Shown: piece by piece, positions 1 to 64,000 of the stretch
Layout: every line of letters begins with the position of its first letter
Position numbering within the stretch: the stretch's first letter is position 1
From: Eubacteriales bacterium
Lineage (GTDB): Bacteria; Bacillota; Clostridia; Peptostreptococcales; Anaerovoracaceae
Direction: 5' to 3'
Assembly (NCBI GenBank): GCA_028872475.1
Contig: JAQYMQ010000004.1
Span: 44,482-108,481 of the forward strand
Length of the DNA stretch: 64,000 nt
Program-made: the position numbers and the translations under genes
Notes under the pieces: generated by a model
What the model saw: the letters and a program-made list of their open reading frames with translations, nothing else
Databases searched by the model: none
Told to the model about the DNA's origin: nothing

Positions 1-590
1 TTCTAAAAAACAGTGTTGACTTAATTAATGAAACCATCAGTTCCTTGCTAGGCGATGAAGCAAATGAAGATTTAAAAGAAAAAATATTATCGGAATTCAA
101 TAATTATAGCGAAATTATTGACACTCATGATTTAAATGTTCACTATTATGGGCCAACTAGAATATATGCAACTATAGATGCTATGGTAAGCCCGGAAACT
201 AGTATAATTCGTCTCCATAAGGTATTTACAGAAATTGAGCATCTTATACATCATAAATATGACGTTTTTCTAAATATCCATATGGATGTTGCAATTGAAT
301 CATCTGCCGAAAGAAAATTAAAAGTTTTACTAGATCAATACTGCAATGCTCACAATGAAATCTTGTCATATCATGACGAAGCTGTAGTAAAAACGGAGCA
401 TGGCACATTTGTCGTTTTACACCTTGATGTTGATGGAAATATAATAAAAAATAACGATGACGAGGAAAAAGTTATATCGACTTTAAAATGTTATCTCAAC
501 AACACACTTGAAGTTGATGGCAAAAGTTTTTCTGAACAAAACATCGATAATCAATATAATATTTTTATTGATAAGGTTTACAAAGATTAA
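1..590 (+). CDS. Cation diffusion facilitator family transporter, C-terminal part (5' end outside window)
   Basis: The frame is open from the window edge (LKNSVDLINETISSLLGDEANE...). The IDTHDLNVHYYGPTRIYATIDAMV segment resembles the CDF cytoplasmic domain. Confidence 0.7.
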   Translation, partial: LKNSVDLINETISSLLGDEANEDLKEKILSEFNNYSEIIDTHDLNVHYYGPTRIYATIDAMVSPETSIIRLHKVFTEIEHLIHHKYDVFLNIHMDVAIESSAERKLKVLLDQYCNAHNEILSYHDEAVVKTEHGTFVVLHLDVDGNIIKNNDDEEKVISTLKCYLNNTLEVDGKSFSEQNIDNQYNIFIDKVYKD

Positions 591-660
591 ATAAAGTATC
601 ATATATTCCGAATTTTTTCAAAATATCGAACGTTATAAAAATAAATAATTGACACAAAAC

Positions 661-707
661 AGCGACAAGAGCTTTCTATCAATTAGATTGCTTTTGTCGC
701 TTTTTTT
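661..707. terminator. Rho-independent terminator between convergent genes
   Basis: AGCGACAA...TTGTCGCT stem followed by TTTTTTT on the + strand. Confidence 0.75.
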
Positions 708-2509
708 AACCATTCTCTCTCAACATTTGAAATCAATGGGGATAATTTAGTATAAACTTGTTTATGATAATCATTCAGCCACTGTATTTCTTCTTTATCT
801 AGCATTTCAATAACGATAGGTCTTTTATCAATAGGACACATAGTCAAGTTTTCAAATTGATAAAATACACCGTCATTTGTAGACTTATAATCTACTACGC
901 ATACCAGATTTTCAATTCTGATTCCATAATTATTTTCAACATAATAACCTGGCTCATTAGACATTATATATCCCTTTTCCAAAACAGTATTAGAAGATTC
1001 TCTTGTTGTCGGTGGATCTTCATGAACATTAAGAGCAAATCCTACACCATGTCCAGTGCCATGCTTGTAATCTTTACCTTCTTGCCACATTACATTTCTA
1101 GCTAACATATCTATTTTTGAACTGAATGTAGGATATAAAAATTTTGCTATACTAAAAGCTATATGAGCTTTAAGAACTAATGTGTAATTCTCTTTTTGTT
1201 CTCTTGTTAACTCGCCAATAGCTATTGTTCTAGTAATATCGGTAGTTCCATCTTCATATTGAGCACCTGAATCTATCAACAACAGATTGTCTTTTTCTAT
1301 TGGCATTGCAATTTCCTTTTCAGGTTTATAATGCACAATCGCTCCGTTTGCTCCATATCCTGCAATGGTATCAAAAGATGGACTTAAAATTTTATCACCT
1401 TGAGACCTAAAATACCATAAAATATCAGCTATATCAGCTTCATCTATTTTTTCATATCTAGGATATTTGCTCTCTAAAAACTCATCATCTAAACTTTTAG
1501 CTTGTTCATTCATGTGATTATAAAGCCAAGATAAAAACCTGACCATTGCAACACCGTCTCTAATATGAACATCCCTCATACGATCAACTTCAGTAGCATT
1601 TTTCTTTGCTTTTAGTGGGGCAATAATACTTGAACCTACGACTATATCATTTTTTTGATTGAGAATATTGTATTGCAATACATTAACTTTAGAATTATCT
1701 AAATAAATCTTATGCTCACAAATATTCTCCAAATCATAGTTGATATTCTCATAGCACTTAATTTCAAAGCCTGTGCGCTTAATATACTCAACAACTTCCT
1801 CACTTAGCGCTTGTTCAGATAGCCAAATATATTTGAAAACATTGCTAATATAGGCATAACTCATAAATACCTGATTCATATCCACATCACTCCCCCTTAG
1901 GTTAAGTAACCACGCAATGTCATCTAGACTAGAAATAAAGTAACCAGTTGCTCCAACTTTCTCAATATCTTTTATTACCCTGTCTATTTTTGAATTAGCA
2001 CTTTCCCCTGTAATGTCATCAGGCAAAATTCTCAATTTATTGAAAATAGGATTAGGTCTTTCACGCCAAATCACATCTAACAGGTCTTCACCTATCATAA
2101 AAATAGGATTGATATCTTTTAATTTGTTCTTCAAGTTATCAAAATTTGATTTTGAAATTGTTCTGCCATCAAAAGAAATCTTTGCTCCTACACAAAGATT
2201 TTCATTCAGCCATTCCTCTAATGTAGGACAACCGTCAGTTGCAAGCTTCATCATTTCAAAAGGAGTTTCTTCTAATTGATTACTAGCTTGTAAAAAGTAT
2301 CTTCCATCAGTCCAAACAAAGGCTTTATCTCGTGTAACTAGTGCTACGCCAGCAGATCCACTAAAGCCAGATATATACTCTCTACCCTTCCAATATTCAG
2401 AAACATATTCACTTTGATGAGCATCTTCACTGAAAATAATTACAGCATCTACATCTTTTTTTGCCATATATTTTCTAAGTTTAATAACTCTATTTGTAAT
2501 CTCACACAT
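683..2509 (-). CDS. Aminopeptidase P family protein (M24B Xaa-Pro peptidase, long three-domain form)
   Basis: 608 aa; creatinase-like N-terminus and metallopeptidase motifs (LLIDSGAQYEDGTTDITRT, HGTGHGVGFALNVHE, SNEPGYY). Confidence 0.9.
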   Translation of the reverse strand: MCEITNRVIKLRKYMAKKDVDAVIIFSEDAHQSEYVSEYWKGREYISGFSGSAGVALVTRDKAFVWTDGRYFLQASNQLEETPFEMMKLATDGCPTLEEWLNENLCVGAKISFDGRTISKSNFDNLKNKLKDINPIFMIGEDLLDVIWRERPNPIFNKLRILPDDITGESANSKIDRVIKDIEKVGATGYFISSLDDIAWLLNLRGSDVDMNQVFMSYAYISNVFKYIWLSEQALSEEVVEYIKRTGFEIKCYENINYDLENICEHKIYLDNSKVNVLQYNILNQKNDIVVGSSIIAPLKAKKNATEVDRMRDVHIRDGVAMVRFLSWLYNHMNEQAKSLDDEFLESKYPRYEKIDEADIADILWYFRSQGDKILSPSFDTIAGYGANGAIVHYKPEKEIAMPIEKDNLLLIDSGAQYEDGTTDITRTIAIGELTREQKENYTLVLKAHIAFSIAKFLYPTFSSKIDMLARNVMWQEGKDYKHGTGHGVGFALNVHEDPPTTRESSNTVLEKGYIMSNEPGYYVENNYGIRIENLVCVVDYKSTNDGVFYQFENLTMCPIDKRPIVIEMLDKEEIQWLNDYHKQVYTKLSPLISNVEREWLKKATKAI

Positions 2510-2512
2510 AGT

Positions 2513-4081
2513 TTAAATAATTAAAGACTCTCCAGTCATTTCTGCAGGTTTTTCAAATTTCATAATATCAAGAATTGTTGGTGCTACATCTGCAAGTCTT
2601 CCACCATCTCTCAAGCTATATTGATTATCATCAACAATTAGAACACACGGAACCCTATTAGTGGAATGAGCTGTAACAACATTATCACCATCTAGCATTA
2701 CATCAGCATTACCATGGTCAGCAATCAATAAGATCTTTCCGCCACATTCAAGGATTGCGTTTGCAACCCTTTCCACACAATTATCCAACGTTTCAATAGC
2801 TTTAATTGCAGCATCCATATCTCCTGTATGACCAACCATATCCGCATTAGCATAATTAATAACGATTGCATCATAGTTGTTAATTTCATTAATCAATCTA
2901 TCAGTCAATTCATATGCACTCATTTCCGGCTTCATATCATAAGTAGCAACCTTGGGCGATGGAATCAGAATCCTATCTTCGCCATTTGCAGGCTCTTCTA
3001 CACCACCGTTAAAGAAAAATGTAACGTGAGCATACTTTTCTGTTTCTGCAATTCTTAACTGTTTAATTCCATTTTTCACAAACACATCACCCAATGTATT
3101 TTTAATCTTTTGAGGAGCAAACGCAATATGAACATTATCCAAAGTAGCATCGTATTCAGTCATTGTTACAAAATAAAGATTGTCTATAAACTGTCTTTCG
3201 AATCCAACAAAAGCCTTATCTGTAAATGCTCTTGTAATCTCTCTTGCCCTATCCGGTCTAAAGTTATAAAAAATAAAACTGTCACCTGATTTTACATATG
3301 CATCCTCTATGAATCTCATCGGCTCAACAAATTCATCACTTATATCATTATCATAAGAATGTAATAAAGCTCGCTTAGCTAGACTTTGACTATCTACATC
3401 CCTTAATTCGAAATTCTCTACATTCATATAGTTACAGTCAGCACTTTCATCAGTAGACACTAACATATCGTAAGCTTGACTAACACGTTCCCACCTATTA
3501 TCTCTATCCATTGTATAAAATCTGCCCGATAATGAAGCTATTTGACCAACTCCCTGCCTTACTAATTCTTCTTGAATTTCGTCAATATATGTCTCAGCAG
3601 ATTTAGGCGGCACATCTCTACCATCTAATATAGCGTGGATATACACTTCTTCCACATCATTTCTTTTTGCTAATTCAACCAAGGCTTTAAGGTGATCAAT
3701 ATGGCTATGAACTCCACCATCAGATAATAATCCCATCAGATGAAGTCTGCCATCGTTTTTCTTAATATGTTTTATTGCATTAATAAATTCTTTATTATCA
3801 AAAAAATCTTCATCAAAAATTGACTTACTAATCCTAGTTAATTCCTGATATACAATTCTACCAGCACCTATGTTAAGATGACCAACCTCTGAATTGCCCA
3901 TCTGCCCATCTGGCAAACCTACATCACCACCACTTGCCCCAAGAGTAGTCCATGGATATTTTTTAAACATATCATCAAAAAATGGAGTTTTTGCTCTAAA
4001 AATAGCATTACACTCGTCATCTTTCCCAATGCCAAAACCATCTAATATCATCAGCATAAACGGAGCCTTGTTCGTCTGCAT
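2513..4081 (-). CDS. gpmI: 2,3-bisphosphoglycerate-independent phosphoglycerate mutase
   Basis: MLMILDGFGIG..., GQMGNSEVGHLNIGAGR, HGNADVM. Start refined to the internal Met (MQTNKAPF). Confidence 0.95.
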   Translation of the reverse strand: MQTNKAPFMLMILDGFGIGKDDECNAIFRAKTPFFDDMFKKYPWTTLGASGGDVGLPDGQMGNSEVGHLNIGAGRIVYQELTRISKSIFDEDFFDNKEFINAIKHIKKNDGRLHLMGLLSDGGVHSHIDHLKALVELAKRNDVEEVYIHAILDGRDVPPKSAETYIDEIQEELVRQGVGQIASLSGRFYTMDRDNRWERVSQAYDMLVSTDESADCNYMNVENFELRDVDSQSLAKRALLHSYDNDISDEFVEPMRFIEDAYVKSGDSFIFYNFRPDRAREITRAFTDKAFVGFERQFIDNLYFVTMTEYDATLDNVHIAFAPQKIKNTLGDVFVKNGIKQLRIAETEKYAHVTFFFNGGVEEPANGEDRILIPSPKVATYDMKPEMSAYELTDRLINEINNYDAIVINYANADMVGHTGDMDAAIKAIETLDNCVERVANAILECGGKILLIADHGNADVMLDGDNVVTAHSTNRVPCVLIVDDNQYSLRDGGRLADVAPTILDIMKFEKPAEMTGESLII

Positions 4082-4108
4082 AATTTCTCCTTTATCTAAA
4101 ACCGTCAA

Positions 4109-4915
4109 TTACATTATTGTATTAACCGGAATTTGTGTTCTCGATTCATTAATAATATCTAAGTCAATTTCCCTATTTATCACAATCTCATCAAATTCAG
4201 CCATTTCTATTATATCACCCCAAGGATTAATAATAGTACTATGACCAAATGCCTTATATGGTGCATTTTCATCCTGAGCTGGCGCACAAGCCAAAATATA
4301 TGCCTGATTATCAACGGCTCTAGCTCTCAAAAGTAACTCCCAGTGCCTTGGTCCTGTCGTCATATTAAATGCGGCAGGTATTACAAACATTCCTATATCA
4401 CCATTTTTATTAAGCTCATAAAAATCTCTTCCAAATCTTAAGTCAAAGCAAATCATAACGCCGACCTTGCCAAATTCCGTATCAACAGTGGTTAGCCTAT
4501 CACCTGCAGAAAGTACATCAGACTCTTTGAACTTCATACCGCCTTTAATATCAACGTCAAATAGATGATGCTTGCGATGTTTAGCTATAATATTGCCCTC
4601 ACGATCGAACACAAAGCAAGTATTGTAAACCTTATCTCCATCGAGTTCCGCAATACTGCCACCAAATAAATAAATCTTATTTTTCTTAGCGATGTCACTC
4701 ATAGCTTTTAAGGTAACACTATCTTCTAATGTGCAAACCTCTCCGTATTCTCTAAAATATTTAGTGCCATATGGACAATTCCACATTTCTGGCAACACAA
4801 CAAAATCCAGATTTGACTTGCAGGCTTCATCAACCTTTTCAATCATCTTCTCGATAGTTTTTTCTTTTTCCCAAAAACCACTCATCTGTACTAGAGAAAC
4901 TCTTACTTTCATCGC
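4109..4915 (-). CDS. Carbon-nitrogen hydrolase (nitrilase/omega-amidase-like)
   Basis: Glu-Lys-Cys triad context: VLPEMWNCPYG, KHRKHHLFD, GVMICFDLRF. Confidence 0.88.
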   Translation of the reverse strand, partial: AMKVRVSLVQMSGFWEKEKTIEKMIEKVDEACKSNLDFVVLPEMWNCPYGTKYFREYGEVCTLEDSVTLKAMSDIAKKNKIYLFGGSIAELDGDKVYNTCFVFDREGNIIAKHRKHHLFDVDIKGGMKFKESDVLSAGDRLTTVDTEFGKVGVMICFDLRFGRDFYELNKNGDIGMFVIPAAFNMTTGPRHWELLLRARAVDNQAYILACAPAQDENAPYKAFGHSTIINPWGDIIEMAEFDEIVINREIDLDIINESRTQIPVNTIM

Positions 4916-5051
4916 ATTACCTCCATACATAAACCACTCATTTATATGAATAACTGATTTTTATAAATTTATTATCATAATTACATTTTCATAGCATTAT
5001 TAGAACAAAGTTATATATAATTATTCCTTAAAATTTAAATATCGGTCTACC

Positions 5052-5268
5052 TGTTCAGATATTTAATAATGTCTAAATAAAAATGTGTCTAATTATTCTT
5101 TATTATCTAACTATATCTGAATAAAATGTGTCTAATTATTCTTTATTATCTAATTATATCTGAATAAAATATATCTAATTATTATTCTTTATTATCTAAC
5201 TATATCTGAATAAAAATACATCTAATTATTCTTTATTGCCTAATAATATCTGAATAAAGTTATATGTA
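5052..5268. repeat. 43-bp AT-rich tandem repeat (about 4 units plus a degenerate one)
   Basis: Unit gtgtctaattattctttattatctaactatatctgaataaaat recurs with few changes; the last unit overlaps the 3' end of the NUDIX CDS. Confidence 0.8.
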
Positions 5269-5861
5269 ATCCTACCTGTTAATCCCCAAATTGCCTTTCC
5301 TTTATAGTTATATATCGCAACTTCCGCATTACTGCTCATCCACTTATAGTCTCTAGGTATATTAGCTTTTTCAAACGGAAATCCATCTCGATTATATTGC
5401 TTTAAATCCATAATATGAATCTCGGGTTCATTCTCTATAAACCACCTAATCGGAACTGTAAATACTTCTTGGACTTCATCTTCATTGATATTAATATTTC
5501 TATATGCCCTCGTTGACAATTCACCAACATAAGTGAACATAGTAAAGTTTGCCTGACTAACTAATTTATCCCCCTCAGCAATAATTATAATATCATGTTC
5601 TGATACGCCAATTTCTTCTACTGTTTCTCTGATAGCAGCTTGCTTTGAAGTTTCTCCTTTTTCAATCGCTCCGCCCGGAAAACAAACTTCACCCGGCTGA
5701 CTTGAAATTCTATTTGACCTTACCTCATATAATAAGCATAGCTCCCCATCAACTTCCACTATTGGAATCAAAACAGAAAAAAAATTATGTCGTCCTACTG
5801 TAGATAATTTTCTATTTTGAAATTTATCTCTTATATTATTAATATCTAAAATCGATGACAA
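5226..5861 (-). CDS. NUDIX hydrolase, CoA pyrophosphatase-like
   Basis: Nudix box GAIEKGETSKQAAIRETVEEIGV preceded by RSNRISSQPGEVCFPGG. Confidence 0.88.
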   Translation of the reverse strand: MSSILDINNIRDKFQNRKLSTVGRHNFFSVLIPIVEVDGELCLLYEVRSNRISSQPGEVCFPGGAIEKGETSKQAAIRETVEEIGVSEHDIIIIAEGDKLVSQANFTMFTYVGELSTRAYRNININEDEVQEVFTVPIRWFIENEPEIHIMDLKQYNRDGFPFEKANIPRDYKWMSSNAEVAIYNYKGKAIWGLTGRITYNFIQILLGNKE

Positions 5862-5969
5862 ATTTACCGTCTCCCTCTCACTTATAAATGTAAATATGTA
5901 TTTATAAACACTTTATACCTACGTATACTCTATAATTCATACAATATTTTATGCCTATATATTGATAAT

Positions 5970-6953
5970 CTACTTACTACCTTTATCATACACCATCTCT
6001 GCAATTAGATATATCAAAACTGACAATAGTCCTGCTCCAACCCAAATAATCCAACTCCTATTCCATCCATGAGTTATCAAGCTATAAATCAAGTATACAG
6101 CTGTTACAGCAACCCAATAAACTGCGAATAAAGGCTTAGTTCTTCCTCTTATATTTTTCTTTTTCAATGTATAATCGCCTTCTTGCAATAACATAGCAAA
6201 GCCGTCATTAATAACTGATGCACTCACAATATTCTTAACTCCAAAGCCGACTATCAATAGTAATATACATACCGAAAAAAATATATAACCCTCATTTTTC
6301 TCATCAAAAATAATAGAAACAAATAACGGCAATACTGATAATATACAACTTAAAACTCCTATTATCATCTTTGTCAAATATAATTTTTTATATTGTTCTC
6401 TTCTTTCCTTAACAATGCCAACAACACCGTATTCACATTCAAAATAATCATCTTCTAAAAATTTATATTTATCATCATCCCTGCCAATAAATATAAATAG
6501 CCCAACTGCTATAGCAATAAAAATCATTAATGTAATTAATCCAATACCTGCAACAACAGCTTCAGATGTACTAAACATTTTTAGCTCTTTCAACGCAATA
6601 AGTAACATTAATACTACAGGAGAAGTAATGCACAACATCACAGCTGTACTTACAAATTTTGATAAGGACTTTCTATAATCTAAGAATTTATTCATCTCAT
6701 CAACAGTAACTTTACGAATATAACTCTCCTCATATTCACCAGCAACAATATCTTCTAATTCATCTTTAACAAGATAGTCCGTCGTCACTCCAAAAATCTC
6801 ACTCATTTGTAAAATTCTATCCAAACCTGGAACCGATTGACCCATTTCCCACTTTGATATAGATTGTCTTGAAACATTTAATTTTTCTGCCAATTCATCT
6901 TGAGACCAACCATTTTGTTCTCTTAGCTTTAATATTTTATCTGCTAATATCAT
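5970..6953 (-). CDS. XRE-family HTH regulator with C-terminal membrane region
   Basis: N-terminal KILKLREQNGWSQDELAEKLNVSRQSISKWE followed by several hydrophobic segments. Confidence 0.85.
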   Translation of the reverse strand: MILADKILKLREQNGWSQDELAEKLNVSRQSISKWEMGQSVPGLDRILQMSEIFGVTTDYLVKDELEDIVAGEYEESYIRKVTVDEMNKFLDYRKSLSKFVSTAVMLCITSPVVLMLLIALKELKMFSTSEAVVAGIGLITLMIFIAIAVGLFIFIGRDDDKYKFLEDDYFECEYGVVGIVKERREQYKKLYLTKMIIGVLSCILSVLPLFVSIIFDEKNEGYIFFSVCILLLIVGFGVKNIVSASVINDGFAMLLQEGDYTLKKKNIRGRTKPLFAVYWVAVTAVYLIYSLITHGWNRSWIIWVGAGLLSVLIYLIAEMVYDKGSK

Positions 6954-7103
6954 TCTACCCTCTCCTTTATAATATACAGTTACATAAATTCAATTTAGAT
7001 ATTTTTACAATTAATTCTTGTAACAGCTATCTAAATAATGTGCATTTTGTAACAATATTATAAAATTTTTAACAGTTGCAATCTATCAACTCCAGTTTAC
7101 AAT

Positions 7104-8174
7104 TTAGCAGCTACTGGTTGCAATTTCTCTTTTCATACGCAATTGTCCGCAAGCTCCATCTATATCCGCTCCAAGCTGTCTTCTTACTGTAGCACTTACA
7201 CCCCTTGACTCCAAATAATCAGCAATATCCTTAGCTTTTTTCCTCTCTAAACCTTGCATACCATTTTCTACAACCTGATTTAAAGGAATTAAGTTAATAT
7301 GACAATTTAAACCGCGAACATATTTAACTAAAGCATCAATAGCTTCTTTACTATCATTTTTTCCCTTAACTAAAGTATATTCAAAAGTTATTCTTCTGTT
7401 TGTCTTTTTAATATATTGCCTGCATACATCAATAATTTTCTCTAAATTGTATTTTTTATTAATAGGCATCATCTGTGTTCTAACTTCATCAATGGCTGAA
7501 TGTAAAGATATAGCCAAATTTATCTGCGGATACTCTTCAGCAAGTTGCATTATTTTATCTACAACACCACATGTTGAAACGGTGATATTTCTAAGCCCCA
7601 AATTAATGCCATCTTTATCATTTACAATTTCAAAGAATTTTGTAACATTATCATAATTATCAAATGGTTCACCGATACCCATTAAAACTATATGTCCAAT
7701 CTTAGCCTCAATATCCTTTTGAATTGTTAAAAGCTGTCCTAAGATTTCTCCTGCACTCAAGCTACGCACTAGCCCATTTAATGTCGAAGCGCAAAACGAA
7801 CAGCCCATTCTACAGCCCACCTGCGATGAAACACAAAGTGAATAACCGTATTTATACTTCATCAATACAGCTTCTATAACATTTCCATCGCCAAGCTCCA
7901 AAAGATATTTAATAGTTTCATCAATCTTACTAATCTTCTTTTCTAATATTTTAATATTTGAAATATAAAAACTATCCGCAAACTTTTCTCTCAACATCTT
8001 AGGAATATTATTTAATTCATCAAAGTCCGTTATACCTTTTTGAACCCACGAAAACACCTGCTTACCTCTAAAGCGTTTTTCACCTAAATCTTCAATATAC
8101 TGACAAGTTTCATTTTGATTCAAATTTCTAAGATCAATCTTTAAATTAACTTTTTCATTGTTTTCAAAGGTCAT
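7104..8174 (-). CDS. rlmN: 23S rRNA (adenine2503-C2)-methyltransferase (radical SAM)
   Basis: CVSSQVGCRMGCSFCAST, LMGIGEPFDNYDN, TFEYTLVKGKND. Confidence 0.93.
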   Translation of the reverse strand: MTFENNEKVNLKIDLRNLNQNETCQYIEDLGEKRFRGKQVFSWVQKGITDFDELNNIPKMLREKFADSFYISNIKILEKKISKIDETIKYLLELGDGNVIEAVLMKYKYGYSLCVSSQVGCRMGCSFCASTLNGLVRSLSAGEILGQLLTIQKDIEAKIGHIVLMGIGEPFDNYDNVTKFFEIVNDKDGINLGLRNITVSTCGVVDKIMQLAEEYPQINLAISLHSAIDEVRTQMMPINKKYNLEKIIDVCRQYIKKTNRRITFEYTLVKGKNDSKEAIDALVKYVRGLNCHINLIPLNQVVENGMQGLERKKAKDIADYLESRGVSATVRRQLGADIDGACGQLRMKREIATSSC

Positions 8175-8264
8175 AACAATACATCACCCTTACTAAATTT
8201 CCCCATATTATACAAATAGTATAAACACTAATCTTACAATAATGCCTATACTATCTACTAATTT

Positions 8265-9488
8265 TTATAAAACTTCAGCTATCTTATTCGCTGTAATAAT
8301 ACACTTCTCTTCACTGATAGATGCAACTGAAATCCTGATACCTTTCTTTAACGGAATAACAAACACTCCGTAACTTGCAAGCTTTTCAGCTACTTCCATA
8401 GAATTTTCACACTCTATACATGCAAAAAATCCTGAATTAAATGGAACCATAGGTAAGTTTAATTTCTTACATTCTTCTTCAAAAATTCTACCTCTTTTTA
8501 AAAGCATATCTCTAAATTCTGTTCTCTCTTGCTCAACAATTTTATACTTCGCACTATTGCTTGCAATATTAGCAATCATCTGTTGACCTGCTCTATTACA
8601 GTTAGACCAAGTATTTCTAGATGAATATTCACATACTCTCTTAAATTCCTCAGCAATAGCCTCTGTCTTTGCCATACACATCATTGCACCCGTTCTTGTA
8701 CCATAAGCTGCATATGTTTTAGAAGCACTATATCCAATTATAGGCAATATATTTTCATTTAATCTTTCAAGTTTAGGCAAGAAATGTCTAACTTCATCTG
8801 GATCACCCGCAAAATCTATATACGCTATGTCAACAAATAATGCAATTGGTACCTGATCAAGCTGCTCATCATTAAGAACATCAATTAGTGCATTCCAGTC
8901 ATCTTCATGCAAGCTATATCCTGTCGGATTATGTGCAGGTGTATTCATTAAAATAACTAAACTTTCCTGCTCCTTAGCAAGCTTATATATCTTTTCAGTT
9001 AAACCGCGCAAATTAAAATCATTATGTGCATCAAAAAGTTCAAAGGTATCTAGTTTTCTCTGCTGCTCCTCACAAAGACTCTTATACGGTCCCCAATACC
9101 AGTCACTAGTTAAAACCTTATCTCCCACTTTAGAATAATTAGAAATCGTATTTCTGATAGCTCCTGTACCACCTGGTGTAGCAACTACCTCCAAAAATCT
9201 TTCACTATTAAAGCCTCTTAGAATTTCATTCTTTACTGTTTCTTTATATGCTGGAATACCTCCAATTGGTGCATATTCAAAATAGTCACTTGCATCAAGT
9301 GTCTTCATCTCATCTAGTACACAATCCATAGTCGCAAGAGAACCAGAATCATCAAGTAAAACACCAATAGTTGCATTAACAACTGCATCTTTACCCTTTT
9401 CTTCTATCATTTCTTTTGCCCTTGTATTAAGTACAAAAGTAATATCCCCCTGCGGAATTTCCCTCGCATTTTGTTGTGCTAATATCAT
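8265..9488 (-). CDS. PLP-dependent aminotransferase (aspartate/aromatic type), downstream part of a fused ORF
   Basis: PLP-lysine context SASKTYAAYGTRTG and NTPAHNPTGY. An internal ATG is preceded by GGGGGAG. Confidence 0.85.
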   Translation of the reverse strand: MILAQQNAREIPQGDITFVLNTRAKEMIEEKGKDAVVNATIGVLLDDSGSLATMDCVLDEMKTLDASDYFEYAPIGGIPAYKETVKNEILRGFNSERFLEVVATPGGTGAIRNTISNYSKVGDKVLTSDWYWGPYKSLCEEQQRKLDTFELFDAHNDFNLRGLTEKIYKLAKEQESLVILMNTPAHNPTGYSLHEDDWNALIDVLNDEQLDQVPIALFVDIAYIDFAGDPDEVRHFLPKLERLNENILPIIGYSASKTYAAYGTRTGAMMCMAKTEAIAEEFKRVCEYSSRNTWSNCNRAGQQMIANIASNSAKYKIVEQERTEFRDMLLKRGRIFEEECKKLNLPMVPFNSGFFACIECENSMEVAEKLASYGVFVIPLKKGIRISVASISEEKCIITANKIAEVL

Positions 9489-10151
9489 ATTATCTCCCCC
9501 AAAAAATATTCTAAAATAATTTATATTCTTTCCTCTATTATGAAACTTTGTCTCGTATTCTGTAGGCACATTACCCTTAATATAATCAGAAGAATATAAA
9601 TCCCTAGTTATCTCATTTATCCTATACCCCAAAAAATTCAATTCATCTACACTAAATTCAAATAACGGATCATTATCTGTTTTAAATTGTAAAAATCCGT
9701 TTGGAGTAATGATTTTTCTGTATTTTTGTAAAAGTCTTCTGTGAGTCAATCTTCTTTTTTCATGTTTTTTCTTAGGCCATGGATCGCTAAAATTCAAGTA
9801 AATTCCATTCAACTCATCAGGCTTAAAATAATCACAAATATCTTCCATATACTCACTAATAAACACAATATTATCAAGTTCAAGGTCTCTAGCTTTTTCC
9901 ATAGCTAAGACCACTACACTCTCCTGACCTTCTAGCGCAATATAATTATTATCAGGATTATTTTTAGCGAGCGTTGTAATAAATCCACCTTTACCACAGC
10001 CAATTTCTAAAAATAGATCAGCATTTTTCTTTCCATTTTTTTCTTCAAAAAAAGCAGTCCACTTTCCTTTTAACGCCTTTGGATTATCCAAAAATTGCCT
10101 ACTAACATTATTCTTTCTTGTTTCAAGATTTTTTAATCTTCGCTGTCTCAT
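9489..10151 (-). CDS. trmB: tRNA (guanine-N7-)-methyltransferase, upstream part of a fused ORF
   Basis: EIGCGKGGF, NFSDPWPKKKHEKRRLT; runs in frame into the aminotransferase without a stop. Confidence 0.9.
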
Positions 10152-10222
10152 TAACCCCTACACTCTCTACAACTAATTATCAATACTTTTATCTTACCTA
10201 CATTAATATAGTTTAATGCAAA

Positions 10223-12148
10223 TTATTTTTTTGAATTTCTACTTGCTGACAATTTAACCTTGCTCCATAATTCAGACATAATCTTCTTTGTCTTTTCATT
10301 GTAGTTAAATACCTCGTCATTAGGATGATTCTCTCTTGGAATATACGCTCCTATCTCTGCAAACATTCCATCCTTTGATGACAATTCATCAAAAACTTCT
10401 TTGTTTGACGATGTATATCCAACAAAACTTGAATTTGACATTGCTGATTCATAATCTGAAACAAAATTCATAAATTCATAAGCTAGTTCTTTATTATCAG
10501 CATCTTTAGGTATAACCATCGCATCTGACCAAACGTTAGTACCACTCTCAGGAACATAAAATCCCATATTCTCATTTTCCTGCATTATATATACAGCATC
10601 TCCAGAATATACTATTCCTAAAGCTTTTCTACCCTGTGCCATATTATCGATTATTTCATCAGTAACAATTTCCGCATGTGTCTTGTTCACACTATCTAAA
10701 AGCCATTTATATGCTTCATCAAGCTCCTTCTGATTGCTCGTATTCATTGAATACCCCAAAGCTTTCAACGCCATCATAAATGAGTCTCTCTCTGAATCGT
10801 AGAGATATGTTTCACCTTTATATTTATCATCTCTAAAAATATTAAAGCCTTCTCGTTCCAGATCCTTCACATCCACTTTTGTCTTATCATAAACAATTCC
10901 AACATTGCCCCAAAAGTATGGAACGGAATAATCATTATTTGGATCATAAGGTAGGTTCTTTACAGAATCAAGAATATTATCAAACGCTGTAATCTTGGAT
11001 TTATCCAATTTTTGTATACGATTTTCTTTAATTAATCTCTCAATCATATAATCACTAGGTACTAAAACATCATATTTCTCGCCATTAACTATCTTGATAT
11101 ACATCTGTTCATTGGAATCAAAATTATCCATTATAACCTTAGCGCCAGTATATTTTTCAAAGGTCGGAATAACATCTTCACCCATATATTCTCCCCAATT
11201 ATATATATGTAATGTCTGCCCTTTATATTTACCTTCTCCACCACCAAGGGATATAAAGGAAAAAGATCCAATAAACACAACAAAAGCCGTAGCAAACGCA
11301 ATAGCTGAATACTTAATCTTCTTATTAATGCCAGCATATTCACCATTCTTTTTCTCAAGCTTTCTTCCTAAAACAGGTACAACATTCACTAATATTAAAC
11401 CTACCGCTATAACCAAAATTACAATTGTAGAAATCGCATTTATACTTGGATTTATACGTTTACTCATCGTATAAACCATTATACTAAGGTTCTTAATACC
11501 TCCACCCGTTGCAAAGTATGAAATTACAAAATCATCAAAAGACATTGTAAATGCAATCAAAGCACCGGCAAATATTCCAGGTGCAATCTGCGGCACAATA
11601 ACCTTTCTCATAGCCTGCCACGGAGTAGCGCCTAAATCTAAAGCTGCCTCAGCTAAGTTAGAATCTAGTGACGACAATTTTGGCATAATACTCAACACAA
11701 CATAAGGTATACAAAACGCAATATGCGCTAATACTAAAGTAAACATCCCCTTATTTATACTGAATGTCACAAACAATATCATCATAGAAATTGCCGTTAC
11801 AATCTCAGGATTCAATATAGGGAAGTCATTCATCTGCTTTACAATCATTCTTATTGACTTTCTTGATTGTGAAAGTCCTATTGCAGTAATTGTCCCTATA
11901 AACGTAGAAATCAAAGTTGCTATAATTGCGACAAAGATTGTCACCCAAAGAGATGTCATCATACCATTAGCCTGAAGCATCTTCTGGTACCACTGCATAC
12001 TAAATCCTGTAAAACTTGTCAATGATTTCGAGCTATTAAACGAAAATACAACTACATAAAATATAGGTAAATAGAAGAAAATCATCGTCAATATAAAAAT
12101 TGTTTTTCCAATCGGTCTTCTTTTTTTATCTAAATTCATCTTATTCAC
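10223..12148 (-). CDS. potCD: Spermidine/putrescine ABC transporter, permease and substrate-binding domains fused (PotC-PotD)
   Basis: N-terminal permease with the EAALDLGATPWQAMRKVIVPQIAPGI loop, then a PotD-like segment (LHIYNWGEYMGEDVIPTFEKYTGAKV). Confidence 0.9.
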   Translation of the reverse strand: MNKMNLDKKRRPIGKTIFILTMIFFYLPIFYVVVFSFNSSKSLTSFTGFSMQWYQKMLQANGMMTSLWVTIFVAIIATLISTFIGTITAIGLSQSRKSIRMIVKQMNDFPILNPEIVTAISMMILFVTFSINKGMFTLVLAHIAFCIPYVVLSIMPKLSSLDSNLAEAALDLGATPWQAMRKVIVPQIAPGIFAGALIAFTMSFDDFVISYFATGGGIKNLSIMVYTMSKRINPSINAISTIVILVIAVGLILVNVVPVLGRKLEKKNGEYAGINKKIKYSAIAFATAFVVFIGSFSFISLGGGEGKYKGQTLHIYNWGEYMGEDVIPTFEKYTGAKVIMDNFDSNEQMYIKIVNGEKYDVLVPSDYMIERLIKENRIQKLDKSKITAFDNILDSVKNLPYDPNNDYSVPYFWGNVGIVYDKTKVDVKDLEREGFNIFRDDKYKGETYLYDSERDSFMMALKALGYSMNTSNQKELDEAYKWLLDSVNKTHAEIVTDEIIDNMAQGRKALGIVYSGDAVYIMQENENMGFYVPESGTNVWSDAMVIPKDADNKELAYEFMNFVSDYESAMSNSSFVGYTSSNKEVFDELSSKDGMFAEIGAYIPRENHPNDEVFNYNEKTKKIMSELWSKVKLSASRNSKK

Positions 12149-12149
12149 C

Positions 12150-12974
12150 CTAGTATGACTGCCTCTTTTCTAAATTTCTAACTGCATACATACTTATCAT
12201 CATTACAAGTGCAATAATAACAGCAATCGTGCTACCAAACGCCCATTCACCAACGTTAATAAACTGATTTTCTATTACATTTCCAATCATCATATACTTA
12301 CCACCACCTAGCATCTTCGGTATAAAGAACGAGCTTACACACGGCAAGAACACTAAAGAAATTCCGCTCAAAATACCAGGCACCGAAAGTGGTAATGTCA
12401 CCTTCATAAAAGTCATCTTATTGTCTGCACCAAGGTCTGCCGACGCCTCCAATAAAGAATTATCCATCTTCGCTAACGCACTGTTAATCTGTAATACCAT
12501 AAATGGCAAAAAATTATAAACCATCCCCAAGATAACTGCACCTTCAGTGTATAAAAGTGTAGACGGATCAAATCCAAGAAGCTTCAAGCTCTGCTGAGCC
12601 AGTCCACCATCAGATAATATACCTATCCAAGCATAGGTCCTAACTAACATATTTATCCACATCGGCACTGTCACAAGTAATACCAATGTATTTTGAATAC
12701 TCGGTTTACTTCTAGATATATAATATCCTATTGGATAACCAATAATTAAACATAATATTGTAGTCTTAACTGCTATAACTAGCGACCTAAATAATATAAC
12801 CAAGAAATCCGGGTCAGTAAAAAACTTTTTGTAATGTTCAAACGTAAAAGCAATACTTAATATTCCGTTCCCCTCTTTGGTAATAGAATAAATTACAATT
12901 AAAAGCATTGGAAGGAATATCATTAATGCTCCCCAAATTATATATGGTATTGCAAGTCTTGACATTGATTTCAT
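12150..12974 (-). CDS. potB: Spermidine/putrescine ABC transporter permease
   Basis: EASADLGADNKMTFMKVTLPLSVPGI permease loop; adjacent to potCD and potA. Confidence 0.9.
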   Translation of the reverse strand: MKSMSRLAIPYIIWGALMIFLPMLLIVIYSITKEGNGILSIAFTFEHYKKFFTDPDFLVILFRSLVIAVKTTILCLIIGYPIGYYISRSKPSIQNTLVLLVTVPMWINMLVRTYAWIGILSDGGLAQQSLKLLGFDPSTLLYTEGAVILGMVYNFLPFMVLQINSALAKMDNSLLEASADLGADNKMTFMKVTLPLSVPGILSGISLVFLPCVSSFFIPKMLGGGKYMMIGNVIENQFINVGEWAFGSTIAVIIALVMMISMYAVRNLEKRQSY

Positions 12975-14551
12975 TAGCCTATCATCCTTCTCATAACATG
13001 AATATCTTCCGGATAAAACGTAAGTCCTATCTCTTTACCCTCTTCGACATAATCTGTAGTATTAATCTTAAATTCCCGACCTTCTGTAGTGAATGTAATT
13101 TTGTACTGGCCAAGCTCTATATTGTCCATATCAAAATCATAGTTTACATAAATGTCAATAGATTCTTCTTCGTCACTCAATCTCCAACCCTGAGCCCCTG
13201 CCCAAGTCTTAAGGTCGGTATCAATAGCAACTGCTTCTTGAACTTCTTCAACCGTCTTATAGAAATCAAATGCACTTACAGCTTCATCAGCTTTTCTATT
13301 AACAATGTATTTTTGATCAACTACATGAATAGTTCTCGTTATACTTGTACCTGATGCTGTGGAAAATGTAACATTATATTTACCAATCACTGGTTGTAAA
13401 TCATATTCTATCTTATGTATAGAAATATATTCATCTGCTTCTATTTCCCAAGCTTGTGCATCTGCTCTTGCAATTATCTCCTTATCATCTAATTCTTCCA
13501 TATCATCAATATCTAGATAAAAGTCGTTAGCAGAAATTTTTTCTTTTCCATCATCACTTGTAACTGCATGTTCTGCAATAACGTTCATATTAACTGTAAC
13601 GGATGTACCTTCAACTGTTTGCACTGTAACATCATAATGCATTCCCTTGAAGAATACATTGTCTACAATTCCAGTCATCTTTCCATCTTCTACATCAACT
13701 ATATCTATATCTTCAGGTCTGATAATTACATCAACTATCTCATTTGTACCAAAACCATGATCTACACATTCAAAAGCAATTTCATCAAATTCTACCAAAT
13801 AATCTTCTACCATCTTACCTGTAACGATATTGCTTTCACCAATAAATGATGCCACATACTTATTTTGTGGCTCATTATATATTTCTTCCGGCGTACCAAT
13901 CTGATATATACTCCCCTTATTCATTACAACAATCTTATCTGACATAGTAAGAGCTTCTTCTTGATCGTGCGTAACATATATAAATGTGATTCCTACTTCT
14001 TTTTGAATTTTTTTAAGTTCATATTGCATTTCCTGTCTAAGTTTTAAATCAAGTGCCCCTAGTGGCTCATCTAAAAGAAGTACCTTCGGCTCATTTACAA
14101 GAGCCCTTGCAATCGCAACTCTCTGTTGCTGTCCACCGGAAAGTGTCTTAATATCCTTCTTCTCAAATTCTTCCAATCCAATCAGCTTGAGCATCTTCAT
14201 TACTTTTTGTTCAATAACGTCTTTGCTCATTTTTTTAATATTCAAACCGAATGCTATATTGTCGTATACATTCATATGTGGGAATAAAGCATATTTTTGA
14301 AAAACTGTATTAACCTCTCTCTTATAAGGAGGTAATTCGCTAATATCTTCACCATTAAAGATAACACTACCTTCGCTGGCATCTAAAAATCCACCCAAAA
14401 TTCTTAGCAAAGTTGTCTTACCACAGCCACTCGGTCCAAGAAGAGTAACAAATTCGTTTTCATAAATATCTAAATTAATGCCTTTTAAGACTACATTGCC
14501 GTCAAATTCTTTTACAATATTTCTAAATGATATTAAAAGATTTTTGTCCAA
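12974..14551 (-). CDS. potA: Spermidine/putrescine ABC transporter ATPase with an enlarged C-terminal region
   Basis: Walker [10 protein letters not shown], signature [15 protein letters not shown], Walker [14 protein letters not shown]-terminal [12 protein letters not shown] start chosen because GGAG precedes it. Confidence 0.9.
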
Positions 14552-14661
14552 TTCACATTCTCCGTTCTCAACAAATTTTGATAAAAATATAATCAAATAT
14601 ACAAACAATAATTATATAGCAAAACGCTAAGATTTCAATAATTATACAGAATAATTATAAC

Positions 14662-14690
14662 AAAAAAAGATGGTATAAAACCATCCTTTT
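14662..14690 (-). terminator. Rho-independent terminator downstream of the small lipoprotein gene
   Basis: GATGGT-ACCATC hairpin followed by a 7-T tract on the minus strand. Confidence 0.7.
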
Positions 14691-14737
14691 AATTTAGTCA
14701 AGCTATGTAATTATAATACTAATAATTATTTAATTAC

Positions 14738-15091
14738 CTATTTCTTTTCAAAATAAATCTTTACTCCGGACTGTTCAACATATAGTTTGCCTTTTTCTTC
14801 AACAAACTTCATCTCCTGGCCCTTTTCTTTAACAGTAATACCTTTGCCTTCTTCCTTCCATTCAGCTGCACCCTTCATTTTTCCAAGAGTTACCTGTGCC
14901 TTACCGCCATCTTTTAATTCAAGGCTAAATTCTTCGCCTATAATAGTTTTTACATCTATCTCCACACTTGTTCCCGGCGCCACTGCTTTTGTAGCTTCCC
15001 ATTTGCCGATAAACTTACTCTTACCTCCACCACAAGCTGTAAATCCAACTATAATGAATGCACATAAAACTAAACTTAATATTTTTTTCAT
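14738..15091 (-). CDS. Small predicted lipoprotein
   Basis: Signal peptide with lipobox-like FTACGGG; GKWEATK...YFEKK domain. Confidence 0.7.
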   Translation of the reverse strand: MKKILSLVLCAFIIVGFTACGGGKSKFIGKWEATKAVAPGTSVEIDVKTIIGEEFSLELKDGGKAQVTLGKMKGAAEWKEEGKGITVKEKGQEMKFVEEKGKLYVEQSGVKIYFEKK

Positions 15092-15233
15092 AATTTCCTC
15101 TCTTTCATAGCAATATTAACTGATACGTACACAATAATTTTACCATATATAGCCTACTATGTCCTTATAAATATGGCATTTCTTATAATATTCCCCTTTA
15201 ATATATATCAAAGCAAACTTTTTATATCTTACT

Positions 15234-15785
15234 TTAACGAAGAGCAAAGAAATATTTTCTAATAAATTTTATTCTAGAAAATATTTTAATAACTAATACG
15301 CTTAATAACAATGACGTTCCCACAAAAAATATAAAATTGATTAATTCTAAATTTGATACAACATCTATTATATACATACTCTTATCATACATATATTGCA
15401 TTATAATAATATGGATAAAATATACTGCAAAAGAAATGTTTGAGATATAAATTATTGACCTTCTGTATTTTCTTACATTGTTACCGTATCTCCTAAAACA
15501 TTCGAAGCTTAAAACAGAGACAATAAATATCAAAATATTACTGTATTCAATACTCCAATAATCGTCTTTTAATGAAAAAATAAATACATATACAACAGTT
15601 GTAAAAAACAGTTATAAACATCCATATCTCAGATGTTATGAAAACTTTTAAAAGATTATTTTTATAAAATCGCTTAACGTCACTCCAATTTTCAAAATTT
15701 TTATTTAAAATTAACACTCCTGTAATCATAAAAAATATTGGGGCACCTAAACGACTAAAAACATATATACCTCTCTCAATAATTC
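15234..15785 (-). pseudogene. Degraded acyltransferase (acyltransferase-3-like), frame-broken and missing internal sequence
   Basis: Two ORFs in different frames (GIYVFSRLGAPIFFMITGVLILNK... and DDYWSIEYSNILIFIVSVLSF...YISNISFAVYFIHIIIM) resemble the two ends of one membrane acyltransferase. Confidence 0.6.
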
Positions 15786-17255
15786 CTATTTTATCTTCAT
15801 CTTACCATTATCAAATGAAATTGCATTTTTAAGATGATACATTATTTTCCTTCTAAATATTAATGGAATACATACCAATAATAGTGTTGCAAAAATTCTT
15901 AAAACAATATTGCTATATGTAAACATAATCGCAAAACTTATCAACATAAAAGTAATATAAATAATCAGCAAAATTTTAATGTCATAAGGCTTTGTATCTG
16001 GGAATTTTTCTCGACAAATCTTATTCATAAACACATAGTGCCCAAACGCATAAAAAATATAACAAACCAATGTTGTATATCCCGCTACCATATATCCGTA
16101 AATAGGTATAAATATGTAATTTAAAGCAATATTTATAGCCGCACCAGCTATACTTGCTATCATTACAAAAAATGTTTTCTCAAAATAAAACTGATATGAT
16201 GAGAATAGATCATAGGAAAAGATAAATACGCCACTCATTGCAATTGGAGGTATTATCCATATCGCCTCATAAAATTCTGGTGGAGCAAAAACCATAATAA
16301 CTTCCGGTGCAAATACTATCAGCAATAAATTTAAAATGGCAATAGCAACTAATGATAAGTACGCAACCCCCTTAATATCTCCGATCTGCTTATCCCTAAT
16401 CTTACCGTATATCCAAGGCGTCATTGTTTGCATCATCGCACTATTTATAATAAGCAATATCATCGCTAATTGATAAGCCAAATTATATATACCTGCCTTG
16501 TCAACACCTATCATATCTCTTATCATTATTACATCTGCTTTACTCAAAACAGTCTGCGATAAATAATGAGGAATTAAAGGCAGATTAAATACCAAAGCAT
16601 ATTTCCAAATTTTTCTAGAAATAAAAGGTTTTTTCTCTCTAAATTTAACAATCAAAAACGGTGTATAAAAAATTAGGTTAATTACTGCCATACTAATGAT
16701 TCTAGCTGTAACTTTTTCGTCAAATGCCAAAATTGCAAAAATACCTGCAAGCGGTTTTGCAACAGACACTATAATAGATATAATAACTAAAAACTTATAT
16801 TCGTATTCAACTCTTTTTTCACACAGCCAAAAGCTAAAAATTTCTCCAGTCCATAAAATTACAAACAAAGAAATCATCTGATATGTATTTAGTCCAAAAA
16901 TATTATTAAAAAATTGATAAAAAAGTGCATAAACAATAGAAAAGCAAAAGATTATAAACGTAGATAAACCTTGCATGGCAACTGAAAATTCAGCTTTTTT
17001 CTCGTGAAATTTTACAAGACCTTGTGTATAAACGCCAGAAGTTAATTTCAGTGTAACAAATACAGCTAAAATACTCTCCCAAGAAGTAAACGAGCTATAT
17101 TCTCCATATAATTCAGGATTTAATAATCTTGTAAATATCGGAGTTGTCAATATATTAATGCCTTTTTGTAAAATCATACAAATCAAGAACCAAAATGATG
17201 CTTTTGCTTGTTTAGGCAATTTGGAATATCTATCGATTAATTTATTTGTAAACAT
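15786..17255 (-). CDS. Polysaccharide biosynthesis flippase (Wzx/MATE-like)
   Basis: 489 aa, many TM segments; QKGINILTTPIFTRLLNPELYGEY is typical of oligosaccharide flippases. Confidence 0.85.
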   Translation of the reverse strand: MFTNKLIDRYSKLPKQAKASFWFLICMILQKGINILTTPIFTRLLNPELYGEYSSFTSWESILAVFVTLKLTSGVYTQGLVKFHEKKAEFSVAMQGLSTFIIFCFSIVYALFYQFFNNIFGLNTYQMISLFVILWTGEIFSFWLCEKRVEYEYKFLVIISIIVSVAKPLAGIFAILAFDEKVTARIISMAVINLIFYTPFLIVKFREKKPFISRKIWKYALVFNLPLIPHYLSQTVLSKADVIMIRDMIGVDKAGIYNLAYQLAMILLIINSAMMQTMTPWIYGKIRDKQIGDIKGVAYLSLVAIAILNLLLIVFAPEVIMVFAPPEFYEAIWIIPPIAMSGVFIFSYDLFSSYQFYFEKTFFVMIASIAGAAINIALNYIFIPIYGYMVAGYTTLVCYIFYAFGHYVFMNKICREKFPDTKPYDIKILLIIYITFMLISFAIMFTYSNIVLRIFATLLLVCIPLIFRRKIMYHLKNAISFDNGKMKIK

Positions 17256-17266
17256 TTTCCCCTTTT

Positions 17267-17959
17267 TTAAATTTTTTCAAAAAATAATAAAATACCGTCT
17301 TCACTAATAACTAGCTTACTATTGCGATTGATAAATCGTTTTTCCTCATTCTTAGAATTTGTTATAATTATGCCATCTTCAACACTCTTCCAACTCACTT
17401 CACTTATTCGTCCACCTGCATCCAAAAATGCTGTTGAATCATCATAAAGACATATAGTAAATTGTTTTTCAAGAACATCCATCGCAGACATCACCACACC
17501 ATTAGATTCAACTTTTGTCGCCTTCCATGCACCACAATAATCTTGAATTGTAATCTTTTCATTCATTAAATAACTATCATCTAAAGTATTAATAAAATTA
17601 TCATCTTTCCATATATCATATTTAATAGCTCTCTCTTCAGTATCGCTATCAACGTCAATATCATTTTCAATAATATTATTTTCTAAGGTATTTTCTAAAA
17701 CAATATCTAAATCACTGCTCTCTTTTGCCCTCATATCTGATGCGGTAGCTTCTTCAACTAAATCATCTTGTTGCTGAAGAACATCAACAAAATCATCTTC
17801 GCCTAATGTTTCATCTAATAATTCATCCTGATTATCATTATCCAAAATGACATCACCTGATTTAACATCTTTAATCTTTTTTAATTTTTCCTTACCTACA
17901 ATACCTGCTACCAATGCTGTACATAAAATTGTTCCAATTATCCTACTCTTCATATTCAC
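17267..17959 (-). CDS. Hypothetical exported acidic protein with a C-terminal domain like the 14738-15091 lipoprotein
   Basis: N-terminal hydrophobic segment, acidic linker, C-terminal GAWKATKVESNG...LLFFEKI. Confidence 0.6.
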   Translation of the reverse strand: MNMKSRIIGTILCTALVAGIVGKEKLKKIKDVKSGDVILDNDNQDELLDETLGEDDFVDVLQQQDDLVEEATASDMRAKESSDLDIVLENTLENNIIENDIDVDSDTEERAIKYDIWKDDNFINTLDDSYLMNEKITIQDYCGAWKATKVESNGVVMSAMDVLEKQFTICLYDDSTAFLDAGGRISEVSWKSVEDGIIITNSKNEEKRFINRNSKLVISEDGILLFFEKI

Positions 17960-18035
17960 ACCTACAAAGAACTGTCTATTTCAATAATTAATAAATATAA
18001 TCTCTGTGACATTATACCATACTTCTACAACAAAA

Positions 18036-18062
18036 ATCGCCAGCTCTTTACGAACTGACGAT
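18036..18062 (-). terminator. Terminator downstream of brnQ
   Basis: ATCGTCAG...CTGGCGAT stem followed by TTTTT on the minus strand. Confidence 0.65.
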
Positions 18063-18086
18063 CTTAGCTTTATTTGTTTTATTTTT

Positions 18087-19427
18087 TTATTCTTCTATAG
18101 GATCTACCTGTTTTCCTGGGATTACCATTCCAACTACTGTAGCTACTATAGCTGGAATTAACCAGTTAAATCCGAACTGATCTAGTGGAATCTTGTGAAT
18201 CCAAGCTAAGCTTGTAACTGCAAAAACGTCGCAAAGTACAGTGATGATACTAACTACTAGAGTTACTAATGTACCTAATCTGTAAGCATTAACGTTCTTG
18301 ATTGCATTACGTAAGAATCCCATAACGATTAAGTATACAACTACAGGACAAACAATCAATAATACTGGAACTGATACTTCTAGGATTTTGCTTAGACCAA
18401 CGTTTGCAAGTAATACTGAGATTAAGCAGCATAGAATTACACCCTTAGTGTAGTTTAACTTGCCTTTAGTTACCTTATCAAAGAAGTTTGCAAAAGATGA
18501 TACTAGTGCGATTGATGTTGTTAGACAAGCTAGAATTACTGCGATAGCAACTAGGATTACACCAACATTACCTAATAAGCTAGATACAATATTAACTACT
18601 AAAGCGTCATTTCCAACACTACCATCTAATATGCCTGCTAACCAGTTAACACCTGTAGATGCTCCTAGGTATGCTAGACCACCATATACGATGAATAATA
18701 ATACCATAGCAACGACAGCTGATTTACCTGTTTCTCTATCAGCCTGCTTACCAACATATCCCTTATCGAATACTGACGCAATGATAATGCCAGCAAATAG
18801 GATAGATGCTAGAACGTCTAGTGTCTGATATCCCTGAAGAATACCGTATGAAAATGCTCCTGTTGGAAGCACGTTTGCACCGATTGATCCCTGTGGTGAA
18901 GCAACACCAACTGCAATAAGTACTAATAAAATAACAACTAGTGCAGGAGTTAATATCTTACCTACGATATCAACAACCTTTGATGGTCTAATTGTAAGCG
19001 CTAATGTAACAGCGAAGAACACTACTGAGTAAACAGCTAGTGGAACTGCTCCACTAAAGTCAAATCCTAGCATTTCACCAACTGGTTTAGCACCGATACC
19101 AAAACTTACGATAGATGTTCTTGGAATAGCAATTCCAGGGCCTATACAGATTACAACTGCAGCAATTAGGATAATACCTGGGATCTTACCAATTACATTT
19201 GTTAAACCTTCTGTATCTTTACACTTTAGAATAGCGAATACACCTAATACTGCTAACCCTGCATCGGCTACAAAATAAGCTAAGAATGCAATAAACCATT
19301 CAGCTCCTGATAACGCTCCTAATGCAGGCGGGAAGATTAGGTTTCCTGCCCCGAAAAACATCGCGAATAACGCAAGACCTATGAATACAAAATCCGTAGA
19401 TTTCTTTGTTACTGTCTTTCCTTCCAT
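18087..19427 (-). CDS. brnQ: Branched-chain amino acid transport system carrier
   Basis: FIGLALFAMFFGAGNLIFPPALG N-terminus and LIVCS-type membrane profile. Confidence 0.92.
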   Translation of the reverse strand: MEGKTVTKKSTDFVFIGLALFAMFFGAGNLIFPPALGALSGAEWFIAFLAYFVADAGLAVLGVFAILKCKDTEGLTNVIGKIPGIILIAAVVICIGPGIAIPRTSIVSFGIGAKPVGEMLGFDFSGAVPLAVYSVVFFAVTLALTIRPSKVVDIVGKILTPALVVILLVLIAVGVASPQGSIGANVLPTGAFSYGILQGYQTLDVLASILFAGIIIASVFDKGYVGKQADRETGKSAVVAMVLLFIVYGGLAYLGASTGVNWLAGILDGSVGNDALVVNIVSSLLGNVGVILVAIAVILACLTTSIALVSSFANFFDKVTKGKLNYTKGVILCCLISVLLANVGLSKILEVSVPVLLIVCPVVVYLIVMGFLRNAIKNVNAYRLGTLVTLVVSIITVLCDVFAVTSLAWIHKIPLDQFGFNWLIPAIVATVVGMVIPGKQVDPIEE

Positions 19428-19448
19428 AATTTTACCTCTCTACTTTCT

Positions 19449-20783
19449 TTACCTCTTATTTGAATTTCTCCAAATTTTCTGCTGTTCAGCAGCCTTAATT
19501 AACTCATCTCTGTGTTCTGGGTGAGCTATAGAAATAAGCTTTTCAGCTCTCTCCCAACTAGATAAACCTGCTAGGTTTACAAGACCATATTCTGTTACTA
19601 GAATAAAGGCTTGGCTTCTTGGGTCAGTCACGATATCTCCATCAAATTTTGGCATAAATCTTGATTTATGCTGTCCATCTTTCGTAGTGAACGAAGATGT
19701 CATACAAATAAAGCTTTGTCCACCTTTTGCATCAAAGGCGCCTGTTAGGAAATCTAGTTGACCACCCGTTCCACTGATATGTCTAGTACCAGCACTTTCT
19801 GCACAGATCTGACCATAAAGGTCTACTGAAATACAGTTGTTTATAGAAACAAAGTTATCTAATTGACTAATTACACTTGGTGCATTCACGTAGTCGATTG
19901 GCATAGTTACTAATCCAGGATTTTCTCTTGTCCAATCATAAAGCTCCTGCGAACCAGCTGCAAAGCCAAATGTACCTTTGTTCTTATCTATTGTTTTTGC
20001 ACTATTGTTTAATCTTCCAGCTTTATACATATCTAGATATGCATCTACAAGAAGTTCTGTATGAACACCCAAATTCTTTAAGTCTGAACGTGCAATCATC
20101 TGACCTACAGCATTTGGCATACCACCTATACCGATTTGAATTGTTGAACCATCTCTCATGCTTTCTACAACATATTTAGCGATTTTTTCGTCAATCTCTG
20201 TAGATGCTGGCGATGGTAATGTCACTAGAGGACCATGAGGACCTTCAACGATACAGTCTACCTCAGATATATGAATAAATTCATCATATCCACCAAATAC
20301 TCTAGGTAGATTTTCATTGATTTCAAGAATTACAATCTTGGCTTTTTCCAATGTTGCTCTAGCAGAAGCATTATTTACAGAAAAGTTAAAATAACCCTTT
20401 TCATCCATCGGTGGCACAGCCATCATAGCTACATCTACGTCAAGATATCTTCTGTAGTATTCAGGTACGTTTCTAAATACCATCGGAATGTAGTTACATA
20501 ATCCCTGGTCACAAAGTTTTCTTTCATAACCAGTACAATGCCATGAATTATAAGTAAATGTACTACGGTCAGGGTCTGCCTCTACAACCTTCATAGGATG
20601 TAGACGCATGTAACCTCTTATTTTAATATCTTCTAACTCATCTTTTCTCTTTGCAAGAGCTTCATCTAAAAGTTCTGGAAAACCTAAGTTGTAACTGTAG
20701 TCAACCCAATCTCCACTTTTAACTAATTTAACCGCCTCTTCTGGGGTTCTCAGTTTATCATTATACTCTTTAGTAAAATTCAT
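19449..20783 (-). CDS. Acetyl-CoA hydrolase/transferase family; butyryl-CoA:acetate CoA-transferase-like
   Basis: 444 aa; IQIGIGGMPNAVGQ, GTGGQLDFLTGAFDAKGGQSFICM. Substrate assignment is inference. Confidence 0.8.
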   Translation of the reverse strand: MNFTKEYNDKLRTPEEAVKLVKSGDWVDYSYNLGFPELLDEALAKRKDELEDIKIRGYMRLHPMKVVEADPDRSTFTYNSWHCTGYERKLCDQGLCNYIPMVFRNVPEYYRRYLDVDVAMMAVPPMDEKGYFNFSVNNASARATLEKAKIVILEINENLPRVFGGYDEFIHISEVDCIVEGPHGPLVTLPSPASTEIDEKIAKYVVESMRDGSTIQIGIGGMPNAVGQMIARSDLKNLGVHTELLVDAYLDMYKAGRLNNSAKTIDKNKGTFGFAAGSQELYDWTRENPGLVTMPIDYVNAPSVISQLDNFVSINNCISVDLYGQICAESAGTRHISGTGGQLDFLTGAFDAKGGQSFICMTSSFTTKDGQHKSRFMPKFDGDIVTDPRSQAFILVTEYGLVNLAGLSSWERAEKLISIAHPEHRDELIKAAEQQKIWRNSNKR

Positions 20784-20837
20784 ATTGTTTCTCCATACAA
20801 ATTAATTTATTGTTTCTACATACAAATTATTTTACAA

Positions 20838-23800
20838 TTATTTGTTCTGTTCTGCAAGGTTTTTATAATATTCGTATCTTTCTTTTGCATGTTTATCTGC
20901 TTTATCAAATAAATCTGTAGCATTTTCAGGGAAAGTAATATCTAATGCAGAATATCTTACCTCACTTCTTAAGAACTCATAGAAATCCTTTGTAGGTTCT
21001 TTTGAATCCAAGCTAAATACCTTAGTTGTTGGATTCCATCTGTATAGATTCCAGTATCCAGCTTCAACTGCAGCCTTCATTTCTACCTGCGCATTGCCCA
21101 TACCTCTCTTAATACCGTGATTGATACAAGGAGCATAACAGATAATGATAGATGGACCCTTATGTTCTTCAGCTTCCTTAATTGCCTTCATTAATTGATT
21201 TGAGTTTGCACCCATAGCACACTGAGCTACATATACGTTGTCATATGTCATCATTAGACGACCAAGATCCTTCTTCTGAGTTGTCTTACCAGCAGCCTGG
21301 AACTGAGCAACCGCCCCAATTGGAGTAGCCTTTGAAGACTGACCACCTGTATTTGAGTAAACTTCTGTGTCAACGATTAATACATTTACATCTTCACCCA
21401 TCGCAAATACGTGATCTAGACCACCGTAACCGATGTCATAAGCCCAACCGTCTCCACCGTACATCCACATTGTCTTCTTGTTTAGGTGTTCTTTCTTGTC
21501 TAAGATTGTCGCTGCTAATTCTTTTGCTTCTCCATCAAGTGTAGCTGTTTCTAATACCTTAACTAATTCTTTACTTGCAATATCAGATGCATCTAAATCT
21601 TCATAAGTTTCATACCATTTTGCAATAGCATTTGCAACTTCGCTACCTTCAGCAACTAAAGTTACTAGCTTGTCGATATCCATCTTAACGTTTTCTCTCT
21701 GATGCTTAACTGCTAAGCACATACCATAAGAGAATTCTGCGTTATTTTCAAATAGTGAGTTAGACCAAGCAGGACCCCTACCATCTTTATCCTTACAGTA
21801 TGGGAAGCTTGGCATTGCAGCACCCCAAGCCTGAGTACAGCCTGTTGCATTTGCAAAGTACATCTTGTTTCCGAATAACTGAGTAAGAATCTTAGCGTAA
21901 GGAGTTTCTCCACAACCAGCACAAGCTCCTGAGAACTCAAGAAGTGGCTGAATGAACTGAGAAGCCTTAACAGTATACTTGTCCATACCAGTCTTTTTGT
22001 CTGTAATAGTTGTTGCGAAATCCCAATTTTCCTGACTTAAGTCTGCATCTGCAACTGGAACCATCTTTAATGCCTTGTCTTTCTTTGGACACTGGTTTAC
22101 ACAGTTTCCGCAGCTTGTACAGTCAAGAGTTGAAATCTGAATTGAGAATTTGTATTCTTCTAGGCCCTTACCCTTAGCATCAACAACTTCAAATCCTTCT
22201 GGTTTGTTAGCCATATCTTTGTCATCTAATAAGAATGGTCTTACTACAGCATGTGGACAAACGTAAGCACACTGATTACACTGGATACATTCGTCTTTAT
22301 TCCATACAGGAACATCAGTAGCAACTCCTCTCTTTTCGAAAGCAGATGTTCCAAGAGGCATTGTTCCGTCCATAATTTCTATAAAGGCACTTACTGGAAG
22401 ATCGTCACCCTTCTGAGCATTGATTGGCTGTAAAATATCTGAAATGAATGATGGAACAGCTTTCTTAGCCTTAACTTCATCATCAGCAGCAGTTTTCCAA
22501 GCTTCGGGAACTTCAACCTTAACTGGTGCATTAATACCTGCATCAACTGCCTGCATATTCATGTTTACAATCTTTTCACCCTTCTTCTGGAATGTCTTTT
22601 GAACAGCCTTCTTCATTGCGTCAACTGCAACATCTAGAGGAATTACCTTAGATAGATTGAAGAATGCTGCCTGTAATACCATATTTGATCTGTTTCCAAG
22701 ACCGATTTCCTGAGATACTGCGTTAGCATCTACAATGTAGAAGCTGATGTCGTTGTTTGCGATGTATCTCTTAACTTCTGCAGGAATATGAGCATCTAAC
22801 TCTTCAACTGGCCAGTGACAATTTAATAGGAATGTTCCACCTGGCTTAAGTTCACTTACGATGTCGTACTGAGTTAGGTAACTCTGATTGTGACATGCGA
22901 TAAAGTCAGCTCTCTTTACGAAGTAAGAAGCTCTAATTGGATTGTCACCAAATCTTAAGTGAGACTTAGTAATACCGAATGATTTCTTTGTATCATATTC
23001 GAAATATGCCTGACAGTACTTATCTGTATTGTCTCCGATAATCTTAATTGAGTTTTTATTAGCTCCAACTGTACCGTCTGAACCAAGACCCCAGAACTTA
23101 CAACTGATAGTTGCTTTATCATCAACACTGTATGTAGTATCGATTTCTAGAGATCTATGTGTAACGTCATCTAAGATACCAACTGTGAAGTGTCTCTTTG
23201 GAGCTGCTGCCTTAAAGTTGTCATATACAGCCTTAATGCAAGCAGAGTTTGTATCCTTAGAAGATAGACCATAAACACCAGAAACGATAAATGGAGTTTC
23301 AACATCTAATTCATTGAATGCTGCACATACGTCATCATATAGAGGCTGTCCAACTGAACCCATTTCTTTTGTTCTATCAAGAACCGCAATTTCCTTAACA
23401 GTCTTTGGAATAGCTCTCATCATGTGTTCTACACTAAATGGTCTATATAGATGAACCTGAACTAAACCAACTTTTTCACCCTTAGCATTTAAGTCATCAA
23501 CAACTTCTTCAATTGCATCACATACAGAACCCATTGCGATAATGATTCTTTCAGCATCATCAGCACCGTAATAGTTAAATGTATGGTATTCTCTGCCTGT
23601 CAGTTTTGTAATTTCAGCAAAATATTCCTCAACAACTTCTGGCATGTTATCGTAATCTTTATTATTTGCTTCTCTAACCTGGAAGTAAATATCTGGGTTT
23701 TGAACTGAACTTCTTAAAGAAGGAGTTTCAGGGTTCATTACACCCTTTCTCCAAGCGTGAAGAGCTTCTTTGTCTACAAGCTTTTCAAACTCATCATAAG

Positions 23801-24359
23801 AGATAGCTTCAACTTTCTGCACTTCGTGAGATGTTCTAAATCCATCAAACCAGTGAATAAATGGAATTCTTGCTTTAATAGCTGATAAATGTGCAACACC
23901 TGCAATATCCATAATTTCCTGAACACTGCTTGAACATAGCATTGCAAAACCAGTCTGTCTACAGTTCATAACGTCTGAGTGGTCACCGAAAATAGACATT
24001 GCGTGAGTACCAACTGTTCTTGACGCTACATGTAAAACGCCTGGATGTCTCTGTCCTGAAATTCTATGTAGTGTAGGAATCATTAACATTAAGCCCTGAG
24101 AAGCAGTATATGTAGTTGCTAGAGCACCTGATTCTAAAGCACCATGTACAGCACCTGCAGCACCTGCTTCTGACTGCATTTCTACAAGTCTTACTTTCTG
24201 TCCAAAAATATTTTTTACACCATTAGCTGACCATTCATCTGTCTTTTCTGCCATTGGTGATGATGGAGTAATAGGATAAATACCTGCTACTTCAGTAAAG
24301 GCGTAAGCGACGTATGCTGCTGCCTCATTACCATCAACAATTTTCATAATTTTACTCAT
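20838..24359 (-). CDS. nifJ: Pyruvate:ferredoxin (flavodoxin) oxidoreductase
   Basis: YPITPSSPMAE, two 4Fe-4S motifs (CIQCNQCAYVCPH, CTSCGNCVNQCP), GGDGWAYDIGYGGLDHV. Confidence 0.95.
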   Translation of the reverse strand: MSKIMKIVDGNEAAAYVAYAFTEVAGIYPITPSSPMAEKTDEWSANGVKNIFGQKVRLVEMQSEAGAAGAVHGALESGALATTYTASQGLMLMIPTLHRISGQRHPGVLHVASRTVGTHAMSIFGDHSDVMNCRQTGFAMLCSSSVQEIMDIAGVAHLSAIKARIPFIHWFDGFRTSHEVQKVEAISYDEFEKLVDKEALHAWRKGVMNPETPSLRSSVQNPDIYFQVREANNKDYDNMPEVVEEYFAEITKLTGREYHTFNYYGADDAERIIIAMGSVCDAIEEVVDDLNAKGEKVGLVQVHLYRPFSVEHMMRAIPKTVKEIAVLDRTKEMGSVGQPLYDDVCAAFNELDVETPFIVSGVYGLSSKDTNSACIKAVYDNFKAAAPKRHFTVGILDDVTHRSLEIDTTYSVDDKATISCKFWGLGSDGTVGANKNSIKIIGDNTDKYCQAYFEYDTKKSFGITKSHLRFGDNPIRASYFVKRADFIACHNQSYLTQYDIVSELKPGGTFLLNCHWPVEELDAHIPAEVKRYIANNDISFYIVDANAVSQEIGLGNRSNMVLQAAFFNLSKVIPLDVAVDAMKKAVQKTFQKKGEKIVNMNMQAVDAGINAPVKVEVPEAWKTAADDEVKAKKAVPSFISDILQPINAQKGDDLPVSAFIEIMDGTMPLGTSAFEKRGVATDVPVWNKDECIQCNQCAYVCPHAVVRPFLLDDKDMANKPEGFEVVDAKGKGLEEYKFSIQISTLDCTSCGNCVNQCPKKDKALKMVPVADADLSQENWDFATTITDKKTGMDKYTVKASQFIQPLLEFSGACAGCGETPYAKILTQLFGNKMYFANATGCTQAWGAAMPSFPYCKDKDGRGPAWSNSLFENNAEFSYGMCLAVKHQRENVKMDIDKLVTLVAEGSEVANAIAKWYETYEDLDASDIASKELVKVLETATLDGEAKELAATILDKKEHLNKKTMWMYGGDGWAYDIGYGGLDHVFAMGEDVNVLIVDTEVYSNTGGQSSKATPIGAVAQFQAAGKTTQKKDLGRLMMTYDNVYVAQCAMGANSNQLMKAIKEAEEHKGPSIIICYAPCINHGIKRGMGNAQVEMKAAVEAGYWNLYRWNPTTKVFSLDSKEPTKDFYEFLRSEVRYSALDITFPENATDLFDKADKHAKERYEYYKNLAEQNK

Positions 24360-24641
24360 TTTTCTCCTCCATAAAACAAATAAAGAAATTGTACTTTTAC
24401 ACATACATTATATACCATTTGATAAAAAAAACAATAAAATTACGCATATAAAGATTGTTAAAAAATCGGCAATTTCTCAAGTTTCTGTTAGATAGGATTC
24501 CAACTTTTCCAACACGTTGAATTAGCAATTATTACGGGCTTTTACCTATCACAAAAAAAATTATCTTAAAATATATTGAAAAAATTATTCTATACATCTA
24601 GAATAAATACATCAATTAAAAATTACACAGGAGGTGCTATT

Positions 24642-24953
24642 ATGATAGTTGTAACTACTGATTTTATTACAGGAAAAGAAATTGAAACAATCGGTATTGT
24701 TCAAGGAAATATGGTACAAAGTAAACATATCGGAAAAGACATCGGTGCAGGTTTTAAAACTATAGTTGGCGGTGAACTTAAAGGATATACAGATATGATG
24801 ACCGAAGCTAGAGATATGGCAAAAGACAGAATGCTTCAACAAGCTCATGCACTTGGCGCTGACGGCGTTGTAGGAGTAAGATATGCTTCAGCAGCAATAA
24901 TGCAAGGAGCTGCAGAAGTAATTGCTTACGGAACAGCAGTTAAATTTATATAA
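24642..24953 (+). CDS. YbjQ/UPF0145 family protein
   Basis: MIVVTTDFITGKEIETIGIVQGNMV...ALGADGVVGVRY; GGAGG upstream of the ATG. Confidence 0.88.
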   Translation: MIVVTTDFITGKEIETIGIVQGNMVQSKHIGKDIGAGFKTIVGGELKGYTDMMTEARDMAKDRMLQQAHALGADGVVGVRYASAAIMQGAAEVIAYGTAVKFI

Positions 24954-25035
24954 AACAATTTAATATTTTATCACATAATAATATTACTTAATCTTAATAA
25001 TATTACTTAATAATTTAATTGAAAAATCAAAAATC

Positions 25036-25083
25036 AAAAAGCAAATCTTTACATAACAATTAAGCTTAAAGACTTGCTTTTTT
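25036..25083. terminator. Bidirectional terminator between convergent ybjQ-like and addA
   Basis: AAAAAGCAAaTCTTTA...TAAAGActTGCTTTTTT long stem with A and T tracts on either side. Confidence 0.8.
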
Positions 25084-25204
25084 ATTTCTTTAAATTATTA
25101 TGATTGACTTATAATTACAAAGCTTGTTGTTAAAAACTGCTGTAAACACTGTAATATTAGCATTTAACCGCTTCCAAAGTCATTTTAATGTACACGTACA
25201 TATT

Positions 25205-28200
25205 TTATAAGACCTTAGTATACTTGTCATGCTGATACCAATATAAATATGCTCCAACTACATTTTTCCCTGTAGCCATTTCAATTGCCATCTTATAATA
25301 TTCAAGTTGTTTTTCATATTCACTGCTGTCAATTTTCTTATTAGTCTTAAAATCTACGATAATTATTCCATCATCTTTTTCCACATACATATCAATCTGA
25401 CCATTAATAATTTGATCCTGATATTGCAACAAGAATGCCTTTTCCCTATATATAGCTGTTGCTTGACTAAGTATTTCTTTAGTTTGTTCATTATTCAAAA
25501 AGCAAAAAACTTTTTCTGGCTCTATTGTTTCAGCTTCTTTTTCTGTCAAAATCTCACGCTCTATAACATCTTGTATATTTCGTTCCACTTCCTCCAAAGT
25601 CGAAAGGTTAAAATCCAAATGCTGAATAAAATTGTGGACTATCGTTCCTTTTTCAGTTGGCGAAAAATCTATCTCACCAATCATAAAACTAGGTTTAGCA
25701 AATTCAACGTCACCGCCATCTACCTTGCAATCCTTATATGAGCAATCTATCATATCTTGTTCAAGTTTTTTATCTTCTTGCAAAATACTCGTAACAGTAG
25801 TCTTTATATTTTTCTTTGTATCATCAATATTTGAATATATAAAATTATATCTATTATTAAATTTTAACAAAAGCTCATCATCACAGTATTGTTCTGAATG
25901 ATTAGCTAAAAACTCTTCCCACTCACATATTTCTTTACACTCAGTTTCACGAGGCTCTAACTCTTTAACTATATTATATGTATACTTTTCTATATCAGCT
26001 ATTTCTTGCGATCTTTTACCTTCTTCAAAAAAATTCTTGTTTGACAATATATATGTGATCCACTCAATATAGTTAGAAAGAGACATAGATTCTTCCAAAT
26101 TATCTGATTTTTTCAATTCTTCCACATCTACTTTATTTGATTTAATGTCTTTTTCTAATTTATTTAATTTCTTCACTAATTGTTCCGGTAAATAATTACC
26201 AACAACATATATTCTCTCCTCAGCCCTTGTCAATGCCACATACAAAAGTCGCATTTCTTCCTGTCGCTCTGCATTATTAATAATTTTATTGATAAGTTGT
26301 TTTCTTATACTAGGGAATTTCACCTGCATATCTTCTTTTAATACATTTAAGCCAAGAAAATAATTCTCATCAAATGCATAAACACTGTCTATAGATGTCC
26401 TACTAAATTTTCTATGTGCTTCAGCTAAAATAACCACAGGAAATTCAAGACCCTTACTACTATGAATTGTCATCAAACGAACTACATTATCCATTTCAGA
26501 TAATTCACTAAGGGGCTCGAAATTCTCAGCGTTTTCATTAGTAATCTCATCTAAATAATCCAAAAAACCATATAGTCCATTGTCATTTGTCTCATCATAA
26601 TCCTTCATCATTCTTATGATAGTTTCAACATTATTGATCCTTGTGATTCCTGTATCTCTAGCTGATAAATAATCTAGAAGTCCACAATCTTCAAATATCA
26701 TTTCAGCAAATTCGTATAAATTCAAGTTGAGCAACATATAAGAATACGATTTCAATTTATCTTTTAAATTTTTAATCTTTCTCTCGACTATTTTGTCTCC
26801 ACTATAGTTGATAAACGCATGATAGAAACTCTCTTTTTTATTACTCAATTTAATCTTCGCTATTTCTTCGTCATCAAAACTAAACAACTCACTCCTTGCT
26901 ACAGTGAGTAATGCTATCTCGTCCTTAGGATTTTCTATAAGCTTCAATAAACTAATATAAAAATTTACCTCAGGAGTATCAAAATTAAATCTCGTTAAAT
27001 CTGAGTAAAAAGGAATACCCGCCATCTTCAGTTCATTATAGTAATCATCAATCGAATTAGCAGGTCGATTTCTAAACAAAATCACAATATCTTTATAATC
27101 AAATCCATCTTTAATACACTCATTAATTTTTTGAGCAATATACGCAGGCTGGCTTATCGACTTCGCTAAATAATCAATTTCAACCTTTGCCCTATCGGAA
27201 TCACCTGTACCATCCTCAGTAATCTTGCCACAGACTAACTGATGATTATCGCTATAATCTATATCACCGGATTTCTTAGTCATAAGTGCTTTAAAAATGC
27301 AATTATTAAAATCAATCAATGTCTTATATGTCCTAAAATTGCTATCTAAGTCTATCCTAGTTGCATTTTCATCATTTTTATAGCTCTTCAATCTATCTAA
27401 AAATAATTGTGGTTTTGCTCCTCTAAATCCATATATAGATTGTTTAATATCTCCAACAAAAAATAAATTATTATCTCCTGCTATCTGCTCCACTATAAAG
27501 TTTTGAATATCATTAGAGTCTTGATATTCATCAAAAAAGATATATTTATATTTTGCTTTTAATCTATTAACAACATCTGGATTTTCTTTTAACAGTTTTA
27601 TCATATAGTGCTCTAAATCGTTGTAATCCAACTTATTTTTAGCCGCTTTCTTTTCAGTATATAAGCTTTCAAATTCCTTAATTAATTTAAATATCGTTTC
27701 TGTTAATCTTTTCTCTTTATCAAAAAGTTCTTCATATATCAATTCTCTATTTTTATATTCCTTAATTAAATCGTTATGCTCACCTATATCTAAAATGTCC
27801 TTAAAAGCTGTAAAACTAATATCTACAGTATTTTCATATTCAAGAACGTTTAAAAAATCTATATGATTTTTTAAATATCTATCGACACCAACAATAATTC
27901 CTTTCACATTGTCTAGTGATGTCCTACTAGTAAAATTATCTAAAAACTCCTTGAAATCGCTTTCTTTATCTAAGTTGTCCAAGTGAATTTTCATAACTTC
28001 TTGCAAGGCATCAGACTCCATTACTCTCTGTTGACTGCCAGTAATAATTCCAAATTTAGGACTTAAATTTTTAAAATAATAAAAATTTTCTCTCAAAACA
28101 GATGTACAAAATGCATGCATCGTTTGAATATTAGCTTTTGGTAAATTTCTTATCTGCAAAAGTAAAAATTCAGATTCTTCCTTACTATTTGAAACCATTA

Positions 28201-28432
28201 ATTGTTTTTCAAGAGCTTCTTTTATTTTCGCCTTCATGTCAGAAGCAGATTTAACAGTGAAAGTAACAATAATCATTTCAGTAATATTAACTTTTTCATT
28301 TAAAATTTTACGAATAATTCTGTCTACTAGAATCTTCGTTTTACCACTACCTGCAGCAGCTGAAACAATAATATTTTTTCCTTCAGTTTCTATTGCAAGT
28401 CTTTGTTTTTCAGTTAATTTAATCTCTGCCAT
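25205..28432 (-). CDS. addA: ATP-dependent helicase/nuclease subunit A
   Basis: Walker A SAAAGSGKT, UvrD motifs (FFDEYQDSNDIQ, GDIKQSIYGFRGA), C-terminal nuclease GQIDMYVEKDDGIIIVDFKTN. Confidence 0.92.
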   Translation of the reverse strand: MAEIKLTEKQRLAIETEGKNIIVSAAAGSGKTKILVDRIIRKILNEKVNITEMIIVTFTVKSASDMKAKIKEALEKQLMVSNSKEESEFLLLQIRNLPKANIQTMHAFCTSVLRENFYYFKNLSPKFGIITGSQQRVMESDALQEVMKIHLDNLDKESDFKEFLDNFTSRTSLDNVKGIIVGVDRYLKNHIDFLNVLEYENTVDISFTAFKDILDIGEHNDLIKEYKNRELIYEELFDKEKRLTETIFKLIKEFESLYTEKKAAKNKLDYNDLEHYMIKLLKENPDVVNRLKAKYKYIFFDEYQDSNDIQNFIVEQIAGDNNLFFVGDIKQSIYGFRGAKPQLFLDRLKSYKNDENATRIDLDSNFRTYKTLIDFNNCIFKALMTKKSGDIDYSDNHQLVCGKITEDGTGDSDRAKVEIDYLAKSISQPAYIAQKINECIKDGFDYKDIVILFRNRPANSIDDYYNELKMAGIPFYSDLTRFNFDTPEVNFYISLLKLIENPKDEIALLTVARSELFSFDDEEIAKIKLSNKKESFYHAFINYSGDKIVERKIKNLKDKLKSYSYMLLNLNLYEFAEMIFEDCGLLDYLSARDTGITRINNVETIIRMMKDYDETNDNGLYGFLDYLDEITNENAENFEPLSELSEMDNVVRLMTIHSSKGLEFPVVILAEAHRKFSRTSIDSVYAFDENYFLGLNVLKEDMQVKFPSIRKQLINKIINNAERQEEMRLLYVALTRAEERIYVVGNYLPEQLVKKLNKLEKDIKSNKVDVEELKKSDNLEESMSLSNYIEWITYILSNKNFFEEGKRSQEIADIEKYTYNIVKELEPRETECKEICEWEEFLANHSEQYCDDELLLKFNNRYNFIYSNIDDTKKNIKTTVTSILQEDKKLEQDMIDCSYKDCKVDGGDVEFAKPSFMIGEIDFSPTEKGTIVHNFIQHLDFNLSTLEEVERNIQDVIEREILTEKEAETIEPEKVFCFLNNEQTKEILSQATAIYREKAFLLQYQDQIINGQIDMYVEKDDGIIIVDFKTNKKIDSSEYEKQLEYYKMAIEMATGKNVVGAYLYWYQHDKYTKVL

Positions 28433-28434
28433 GT

Positions 28435-31400
28435 CTATTCTCCTCTTTTTAGCGCTCTAATCTTATCCATATCTGAGGCTAATTCAAACTTGCAAACACC
28501 ACCAAAATCACAATATCCACAAGGAAGTTCATATTTAATACCACTTTTATTCTGATTAAACGGATTAATTTTAATATCACCTGCATTAATATTTGTTATA
28601 AACTCTGTAATTATTTTTAAAGTTTTCACTTTAATATCATCAAACTCTTTTTTATCATAAACTTTTTCTCTTTTAAGAATTTCTTTACCACTACCCGGAT
28701 TGCCAGGAGCAAATACAGTAACTTCCCTTGCATCATCTATCTTGCAATCAATATGTCTAAGAATATCCTTATCTCCTAAAACAATACCACTTCGCTTATA
28801 CCTATCAATATATATGTTTTCCTTTTTATTAGCCTTAAACTCAGAATACGATACAGCATTATCTTTTATTGGAGTATAGAAAATACCAACGACCTCTTTA
28901 TCATCTTTTTTTTCAACGCTTAACATATATATCATCAATTGCAAATCTAAACCATTAAGGACTAAATCGATGTCAAATTTTTTATCACCCGTCTTATAGT
29001 CCATTACAACAGCATAATTTTCATATGTATCTATTCTATCAATCTTACCTCTAATGTAATCAATATCATTAATGGCTACTTCAGGGTAATCCTTATCCTT
29101 ATTAAACTCTTTCTCCTTCTCGCTAACTTTAAAATCACCTTGCTTTTGTTGATATATCATCATCTTTATTGCAGTTCTCGCATTTTCGCGCAACCTACTT
29201 ATAAAATATTTATTTATAGAAATATCCGCTCTATTCGATTCAACATTCTCTTTAATACATTTATCAAAAATATCATCTATTACTGCATCTAAATCATCTT
29301 CTTTAATAACATCAAAATTAAACTCCGATAAACCAGCATGAACCAAATTACCAACGTCAAGAGTTTCAATTTCATATTTTCTTGGAATATTAGGTCTTAT
29401 TCCGTATCTCATAAAATGCTGATATGGACATTTTGCATAAGTATCAATCTGAGATGCTGAAAACGCCCTTTCTTCATCAGGTCTATCAAAGTATAGTTTT
29501 TTAGCTAAATCTCCGGATATATTTTCCCTTTTATTGCTATAACACAAAGCCTTACGAAAGACCTCGTCTTCATCCTGATTCTTTAAATATTCTACAAATG
29601 TAATGATTTCTTTTTTCTCAGTTTCGTCCATATCATTCAGCTTAATCATATTTGTAGACGATCTATACTTAATTATATTTTCAAGAATTTCATTGTATTT
29701 AAGACGATGTGTATATTTTTCAATATCAAAAATCTTAGATGTCTCACTTAGGTCAAACATTTTTCCAATCTGAATAACATCTCTGCTCAACCTCATTAAA
29801 CTTGATGAACTATCCTTTTTCGCAGATGTAAATATAACATTATCTGAACTTGTAATTATTTTATATAACGAAAATAACTCAAGCGAATACATTCCACCAG
29901 CATTAACATTTATATCAATTTTATTATCACTCAACACAGAAATATCGTCGTCAGCCAAAATACTATTTGTATTATCAATTGACGGATAAAAAATATCAGA
30001 CATTCCAACAATAAAGTGATATTTCTTATAGGTTGGAATACTTCTTTGTAAACTACCAACACTTATCTCATCAATTTTCATTGGCGGTACACCAACGGAA
30101 ACATTCTTCACTCCCTGTTCAATTAATGAATACATATCTCGAATATTAATCTTTTCATCACCCAAAATATTTACGAGCTCATCTAAAATATTCATCATCT
30201 TATCCCAAATCTGCTGAGATTCTTTAATATAAAATTCATTTACAGACAGATCACTATATACATTTTTATTTGTATTTTTCTCTATATTTTTTTCAATATT
30301 TTTATCATAGAATTTTTGTAATTCTAATATGTATTGATCTATACCTTTAACAAAAGATTCTGAACTAAACAAGTAATAGATTTGTTCACAAAACTCTCTA
30401 ACAGTATGTTGTTTACGAGAAAACTCATAAAATTCCTTATTATTTAATATTAATTCTGACAAAACCTCTTTTATTTTAAGCAGTTCTGTATTTTTTTGAT
30501 GAAATAGCCTATCTGATTTCCCCTTATAAAATTCTCCATCAAGATAAAAATACTTTTCATCAAAGAACATAGCGCCATATATTTTACGATTTTTTATATA
30601 ATTAATAAAATCAATAATAGCAAGTTCACTGCTTTTAATAAAAAATATTCCTGATTTTAATACAAATTCAATATCATCCTGTCTAAAGTTAAATACAAAC
30701 AATCTTAAAAATGCCATCATAGTCTTAGTGATATGATTTTCTCCTATACTTCGACTATTATCTGCATAGTAAGGCAATCTATTTCTAATAAATACTTTTT
30801 TTATTAAGCTATCGTATTCTCCAAAATTTGTAGCAGTAATAGCTATATCCCTATACCTAACACCCTCTTCTTTAACGAGCTTATTTATTAAATTAGCAAT
30901 ATTCTCAACTTCCTTCTCTGTTGTCGCAAACTCTTTCACAAAAATATGTTCACAGTCATCGGAATATTTCTTCGCAGAATAGCTTGCAAAATTTCTTGAT
31001 AAATGAGCAAGGTCTCCAGCTATTTCATCACACTCAGCATCAAAATATTCTAACCTTGACATTTTTCTCAATTTCTTCAATAAGCTAATGCCGTTACAGT
31101 AAACTCCATTATTAACTTTATCATCTAAATTTTCAGATAGTTCAAACGGAATATTTAAAGCAAAGGTTACATCTACGCCTACACGCTCTAAAGCAATCAA
31201 AAATTCAATTTGCAAAACACTTAAACTGCTAAAATTATTTAAATATATCTGCGTATCTCGTAGATAATCCGCTTCTTTTACCTTTTCTATAGCAAGCGAC
31301 AATTTGTCATCACTATCAATATACTTTCCTTCTAAACAAGCATTATATCTGTCAGAAATTAAATTTATATCATGCAATTTATTCCTTAAGTTAATATCGT

Positions 31401-31827
31401 CAATTTTTTGAATTACATCATATAAACTTTCAGCTGAAATCTTTTCATTTTTTAATTCGCTCAATAAATTTGACATACCTTCAATAAAGCCGTCATTCTT
31501 GCTATTATCTTTAAAAATAGACAACTCATCATTAAGTTCAGACAAAATCTTTGAAATCAACATACTTTTCCCAGTAGTCGTTATTGTTTCTCGTTTAATG
31601 CCACCAACATTTTGTAAAATTTCACGCGCAAAAGAACTGAAACTATATTCTCTAACATCAATAAGGCTATATTTACCAATATTATTAATCATATCTAGCT
31701 CTGTCTGTAAAGTGAATTGCTTAGGTACAATCAAATTAGATATCTTGCCTTTACACAAGTTATCCTTAATATCACTATAAATATACTTATCCAAATTTTG
31801 TTGGTATCTTGAAAGTATTATCTTCAT
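28435..31827 (-). CDS. addB: ATP-dependent helicase/nuclease subunit B
   Basis: 1130 aa upstream of addA; RecB nuclease GKIDRIDTYENYAVVMDYKTG and C-terminal Fe-S cysteines (CGYCDFGGVC). Confidence 0.9.
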   Translation of the reverse strand: MKIILSRYQQNLDKYIYSDIKDNLCKGKISNLIVPKQFTLQTELDMINNIGKYSLIDVREYSFSSFAREILQNVGGIKRETITTTGKSMLISKILSELNDELSIFKDNSKNDGFIEGMSNLLSELKNEKISAESLYDVIQKIDDINLRNKLHDINLISDRYNACLEGKYIDSDDKLSLAIEKVKEADYLRDTQIYLNNFSSLSVLQIEFLIALERVGVDVTFALNIPFELSENLDDKVNNGVYCNGISLLKKLRKMSRLEYFDAECDEIAGDLAHLSRNFASYSAKKYSDDCEHIFVKEFATTEKEVENIANLINKLVKEEGVRYRDIAITATNFGEYDSLIKKVFIRNRLPYYADNSRSIGENHITKTMMAFLRLFVFNFRQDDIEFVLKSGIFFIKSSELAIIDFINYIKNRKIYGAMFFDEKYFYLDGEFYKGKSDRLFHQKNTELLKIKEVLSELILNNKEFYEFSRKQHTVREFCEQIYYLFSSESFVKGIDQYILELQKFYDKNIEKNIEKNTNKNVYSDLSVNEFYIKESQQIWDKMMNILDELVNILGDEKINIRDMYSLIEQGVKNVSVGVPPMKIDEISVGSLQRSIPTYKKYHFIVGMSDIFYPSIDNTNSILADDDISVLSDNKIDINVNAGGMYSLELFSLYKIITSSDNVIFTSAKKDSSSSLMRLSRDVIQIGKMFDLSETSKIFDIEKYTHRLKYNEILENIIKYRSSTNMIKLNDMDETEKKEIITFVEYLKNQDEDEVFRKALCYSNKRENISGDLAKKLYFDRPDEERAFSASQIDTYAKCPYQHFMRYGIRPNIPRKYEIETLDVGNLVHAGLSEFNFDVIKEDDLDAVIDDIFDKCIKENVESNRADISINKYFISRLRENARTAIKMMIYQQKQGDFKVSEKEKEFNKDKDYPEVAINDIDYIRGKIDRIDTYENYAVVMDYKTGDKKFDIDLVLNGLDLQLMIYMLSVEKKDDKEVVGIFYTPIKDNAVSYSEFKANKKENIYIDRYKRSGIVLGDKDILRHIDCKIDDAREVTVFAPGNPGSGKEILKREKVYDKKEFDDIKVKTLKIITEFITNINAGDIKINPFNQNKSGIKYELPCGYCDFGGVCKFELASDMDKIRALKRGE

Positions 31828-32035
31828 ACTATCTCCTATTTCAACACTTTAAAATTATAATTTCCCATCAATGTTATATATTTGTTTAATGAACTATAAT
31901 ATATAAAATACTATAACAATATTAACGAATTTAATTATTTTTTTAACTTAAATACAGCTTCAATCATATTTAATATTCTTCAATAATCATATACAATATA
32001 TATTCTATTATAATTCAATAACGATTTGTAATAAA

Positions 32036-32065
32036 AGACAAAAAAAGAGACGGTCAAACCGTCCC
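32036..32065 (-). terminator. Rho-independent terminator
   Basis: GACGGT-TTG-ACCGTC hairpin followed by TTTTTTT on the minus strand. Confidence 0.75.
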
Positions 32066-32201
32066 AAAATTTTACGTTTTCCAAATTGTGTATCTTCGAA
32101 ATATCATAATTAATACTATTATTTTGACTATTATTAGTATTTCCAATTTCTGATAGCACATTATCCAAATTCGTAGCTAATTCTACTGAAATTTCATTTT
32201 T

Positions 32202-32645
32202 TTACTGTCTTTCAATATAGCTTACTACTTCACAAACTACAAGTTGATCTTCCTCTTCAGGATTATAGAAATTAACTAATTTACTACCTGACAAATGAGA
32301 ATCTTTTTCTAGATAGTCCGATATAACCTCGTATATCCAATCCATAGGCCAAGGTACAGTCAACTCACCTTCAATTAATTTGCCGTCAACGTCATACTTA
32401 AGCTTTTGCTCTTTCAAACTGCATGGAATACTATCAACATCCCTAACAATAATATCGTAAAACCTGTCTACTACAACCTTTTTTTCTTTTGGATCATCAA
32501 ATATAAATGACACATCATTGCCCATATTGTGTGCCAATTTTCTACTACAACTCGTCTTACAAGCAGTAGAACAACCTGCACAGACATCACTCTGTCCAAC
32601 CGGATCCAGTCTATGATAGTCTTTTTCAATTACTCGCTTACCCAA
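32202..32645 (-). CDS. Hypothetical protein with a cysteine cluster
   Basis: CAGCSTACKTSC cluster near the N-terminus; ORF overlaps the next gene by a few nt (coupled). Confidence 0.6.
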   Translation of the reverse strand: MGKRVIEKDYHRLDPVGQSDVCAGCSTACKTSCSRKLAHNMGNDVSFIFDDPKEKKVVVDRFYDIIVRDVDSIPCSLKEQKLKYDVDGKLIEGELTVPWPMDWIYEVISDYLEKDSHLSGSKLVNFYNPEEEDQLVVCEVVSYIERQ

Positions 32646-33186
32646 AATAAAACTCCCCTTCGTCTTCGTCTACTTCAGCACTAAAATAAATACACTGCCA
32701 TTTTCCTGCTAAGTATTTCTCCTGCTTTTCAAACATTTCTTCGATAGAATCAAAGTCATATCTATCACCTGTACAGAACATATTTATCTTATTAACCTCC
32801 ATAAACCATTTATCCTCTTGACTGTTATACCAAATCAATGTATCGTCTGGTTTATTGAAAAACTGTGTTACACCCAAAGAAAATTCTTTAGCAAAATCCT
32901 CAGGTGTAGGCTCCACTAACGCTGTGTAAACCCTATTTATTTCAAGGTCAAAAACCTTACCATCTTCAACTCTTGAAGCGGTAGGTCGACCATATTTTTC
33001 ACCAATTTTAAGTCTGTTGCCGGCAATTTTAAGCATATGACCAACTGCATAAACGACATCGATATATACACCATCTTCTGCCACATCAAATTTACCTTCA
33101 ATTTCAAACATATCATCTTCAAGGTAAAAATCTACTGACTTTCCATTTACCTTGTTATAAAAATCTTTATCTTTTAAATCTAACAT
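32638..33186 (-). CDS. Hypothetical protein
   Basis: 182-aa ORF directly coupled to the cysteine-cluster gene; no family recognised. Confidence 0.6.
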   Translation of the reverse strand: MLDLKDKDFYNKVNGKSVDFYLEDDMFEIEGKFDVAEDGVYIDVVYAVGHMLKIAGNRLKIGEKYGRPTASRVEDGKVFDLEINRVYTALVEPTPEDFAKEFSLGVTQFFNKPDDTLIWYNSQEDKWFMEVNKINMFCTGDRYDFDSIEEMFEKQEKYLAGKWQCIYFSAEVDEDEGEFYFG

Positions 33187-33226
33187 TTTAAATTCTCATA
33201 ATTACAAATATAAATTACACCATAAA

Positions 33227-33333
33227 GCCTAAGTTCAACCTTCGTGCTCCGCTCTCGCTTTCTCTAAGGTTTTTGGGCATCTGACGTACTTTAATTCGAA
33301 CTTCACTAAGCTCGTTCTCATTTAGTTACGTCA
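33227..33333. ncRNA. Candidate structured intergenic element (strand unresolved)
   Basis: Four nested or adjacent stems: GCCTAA/TTGGGC, AACCTT/AAGGTT, TGACGTA/TACGTCA, CGAACTT/AAGCTCG. Confidence 0.4.
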
Positions 33334-33738
33334 CTATACACTAAAATCTAATAGTTCAGGATTCTGGTAGATATTTCCCTGTAACTTAAATGTATCTGAC
33401 ATATATGGTCCACCCATTGCCATTGATCCATTATTACCTAGTAGGATAAATCCTGCAATTTCTTCACTCCACATAATCTGATAAGTTCCGTCATCATTTT
33501 TAACAACATCACCCTCAAAAATTTCATTCTGCTCGTTATCAAACCAACCTGTACTTTGTAATGGAAGTAATTCTAATGGTTCTTCAGGATTTTTGAAATC
33601 ATAAATCAAAACAGTACCATAAGAAAGGTAACCATAGATTGTCTTTTCCATTTCACTAGCTTCTGCCTGTTCTAGATCTTCAGGAGAATACATCTTTTTA
33701 TTTTCATCATCCCATGCTCTAAATTTTATTTCTCTCAT
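33334..33738 (-). CDS. YopX-like protein (phage-associated family)
   Basis: MREIKFRAWDDENKKMY...LQSTGWFDNEQNEIFEGDVVK...GNIYQNPELL is the YopX pattern. Start refined to MREIKFR. Confidence 0.75.
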   Translation of the reverse strand: MREIKFRAWDDENKKMYSPEDLEQAEASEMEKTIYGYLSYGTVLIYDFKNPEEPLELLPLQSTGWFDNEQNEIFEGDVVKNDDGTYQIMWSEEIAGFILLGNNGSMAMGGPYMSDTFKLQGNIYQNPELLDFSV

Positions 33739-33760
33739 TGAATTTCCTCTCATCATATAT

Positions 33761-33792
33761 ACATCGGTGCCGCTATACAGCGACACCGATGT
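33761..33792. promoter_or_regulatory. Strong inverted repeat between the YopX-like gene and the hydroxylase operon
   Basis: ACATCGGTG-c-CGCT-ATAC-AGCG-a-CACCGATGT; 13 pairs interrupted by one mismatch. Confidence 0.6.
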
Positions 33793-33863
33793 AAATGTTT
33801 TTTATTTAACTACATAATTTAATATAAAATAGTTACTTGTAATATTATTTCGCGCTTTTCTAA

Positions 33864-36209
33864 TTAGAAAACACCCTTAGCTTTTTGTTCTTTAATTGCA
33901 TTAAGAACTTTTTCTGGAGTTAGAGGCATTTCTGTAAATCTTACTCCGATAGCATCATATACAGCGTTGAAGATTGCTGGAATTGTAGGCTGAATTGGAC
34001 CTTCTCCAGATTCTTTAGCACCGTATGGAGCTGATGGATCGTATGCTTCTACGATGTTTGCATCAATTTCAGGCATATCTAATGCAGTTGGTAATTTGTA
34101 GTCATGGAATGAAGGATTTAGGAATGTTCCGTCCGGAGCAATCTTCATTTCTTCATATAGCGCCTGACCCATACCCATCTGGATAGAGCCATGAACCTGA
34201 CCTTCAACACTCTGCGGGTTGATAGCTACACCGCAGTCTCCTGCTTCTGTAATCTTAACTACATTGATCTTTCCTGTTTCTAGATCTACATCAACTTCAG
34301 CAATCTGTGCACTGAATCCAAATGTTGGAGAGTGTCCGATGTTACCACCCTGCTGGATACCCTTTCTTCTTGGAGGTGTAAACTGTCCTGTCATTGATAG
34401 TGGGCCATTTGTCTGAATGTATGCTGATACAACTTCTCTCCAAGGAACTCTCTTATGAGGCTTGTAAATATTGTAGAATTCTCCACCCTGTACTTCAACT
34501 TCTTCACCACGAATACCTAGCATTCCTGCAGCAACCGGTTTAAGTTCAGCGTTAATCTTTTCTGCAGCCTGTCTAATTGCCCAACCAGTAGCAAATGTTA
34601 GACGGCTAGCAAATGTACCCAGGTCAAATGTTGAAATCTTAGTATCTCTTGGAATAACAGTAACATCTTCAGTCTTAACACCTAGAGTTTCTGCAGCCAT
34701 CTGAGCCATTACCATATCAACACCCTGACCGATATCAGTAGCACCGCAATATACAGTTACATCATTTTCTTCATCTACCTTAATTGTAGCTACTGTATGT
34801 GGCTTGTAAGATAGATATAATGTGTAAGATGTTCCTGAGATATAGTATCCGCCAGATAGACCAATACCTTTACCAAATGGCATCTTACCGTGTTTTTCTT
34901 TGTATCCTGATTTTTCTACACACTCAGTTAGACACTTCTTATACTCTGTATGAGGAATATACATTTTACTCATTGCAGTGTATCCAGATTCTGCTGCATT
35001 TAGCATTCTGATTTCATATGGGTCCATTCCGAAGTGAGCAGCTGCCTGATCTAGCATCTGTTCCATAGCAAATCTAGGCTGAACACCACCTAAACCTCTA
35101 AATGCTCCGCATGTAGGCTTGTTAGTATAAATTCTCTTACCGTCAAATCTTACGTTTGGCACCATGTATGGAATGTGAATCATTGATGCAGTGTAGAATA
35201 ATACTACGATACCCCAACCAGCGTAAGCACCACCATCCATTAGGTTTGTAAAGTCGCAAGCTGTAATCTTACCAGTCTTGTCGAAACCTAACTTCATCTT
35301 CATATAGCATGGGTGTCTACCATTGTTTGCTGCAAATACTTCACTTCTTTCGTAAGTAATCTTAACAGGTCTGCCAATCTTTCTTGATAATAGTGATGCA
35401 CAGAAGTCTGCCTGTGAAGCAACACCCTTACCACCGAAACCGCCACCAATCAAAGGAACTGTAATTCTGATTTTGCTTAGAGGCATTTCTAGAACCTTAG
35501 CTAACTGCTGATGTGTATAGTGAGGAACCTGACAAGTAGCATATAGGTGTAATTTTCCAGTTGCTACATCAAAATCTGCTAAAGCAGACTGTGGTTCGAT
35601 AAAGCCGTGATTTACATAAGAAGAATAATAATCCTGTTCTAAGATATAATCAGATTTTTCGAATGCACCATCAGGATCTCCGTAAACCTGAACACCTTCA
35701 TAACAGATGTTATTTGGAGCATCTTCGTGAATTCTTACGTCGTCTCTCTTTACAGCTTCTCTTGGATCTACTAAAGCTTCTAATACTTCATATTCAACTT
35801 CAATTAACTCTAAAGCTTTTTCAGCAATTTCTTCTGTAATTGCTGCTACTGCTGCTACCGGTTCTCCCCAGTTTCTTACCTTTCCTACTGCTAGAGCGTG
35901 CTCATTAGCATTGTGAGGAACGATACCATAAGGGATTGGACAATCTTCACCTGTAATTACTGCAAGTACTCCATCTAATTCTAAAGCTTTGCTGTAATCA
36001 ATCTTGATGATGTTTGCGTGAGCGTGCTTTGTTCTTAAAAGCTTACCATATACCATTCTTGGTAATGTCAAGTCATCTGTATACTGAACTGCACCCTTTA
36101 CTTTAGCAGGACCATCAGGTCTTCTAATGCTTCTACCTACTTCAGTAAATTCTTTTGTATAATCTCTATAGTTATTATATCTATTTGATACTTCATACAT
36201 TTTACCCAT
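33864..36209 (-). CDS. Molybdenum hydroxylase large subunit (xanthine dehydrogenase / 4-hydroxybenzoyl-CoA reductase-like)
   Basis: GGGFGGKGVASQADF, GAFRGLGGVQPRFAMEQ, GAKESGEGP. Start refined to MGKMYEVS. Confidence 0.88.
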   Translation of the reverse strand: MGKMYEVSNRYNNYRDYTKEFTEVGRSIRRPDGPAKVKGAVQYTDDLTLPRMVYGKLLRTKHAHANIIKIDYSKALELDGVLAVITGEDCPIPYGIVPHNANEHALAVGKVRNWGEPVAAVAAITEEIAEKALELIEVEYEVLEALVDPREAVKRDDVRIHEDAPNNICYEGVQVYGDPDGAFEKSDYILEQDYYSSYVNHGFIEPQSALADFDVATGKLHLYATCQVPHYTHQQLAKVLEMPLSKIRITVPLIGGGFGGKGVASQADFCASLLSRKIGRPVKITYERSEVFAANNGRHPCYMKMKLGFDKTGKITACDFTNLMDGGAYAGWGIVVLFYTASMIHIPYMVPNVRFDGKRIYTNKPTCGAFRGLGGVQPRFAMEQMLDQAAAHFGMDPYEIRMLNAAESGYTAMSKMYIPHTEYKKCLTECVEKSGYKEKHGKMPFGKGIGLSGGYYISGTSYTLYLSYKPHTVATIKVDEENDVTVYCGATDIGQGVDMVMAQMAAETLGVKTEDVTVIPRDTKISTFDLGTFASRLTFATGWAIRQAAEKINAELKPVAAGMLGIRGEEVEVQGGEFYNIYKPHKRVPWREVVSAYIQTNGPLSMTGQFTPPRRKGIQQGGNIGHSPTFGFSAQIAEVDVDLETGKINVVKITEAGDCGVAINPQSVEGQVHGSIQMGMGQALYEEMKIAPDGTFLNPSFHDYKLPTALDMPEIDANIVEAYDPSAPYGAKESGEGPIQPTIPAIFNAVYDAIGVRFTEMPLTPEKVLNAIKEQKAKGVF

Positions 36210-36210
36210 C

Positions 36211-36696
36211 TTATTTAGCCTCCTTTTCTGCAACTGCCTTTGCATAAGATTCTACTGCGGCCAAGATGTTGATGTAACCTGTACATCTACATGTATTTCC
36301 AGCTAACGCCGTTTTAATCTCTTTCATTGTAGGATTTGGATTTCTATCTACTAATGCCTTTGAAGATAAAATCATACCTGGTGTACAGAATCCACACTGT
36401 ACCGCACCATGATCTAGGAAAGCTTCCTGAATTGGGTGAAGTGTACCATCTTCGTTTGCAATACCTTCGATAGTAGTAATCTTCTTACCTACTGCAGTGA
36501 TTGCTAACTTAAGACATGATAATTCTGGCTTACCATCAATTAACATTGTACATGCGCCACAGTCTCCCTGTCCGCATCCCTTTTTTGTTCCTGTTAGTCC
36601 TATTGTTTTTCTAACAACGTCTACTAATAAGTCCATAGGAGTAACAATTACATCATAATCTTCATTATTTATATTTAAAGTTATTAACTGTTTCAT
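36211..36696 (-). CDS. Molybdenum hydroxylase 2Fe-2S subunit
   Basis: GCGQGDCGACTMLIDG and CGFCTPGMILS...NTCRCTGY. Confidence 0.93.
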   Translation of the reverse strand: MKQLITLNINNEDYDVIVTPMDLLVDVVRKTIGLTGTKKGCGQGDCGACTMLIDGKPELSCLKLAITAVGKKITTIEGIANEDGTLHPIQEAFLDHGAVQCGFCTPGMILSSKALVDRNPNPTMKEIKTALAGNTCRCTGYINILAAVESYAKAVAEKEAK

Positions 36697-36699
36697 TGT

Positions 36700-37581
36700 T
36701 TACGCCTCCATTGCTAATTCATACGCTTCTTTAGTTAGTCTTCTTGCAAGAGCTCCTACAACATCTTTTCTGTATTCTGCTGATGCTCTAACGTCTGAAA
36801 TTGGTTTAGCTTCGCTCATTGCTGCTTCACCAACTGCTTCGATAAGCGCTTCATCTAATACCTTACCATTGATTAATGCAGGTACAGCTTCTGAAACGAT
36901 TGGCTTTGGAGATACAGATCCCATTACTAACTTAACTGTCTTAATTGTCTTTTTGTCATCTTCAAGCTCAACATTAACTGCCATATTTACAGCATCGATT
37001 TCCATAGCGTTTCTTAGACCAATATGTCCGTACACTGATGCTGAATGTGGAGCTGGCGCTGGAATGAAAAACTTAGTTACCATTTCGTCTGATTCTAATA
37101 CATTCTTACGGTTACCTAAGATAAACTCTTCAGCTTTAACTGTTCTTTCACCATTTTTACCTTCAATAACAACCATAGCGTTCATAGCTGCTAATGGAGT
37201 AGGTGTTTCTGCTGCTGGTGATGAGTGAGAAATATTTCCACCAAGTGTAGCCATTGTTCTTACCTGATAAGAACCTAACTGACCTGCAGCAAATACTAGT
37301 GCATTGTAGTCTTTAACTAATTCCTTTGAATCTTCAATGTCTGCAATCTTTGTACATGCGCCGATTTCAACACCGCCGTCAACAAATTTGATTCCAGCTA
37401 ATTCTTCGACATCTCCAATGTTGATTAGGTTTTCTGTTGTAATCATTTTTTCTTTTAGCATGATTATCAAATCAGTACCGCCGGCAAGCATTTTTGATTT
37501 GTCGCCAATATCTGCTAATAGCTCTAAAACTTCTTTCTTTGTCTTAGGTGCATGATATTGGAAGTTGCTTAAAATGTTCAT
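36700..37581 (-). CDS. Molybdenum hydroxylase FAD-binding subunit
   Basis: AGGTDLIIMLKE and TLGGNISHSSPAAETPTPL FAD-site motifs. Confidence 0.92.
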   Translation of the reverse strand: MNILSNFQYHAPKTKKEVLELLADIGDKSKMLAGGTDLIIMLKEKMITTENLINIGDVEELAGIKFVDGGVEIGACTKIADIEDSKELVKDYNALVFAAGQLGSYQVRTMATLGGNISHSSPAAETPTPLAAMNAMVVIEGKNGERTVKAEEFILGNRKNVLESDEMVTKFFIPAPAPHSASVYGHIGLRNAMEIDAVNMAVNVELEDDKKTIKTVKLVMGSVSPKPIVSEAVPALINGKVLDEALIEAVGEAAMSEAKPISDVRASAEYRKDVVGALARRLTKEAYELAMEA

Positions 37582-37813
37582 TCTATACGCCTCCTTAAAT
37601 TACGTGTTAAATTCCCCGCACCAAAAAAGATGCTACGGGTATTAAAAAAATGAATATGTGCGATATTCTACCTATACATTCTATGACAAAAATTTAACTT
37701 TTTCAATTAATTATTCAAAAAACTCATCAAAAAAATTGTACTTTTTAAGAAAAATTTGTGTATTTTTTTATGAATAGCCACAATATAGCTATCACTTTTT
37801 GATAACAAACAAC

Positions 37814-37843
37814 AAAAAACAGGCATTTTATCACAATACCTGT
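37814..37843 (-). terminator. Probable terminator downstream of the alpha/beta hydrolase gene
   Basis: ACAGG...CCTGT stem followed by TTTTT on the minus strand. Confidence 0.5.
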
Positions 37844-38010
37844 CATTTTCATCTTAAAAATCAACCTTAGCTCTCTCACTACATGTACAGTATATAATTT
37901 AATTTACATTTTATATAAATTTTATATTGTCAAAAATTTTGTAAATTGGGTTAAAGTCGAATTTTAAATATCAAAAAAAATCAATTTTTAAATTTCAAAA
38001 TATTTAGAAG

Positions 38011-39048
38011 TTACAAATCCAAAAAATCAAATATTCTAGCATAATAGTCTGTTCTAATATAATCTACAGAATTAAAAATTTCATGTTTAGATTCTGTATA
38101 ATTAATCACCATTGTATCCGATGATTTTTTTGCAAATGTTAATTGACCCTCCGCCTTTACTAGATGATCATTACCTGCGGTAAACATAATTAATGGTATG
38201 CACACCTTTTCAGCATATCGAAGCAGTTCACGATTAGCCTTTAGACTTGCACTCACCCATCCAAAAGTACCACCATACATCTGATAATATTCATTTAGCA
38301 ATCTCTGCTCAAATTGATAATCATACCTAGCCTTCGACTGACAGCTAGACTCTTTAAATATAGGCTTACCGTCGAAATAACTCTGACCAATTGACAATTC
38401 CTTCATCTTACCTCTTAACTTTAGATAAGCTATATATACGGAAATTATTGGCTTAGGTATACTTCCAGTATTCATCTCAAGCATCGGTGAACTAAAAATA
38501 GCTTTTTGAAAATAATCAGGATATTTCTCTAAAAATAATGCTCCAATTGCCCCTCCCATTGAATGCGTATATAAATACAAATTTCGATTTCCATTCATAG
38601 GAACAACAACTTGGTTTACAAATTCATGAAGATCCTCAACATATTGCTCATAATTATGTACATGAACCAAATCTAAACGATCTACAGTCCTCTCAGAATA
38701 TCCATGACCACGTTGTTCTAAAAAGAAAAATCCATAACCTGCCTCACGAAAATACCATGCCATTTCATGATATTTACCCCAAAATTCACAGAATCCATGC
38801 AAGATTACAATCACAGCTTTAGCATTTTCTGGCATTTCGTAATAGTAACGCAGCTTGCTTCCATCAAAACTTTTAAAATCAGCGCTCTTAACGACAGTAT
38901 CTCGCCAATTTTTAACTTGATTTGACATTACAGTTTGAAAATCATCTTCACCTATAATGTTCACACCATTTGACATCGAAGAAATTAATTTCTCATCCCT
39001 ATAATTTTCTATTGTTTCTATATGAAGTCTATTTACCAAAGCCCTCAA
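38011..39048 (-). CDS. Alpha/beta hydrolase (lysophospholipase-like)
   Basis: VILHGFCEFWGKYHEMAWYF, THSMGGAIGALFLEKYPD. Confidence 0.88.
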   Translation of the reverse strand: MRALVNRLHIETIENYRDEKLISSMSNGVNIIGEDDFQTVMSNQVKNWRDTVVKSADFKSFDGSKLRYYYEMPENAKAVIVILHGFCEFWGKYHEMAWYFREAGYGFFFLEQRGHGYSERTVDRLDLVHVHNYEQYVEDLHEFVNQVVVPMNGNRNLYLYTHSMGGAIGALFLEKYPDYFQKAIFSSPMLEMNTGSIPKPIISVYIAYLKLRGKMKELSIGQSYFDGKPIFKESSCQSKARYDYQFEQRLLNEYYQMYGGTFGWVSASLKANRELLRYAEKVCIPLIMFTAGNDHLVKAEGQLTFAKKSSDTMVINYTESKHEIFNSVDYIRTDYYARIFDFLDL

Positions 39049-39775
39049 TTACCTCTCTAATTTTATCTGGATAATTACCGATTATAGCGTCAACGTCAAG
39101 CATACAACACATTTGAATATACGGTAACTCATTTACTGTCCATACGTTTACCTCAAGACCATACTCTCTACACTTTTCCATTAAACCTGGAAACTGAATA
39201 TTATAAAGTGCCGGATGCAAAGCATCCACCCCATAATCTTTCGCATACTCAGGCATATTCATAGTTCCATCCGCATACAAAAAGCCTACTTTTGCAGTTG
39301 GTTCTATCTCCTTAAGCTTTTTTACAGAATAATGATTAAAAGACGAGTAAATTACTCTGTCTTCCCAGCCACATTTATGCACAAGTTCGACTAGCTTTTC
39401 TTCAAGGTTTTCGTAGAAAACTACCCCATTTTTCATCTCTATATTAATTGTAAGTCCCGAATCTTTTAATAGATTAAACACTTCTTCCATTGTCGGAATT
39501 TGGACTCCTTTATATTTTTCATTTCCATTAAAAAAATCCAATTTTCTTAACTCTTCAAACGTAAGATCTTTTATCCAACCCTTACCTGTCGATGTACGAT
39601 CAATAGTTTCGTCATGACATACTACAAGCACACCATCTTTAGTAAGTTGCACATCCAATTCTACACCATCTGCACCCATATCGGCAGCCATTTGAAACGC
39701 TGGCAATGTATTTTCAGGTGCATATCCACTAGCACCCCTATGAGCCCAAACAAAAGGTCTTTTATTTTGTGACAT
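39029..39775 (-). CDS. Glycerophosphodiester phosphodiesterase
   Basis: AHRGASGYAPENTLPAFQMAADMGADGVELDVQLTKDGVLVVCHD. Confidence 0.93.
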   Translation of the reverse strand: MSQNKRPFVWAHRGASGYAPENTLPAFQMAADMGADGVELDVQLTKDGVLVVCHDETIDRTSTGKGWIKDLTFEELRKLDFFNGNEKYKGVQIPTMEEVFNLLKDSGLTINIEMKNGVVFYENLEEKLVELVHKCGWEDRVIYSSFNHYSVKKLKEIEPTAKVGFLYADGTMNMPEYAKDYGVDALHPALYNIQFPGLMEKCREYGLEVNVWTVNELPYIQMCCMLDVDAIIGNYPDKIREVIEGFGK

Positions 39776-39931
39776 ATAAACTCTCCCTTTTACAAATAAT
39801 TTTTCAATAACATAATAAAATTATTATATTCAAATCCCCCTAGTGTCAATAATTCTATAGTTGTAGAATTATTGAATTATTCTTAATTAAATTTATTTTT
39901 AATCTACTCCTAGTTTGTTTGCAAATTATAT

Positions 39932-41398
39932 TTAAATATTTCCTTTATTCCAAAGTTCATCGTAAGCAAAACCTGTAACTTCTTCACATATTCTCTTTTC
40001 TTCATCTGTCGCAACAGAATCATCCTCACCCTTTCTTCTAGCAATTTCCTTATGGATGACATCAAATTCTTTTTCTGACATAGGAAACTTATACCCGAAA
40101 ATAAGAAGGGCAACAACTAAAATTACCGGCATTAAAATATATATCCAAGCTATACCTGACTGAGTAAAGACTGCTTGTCTTTCTCCAATCTGTGCAATAG
40201 AAGCGTCATATCCGACAATCGACAATAGTATCCCAATCATTCCTGAAGATAATCCTGCAGAAATCTTTCGAGCAAACGTCGCCATACCTGAAACAGTTCC
40301 CGGACGACTAACTGATGTAATCAACTCATCAACATCAGGCATATCCGCCATAATAGCGAATATTGAAGTCAATGTCGCCGCATTACCAATACCTATACCT
40401 GCCGTGCATATTAAAATCGGAATCATCGCAGCTCCCTCAAACGAGAAGAACACTAATCCTAAAGTTGATATAATACGAATCGGCGAACCGATAAGAATTG
40501 TCATTCTCTTTGACGTCTTAGTCATAACAGGTCCCCAAATCAACATTCCAATAAGCTGTGAAACAATGAGAACACCCATCAAAATAGTAAGCATTCCATC
40601 TTGATATCTATTTAACACGACGTCTACATAATAGATAGCCATACCAGATACAAAATCTGTCGCGCACTGTCCAGTTAAATAAATTCCAATAAATAATCTA
40701 AATGATCTACTTTTAAATACACCAACAGCCTGCCTAAAACTATCCTTTATTGGTACAACAACTGGTTCTTTATCCTTTTCCCAAGTTCCAACAAAAGTAA
40801 CCAAAGAAGTAATTAAAAATAAAAAACCAAATAAAATTGCACAAGTCAAATATGCTGTTGAATTTGTATTGTCTTTTATCATAAAAGTAGGCACTAGACC
40901 ACAAACCATTGACCCTAGTGTAGACCATATCATTCTAACATTTGAAAATTTTGAACGAACAACATAATCTTCCACCATATCTGGAAGCAATCCACCATAA
41001 GGGACCATCAAAACAGTAAATCCTGTTGAAAATAGGCAATACATCACCATATAAAAAGCGACCTCAGCTCCTACCGACGCAGCACTAAAAGGCAGCCACA
41101 TAAGGACAAATGTAATTGATGAAAGAAATGCACCAATTAAAATATAAAATCTCTTTGCCCCAAATTTAGATGTAGTCCTGTCAGTAATATTGCCCATAAT
41201 AGGGTCAGTTACTGCATCCCAAACTTTGCCAACCAACGGAATCATACCAGCTAAGTACGCTGGAATACCCATAGCGTTAGTCATAAATACTATAAAAAAC
41301 GCATTTATAATAACAAATGCCCCGCCGTTAAAAAATTCTCCCATACCATACATGGTCATACTCATAAAACCATGTTTATTTTTAGCTTTTTTCTCCAC
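39932..41398 (-). CDS. MFS transporter, glycoside-pentoside-hexuronide (GPH) cation symporter type
   Basis: DAVTDPIMGNITDRTTSKFGAKRFYILIG and a 12-TM-like profile. Confidence 0.85.
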   Translation of the reverse strand: MEKKAKNKHGFMSMTMYGMGEFFNGGAFVIINAFFIVFMTNAMGIPAYLAGMIPLVGKVWDAVTDPIMGNITDRTTSKFGAKRFYILIGAFLSSITFVLMWLPFSAASVGAEVAFYMVMYCLFSTGFTVLMVPYGGLLPDMVEDYVVRSKFSNVRMIWSTLGSMVCGLVPTFMIKDNTNSTAYLTCAILFGFLFLITSLVTFVGTWEKDKEPVVVPIKDSFRQAVGVFKSRSFRLFIGIYLTGQCATDFVSGMAIYYVDVVLNRYQDGMLTILMGVLIVSQLIGMLIWGPVMTKTSKRMTILIGSPIRIISTLGLVFFSFEGAAMIPILICTAGIGIGNAATLTSIFAIMADMPDVDELITSVSRPGTVSGMATFARKISAGLSSGMIGILLSIVGYDASIAQIGERQAVFTQSGIAWIYILMPVILVVALLIFGYKFPMSEKEFDVIHKEIARRKGEDDSVATDEEKRICEEVTGFAYDELWNKGNI

Positions 41399-41500
41399 CG
41401 CCTGCTCCTTAACTATTCATAAAACCACTGTTTCATAACAGTACTGTTAAATTTCATAATATATTTATTATATGATAAAAATCAACTATTTCTATACAAA

Positions 41501-41540
41501 AAATCCTTTGAAAAATATTTTTTACTTTCTCAAAGGATGT
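41501..41540 (-). terminator. Terminator downstream of modC
   Basis: ATCCTTTGA...TCAAAGGAT stem followed by TTTTTT on the minus strand. Confidence 0.75.
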
Positions 41541-41690
41541 ATAAATTTTTATTTTACATAATACGGTATTTGATGAATAACAGAATAACTTAGAATAAAC
41601 AGTATTAAAATAAATAAATTAAAACAACTTTATTTATTTTAAGATATCGTCACAAATTTAATCTAGTTTGTTTAACACTTTTATTTAATA

Positions 41691-42944
41691 TTATCTAAAG
41701 AAAATCAATTTTTCATAGTTAATCTTTACTCTATTAGGAACTTGACACTCTTCCATATCATTGTTTTTTAATATAAATGAATACTGTCTTTCTGGATTAT
41801 TTACATGTGTAAAAAATATCTTTTTCTCTACAAACCCATTCAGATTACCTACAACATTAATATCTATAACGTCACTTATCTTTTTTCCAAGACTGTCCTC
41901 ATATACATTTTTATTAACACAATCATCTTCATCATATACCGGAATAATATCATAGCTTCTAATACCTATAGATTTAATATCTTTAATATCTTTAATATCT
42001 TTAATATCTTTAATATCTTTAATATTTTTAATATTTTCAGCATCTCCAGCATTTTTATCGTCATTAATTCTTTTATTTTTTTCAACATGTTTAACGATTA
42101 AATTTTCCTTGCATCCTTCAAATGTGTCTGAATGAATAGTTTTGTATTTCAAAACTTCACTTTTTAAGCGCAAATTCCATTCTGGAATCTCTAAATACCC
42201 ATCTAAAAATCTAGCTTCAAGGATATTATCCACTCCAACCAGTTTTGCTCCCGCAATTGTCTTAGGACTTTTAAAAACATCCTTAGTCTTGCCATGTTCG
42301 ACAACACAACCATCATTCACAATCAAAATTTCATCACTGAATCTATAAAGTTCTTCTCTGTTGTGAGAAACCATAATAATAGTCCCATCAAAATCTGAAA
42401 TCATAGCTTCCATTTGAATCTGCAGGGATTCCTTTAGGCTCTCATCAAGAGCTGAAAATGGCTCATCTAATAAAATAATCTTTGGCTCATATGCCATTAT
42501 CCTTGCAAGCGCTACCCTCTGTTGTTGACCTCCAGATAATTCTTTTGGCAATTTACTAGCTAATTCACTTATCTGAAACTTTTCTAGTAAATATGTAGTC
42601 TTATCCTCTTTTTGTTTTTTGTCACCCTTAGCAATGATATTAATATTTTCTCTAACCGACATAGTTGGAAAAAGAGCATAATTTTGAAACATATACGCTA
42701 CATTGCGGTCTTGTGGCTTAACATTAATCTTTTTTTCTTGACTAAACACTTCATCATTATCTAGAGAAATTGCCCCAAAATCAGGGGTATAAATCCCTGC
42801 AATACACTTAAGAAGCATACTCTTTCCCGCACCAGATGCACCCAAAACACCAATACGCTTTGAATTGCTAGAAAATGAAATATACATATTAAAATTGTCC
42901 AACTTCGATTTGATATTTACATCTATAGCCATAAAATTCCCCAA
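41691..42944 (-). CDS. modC: Molybdate ABC transporter ATP-binding protein
   Basis: [42 protein letters not shown]; adjacent to modB and modA. Confidence 0.88.
   Translation of the reverse strand: MGNFMAIDVNIKSKLDNFNMYISFSSNSKRIGVLGASGAGKSMLLKCIAGIYTPDFGAISLDNDEVFSQEKKINVKPQDRNVAYMFQNYALFPTMSVRENINIIAKGDKKQKEDKTTYLLEKFQISELASKLPKELSGGQQQRVALARIMAYEPKIILLDEPFSALDESLKESLQIQMEAMISDFDGTIIMVSHNREELYRFSDEILIVNDGCVVEHGKTKDVFKSPKTIAGAKLVGVDNILEARFLDGYLEIPEWNLRLKSEVLKYKTIHSDTFEGCKENLIVKHVEKNKRINDDKNAGDAENIKNIKDIKDIKDIKDIKDIKSIGIRSYDIIPVYDEDDCVNKNVYEDSLGKKISDVIDINVVGNLNGFVEKKIFFTHVNNPERQYSFILKNNDMEECQVPNRVKINYEKLIFFR
41973..42035. repeat. 9-bp in-frame tandem repeat (TTTAATATC x5, TTTAATATT x2) inside modC
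   Basis: Seven consecutive 9-mers encoding NIKNIK(DIK)5 on the minus strand. Confidence 0.93.
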
Positions 42945-42974
42945 TATTATCTTTTAAAGTTTTCTGATTTTTAT

Positions 42975-43664
42975 TTAATTCTTCCCTTTTGTAGTAATGA
43001 TATTTACAAAATATATTATCGCGAAAGATATCAATAAAACAATAAATACCCAAATACCAGCCTTCATATAATCGCCATCATTTATTACCATGGCAATCGT
43101 CTGCGAAACTGTACCTGTCTTTCCTTGAATATTTCCTGCAAGCATTGAAGTTGCACCATACTCTCCCATTGCTCTTGCAAAACATAGTATAGCTCCTGCA
43201 ATAATACCTGGTTTAGCAACTGGCAAAACTACTTTATAGAATATTTTTCTTTCACTCATTCCAAGCGTTCTAGCAGCATAGATAAGATTTTTATCGACTT
43301 GTTCAAATGCCGCTCTTGCATTTTGATACATTAACGGCAAAGCGATAACTGTCGCTGCCAAAATACATCCTAGCCAAGTCTGTACCACCGAAATATCAAA
43401 ATTTTCAAACAAAAATGAACCTATCACTCTTCTTCTACTGAAAATTATCAAAAGAATAAAACCGGCAACCGTAGGCGGTAACACTAACGGTAAAGATAAA
43501 ATGCCGTCAACAAAAGCTCTTTTTCTTTTACTATACAGCATCGCCCTCTTTGCTAGATGGATGCCAACGAAAAAAGATATAATAGTAGCTACGATACCGG
43601 TTTTAACTGATATGATCAATGGACTCCAGTCCAAATTTTTTAGTATTTCGAGCAATTCACTCAA
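42975..43664 (-). CDS. modB: Molybdate ABC transporter permease
   Basis: SLPLVLPPTVAGFILL, RTLGMSERKIFYKVVLPVAKPGI, ARAMGEYGATSMLAG. Confidence 0.92.
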   Translation of the reverse strand: MSELLEILKNLDWSPLIISVKTGIVATIISFFVGIHLAKRAMLYSKRKRAFVDGILSLPLVLPPTVAGFILLIIFSRRRVIGSFLFENFDISVVQTWLGCILAATVIALPLMYQNARAAFEQVDKNLIYAARTLGMSERKIFYKVVLPVAKPGIIAGAILCFARAMGEYGATSMLAGNIQGKTGTVSQTIAMVINDGDYMKAGIWVFIVLLISFAIIYFVNIITTKGKN

Positions 43665-43723
43665 CTAGATTCTCCTATTTATGTCAATTATACCTATAAT
43701 TACAATACTTATAATATTTCTAA

Positions 43724-44590
43724 CTATTTAGCTGTAAAGCCGTATTTTTCATAAACTTTCTTAGCCTTGTCTGAAATTAAGAATTTATATAATTTATCAA
43801 CTGCTTTTTTCTGATCTTTAGAAAGCTCTTTATTTGTAATCTTAGCGATTGGATAAGTTATTTCTCCTGAAACTTTTTTATCAACCTTGCTGATAATCTT
43901 AACATTTTCGTTTCTCTTTACATCACTTGTATAAGCAAAACCAATTTCTGTAGACTTTTCTGCAACAGCATTTAGTACTGAACTAACATTATCCTTTTCG
44001 CTGATTGTAATTCCACCTAACGCACTTGCTACATCGCTTCCAGGAATCTTTTTGATTGCTTTGTCATCAAGCCCTTCCTTATTCAAGATACCCTGTTTGA
44101 TCATAGCCTTTCTTGCATAAAATCCTACTGGAACACTTCCATAAGCTAGAGAAATGCTCTTTGCGTTTTTGATTGTAGCAATATCTTTTACACCACCGTT
44201 GTAATCTTTATGAGCAATAATTGCTAATTGATTTTCAAGTAAATCCAATTCACTATCTTTATCTGTCATATTCTTTTCACTAAGTTCTTTAATCTCTTTC
44301 TTTGAAGCACTTAAAAAGATATGTGAATCAAACCCTTCTAAAATCTGTGTCTTAAGCTTACCGGAGCTATCTGCATTGATAACAATAGTTATATTCGGAT
44401 TTTCTTTTTCAAAATCAGCCTTTAAATCTTCCATAGCCTTTGACATACTAGCAGCAACAAAAAGATTAATTTCATACTTCTTTCCATCCAAACTGTCATC
44501 TTGATCTGACGAACAAGCTGTCATTCCAAAGCTCATAGCTACAACCAATGCAATAGTAACTATTCCCTTAATTTTTCTTAAAATGTTCAT
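43724..44590 (-). CDS. modA: Molybdate ABC transporter substrate-binding lipoprotein
   Basis: Lipobox MTACSS; LFVAASMSKAMEDLKADFEKENPNI; operon with modB and modC. Confidence 0.9.
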   Translation of the reverse strand: MNILRKIKGIVTIALVVAMSFGMTACSSDQDDSLDGKKYEINLFVAASMSKAMEDLKADFEKENPNITIVINADSSGKLKTQILEGFDSHIFLSASKKEIKELSEKNMTDKDSELDLLENQLAIIAHKDYNGGVKDIATIKNAKSISLAYGSVPVGFYARKAMIKQGILNKEGLDDKAIKKIPGSDVASALGGITISEKDNVSSVLNAVAEKSTEIGFAYTSDVKRNENVKIISKVDKKVSGEITYPIAKITNKELSKDQKKAVDKLYKFLISDKAKKVYEKYGFTAK

Positions 44591-44603
44591 CTAATAAATC
44601 CTC

Positions 44604-45539
44604 CTACTTTCTTGCACACTCACTTGCTGAACCTTTTAAAATTTCTAAACCGTGCTCTAAATTAGGCACTAAAAACTCCAGACTTTCACTTACCGCCTTA
44701 GGACTGCCCGGCAAATTAATAATCAAAGTGTTTTTTCTAATTCCACTAACTGCCCTACTAAACATAGCACGAGGAGTATACTGCATGGAATGAGCTCTAA
44801 TCGCTTCAGATATACCGTTAGCCAGCTTATCGCAAACTGCAATTGTCGCTTCCGGAGTAACATCTCTCTTAGCAAAACCGGTACCACCTGTAGTAATAAT
44901 CAAATTTACCTGTCTCTGATCTGCAAGTCTACATAGTTGTCTTTGAATTAACCCATTTTCATCCGGCACAATAATGCTTTCCTTTACATCAAAGCCTTTA
45001 TCTTCAAGAGCTTCTACAATAATAGGTCCACTACCATCCTCTCTTAGCCCTGCCGAACCCTTATCACTTACTGTAACAACGGCTGCAGTTAAAGGTCTAT
45101 TCGTATCAGCTTCAATCATTACAACTTCATCACCAGTTTTAATGTGTCCGCCAACCAAAACTTCTGTAAACACGCCCTCTCTTGGCATTATGCAATCACC
45201 GACTGCATGATAAATTGCACAGTGAGTGTGACATTCCTTGCCAATCTGAGTAAGCTCTAAAAGTACATCACCAATCTTAAATCTTGTACCGACTGGCATT
45301 GTTCTAAAATCGTATTCATCAATGATAATATTTTCGCCAAATGCACCAAAATCAACATCTGCGCCTTTTGCTCTAAATTCCTCAATCTTATCAAAGGAAA
45401 GCAAACTCACCTGTCTGTGCCACTTACCCGCATGAGCGTCATTTTCAATTCCATAACCTGCAACAAGCGTAGCCTCTGGAACTTCCGTCTTTTGTGTTCC
45501 CTTTTTTTCGCTTATACAAATTCCAACAACTTTTGCCAT
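44604..45539 (-). CDS. MOSC domain fused to a MogA/MoaB-type molybdenum cofactor protein
   Basis: N-terminal MOSC (HRQVSLLSFDKIEEF, GAFGENI), C-terminal VSDKGSAGLREDGSGP...ITTGGTGFAKRDVTPEA. Confidence 0.88.
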   Translation of the reverse strand: MAKVVGICISEKKGTQKTEVPEATLVAGYGIENDAHAGKWHRQVSLLSFDKIEEFRAKGADVDFGAFGENIIIDEYDFRTMPVGTRFKIGDVLLELTQIGKECHTHCAIYHAVGDCIMPREGVFTEVLVGGHIKTGDEVVMIEADTNRPLTAAVVTVSDKGSAGLREDGSGPIIVEALEDKGFDVKESIIVPDENGLIQRQLCRLADQRQVNLIITTGGTGFAKRDVTPEATIAVCDKLANGISEAIRAHSMQYTPRAMFSRAVSGIRKNTLIINLPGSPKAVSESLEFLVPNLEHGLEILKGSASECARK

Positions 45540-45615
45540 TATCTTATCCTTCCTTATTGAATAGCCTTCTATATAGTATATTAAGCATAACTTTGAGCCA
45601 TTATTTGCTCACATA

Positions 45616-46581
45616 CTATCCGCCAATTTGAGTCATCCTCTTATTTTCTGTAATATTCTCTGTCTCTTCAAAACAATGTTTTTCAGGTTTATCCAAAATG
45701 ACATCATTTAAAACTTCATATATTTTTTCTACATCTGCTTTCTTTATAATATCCCAAAGCTCTACATTTCTATCATAACAAAGACACGCCTTTACCTCTC
45801 CGGTTGACGTCAACCTTATCCTATTACAAGTATCACAGAATTTACCATGTATAGCACTTATAAAGCCGATTGCGCCCTTAAAGCCATCAATCTTATAATA
45901 TATTGCAGGTCCGTTCCCCTTAGGTGTGACATCACACTCCACTCCATCATAAAGTTCTTTTATCTGTCCTAACAAGATATCATTAGAAACTAGGTAAGAA
46001 TCTGCACCTAGTCCAATAGGCATCATTTCAATAAATCGAACGTCAACGGGATAATATTTTGCAATTTCAATAAGTCCAAGAAAATCATCGTAATAATCTT
46101 TATCGTGTAACACAGAATTTACCTTAACTCTTAAACCTCTATCCACAGCAAGCTTTATAGCTTCTATAACTTTATCAAGCTGATCAAAACCCGTAATCTC
46201 TTTATATTTCTGTCTGTTGACAGTATCTAGACTAATATTTACTGATCTCAATCCCGCATTCACAAGTTCGTCAAGTTGTTCCTCAAGCAAAATACCATTT
46301 GTAGTTAAAGTAACCTGATTAGCTCCATCAATATCATATATTTGTTTAATTAGAGCAGCACAGTCCTTCCTTACTAAAGGTTCACCGCCTGTAATTTTAA
46401 AATTAACAATGCCTAACTTAACGGCTTCCCTACAGACCATTACAATCTCGTCATAACTCAATATTTCGTCATGCGAACATAATTCAACCCCAGCCGGCAT
46501 ACAATACCTACATCTCAAGTTACATCTATCCGTAATGGAAATTCTCATATAGTTAATATTTCTGTTATATGAGTCTCTCAA
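45616..46581 (-). CDS. moaA: GTP 3',8-cyclase (molybdenum cofactor biosynthesis)
   Basis: RISITDRCNLRCRYCMPAG radical-SAM motif, KFCDTCNRIRLTSTGEVKACL, C-terminal GG. Confidence 0.94.
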   Translation of the reverse strand: MRDSYNRNINYMRISITDRCNLRCRYCMPAGVELCSHDEILSYDEIVMVCREAVKLGIVNFKITGGEPLVRKDCAALIKQIYDIDGANQVTLTTNGILLEEQLDELVNAGLRSVNISLDTVNRQKYKEITGFDQLDKVIEAIKLAVDRGLRVKVNSVLHDKDYYDDFLGLIEIAKYYPVDVRFIEMMPIGLGADSYLVSNDILLGQIKELYDGVECDVTPKGNGPAIYYKIDGFKGAIGFISAIHGKFCDTCNRIRLTSTGEVKACLCYDRNVELWDIIKKADVEKIYEVLNDVILDKPEKHCFEETENITENKRMTQIGG

Positions 46582-46582
46582 T

Positions 46583-47068
46583 TTACTCGTCTACCTTTCT
46601 CGTCCAGATTCCACTCTTTCCACCTGTCTTCTTTACAAGTTTAATATCGCTTATAATCATTCCCTTATCTACAGCCTTACACATATCATAAATAGTCAGC
46701 AGACATACATTTACACCTGTTAAGGCTTCCATTTCAACACCTGTCTTACCTACAGTTTTAGCTACACAACTGGCTGTAATTACTGAATTTTCATCATCTA
46801 AGCTAAACTCAATTTCAACTTTACTCAAATTCAATATATGACATAAAGGAATAAGTTCAGAAGTTTTCTTAGCTCCCATAATGCCGGCAACTCTAGCAAT
46901 CCCAAGGACATCACCCTTCTTCATACTTCCTTCTTTAACCTTGTTGTAACATTCTTTAGACATAGAAATACTACCTATAGCCAAGGCTTCCCTAACTGTA
47001 TCCTTCTTTTCGCTCACATCTACCATAATAGCGTTGCCATCTTTATCAAAATGTGTAAATTCACTCAT
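46583..47068 (-). CDS. moaC: Cyclic pyranopterin monophosphate synthase
   Basis: [37 protein letters not shown]. Confidence 0.94.
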
Positions 47069-47202
47069 TGACTATCTCCAAATCTCATCTCTGTATATCT
47101 GTATAATTATCGTTATATATTTATCGCTGTATAATTATCGAGATATAAATTAATAAATTAATAAATTAAATAATTAATTATTTATATGCTTAATTATTTT
47201 CA

Positions 47203-48273
47203 CTATTTGCCAAAACCACAATTCGGGAAAGTACAAGGCTCACAGTTTAAACATAGTCCGCCCTGTCCTAAGTCGACCAAATCTTCTGCTGAAACTTTAT
47301 CATCAGCCATTACCCTTGGCAAAATTAAATCAAAAATCGTTCTCTTTGCATACATTACGCAACCAGGTAGACCCATCACAGGAATTCCTAATTCACTTCC
47401 TTCTTTCTTAAAATAAGCTAACAAGAACATTGCACCCGGTAAAACCGGAGCTCCATAAGTAATAATCTCTGCTCCTGTATTTTTAATGGCAAGCGGAGTC
47501 TTATCGTCAGGATCTACACTCATACCGCCTGTACATACAACCATATCAGCACCCTTTCCAATAAGTTCCAAAATCGCTGCAGTCACCTTAGTATCGTCAT
47601 CTTCCAATATAATATGTTCAAGCACTTCTCCGCCAAATTCAGCAATTTTATCAATAATTACAGGAGTAAAAGTATCCTTAATTCTTCCATAAAATACTTC
47701 ATTTCCTGTAGTTACAACGCCAACTTTTTTACCATTAAACTTTTTAATCTCATAAATAGGAGCTCCACCTGTAATATCAAATACAGTTTTCTTAGCCCTA
47801 AGCATTTTTTCTTCTTCAATTACTAATGGAATAATTCTAGTTCCGGCAATCTTGTCTCCCTCTTTAACCGAGAAATTTCCGTGCCTACTTGCAATCATAA
47901 GCTGTCCAAAAGCATTAACTGCCTTAAGAGCTTCATTATTAATTTTTAACAAACCATGACAATCTGCAAATAATTCAATCTTGCCTTCCTTAGTTTCAGA
48001 ACGTCTCATATTGTCATTTATGCACATTTCACATAAAATTTCAGCGCCCTCGTCCTCATGAAGCATGCCATCTTTGTTTTCCCAAACGTATAAATTTTCT
48101 TTACCGACACTCAAAAGAACAGGTATATCTTCTTTTCTAACTACATGACCCTTTCTAAAAACCGCATCCTTAGTTACTCCCTTTATTATTTGAGTAATGT
48201 CGTGACATAGCACCATGCCTTCAGCTTCAACTGTTTTTACTACTTTCATCTTATCTATCTTTCGCCCTTTCAT
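47203..48273 (-). CDS. Molybdopterin-binding (MoeA/MogA-domain) protein with a C-terminal cysteine motif
   Basis: KVGVVTTGNEVFYGRI, GADMVVCTGGMSVDPDD, MGLPGCVMYAKRT, C-terminal CLNCEPCTFPNC. Confidence 0.85.
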   Translation of the reverse strand: MKGRKIDKMKVVKTVEAEGMVLCHDITQIIKGVTKDAVFRKGHVVRKEDIPVLLSVGKENLYVWENKDGMLHEDEGAEILCEMCINDNMRRSETKEGKIELFADCHGLLKINNEALKAVNAFGQLMIASRHGNFSVKEGDKIAGTRIIPLVIEEEKMLRAKKTVFDITGGAPIYEIKKFNGKKVGVVTTGNEVFYGRIKDTFTPVIIDKIAEFGGEVLEHIILEDDDTKVTAAILELIGKGADMVVCTGGMSVDPDDKTPLAIKNTGAEIITYGAPVLPGAMFLLAYFKKEGSELGIPVMGLPGCVMYAKRTIFDLILPRVMADDKVSAEDLVDLGQGGLCLNCEPCTFPNCGFGK

Positions 48274-49267
48274 TAATCAACTGTCCTGCAACACTAATTG
48301 CGATTTCTGCCGGAGTTTCCGCATCTAACGGAATACCGATCGGAGCCGTTATTCGATCTAAATCTTTGTCATTATAACCATCCGCAATAAGCTTTGCACG
48401 CACACCTGCAATCTTTCTCTTACTACCTATAACCCCTATATATCTGGCAGGAGTCCTAAGTACCTGTCTTTGCACTTCATAGTCATCCTTGTGACCTCTT
48501 GTCATAACACAGATATAGTCATTTGATGTTATCTCTGCACAAATGTCATCAAGATTTAGCATATCTACAAGTCTTGTATCCATCACACCTTCAAAGAGCT
48601 CTTTTTTAGTAAAATCTTCTCTATCTTCACAAACAATACAGCTAAAATTAATTCTCGTTAAGGTCGGAACTAATTGTTGTGCTACATGCCCACCGCCAAA
48701 AATATAAACCTTACCATTTTGATTAATCTGTTCAACGTAATAATCTCTATCTTCAATTGTCACTTTAATAGGTTTACTCTGCAATTTATATATAATATCT
48801 TCAGGAATATCTATGCCAAATATACCTTCATTCTTGCTGTATAATGCCATGCCGGCATCACTGTCCTCAGTAATATCTGTAATAAGCCAAGTGTCAACAT
48901 CCTGCTCGAAAAGTTTATTCGCATAATCAATAATTGCACACATCGCCTTGTCTTCTGCCGATATAAACTGGAAATAGCATCTAACATCGCCACCACATAT
49001 CATTCCTAAGTCTTGAACTTGATTTGGCTTTAGAATGAAGTTTTCATTAAAAGACTTCTTAGTTTTCAAAACTTCAGCAGCTCGCTTCTGACATTCAAAT
49101 TCAACAGCACCGCCACCGATAGTCCCATACAACCTACCTGAATCACCCACAATCATTCTAGCTCCTGCGCCTCTTGGAGTAGAACCGGAGCTGGCTGTAA
49201 CAGTCACCATAGTCACATCTCTATTAGCATCTAACTCGTTTTTCAAAATTTCAAAAAGCTTTTTCAT
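48251..49267 (-). CDS. XdhC/CoxI family protein
   Basis: VTASSGSTPRGAGARMIVG, YIFGGGHVAQQLVPT, RYIGVIGSKRK. Confidence 0.9.
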   Translation of the reverse strand: MKKLFEILKNELDANRDVTMVTVTASSGSTPRGAGARMIVGDSGRLYGTIGGGAVEFECQKRAAEVLKTKKSFNENFILKPNQVQDLGMICGGDVRCYFQFISAEDKAMCAIIDYANKLFEQDVDTWLITDITEDSDAGMALYSKNEGIFGIDIPEDIIYKLQSKPIKVTIEDRDYYVEQINQNGKVYIFGGGHVAQQLVPTLTRINFSCIVCEDREDFTKKELFEGVMDTRLVDMLNLDDICAEITSNDYICVMTRGHKDDYEVQRQVLRTPARYIGVIGSKRKIAGVRAKLIADGYNDKDLDRITAPIGIPLDAETPAEIAISVAGQLINERAKDR

Positions 49268-49336
49268 ATTATATTTCCTTTATTTCTATTATCGTTTTAT
49301 TCAAAAATCAAACCATAACTTAACCAATGAATTATA

Positions 49337-49963
49337 TCATATGCCATTAGGCATTTCACCGATAGCAACTGCCTCTATTCGATAAATATCGTTCAATCTT
49401 TTCCTTGCATTAATCACTAAATCCTTTTGCTCTTCATGCTGAATTTCATCGACAACGAAATGATTATAACAGCCGCATGGTTGTTTAATTGCGCGAGAAG
49501 TTTTAATATCTTTACCAGTAATCTTTGCAATAAATGCACAGTTCACACCTGCATGAGCCACACAGATTACATCACCTGATGTTTCTTGCAATATATTTAA
49601 AATACCATTTTCCATTCTTGCTAATGCATCTACCCTTTTCTCGCCATCACCGGGCTCATCACCTAAATTTTTCTTTATATCTTTCAATGGAACACCTTCC
49701 CAATGTCCCATGAATATTTCCCTCAAATCTTTATTAACTCTAACGCTGCATTTTCCATTAGCAATTATTTTAGCAGTATGAACACACCTATCTAATGGGC
49801 TAGCAAATATATTATTTATATTTTTAACGTCAAAAAAACTTTGTAAATTCTGAGCTTCCCTAATACCAATCTCGCCAATATCTATATTAGTTCTGCCAAT
49901 ACAAAGCTTTTCTCCATTTGTAAAATTCGGAGTACCGTGTCTGATTAAATACAAATTTCTCAT
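49337..49963 (-). CDS. Histidine phosphatase family protein
   Basis: LYLIRHGTPNF, SPLDRCVHTA, VAHAGVN. Confidence 0.88.
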   Translation of the reverse strand: MRNLYLIRHGTPNFTNGEKLCIGRTNIDIGEIGIREAQNLQSFFDVKNINNIFASPLDRCVHTAKIIANGKCSVRVNKDLREIFMGHWEGVPLKDIKKNLGDEPGDGEKRVDALARMENGILNILQETSGDVICVAHAGVNCAFIAKITGKDIKTSRAIKQPCGCYNHFVVDEIQHEEQKDLVINARKRLNDIYRIEAVAIGEMPNGI

Positions 49964-49972
49964 CAGAAACCA

Positions 49973-50917
49973 CTAATTCCTTATACCATGAGCAAAATAC
50001 TTCTTGTAAAGTCTCTTGCTTTCCTTGTTAATATCTTCAATAAATTTTTCGTAGTTATCAATCAAACGTAGTCCTTCTTTAGTCAAAGTAGTACCACCAC
50101 CGCCACTTCCGCCAATTCTCTTTTCGGAAACAGCAAAACCTAGTTGATGCTCAATATCTTTAACAATTTTACTACCCTTGGAATATGAAATTTTTGTTTC
50201 TACACAAGCCTGTTGCAAAGAACCAAGTGTTATCAAATTCTTAAGGAGCTTGTACGCAGTTTCGTCAAAAAATACTTCTCTAGCTTTGAGCTTAACATCG
50301 ACCTCAGGACTCACAGGATAACCTTCTCCACGCTGATAGTTCCACTCTATTAACCTGTCATATTCTTCAGGTGTATCAATGTCAAGATACACAGCTTCAT
50401 CATCAACATCCAAATTCGTAATAGGTAAACCACAGCTTTCCATCGCACCCTTTAGACCATTTTCTCCGTTATAATCCTTTAAACTGGCAGCAAACTCGCT
50501 GCTAATTATTATCGGGTGTCCTGGTTTTCCTTGAAAAGTCGTCCTAATTAAAGCAGCATCAATGCTCAAAACTTGTCTTAATGTCTCTTCCAAAATAGCG
50601 GGTAAATCCATAGGCATGATCATAATTCTATCGCACATATTCATTATATCTTCAACACCTAGAAGCACCGAATCAAACATTTGAGTTTCGCTATATTTTT
50701 CGTTTTTGACATATCTGACATCGTCAAAGCAGATGCTATCCTTTAATTCTTCCGACTTGTGTCCTGTAACTACTGTTATAGGAGATATATTTAATTTTCT
50801 TAATTTATTGATAATATGATTAGCAACAGTAGAATCGCCAAAAGGCAAAGCCGGCTTAAACGCTTTCATTCTCGATGATAATCCTGCTGCCACAATTACA
50901 GCACCTGTTTTTTTCAT
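49973..50917 (-). CDS. MobA-like nucleotidyltransferase fused to a ModE-like LysR-type HTH
   Basis: N-terminal VIVAAGLSSRMKAFKPALPFG; C-terminal LKNLITLGSLQQACVETKISYSKGSKIVKDIEHQLG...GGGGTTLTKEG. Confidence 0.88.
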   Translation of the reverse strand: MKKTGAVIVAAGLSSRMKAFKPALPFGDSTVANHIINKLRKLNISPITVVTGHKSEELKDSICFDDVRYVKNEKYSETQMFDSVLLGVEDIMNMCDRIMIMPMDLPAILEETLRQVLSIDAALIRTTFQGKPGHPIIISSEFAASLKDYNGENGLKGAMESCGLPITNLDVDDEAVYLDIDTPEEYDRLIEWNYQRGEGYPVSPEVDVKLKAREVFFDETAYKLLKNLITLGSLQQACVETKISYSKGSKIVKDIEHQLGFAVSEKRIGGSGGGGTTLTKEGLRLIDNYEKFIEDINKESKRLYKKYFAHGIRN

Positions 50918-51142
50918 ACTACTTTCCTATCCGCTAAACCATTACAATAAATTGTCGCGTCATGTTCAACCGTTCGTTTTTTAATTATATAACGCTTACT
51001 TATTATACCATGATTAGCAATAAATTCAAATATAACTTTTATAATATTTAAAAAATATCAAAATCCCATTAATTTAAAATACAAATAATAAACCAGCCTA
51101 GATACTTAGTTACACTATGCCAATATATATTACATAAAATAG

Positions 51143-51400
51143 TTAAATTAATTTTTCAAAAACTAATGTTGCCTGTATTCTATCGCCACCCATTAAACCT
51201 TTACTAGCACCACTACTTGTAGCTATAGTATGCAAGCGATAACCTTTACTAGCTTGTTCATTTATTATATTTTCAAGCTCTGTTAAATTACCTGACCCTG
51301 TCCCAATAAATTTTTCTTTTAAAGTAACTTGTAACACCACATATTGTAAATCTTCTCCTGTAGCTGTTGAAAATGAACTTTCTTTTTTTACTGTATCCAA
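51143..51400 (-). CDS. Small DUF4177-like protein
   Basis: YVVLQVTLKEKF...LENIINEQASKGYRLHTIATSSG. Confidence 0.6.
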   Translation of the reverse strand: MDTVKKESSFSTATGEDLQYVVLQVTLKEKFIGTGSGNLTELENIINEQASKGYRLHTIATSSGASKGLMGGDRIQATLVFEKLI

Positions 51401-51461
51401 TATTCCAATATTTTTCTCCTTTTTAACAATATATTATATATAATAAATTTTCTTTAAAAAT

Positions 51462-52952
<1,491 letters not shown>

Positions 52953-53013
52953 TTATACCTCCAGTATGTCCTTACTGCCTAAAGCTCGTTTAATCAATTA
53001 ACTATTATTATAA

Positions 53014-53045
53014 CTAAAAAAGAGCATATATTATATGCCCTTTTA
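53014..53045 (-). terminator. Putative terminator of the CRISPR array transcript
   Basis: AAAAGgGCATAT...ATATGCtCTTTT hairpin with a T tract on the minus strand, between the array end and glpK. Confidence 0.6.
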
Positions 53046-53089
53046 GTAACAATATAAATTACTTAAAGCTTTAGTATAACAAGTTACAC

Positions 53090-54316
53090 CTCTACAATAG
53101 TAGAAATTAATATGCAATGTTAGACTATGGAAAAGATAGCGGGGAATTTCTATCTACAATAGTAGAAATTAATATGTAATGTTAGACAAAATTCGGGGTT
53201 AATCGTTCCAATGCATCTACAATAGTAGAAATTGATATGTAATGTTAGACAGAGACGGAGAAGTACAAACAATATTTATCTACAATAGTAGAAATTAATA
53301 TGTAATGTTAGACACTAATTCTTTACCATTGGATTTTTTATCTACAATAGTAGAAATTAATATGTAATGTTAGACAGCGAAAATAACAACCCTCAATAAT
53401 TTATCTACAATAGTAGAAATTAATATGTAATGTTAGACACAATATCAGTCAATTCATATTCATTATATCTACAATAGTAGAAATTAATATGTAATGTTAG
53501 ACTATGGAAAAGATAGCGGAGAATTTCTATCTACAATAGTAGAAATTAATATGTAATGTTAGACTAACTGTCTGTCCAACGAGTAATTGTATCTACAATA
53601 GTAGAAATTAATATGTAATGTTAGACATGGACGGTATTGGTCCAGAGTCTAACAATCTACAATAGTAGAAATTAATATGTAATGTTAGACTCTAGCTCTG
53701 TTACAGTAGGTCTTTGATCTACAATAGTAGAAATTAATATGTAATGTTAGACCGGTACAGTTGAAGAGAAATAGAATAAATCTACAATAGTAGAAATTAA
53801 TATGTAATGTTAGACTACAGAACCCCCAAAATACTATGAATTATCTACAATAGTAGAAATTAATATGTAATGTTAGACAAAGAAACTTCAGAACGTTTAG
53901 GGGAAATCTACAATAGTAGAAATTAATATGTAATGTTAGACTATTTATTCGATCTCTTTTTTGCGATATCTACAATAGTAGAAATTAATATGTAATGTTA
54001 GACTGAGGAGCTTCGAGGGGAAATCTACTATCTACAATAGTAGAAATTAATATGTAATGTTAGACATCTAATATCTACAAAAAATTCAATTACATCTACA
54101 ATAGTAGAAATTAATATGTAATGTTAGACGATGCTCCAACCAGTGTACCATTACCATCTACAATAGTAGAAATTAATATGTAATGTTAGACAATGAGTAT
54201 AAATGAAGAAACTGTATTATCTACAATAGTAGAAATTAATATGTAATGTTAGACGATTAAAGAATTAGCAGATATAGAACATCTACAATAGTAGAAATTA
54301 ATATGTAATGTTAGAC
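53090..54316 (-). CRISPR. Type V-A CRISPR array, 20 repeats of 36 bp and 19 spacers of 26-28 bp
   Basis: Minus-strand repeat GTCTAACATTACATATTAATTTCTACTATTGTAGAT with the Cas12a-type 3' stem-loop TCTAC-TATT-GTAGA. Every repeat boundary was located by hand. Confidence 0.98.
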
Positions 54317-54441
54317 TCCAAATTTAGCAATCTAACAAATATTTCATTATTTTTTATATATTTTTGTGGTTGTCTAACAACTTTTATATCATTGCCTAAC
54401 ATTACTACATCTATTTTACCTTTACAGACTGAGGTTTGCAA
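54317..54441 (-). promoter_or_regulatory. CRISPR leader
   Basis: AT-rich 125 bp between the cas2 stop and the first repeat. The leader-distal end of the array carries the degenerate repeats. Confidence 0.75.
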
Positions 54442-54717
54442 TTACTTTATCATTATAAAGTCCTCTTCATCATTAATAGCATATCCATATCTTTCAATTT
54501 TACAAGTATTTGACATTTTAAATATTATCACACTATCAGATTGTGAAAATTCTCTTTCAAACTTGTTCTTTAAATCTACACGTATATTTTCTAATATATG
54601 ATCACTATTTTTAATTTCATACACAGAATATTGCAATCTGCGTCCAAATTTACATATGTATTTAGAAAATCTTCTCCTTAATTTATCGTTTGCGATATCA
54701 TAACTTACTAAAATCAT
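54442..54717 (-). CDS. cas2: CRISPR-associated endonuclease Cas2
   Basis: MILVSYDIANDKLRRRFSKYICKFGRRLQYSVYEI; adjacent to cas1. Confidence 0.94.
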   Translation of the reverse strand: MILVSYDIANDKLRRRFSKYICKFGRRLQYSVYEIKNSDHILENIRVDLKNKFEREFSQSDSVIIFKMSNTCKIERYGYAINDEEDFIMIK

Positions 54718-54718
54718 T

Positions 54719-55684
54719 TCACCAAATTCTTATAGTTGGAAAATCATTCTCCAACACACCTTTCATAAATTTCCGGTAATATCCCTGAATATATAAGAAG
54801 ATTTCTTCTTTATGCTTTAATATCTCTCCCATAAACATTGATGTATATTTTGAAGATTCCTTCCATTTCAATACGACTCTATTACCAATTCTTTCAAAGT
54901 CATCTTCTTTTATTTTATCCAAGTTAATTCCTTTTCTCACGCAATAATCTATGAGTGGTCTCAAAGGTTCCATCAAGTCACATATTAAAGACTTTCTCAT
55001 ATAAAAACATCTATGTAATACTCCATAATAAGTATCAAATCCATAAATATTTGTAATCGCATCAATCACATTGAATAAAATTGTATACCCAATATCTAAA
55101 GTGGAGTTTATATAATCACATTTTATTCTTGGTTTTCGTCCAATCCAGTCAACATCATCAAATATTTCTCTAAAATATATTTTAGAAGCATTACCTTCAA
55201 TCCCTAATATAGTTAAAAGCTCCAATTCATTACTTTCGATGGATTTCAAATTTTCTTTTAAATAATATATTGATTTCTTCGTTATTATACTTTTATTTCT
55301 TATTTGATTAAGTGCAGCAATCTGATTTTGAATTTTATTAGCAACAATTTTTTGTCCTATAATTAAATCGTTATAATCATACTGCTTTTTTCTTAATAAA
55401 GTATTACCTTCCATTTTACTACCGATTACTTCATATAATTTCATACCCGCACTAAACAAACAAATTGAAAATCCAAACTTCTTGCTTCGTCTAATCAATC
55501 CTGTTGTTATTGTTGTATCACCAACAACAAAAAGAGCAAATAATCTATAACAAGTTGATTGATACTTTATTTTATTGTCTTTATCTCTTATTACAATATT
55601 ATCATTCTTATATGATATTTTGTCGCCAGCATACGGATAATAAATTAAAATTTGCTTATATTGAAAATCTAATTTACTAATCAT
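54719..55684 (-). CDS. cas1: CRISPR-associated endonuclease Cas1
   Basis: Metal-site contexts EGNASKIYF, VLHRCFYMRKSLICDLMEPLRP. Confidence 0.95.
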   Translation of the reverse strand: MISKLDFQYKQILIYYPYAGDKISYKNDNIVIRDKDNKIKYQSTCYRLFALFVVGDTTITTGLIRRSKKFGFSICLFSAGMKLYEVIGSKMEGNTLLRKKQYDYNDLIIGQKIVANKIQNQIAALNQIRNKSIITKKSIYYLKENLKSIESNELELLTILGIEGNASKIYFREIFDDVDWIGRKPRIKCDYINSTLDIGYTILFNVIDAITNIYGFDTYYGVLHRCFYMRKSLICDLMEPLRPLIDYCVRKGINLDKIKEDDFERIGNRVVLKWKESSKYTSMFMGEILKHKEEIFLYIQGYYRKFMKGVLENDFPTIRIW

Positions 55685-56238
55685 ACTAATCCTCTATCAC
55701 AAGCATCACTGTATATACAATTCTCACATTTTTTAACATTTGTTTGAACGTAATTGGAAATATCCGTTGTCTTTAACTCCACTATAACATCTTCAAAAAG
55801 TCTAAACATCTCTAAATCTTCTAACGGTTTTTTTATATAGTATCTTTTATTGTCATCTAAACTATGAATATACATACTTTCTACAGTATAACCTAGCTCT
55901 TGCATACTAAAATATTGAGCGTAAAGTTGTAAAATATACCCATCATAGATTTCTACAACCTTCTTTTTTCTCTCAATTAATATTTTATTTACAGAGTCAT
56001 ATATATCAATCTTGCCGACTAGTCCATATCGTTCAGAATAAATATCTATACCTGTAATAATATTCCTTTTATCGTAATAACTGTATTTATCAATAGTTTC
56101 ATGAGCTTTCTTACCATTTAATTGAGCTTCTTTTTGAAAAGTTAACTGCTCCCTATTACCATACATATTATGAAAATATATAGAAGCAGGGCAAAATATA
56201 TAGTCATTTAAATAGCTAATTAGAATTAACTCATCCAT
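55681..56238 (-). CDS. cas4: CRISPR-associated exonuclease Cas4
   Basis: RecB-like GLVGKIDIYD...LIERKK...QLYAQ and four cysteines (FCPAS, CENCIYSDAC). Confidence 0.92.
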   Translation of the reverse strand: MDELILISYLNDYIFCPASIYFHNMYGNREQLTFQKEAQLNGKKAHETIDKYSYYDKRNIITGIDIYSERYGLVGKIDIYDSVNKILIERKKKVVEIYDGYILQLYAQYFSMQELGYTVESMYIHSLDDNKRYYIKKPLEDLEMFRLFEDVIVELKTTDISNYVQTNVKKCENCIYSDACDRGLV

Positions 56239-56241
56239 AAG

Positions 56242-59200
56242 CTACTCCACCACACAATTGAGCTGTACGTACTTTAACCATTCTTTATTAGAAATATTTG
56301 TTTTAACTTTAAATATATCTCCTCCCTCTTCAGAAGTCTTCTTTAATTGCTCAATTATCCACAATACTTTTCGCGCAATATTATATGCTCCATTAGCATC
56401 AGCATCCTTCGGTAGTCTATCATCATATTGCTCTTCACTATTATAAAAATATCCTGCTTTATTCTTAATGGGTGATATAATATAATCTATCTCTGTTCCT
56501 GTTACACTATTTCTCATTTGTAATGTAAGATATAATATCTTTATAAGTGATTTATAAAAATCTTTACTTTCATTTCCAATAATCTGTTCTTTTAGATTTT
56601 TATTATAATCAATATCATACTGATTAAATAAATCAATCATAGCAGCTGTTAAATCAATTTCTTCATAATCCCATTGACCATTTTTTTCTGCATTTCTAAA
56701 TTTTTTTATTCTTTTACCATAAGTACAAATTGTCCATGTTGATATATCTGACGTACTTGCTCTTGGCATCTTAGAATAATCTACTAAAAATTCAAAATAT
56801 TTTTCCAATTCGTTATATCTAATATCAACAAAACTAGAGAATAGCACCTTTGAATCATTAACACTTTTATATCTAGGATTAATTAAATCTACAAATCCTG
56901 TTGTTGGATCAATTTTACTTGTTAACCATGGTGGAATATAAAATAAAAAACCATTTTGTGACTTCATTTCTTTAAAACTTGTAAATTTATTTGTAAGCTG
57001 ATATGCAGAGAAAAGTCCACCTTTGTCATACTTGTCTAAATTTTTATTAACATAGAAATTCAATTTATCTATAAGCATCTTTTCAAACTTCTGATAAACT
57101 TGTTTCTCAACTTTCATTCTGCTCCTTTTAAATCCGCTATTCAAATCCTCTATAGCAATTACTGCATCATATTTTTCAACAAGGCTACATATCTTATGAA
57201 CTACTTGACTTATATATCCCTCTTTAACATTTTTTATACCTGCTATAGTATTCCAGTCTTTTCTAGCTTTTGTGTTTTCTTTCTCTCTGGAATCAAGCAA
57301 AGAATGATAATCGGTAATATATTTTCTACACTGTTCTCCATCCATATATTCGTTTTTAATTAAATTGAAAGAACGCTGCTCATGAATGCAACCTTTCTCA
57401 TCCACTACAGTAATATATATTAAATTCCTTTCACCTCTGTCTATACCTATAACATAATTGTTATCGCACTTAATTAATTCCTCACGAACTTTAAGATTTA
57501 TGCTTCCCGTGAAAGTAGATTTAAAATTCGCTTTAACCGGAATATGCAAACTAAATTGATCCTCAGTATATCTTCTATCTTTAATAATATCGTATGAAAA
57601 AACACTTTCTTTCTTAAGATTACCATCATTTTTATTCACAATAGGTTCATTCGATGTATGGATTGTAGCATTATTAATATCAATACTCGCTTTTCTAACA
57701 AACATCTCAGCTCTACCATTCAAAGCGAATATAACATCTTTTAAATTATCCTCATCAAATAAAGCATTGAAATACATCGTATGTAAATTAGGTTTACCCT
57801 TACTATACTCAGAAAAATCTTTATTATAAATTTTAAATAAGAATAATTTGCCTTCTGAAACCAATTTATCTATATACGCTTTTGAAACATCTTCAAATTC
57901 TAATTTATAACCCTGCTCATTCACTTCTTTATAAAATTCGCTTATATTTTCATACTCTTGCGTATCAGAAAATTGAAAATTAAAATGTTTCCAATCATTA
58001 TGTTTATTAATACTTAATTTAAAGAAATCAATTAATTCATGACAAAAATTAATATCAAAATTTTCACCTTTTTTATGTAATCCACGATTATATTTATCCA
58101 TTAAATTATCCGAAGGAGCATATACATCAATATTTTTCTCCGAAAAAAATACTTTTGGAAGCATCCTATGTGATCTAGATAGTAGTTTATATACCATCTT
58201 TGATATAATTTCTTCCCCTTCTGAAATTTCTGGAATCTGCCTGAATATATTTTTTGATTTTTTATTCATTATTCCTAAATAATAATACTTCTTGTCTTTA
58301 AATAGTACAGATGAATAATCCTCCTCTTTATTTCTGTCCCATCCCCCCAAAAATTGTGGATTATCAAAATTTAATTTGATTTTTTCATTAGAATAAGGTT
58401 TTTGTGTCACATAATCTCTTACTTTATTATATAAAAGATTAACTGTATTTAGTTGATCTAATAAAGGTAAATATTGAGCATAAAATCTTTCGTCCTTTGA
58501 TGTTTCAATACCTGATCCTTTAAACTTGCTTGCAAATCGTTGAAAATCTTTAATACTATCTAAAAATATTTTAATCTTTACAACAGCTTTTTTATCGGAT
58601 ATCAACTTTTTATCAAGAGAATAATCTCTAGATAATATTAACTCTATATCTTTAAAAGCGTCCATAATAGCTGTATATAATTTTTTTGATTCTAAAATAA
58701 TATATTCACAAACATTATTGCCTGATGTATTAAATGAAGAACCTTGGTTGCCTGCATTTTGCAACTGCACTAAGCTATAACTTTTTATCCCTTTAAAATA
58801 CTTCTTCCTATTTTCTTCATATTTTTCTATATTCTTTTTCTTTGATAAAGGCTGCTCACTATCATATTGCTCATTCAATCCATTTTGTATTGTAACCCAA
58901 TCTCCGAAAACAGACTTAGAAATGGACGTTATATTAGGTCCTGATGATACATAAACTCCATGCAAATTATAATTTTCTATATGTGTAAATAATCCTGCTA
59001 ATTCCTCAAATATATCTAAAGTTCTAAGGTGTGTCTCCTCACTAATATATTCCAAAAATTCTTTAATTGCTGTAACCAATTCTCTATCATTTTTAAATTT
59101 TTCTGGAATAAATGAAATACTATCTCTATCACTTAAAATTTGTTTATATAACATTTTCAATTTAGGAATTCTCGTTTTATTTTTTTGATTGTATTCATTA

Positions 59201-59979
59201 ATATACTCATTAATTCCTTTTATTTTCTCGCCTGTTAATAATGAATATCCACCAATTATTTGATTATATTGTTCAATTCCTTTTTGAGACAAATGTTTGC
59301 TAAAATTATTTATACTAAAAATACTAATCTCATCATCCAATATAAAATCTGAATAATTATTCTTTAAATCATCTAACCCTGTTTCTTTCAATACATCTGT
59401 AATTAAAATTTTTAATTTTAAATTATCTAAATATTTATGTAAATTTTGATTAATAATTCTATAACCTATTTCTGTTGATTTGTTTTCACAGGAATACATA
59501 TTTTTTCTATTTTTAAAAAATCCTTGAAAATATGTAGTAAAATCGCGAAATTTCTTTAGCGCTTCCCTCTCTTCATCCGTTTCTATATAATCAACCAATA
59601 TTTCACGAATTATCTCTTTTTTAAATAATTTAGAATATTTATCATGCTCGCTAAATGATTTAGAAATCGCCTTTCTCATATCTAAATTTATTTTTTCCAT
59701 TTGCTTTTTTTCTTTATCATCTTTATTGTTTTTAAAATACAAATGTGCGTATTCTTCGATATCTTTCAGTTCACATCCTTCAAGTGCTTCATCGATAAAC
59801 ACCTTATGATAACGGTTCATCATTTTTTTTATTAGTACATATGCGTCTGCTCTTTTTTGATCTTCATCAATTAATCCTAATTTTGTAAAATTTTCTAAAG
59901 TCTCTCCCTGTGGAATAAGCTTAAATTTAAGCGTCTTATTCAAAGAGTATAATTTTGTAAAGTTATCTATTTTTTTCAT
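56242..59979 (-). CDS. cas12a: Type V-A effector nuclease Cas12a (Cpf1), 1245 aa from the refined start
   Basis: RuvC-I IGIDRGERNLIY, RuvC-II IAIEDLNSGFKRSR, RuvC-III DADANGAYNIARK; NPQFLGGWDRNKEEDY; LHTMYFNALF. Start refined to MKKIDNFTKLYS after AGGAGGG. Confidence 0.97.
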   Translation of the reverse strand: MKKIDNFTKLYSLNKTLKFKLIPQGETLENFTKLGLIDEDQKRADAYVLIKKMMNRYHKVFIDEALEGCELKDIEEYAHLYFKNNKDDKEKKQMEKINLDMRKAISKSFSEHDKYSKLFKKEIIREILVDYIETDEEREALKKFRDFTTYFQGFFKNRKNMYSCENKSTEIGYRIINQNLHKYLDNLKLKILITDVLKETGLDDLKNNYSDFILDDEISIFSINNFSKHLSQKGIEQYNQIIGGYSLLTGEKIKGINEYINEYNQKNKTRIPKLKMLYKQILSDRDSISFIPEKFKNDRELVTAIKEFLEYISEETHLRTLDIFEELAGLFTHIENYNLHGVYVSSGPNITSISKSVFGDWVTIQNGLNEQYDSEQPLSKKKNIEKYEENRKKYFKGIKSYSLVQLQNAGNQGSSFNTSGNNVCEYIILESKKLYTAIMDAFKDIELILSRDYSLDKKLISDKKAVVKIKIFLDSIKDFQRFASKFKGSGIETSKDERFYAQYLPLLDQLNTVNLLYNKVRDYVTQKPYSNEKIKLNFDNPQFLGGWDRNKEEDYSSVLFKDKKYYYLGIMNKKSKNIFRQIPEISEGEEIISKMVYKLLSRSHRMLPKVFFSEKNIDVYAPSDNLMDKYNRGLHKKGENFDINFCHELIDFFKLSINKHNDWKHFNFQFSDTQEYENISEFYKEVNEQGYKLEFEDVSKAYIDKLVSEGKLFLFKIYNKDFSEYSKGKPNLHTMYFNALFDEDNLKDVIFALNGRAEMFVRKASIDINNATIHTSNEPIVNKNDGNLKKESVFSYDIIKDRRYTEDQFSLHIPVKANFKSTFTGSINLKVREELIKCDNNYVIGIDRGERNLIYITVVDEKGCIHEQRSFNLIKNEYMDGEQCRKYITDYHSLLDSREKENTKARKDWNTIAGIKNVKEGYISQVVHKICSLVEKYDAVIAIEDLNSGFKRSRMKVEKQVYQKFEKMLIDKLNFYVNKNLDKYDKGGLFSAYQLTNKFTSFKEMKSQNGFLFYIPPWLTSKIDPTTGFVDLINPRYKSVNDSKVLFSSFVDIRYNELEKYFEFLVDYSKMPRASTSDISTWTICTYGKRIKKFRNAEKNGQWDYEEIDLTAAMIDLFNQYDIDYNKNLKEQIIGNESKDFYKSLIKILYLTLQMRNSVTGTEIDYIISPIKNKAGYFYNSEEQYDDRLPKDADANGAYNIARKVLWIIEQLKKTSEEGGDIFKVKTNISNKEWLKYVQLNCVVE

Positions 59980-60019
59980 AACAGCCCTCCTATAATAAAT
60001 TTTAATTACATGCACAAAC

Positions 60020-60040
60020 GGTTAACTTGCAGAATTAACC
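60020..60040. promoter_or_regulatory. Dyad GGTTAA-N9-TTAACC between the WYL gene and cas12a
   Basis: Perfect 6-bp inverted repeat touching the WYL stop codon, 40 nt upstream of the cas12a ATG. Confidence 0.4.
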
Positions 60041-61020
60041 TAAATCGTATTAACTACATTATTAATCATTTTTTTGTATCTCTTATTTACACTCTCTGGT
60101 CCTACAATCCTCACCTTTCCTTCAAATCCAAATATCCAACAAAAGAAAATATGGCTAACAGCAACATTGACAACAACACTAAAATGTTTATCATCACACA
60201 CCTTAATATCTATATCTAAACCAAATCTATCAATAATTGCATCCACAACATCATTTTCTACAAAAAGCTCAACATCTTCACATTGGCTATTGAACATTCG
60301 GAATGTAGTATTAAGATATACTTCTAAAACAAAGTCATCTGGTGCTTTATTAGCTATTTCATCTAAAATAATCAAATTCGGCATGATACGATCTATTCTA
60401 AAATTCCTAACTTTATTATCGTAATCATAGACTCCAACTAGATAATAATAGTCTCCACTCCATATCAAATGTAGTGGAGAAAGAATATATCGATCACCAT
60501 TATGCTTCATACACTTGTTTTTATTCACATCATACTTAAAATACTGAAACGATATTTTTTTCTTTTTATTTATGGCTTCATTAATTTTGTCTATATTAAT
60601 ATATATATTTTCATTTTTAGCTTTTGTACGATTTTCACATCCTATATTTCGTCTCAGAGTTGTAGAAGCATAGATACTAGCAAGAGATGAAAGCTTTTCT
60701 ATAAGCTCCTTACTTTTTTGCTCCGGAATAAATTTTGAAGATGCCACTGCATCAATCAATAACTTTAGTTCCGGAATATCAAATTTTCTATCAAATAAAT
60801 TATATTGATTTTGTTTAGATTTTACTTCTTCAATTTCATAACCAAATTCTCTCAACACTTCAATATCTTTTTTGATTGTGTGCCTATGCGACTTAATTCC
60901 ATAATCTTCTTCTAAAATATTAATAAAATCTGTTGTTGTAAGAAAATGCATCTCATCCGTTTGCTCTTTTAATATCTTAAGAATATACAATAACCTTAAT
61001 TTTGTACTATTGTCCATCAA
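60040..61020 (-). CDS. HTH + WYL-domain transcriptional regulator
   Basis: N-terminal winged-helix-like LRLLYILKILKEQ...HTIKKDIEVLREFGYEIEE; ISFQYFKYD...RYILSPLHLIWSGDYYYLVGVYD...RNFRIDRI WYL pattern. Confidence 0.9.
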   Translation of the reverse strand: MMDNSTKLRLLYILKILKEQTDEMHFLTTTDFINILEEDYGIKSHRHTIKKDIEVLREFGYEIEEVKSKQNQYNLFDRKFDIPELKLLIDAVASSKFIPEQKSKELIEKLSSLASIYASTTLRRNIGCENRTKAKNENIYINIDKINEAINKKKKISFQYFKYDVNKNKCMKHNGDRYILSPLHLIWSGDYYYLVGVYDYDNKVRNFRIDRIMPNLIILDEIANKAPDDFVLEVYLNTTFRMFNSQCEDVELFVENDVVDAIIDRFGLDIDIKVCDDKHFSVVVNVAVSHIFFCWIFGFEGKVRIVGPESVNKRYKKMINNVVNTI

Positions 61021-61143
61021 CTAATTATCCTTTCCAAAAGTTTTCAAAAATTAAATTAACAGTTTAATTACAATTATTTGTATCAACTTAATCTTAGCAC
61101 AATACTTTTCATTTGAAAAGCTATTTTTTTGTAACATCTTATT

Positions 61144-61161
61144 TGTCGATATTTTTCGACA
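61144..61161. promoter_or_regulatory. Dyad TGTCGA-N6-TCGACA upstream of the WYL gene
   Basis: Perfect inverted repeat in the intergenic region before the WYL start. Confidence 0.4.
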
Positions 61162-61234
61162 GTATGTTTGAGTCATAAATATATAAATGATAAAATAACA
61201 AGATATTGTATTCGTAAATATTTTTGTAAACTTG

Positions 61235-61279
61235 GCAAAAAAACAACCCCGTATAGCACCTATCCATGCTACACAAGGT
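61235..61279 (-). terminator. Terminator downstream of the FemAB-like gene
   Basis: 13-bp stem ACCTTGTGTAGCA/TGCTATACGGGGT (with wobbles) followed by TTGTTTTTTT on the minus strand. Confidence 0.8.
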
Positions 61280-61344
61280 CGTAGTTTTAAAATCATTTAT
61301 TCTTAAAGTATTTTATTGATAATTTTTAAAATATCAATAAAAAA

Positions 61345-62577
61345 TTACTTCTTTCTCATTTTTCTAATTTTCTTTTTCAAATTATAAAGACCATTTATCA
61401 AATGATACAGTGGAGACGTCGCTAAATCAAACTCTCCTATATATTCTTCAATATTAGGCACAAAATGTTGTTTAAACTCAAGCAGACCATCGTTCAACGA
61501 ACCCTGAATTCCTCCCATACACGCCTTACTAAATCCATCACTATAAGCCTCTTCCATTGTTTTTAGATAAAGAAGATACTGCGCAAAATATGTTTTATAC
61601 CTTACATCAAATCCAGCATAAAGCATCTCTAATGTATCTCCATAACCTATGGAAATTATACCAGCAAGGGTAATTATATCCTCATCAGTATCTATATTAT
61701 TAAGCTCTTCAAGAGATCTTTCAATTGCCGCCTTATTCTGCTCAAGCTCTTTCATTTTCTTAGGAGCATTTTTATTTGCCAGTTCACTTATCTTATCTTC
61801 AATTTCATTAATCCTGTCATTCAAGGTTTCTCTTGTCTCTGAGATATGAAGCTCTGCAAAGCTAAGTCTATATCCATCAGGATAAGCATTTACCATCTTT
61901 TCAAAGTATGATACATCCCTTAATGAAATACTCTTTCGTTCCATCGTTTTTTCAAGTATATCTTGAAATCGCATAAGATCTTCTTTAGAGCCGTTTGATT
62001 TGCGAATAACAACATTTTTCTTTTCTGCACGATTTATCTTCTGTCTCGTAGCGGAGCTAAGCACTTTTTTGAAATCATCACACAAAAAAGTCGTAGCATC
62101 AAATCTCGGCTGAAATGTTTCTCCCATTTCAATCGTCTTGCCTTTCCAGTAAAACCCCTGTTGTTTCAACGCTTCGATAACACTTAACGCTTCACTAGAT
62201 TCTTCAGCACTTACAAAGTCGTTTATTAAAGCAGATCTTAAAACAACTTTAGGATCCATCTTAATAAAAAGAAGTTTCTTTGCCTTCGCCAATTTTTTAA
62301 GGTTCGAAAAGTAAAAATCTAAAAGTTCTCTATCATTATAATCAAATATTGGTCCACGAGGCATATAACCTACTGATACCAACCCTTTTACAGTCTGTAT
62401 CAGCATAAGTCCTGCCGCCTTTAACTTACCTTCACCATCTTTTACACCAGTATATATAGGCGTCCAATTATCCTTTATTTCCTTCCAGTTATATGACTGA
62501 AGTAAACTATTAAGTGGGTGCGATGCAACAAATTCATCATATTCCGCCTTATCTATTTCAGTTAAAAATTTATACAT
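61345..62577 (-). CDS. FemAB-family peptidoglycan bridge aminoacyltransferase
   Basis: SLLQSYNWKEIKDNW, GYMPRGPIFDY, coiled-coil insert, C-terminal GLLEFKQHFVPNIEEYIGEFDL. Confidence 0.9.
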   Translation of the reverse strand: MYKFLTEIDKAEYDEFVASHPLNSLLQSYNWKEIKDNWTPIYTGVKDGEGKLKAAGLMLIQTVKGLVSVGYMPRGPIFDYNDRELLDFYFSNLKKLAKAKKLLFIKMDPKVVLRSALINDFVSAEESSEALSVIEALKQQGFYWKGKTIEMGETFQPRFDATTFLCDDFKKVLSSATRQKINRAEKKNVVIRKSNGSKEDLMRFQDILEKTMERKSISLRDVSYFEKMVNAYPDGYRLSFAELHISETRETLNDRINEIEDKISELANKNAPKKMKELEQNKAAIERSLEELNNIDTDEDIITLAGIISIGYGDTLEMLYAGFDVRYKTYFAQYLLYLKTMEEAYSDGFSKACMGGIQGSLNDGLLEFKQHFVPNIEEYIGEFDLATSPLYHLINGLYNLKKKIRKMRKK

Positions 62578-62738
62578 ATATTCCCTCCAACTGCTCCAAT
62601 TATAGCATACTGGTGATTTTAAATCTATTTTGGAGTTATAAACACGAAATCACAAAAACACATTCCTAAAAGTTTCTACAATCTTAAAAACATGTTTTTA
62701 ATTTTTCTACTGTTTAATAATCTATATAAACGATAATT

Positions 62739-63401
62739 CTATTTAATTTTATATACCTCTTTGCCACTTGCTAACTCGAAGTGATATTTAGCTATACCAA
62801 GATCCATAGCTGCGTAAAAGCTTCTACCATGTTTCGCCGCAACATTATCATTATTATCCAATTCAAAATAAAATTTTTGTTGATTAACAGCAGTTGGAGC
62901 AAGAAGTGCAGCTTTTACACCATTTAAAAACCATTCTGGCATACCTTCTTCATAATTACTTACAGTTGAGATTTCCTTACTTTTGTGAGCAACGCCATTT
63001 GTTTCACCATAACCAATAGAAATTAGACAACGTTCTGATTCTCCAGACATTTTTTGTGCCTTACTCTTTCCATGAGTCAAAGCCACCCAACAAGTATTTA
63101 ATCCAAGCTCCTGTGCTTTTAATACAATCTGCTCTCCATAATAACCCAGCTTTTCATCCAAACCCTTGGATTTTTTCCCTATTAAAGAAATATAATTTTG
63201 CACTCCTCTAAACTTTCCGTAATGAGCCTTCAAAGAATCAAAGCATGTAGGCTCATCATACAAGATTTGTATATTTAAATCGGCTAAACTATTTATTTCC
63301 GCAATCAATTGATTTAAAATGTCCCTCTTTTCCTGTTCAATAGGAATACTTTTATAAGCTCTAACACTATGTCTTTCTTCCATAATTTTTATAATGTCCA
63401 T
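62739..63401 (-). CDS. Nitroreductase family protein
   Basis: MDIIKIMEERHSVRAYKSIPIEQEKRDIL, LNTCWVALTHGKSK, AMDLGIAKYHFELA. Confidence 0.85.
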   Translation of the reverse strand: MDIIKIMEERHSVRAYKSIPIEQEKRDILNQLIAEINSLADLNIQILYDEPTCFDSLKAHYGKFRGVQNYISLIGKKSKGLDEKLGYYGEQIVLKAQELGLNTCWVALTHGKSKAQKMSGESERCLISIGYGETNGVAHKSKEISTVSNYEEGMPEWFLNGVKAALLAPTAVNQQKFYFELDNNDNVAAKHGRSFYAAMDLGIAKYHFELASGKEVYKIK

Positions 63402-63462
63402 ATTTATACCTCCTATATCTGAGATAATTGTAAACTTTAATTTTATTTATTCTTTTTATTAT

Positions 63463-63864
63463 TTATGGATGCTCTTTTATGTCAATTATTTTCCATACAC
63501 CCTCCTCATCCTTTTCAAATATCCATAGAGAAGGAATGTCATAACTACCTTGAATAACCTCATCTTTTTCATCCTTCACTTCATTTGTATACCATATCCA
63601 CACATATCCATAAGAATCATCACCAAAATGCGCTGACCACAGTTTTAAAGAATGGGTTTCACTTTTACCTCCTATGTCACCACCTGGCGCATATCTTGAC
63701 AAAAGCCCATATTTATCATATAACTCCTTTTCTGGAGTAGTCAAATCCGAAAATGCTTTATCAGCTTTAGCAACAAACAATCTTGCTCTATCACGATCTT
63801 CCGGACTACCAATGGATGCCAGCTTTGTTATTTCTCCAGTCGTATAAAACGATGGATGGACCAA
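63463..63864 (-). CDS. Hypothetical protein, probably the C-terminal part of a longer or frame-disrupted gene
   Basis: 133-aa ORF with a TTG start immediately after an in-frame stop; an adjacent frame upstream is open to the window edge. Confidence 0.4.
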   Translation of the reverse strand: MVHPSFYTTGEITKLASIGSPEDRDRARLFVAKADKAFSDLTTPEKELYDKYGLLSRYAPGGDIGGKSETHSLKLWSAHFGDDSYGYVWIWYTNEVKDEKDEVIQGSYDIPSLWIFEKDEEGVWKIIDIKEHP

Positions 63865-64000
63865 TTCTATAGATTATTTTTCCAATATTATATATGTTGA
63901 TTATTGCACTAACAGGCTCTTTACCCTCTTGCCAAATCCATCCGGAATATATTGTACAATATCCGTTATACCCTTCAGACAGAATCTCAAATTCAGCATT

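Follow-up and report, generated by a model that had tools for sequence, protein, structure and literature searches.

Two near-identical spacers in a type V-A CRISPR array: copying within the array or two acquisitions of one target

The window, i.e., the whole 64,000-nucleotide stretch that was analysed, carries a complete type V-A set, with the products of cas12a, cas4, cas1, and cas2 all scoring above the curated NCBIfam cutoffs (4/4). The nearest solved chains to the Cas12a protein are 8qwd ReChb and LbCas12a. The repeat listing gives a 36-nt repeat with a 3' stem-loop (UCUAC..GUAGA), the stem being read from the sequence. The cas side is taken as the leader end, since the degenerate terminal repeat lies at the opposite end. 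The locus comprises the following features:

56242..60015, minus strand: cas12a (TIGR04330 cas_Cpf1, 1289 bits, cutoff 300)
55681..56238, minus strand: cas4, type V (TIGR04328 cas4_PREFRAN, 199.8 bits, cutoff 70)
54719..55684, minus strand: cas1, type V (TIGR04329 cas1_PREFRAN, 364.9 bits, cutoff 300)
54442..54717, minus strand: cas2 (TIGR01573, 43.5 bits, cutoff 24.5)
54317..54441, minus strand: putative AT-rich leader, between cas2 and the first repeat
53090..54316, minus strand: type V-A CRISPR array of 20 repeats of 36 nt and 19 spacers of 26–28 nt, as obtained by scanning for repeats and listing the spacers; its leader end is at 54316 and its trailer end at 53090
53152..53187, minus strand: repeat on the leader side of spacer 19, a perfect consensus copy
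53090..53125, minus strand: terminal repeat, substituted at two sites (crRNA positions 11 and 36)

A gene for a WYL-domain protein, probably a transcription regulator (60040-61020), lies immediately upstream of cas12a and in the same orientation. Elsewhere in the window, the C-terminal half of an open reading frame for a ModC-like ABC ATPase (41691-42944) includes a tandem repeat of low complexity (KDIKDIKDIKDIKDIKDIK).

Spacers 13 and 19 of this array share one common origin.

53503..53528, minus strand: spacer 13, A allele on the plus strand, crRNA AGAAATTCTCCGCTATCTTTTCCATA
53126..53151, minus strand: spacer 19, the oldest, adjoining the degenerate terminal repeat, G allele, crRNA AGAAATTCCCCGCTATCTTTTCCATA

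The two are identical at 25 of 26 bases, and the sole difference lies at window base 53520 (A) versus 53143 (G). With the array read from the minus strand, this mismatch falls at position 9 of 26 in the crRNA, where spacer 13 has T and spacer 19 has C. The array listing bears out the coordinates, sequences, and 25/26 match given for the two spacers in the preliminary description, and its placement of the mismatch at crRNA position 9 is likewise right. The twins have the same boundaries and the same length of 26 nt, with five spacers between them, and no other pair among the 19 spacers is alike (the next best local score is 8, compared to 24 for the twins). With 3e-12 chance pairs expected to match at 25 or more of 26 positions, a chance likeness of the two is ruled out.

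Unless a target fixes the reading frame, the silent nature of the change carries almost no weight in deciding how the pair arose. Every single substitution of the 26-mer was enumerated in all six frames, of which five are open and the sixth contains a stop. The change is silent in two of the five open frames, +1 (YGKDSGEF) and -1 (RNSPLSFP), and non-synonymous in the remaining three; the earlier reading of frame +1 was thus correct, but silence is not confined to that one frame. Of all transitions in the 26-mer, 31% leave the protein unchanged in frame +1 by itself, and 92% do so in one or more of the open frames. The preliminary description had held that two acquisitions fit the pair better than copying; its main basis was this silent change, and copying explains the same data, although the lack of shared neighbours does support its view.

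No target of the twin spacers was found, in any frame, in the collections searched. At up to 3 mismatches, neither a self nor a prophage target occurs in the host's own genome, nor is there a match in 351 family genomes; none was found in three other species of the genus. In frame +1 with a TTTV PAM, YGKDSGEF continues as Leu-Lys, and the resulting protein-level target YGKDSGEFLK is absent from 332 family genomes at up to 2 mismatches. The exact 24-mer of the twins has no match in IMG/VR, nor do spacers 10, 12, 17, and 18, and blastn of all spacers against GenBank phages and PLSDB plasmids returned nothing at E≤1. Peptides of all open frames gave nothing above chance against conjugative element loci. 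The database checks proposed earlier, i.e., a phage, prophage, or plasmid target, and a YGKDSGEF gene with a TTTV PAM in both alleles, gave no credible target in the host genome, IMG/VR, GenBank phages, or PLSDB.

Several partial matches were considered and rejected. The degenerate YGKDSGEF pattern occurs in three IMG/VR contigs that do not have the Leu-Lys demanded by the TTTV PAM, and its ten matches in GTDB genome contigs include none (0/10) followed by Leu-Lys. The degenerate GKDSGEFLK pattern has 1 match in IMG/VR, against an estimated ~0.1–0.2 expected; it lies in a short protein on a contig (L040) with no known link to the present host, agrees at 20/26 bases by hand count, and is taken as chance. 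A search of IMG/VR with the PAM and first 17 nt returned two related contigs with the remaining bases mismatched, also taken as chance.

Matches were found for three other spacers of the array.

54130..54155, minus strand: spacer 3, identical at 26/26 to the host's own CitMHS/ArsB-type transporter gene, with TGGA at the PAM position
54004..54029, minus strand: spacer 5, whose target, with a TTTA PAM, is a mobilisable or conjugative element
53627..53654, minus strand: spacer 11, 20 nt of the host recR followed by 8 nt equal to the inverted start of the repeat

Spacer 5 is the only one of the 19 with a confident mobile-element target. It matches at 26/26 in four genomes (G012, G024, G484, and G767) and with 1–2 mismatches in three (G008, G848, and G505), and the element is widespread, occurring in at least seven genomes of the order (L067, L069, and L102-L105). 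The site lies within a very large methylase/helicase open reading frame, 2454 aa long in L067, that matches ResIII and Eco57I methylase, and the L067 contig also encodes a MobA/MobL relaxase, indicating that the element is mobilisable or conjugative. The PAM is TTTA in 6/7 genomes and TTCA in 1/7, and this target fixes the crRNA orientation and PAM of the locus. Its alleles differ only by synonymous changes (TTA/CTA, TAC/TAT, and GAG/GAA) that leave the protein unchanged, which makes it credible in principle that the present system could sample two silent alleles of one target.

Spacer 3 is a tolerated self-match. Its site (L036; G000:C13:125944-125969) is flanked by TGGA instead of TTTV, so Cas12a should not cut there. 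The recR part of spacer 11 (L037:8707-8726; 20 nt, E 0.005 in the own genome) recurs as the same 20 nt in genome G844, and on the plus strand it is followed by GTCTAACA, the first 8 nt of the repeat. End matches of at least 8 nt arose in 6/1000 shuffled spacer sets, a figure attached to a post hoc observation. Judged after the fact, the junction is what one would expect from a half-integration product, with a recR fragment attached to a repeat at its leader-side end, that was then recaptured as a spacer.

We somewhat favour copying within the array followed by one mutation as the origin of the twins over two separate acquisitions. A single acquisition would be the ancestor of both spacers 13 and 19; one unit would then have been copied through repeat-repeat recombination, either by duplication of a block with subsequent loss of the copied neighbours or by a one-unit template switch or conversion, and one of the copies would later have gained a single transition. 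The identical ends and the shared 26-nt length agree with this course, as a second independent spacer would have a chance of ~0.41 of sharing the length. The mutation is also affordable: the six internal repeats at the old end carry 1 substitution, a rate at which 0.24 changes would be expected across the pair's 52 nt. The published base rate is higher for copying, as a SpacerPlacer reconstruction covering 24,090 spacers, which treats spacers one edit apart as the same, counted 695 duplications against 8 reacquisitions and 7 independent insertions (PMC11472070). Those duplications resemble the present case in placing the same or a one-edit spacer at two sites of one array; the present pair differs in having no shared neighbours and no sister arrays by which to place the event. 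According to a review, duplications and deletions in arrays probably stem from misalignment between repeats during replication, on which variants in the terminal repeat act as a brake (PMC8047081). The spacers beside 13 and 19 are not duplicated, which counts against copying: a minimum of two rearrangements, or else a special copy of a single unit, would be required. Both variants are still present in the terminal repeat beside spacer 19, whereas the repeat before that spacer is consensus; either the variants are younger, or any breakpoint in the terminal repeat must fall within its first 10 nt. A further point against copying is that acquired spacers are reported to mutate seldom (PMC10132644).

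Alternatively, the system may have taken up the same PAM-anchored protospacer on two occasions separated in time, each from a different allele of one mobile element, an origin that we consider a serious contender though the less probable one. The second uptake may have come after the first allele had escaped or been replaced, with no need for priming. The preliminary description had named shared neighbouring spacers as the sign of a segmental duplication; within the present array only spacers 13 and 19 are similar and no neighbours are shared, which argues against a simple block duplication and lets the idea of two acquisitions survive. The old-to-new order of the array is natural under it, recombination with the terminal repeat is not required, and the rarity of spacer mutation within arrays (PMC10132644) and the synonymous alleles at spacer 5 target sites in seven genomes both speak for it. 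A selective reason can also be offered, as a Cas12a study with lambda phage found that a mismatch at position 8, adjoining position 9, had no significant effect on in vitro cleavage and yet led to lysis in liquid culture (PMC10132644), implying that a second spacer could pay. Against two acquisitions stand the absence of a target or allele in the collections searched and the rarity of reacquisition in reconstructed arrays (PMC11472070). A 40-kb element at ~32% GC would offer an estimated ~2,000 TTTV sites, so taking the same site twice needs a hot spot or strong selection. The earlier remark that type V-A is not known to prime is sound, as primed adaptation was not seen in the V-A adaptation study, an E. 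coli assay (PMC9419969). The more specific scenario, in which the protospacer was resampled after a silent substitution at crRNA position 9 and the pair is a natural V-A record of escape and re-immunisation, perhaps aided by a hot spot, is unlikely. An assembly effect, in which short reads or mixed strains put two population variants of one spacer at two array sites, is very improbable. The genome is a 23-contig draft, and the repeat-spacer-repeat units at the twins are nearly identical over ~98 bp, a length at which short-read graphs can tangle; the array nevertheless assembles into a single contig, its units are consistent in length, and the twins have distinct neighbours. In a rough weighing based on judged likelihood ratios, as opposed to a computed posterior, copying is ahead of two acquisitions by less than two to one.

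The other V-A arrays of the family provide a small base rate. We found three such arrays, and an exact non-adjacent twin occurs in 1/3 of them; a sample of 391 class genomes yielded no further V-A arrays. In this case (L097; G160:C59), spacers 7 and 9 agree at every base of their 29 nt, a length shared by no other spacer there, with one different spacer between them and no shared neighbours. Like the present pair, it is a type V-A case of one spacer repeated without its neighbours, and it differs in matching at 29/29 with one spacer between rather than at 25/26 with five. By analogy, the L097 twin would fit copying in the present array. An array common to the host and three other species of the genus (one genome per species) was not found. 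In another V-A array of the family (L098; G259:C150), unit 4 reads as a 90-nt gap, apparently because a one-base insertion (TTTATAAATTTC) shifted the repeat.

If the twins arose by copying, the two crRNAs would direct Cas12a against one and the same protospacer, along with its point variant. By analogy with the position 8 result, each twin crRNA is likely to retain activity on the other allele, though with lower reliability. A copied origin would mean that old spacers do drift, which bears on the use of mismatched spacers as evidence of phage escape. If the twins are separate acquisitions, they would put dates on two meetings with one element and offer a natural test of whether a mismatch in mid-target suffices to make an update of Cas12a immunity necessary. 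On present evidence, the twins are an ordinary pair in an ordinary array, and either origin is fairly ordinary.

In type I and II systems, priming or repeated acquisition would likewise yield more than one spacer against one element, whereas type V-A showed no primed adaptation in the one E. coli assay (PMC9419969). The locus shares with LbCas12a-like type V-A arrays the Cas12a, Cas4, Cas1, and Cas2 proteins, a 36-nt repeat ending in AATTTCTACTATTGTAGAT, spacers of 26–28 nt, and a TTTA PAM, seen here at the spacer 5 target. There is no structural difference from those arrays, and the twin spacers are the sole distinction of the present one.
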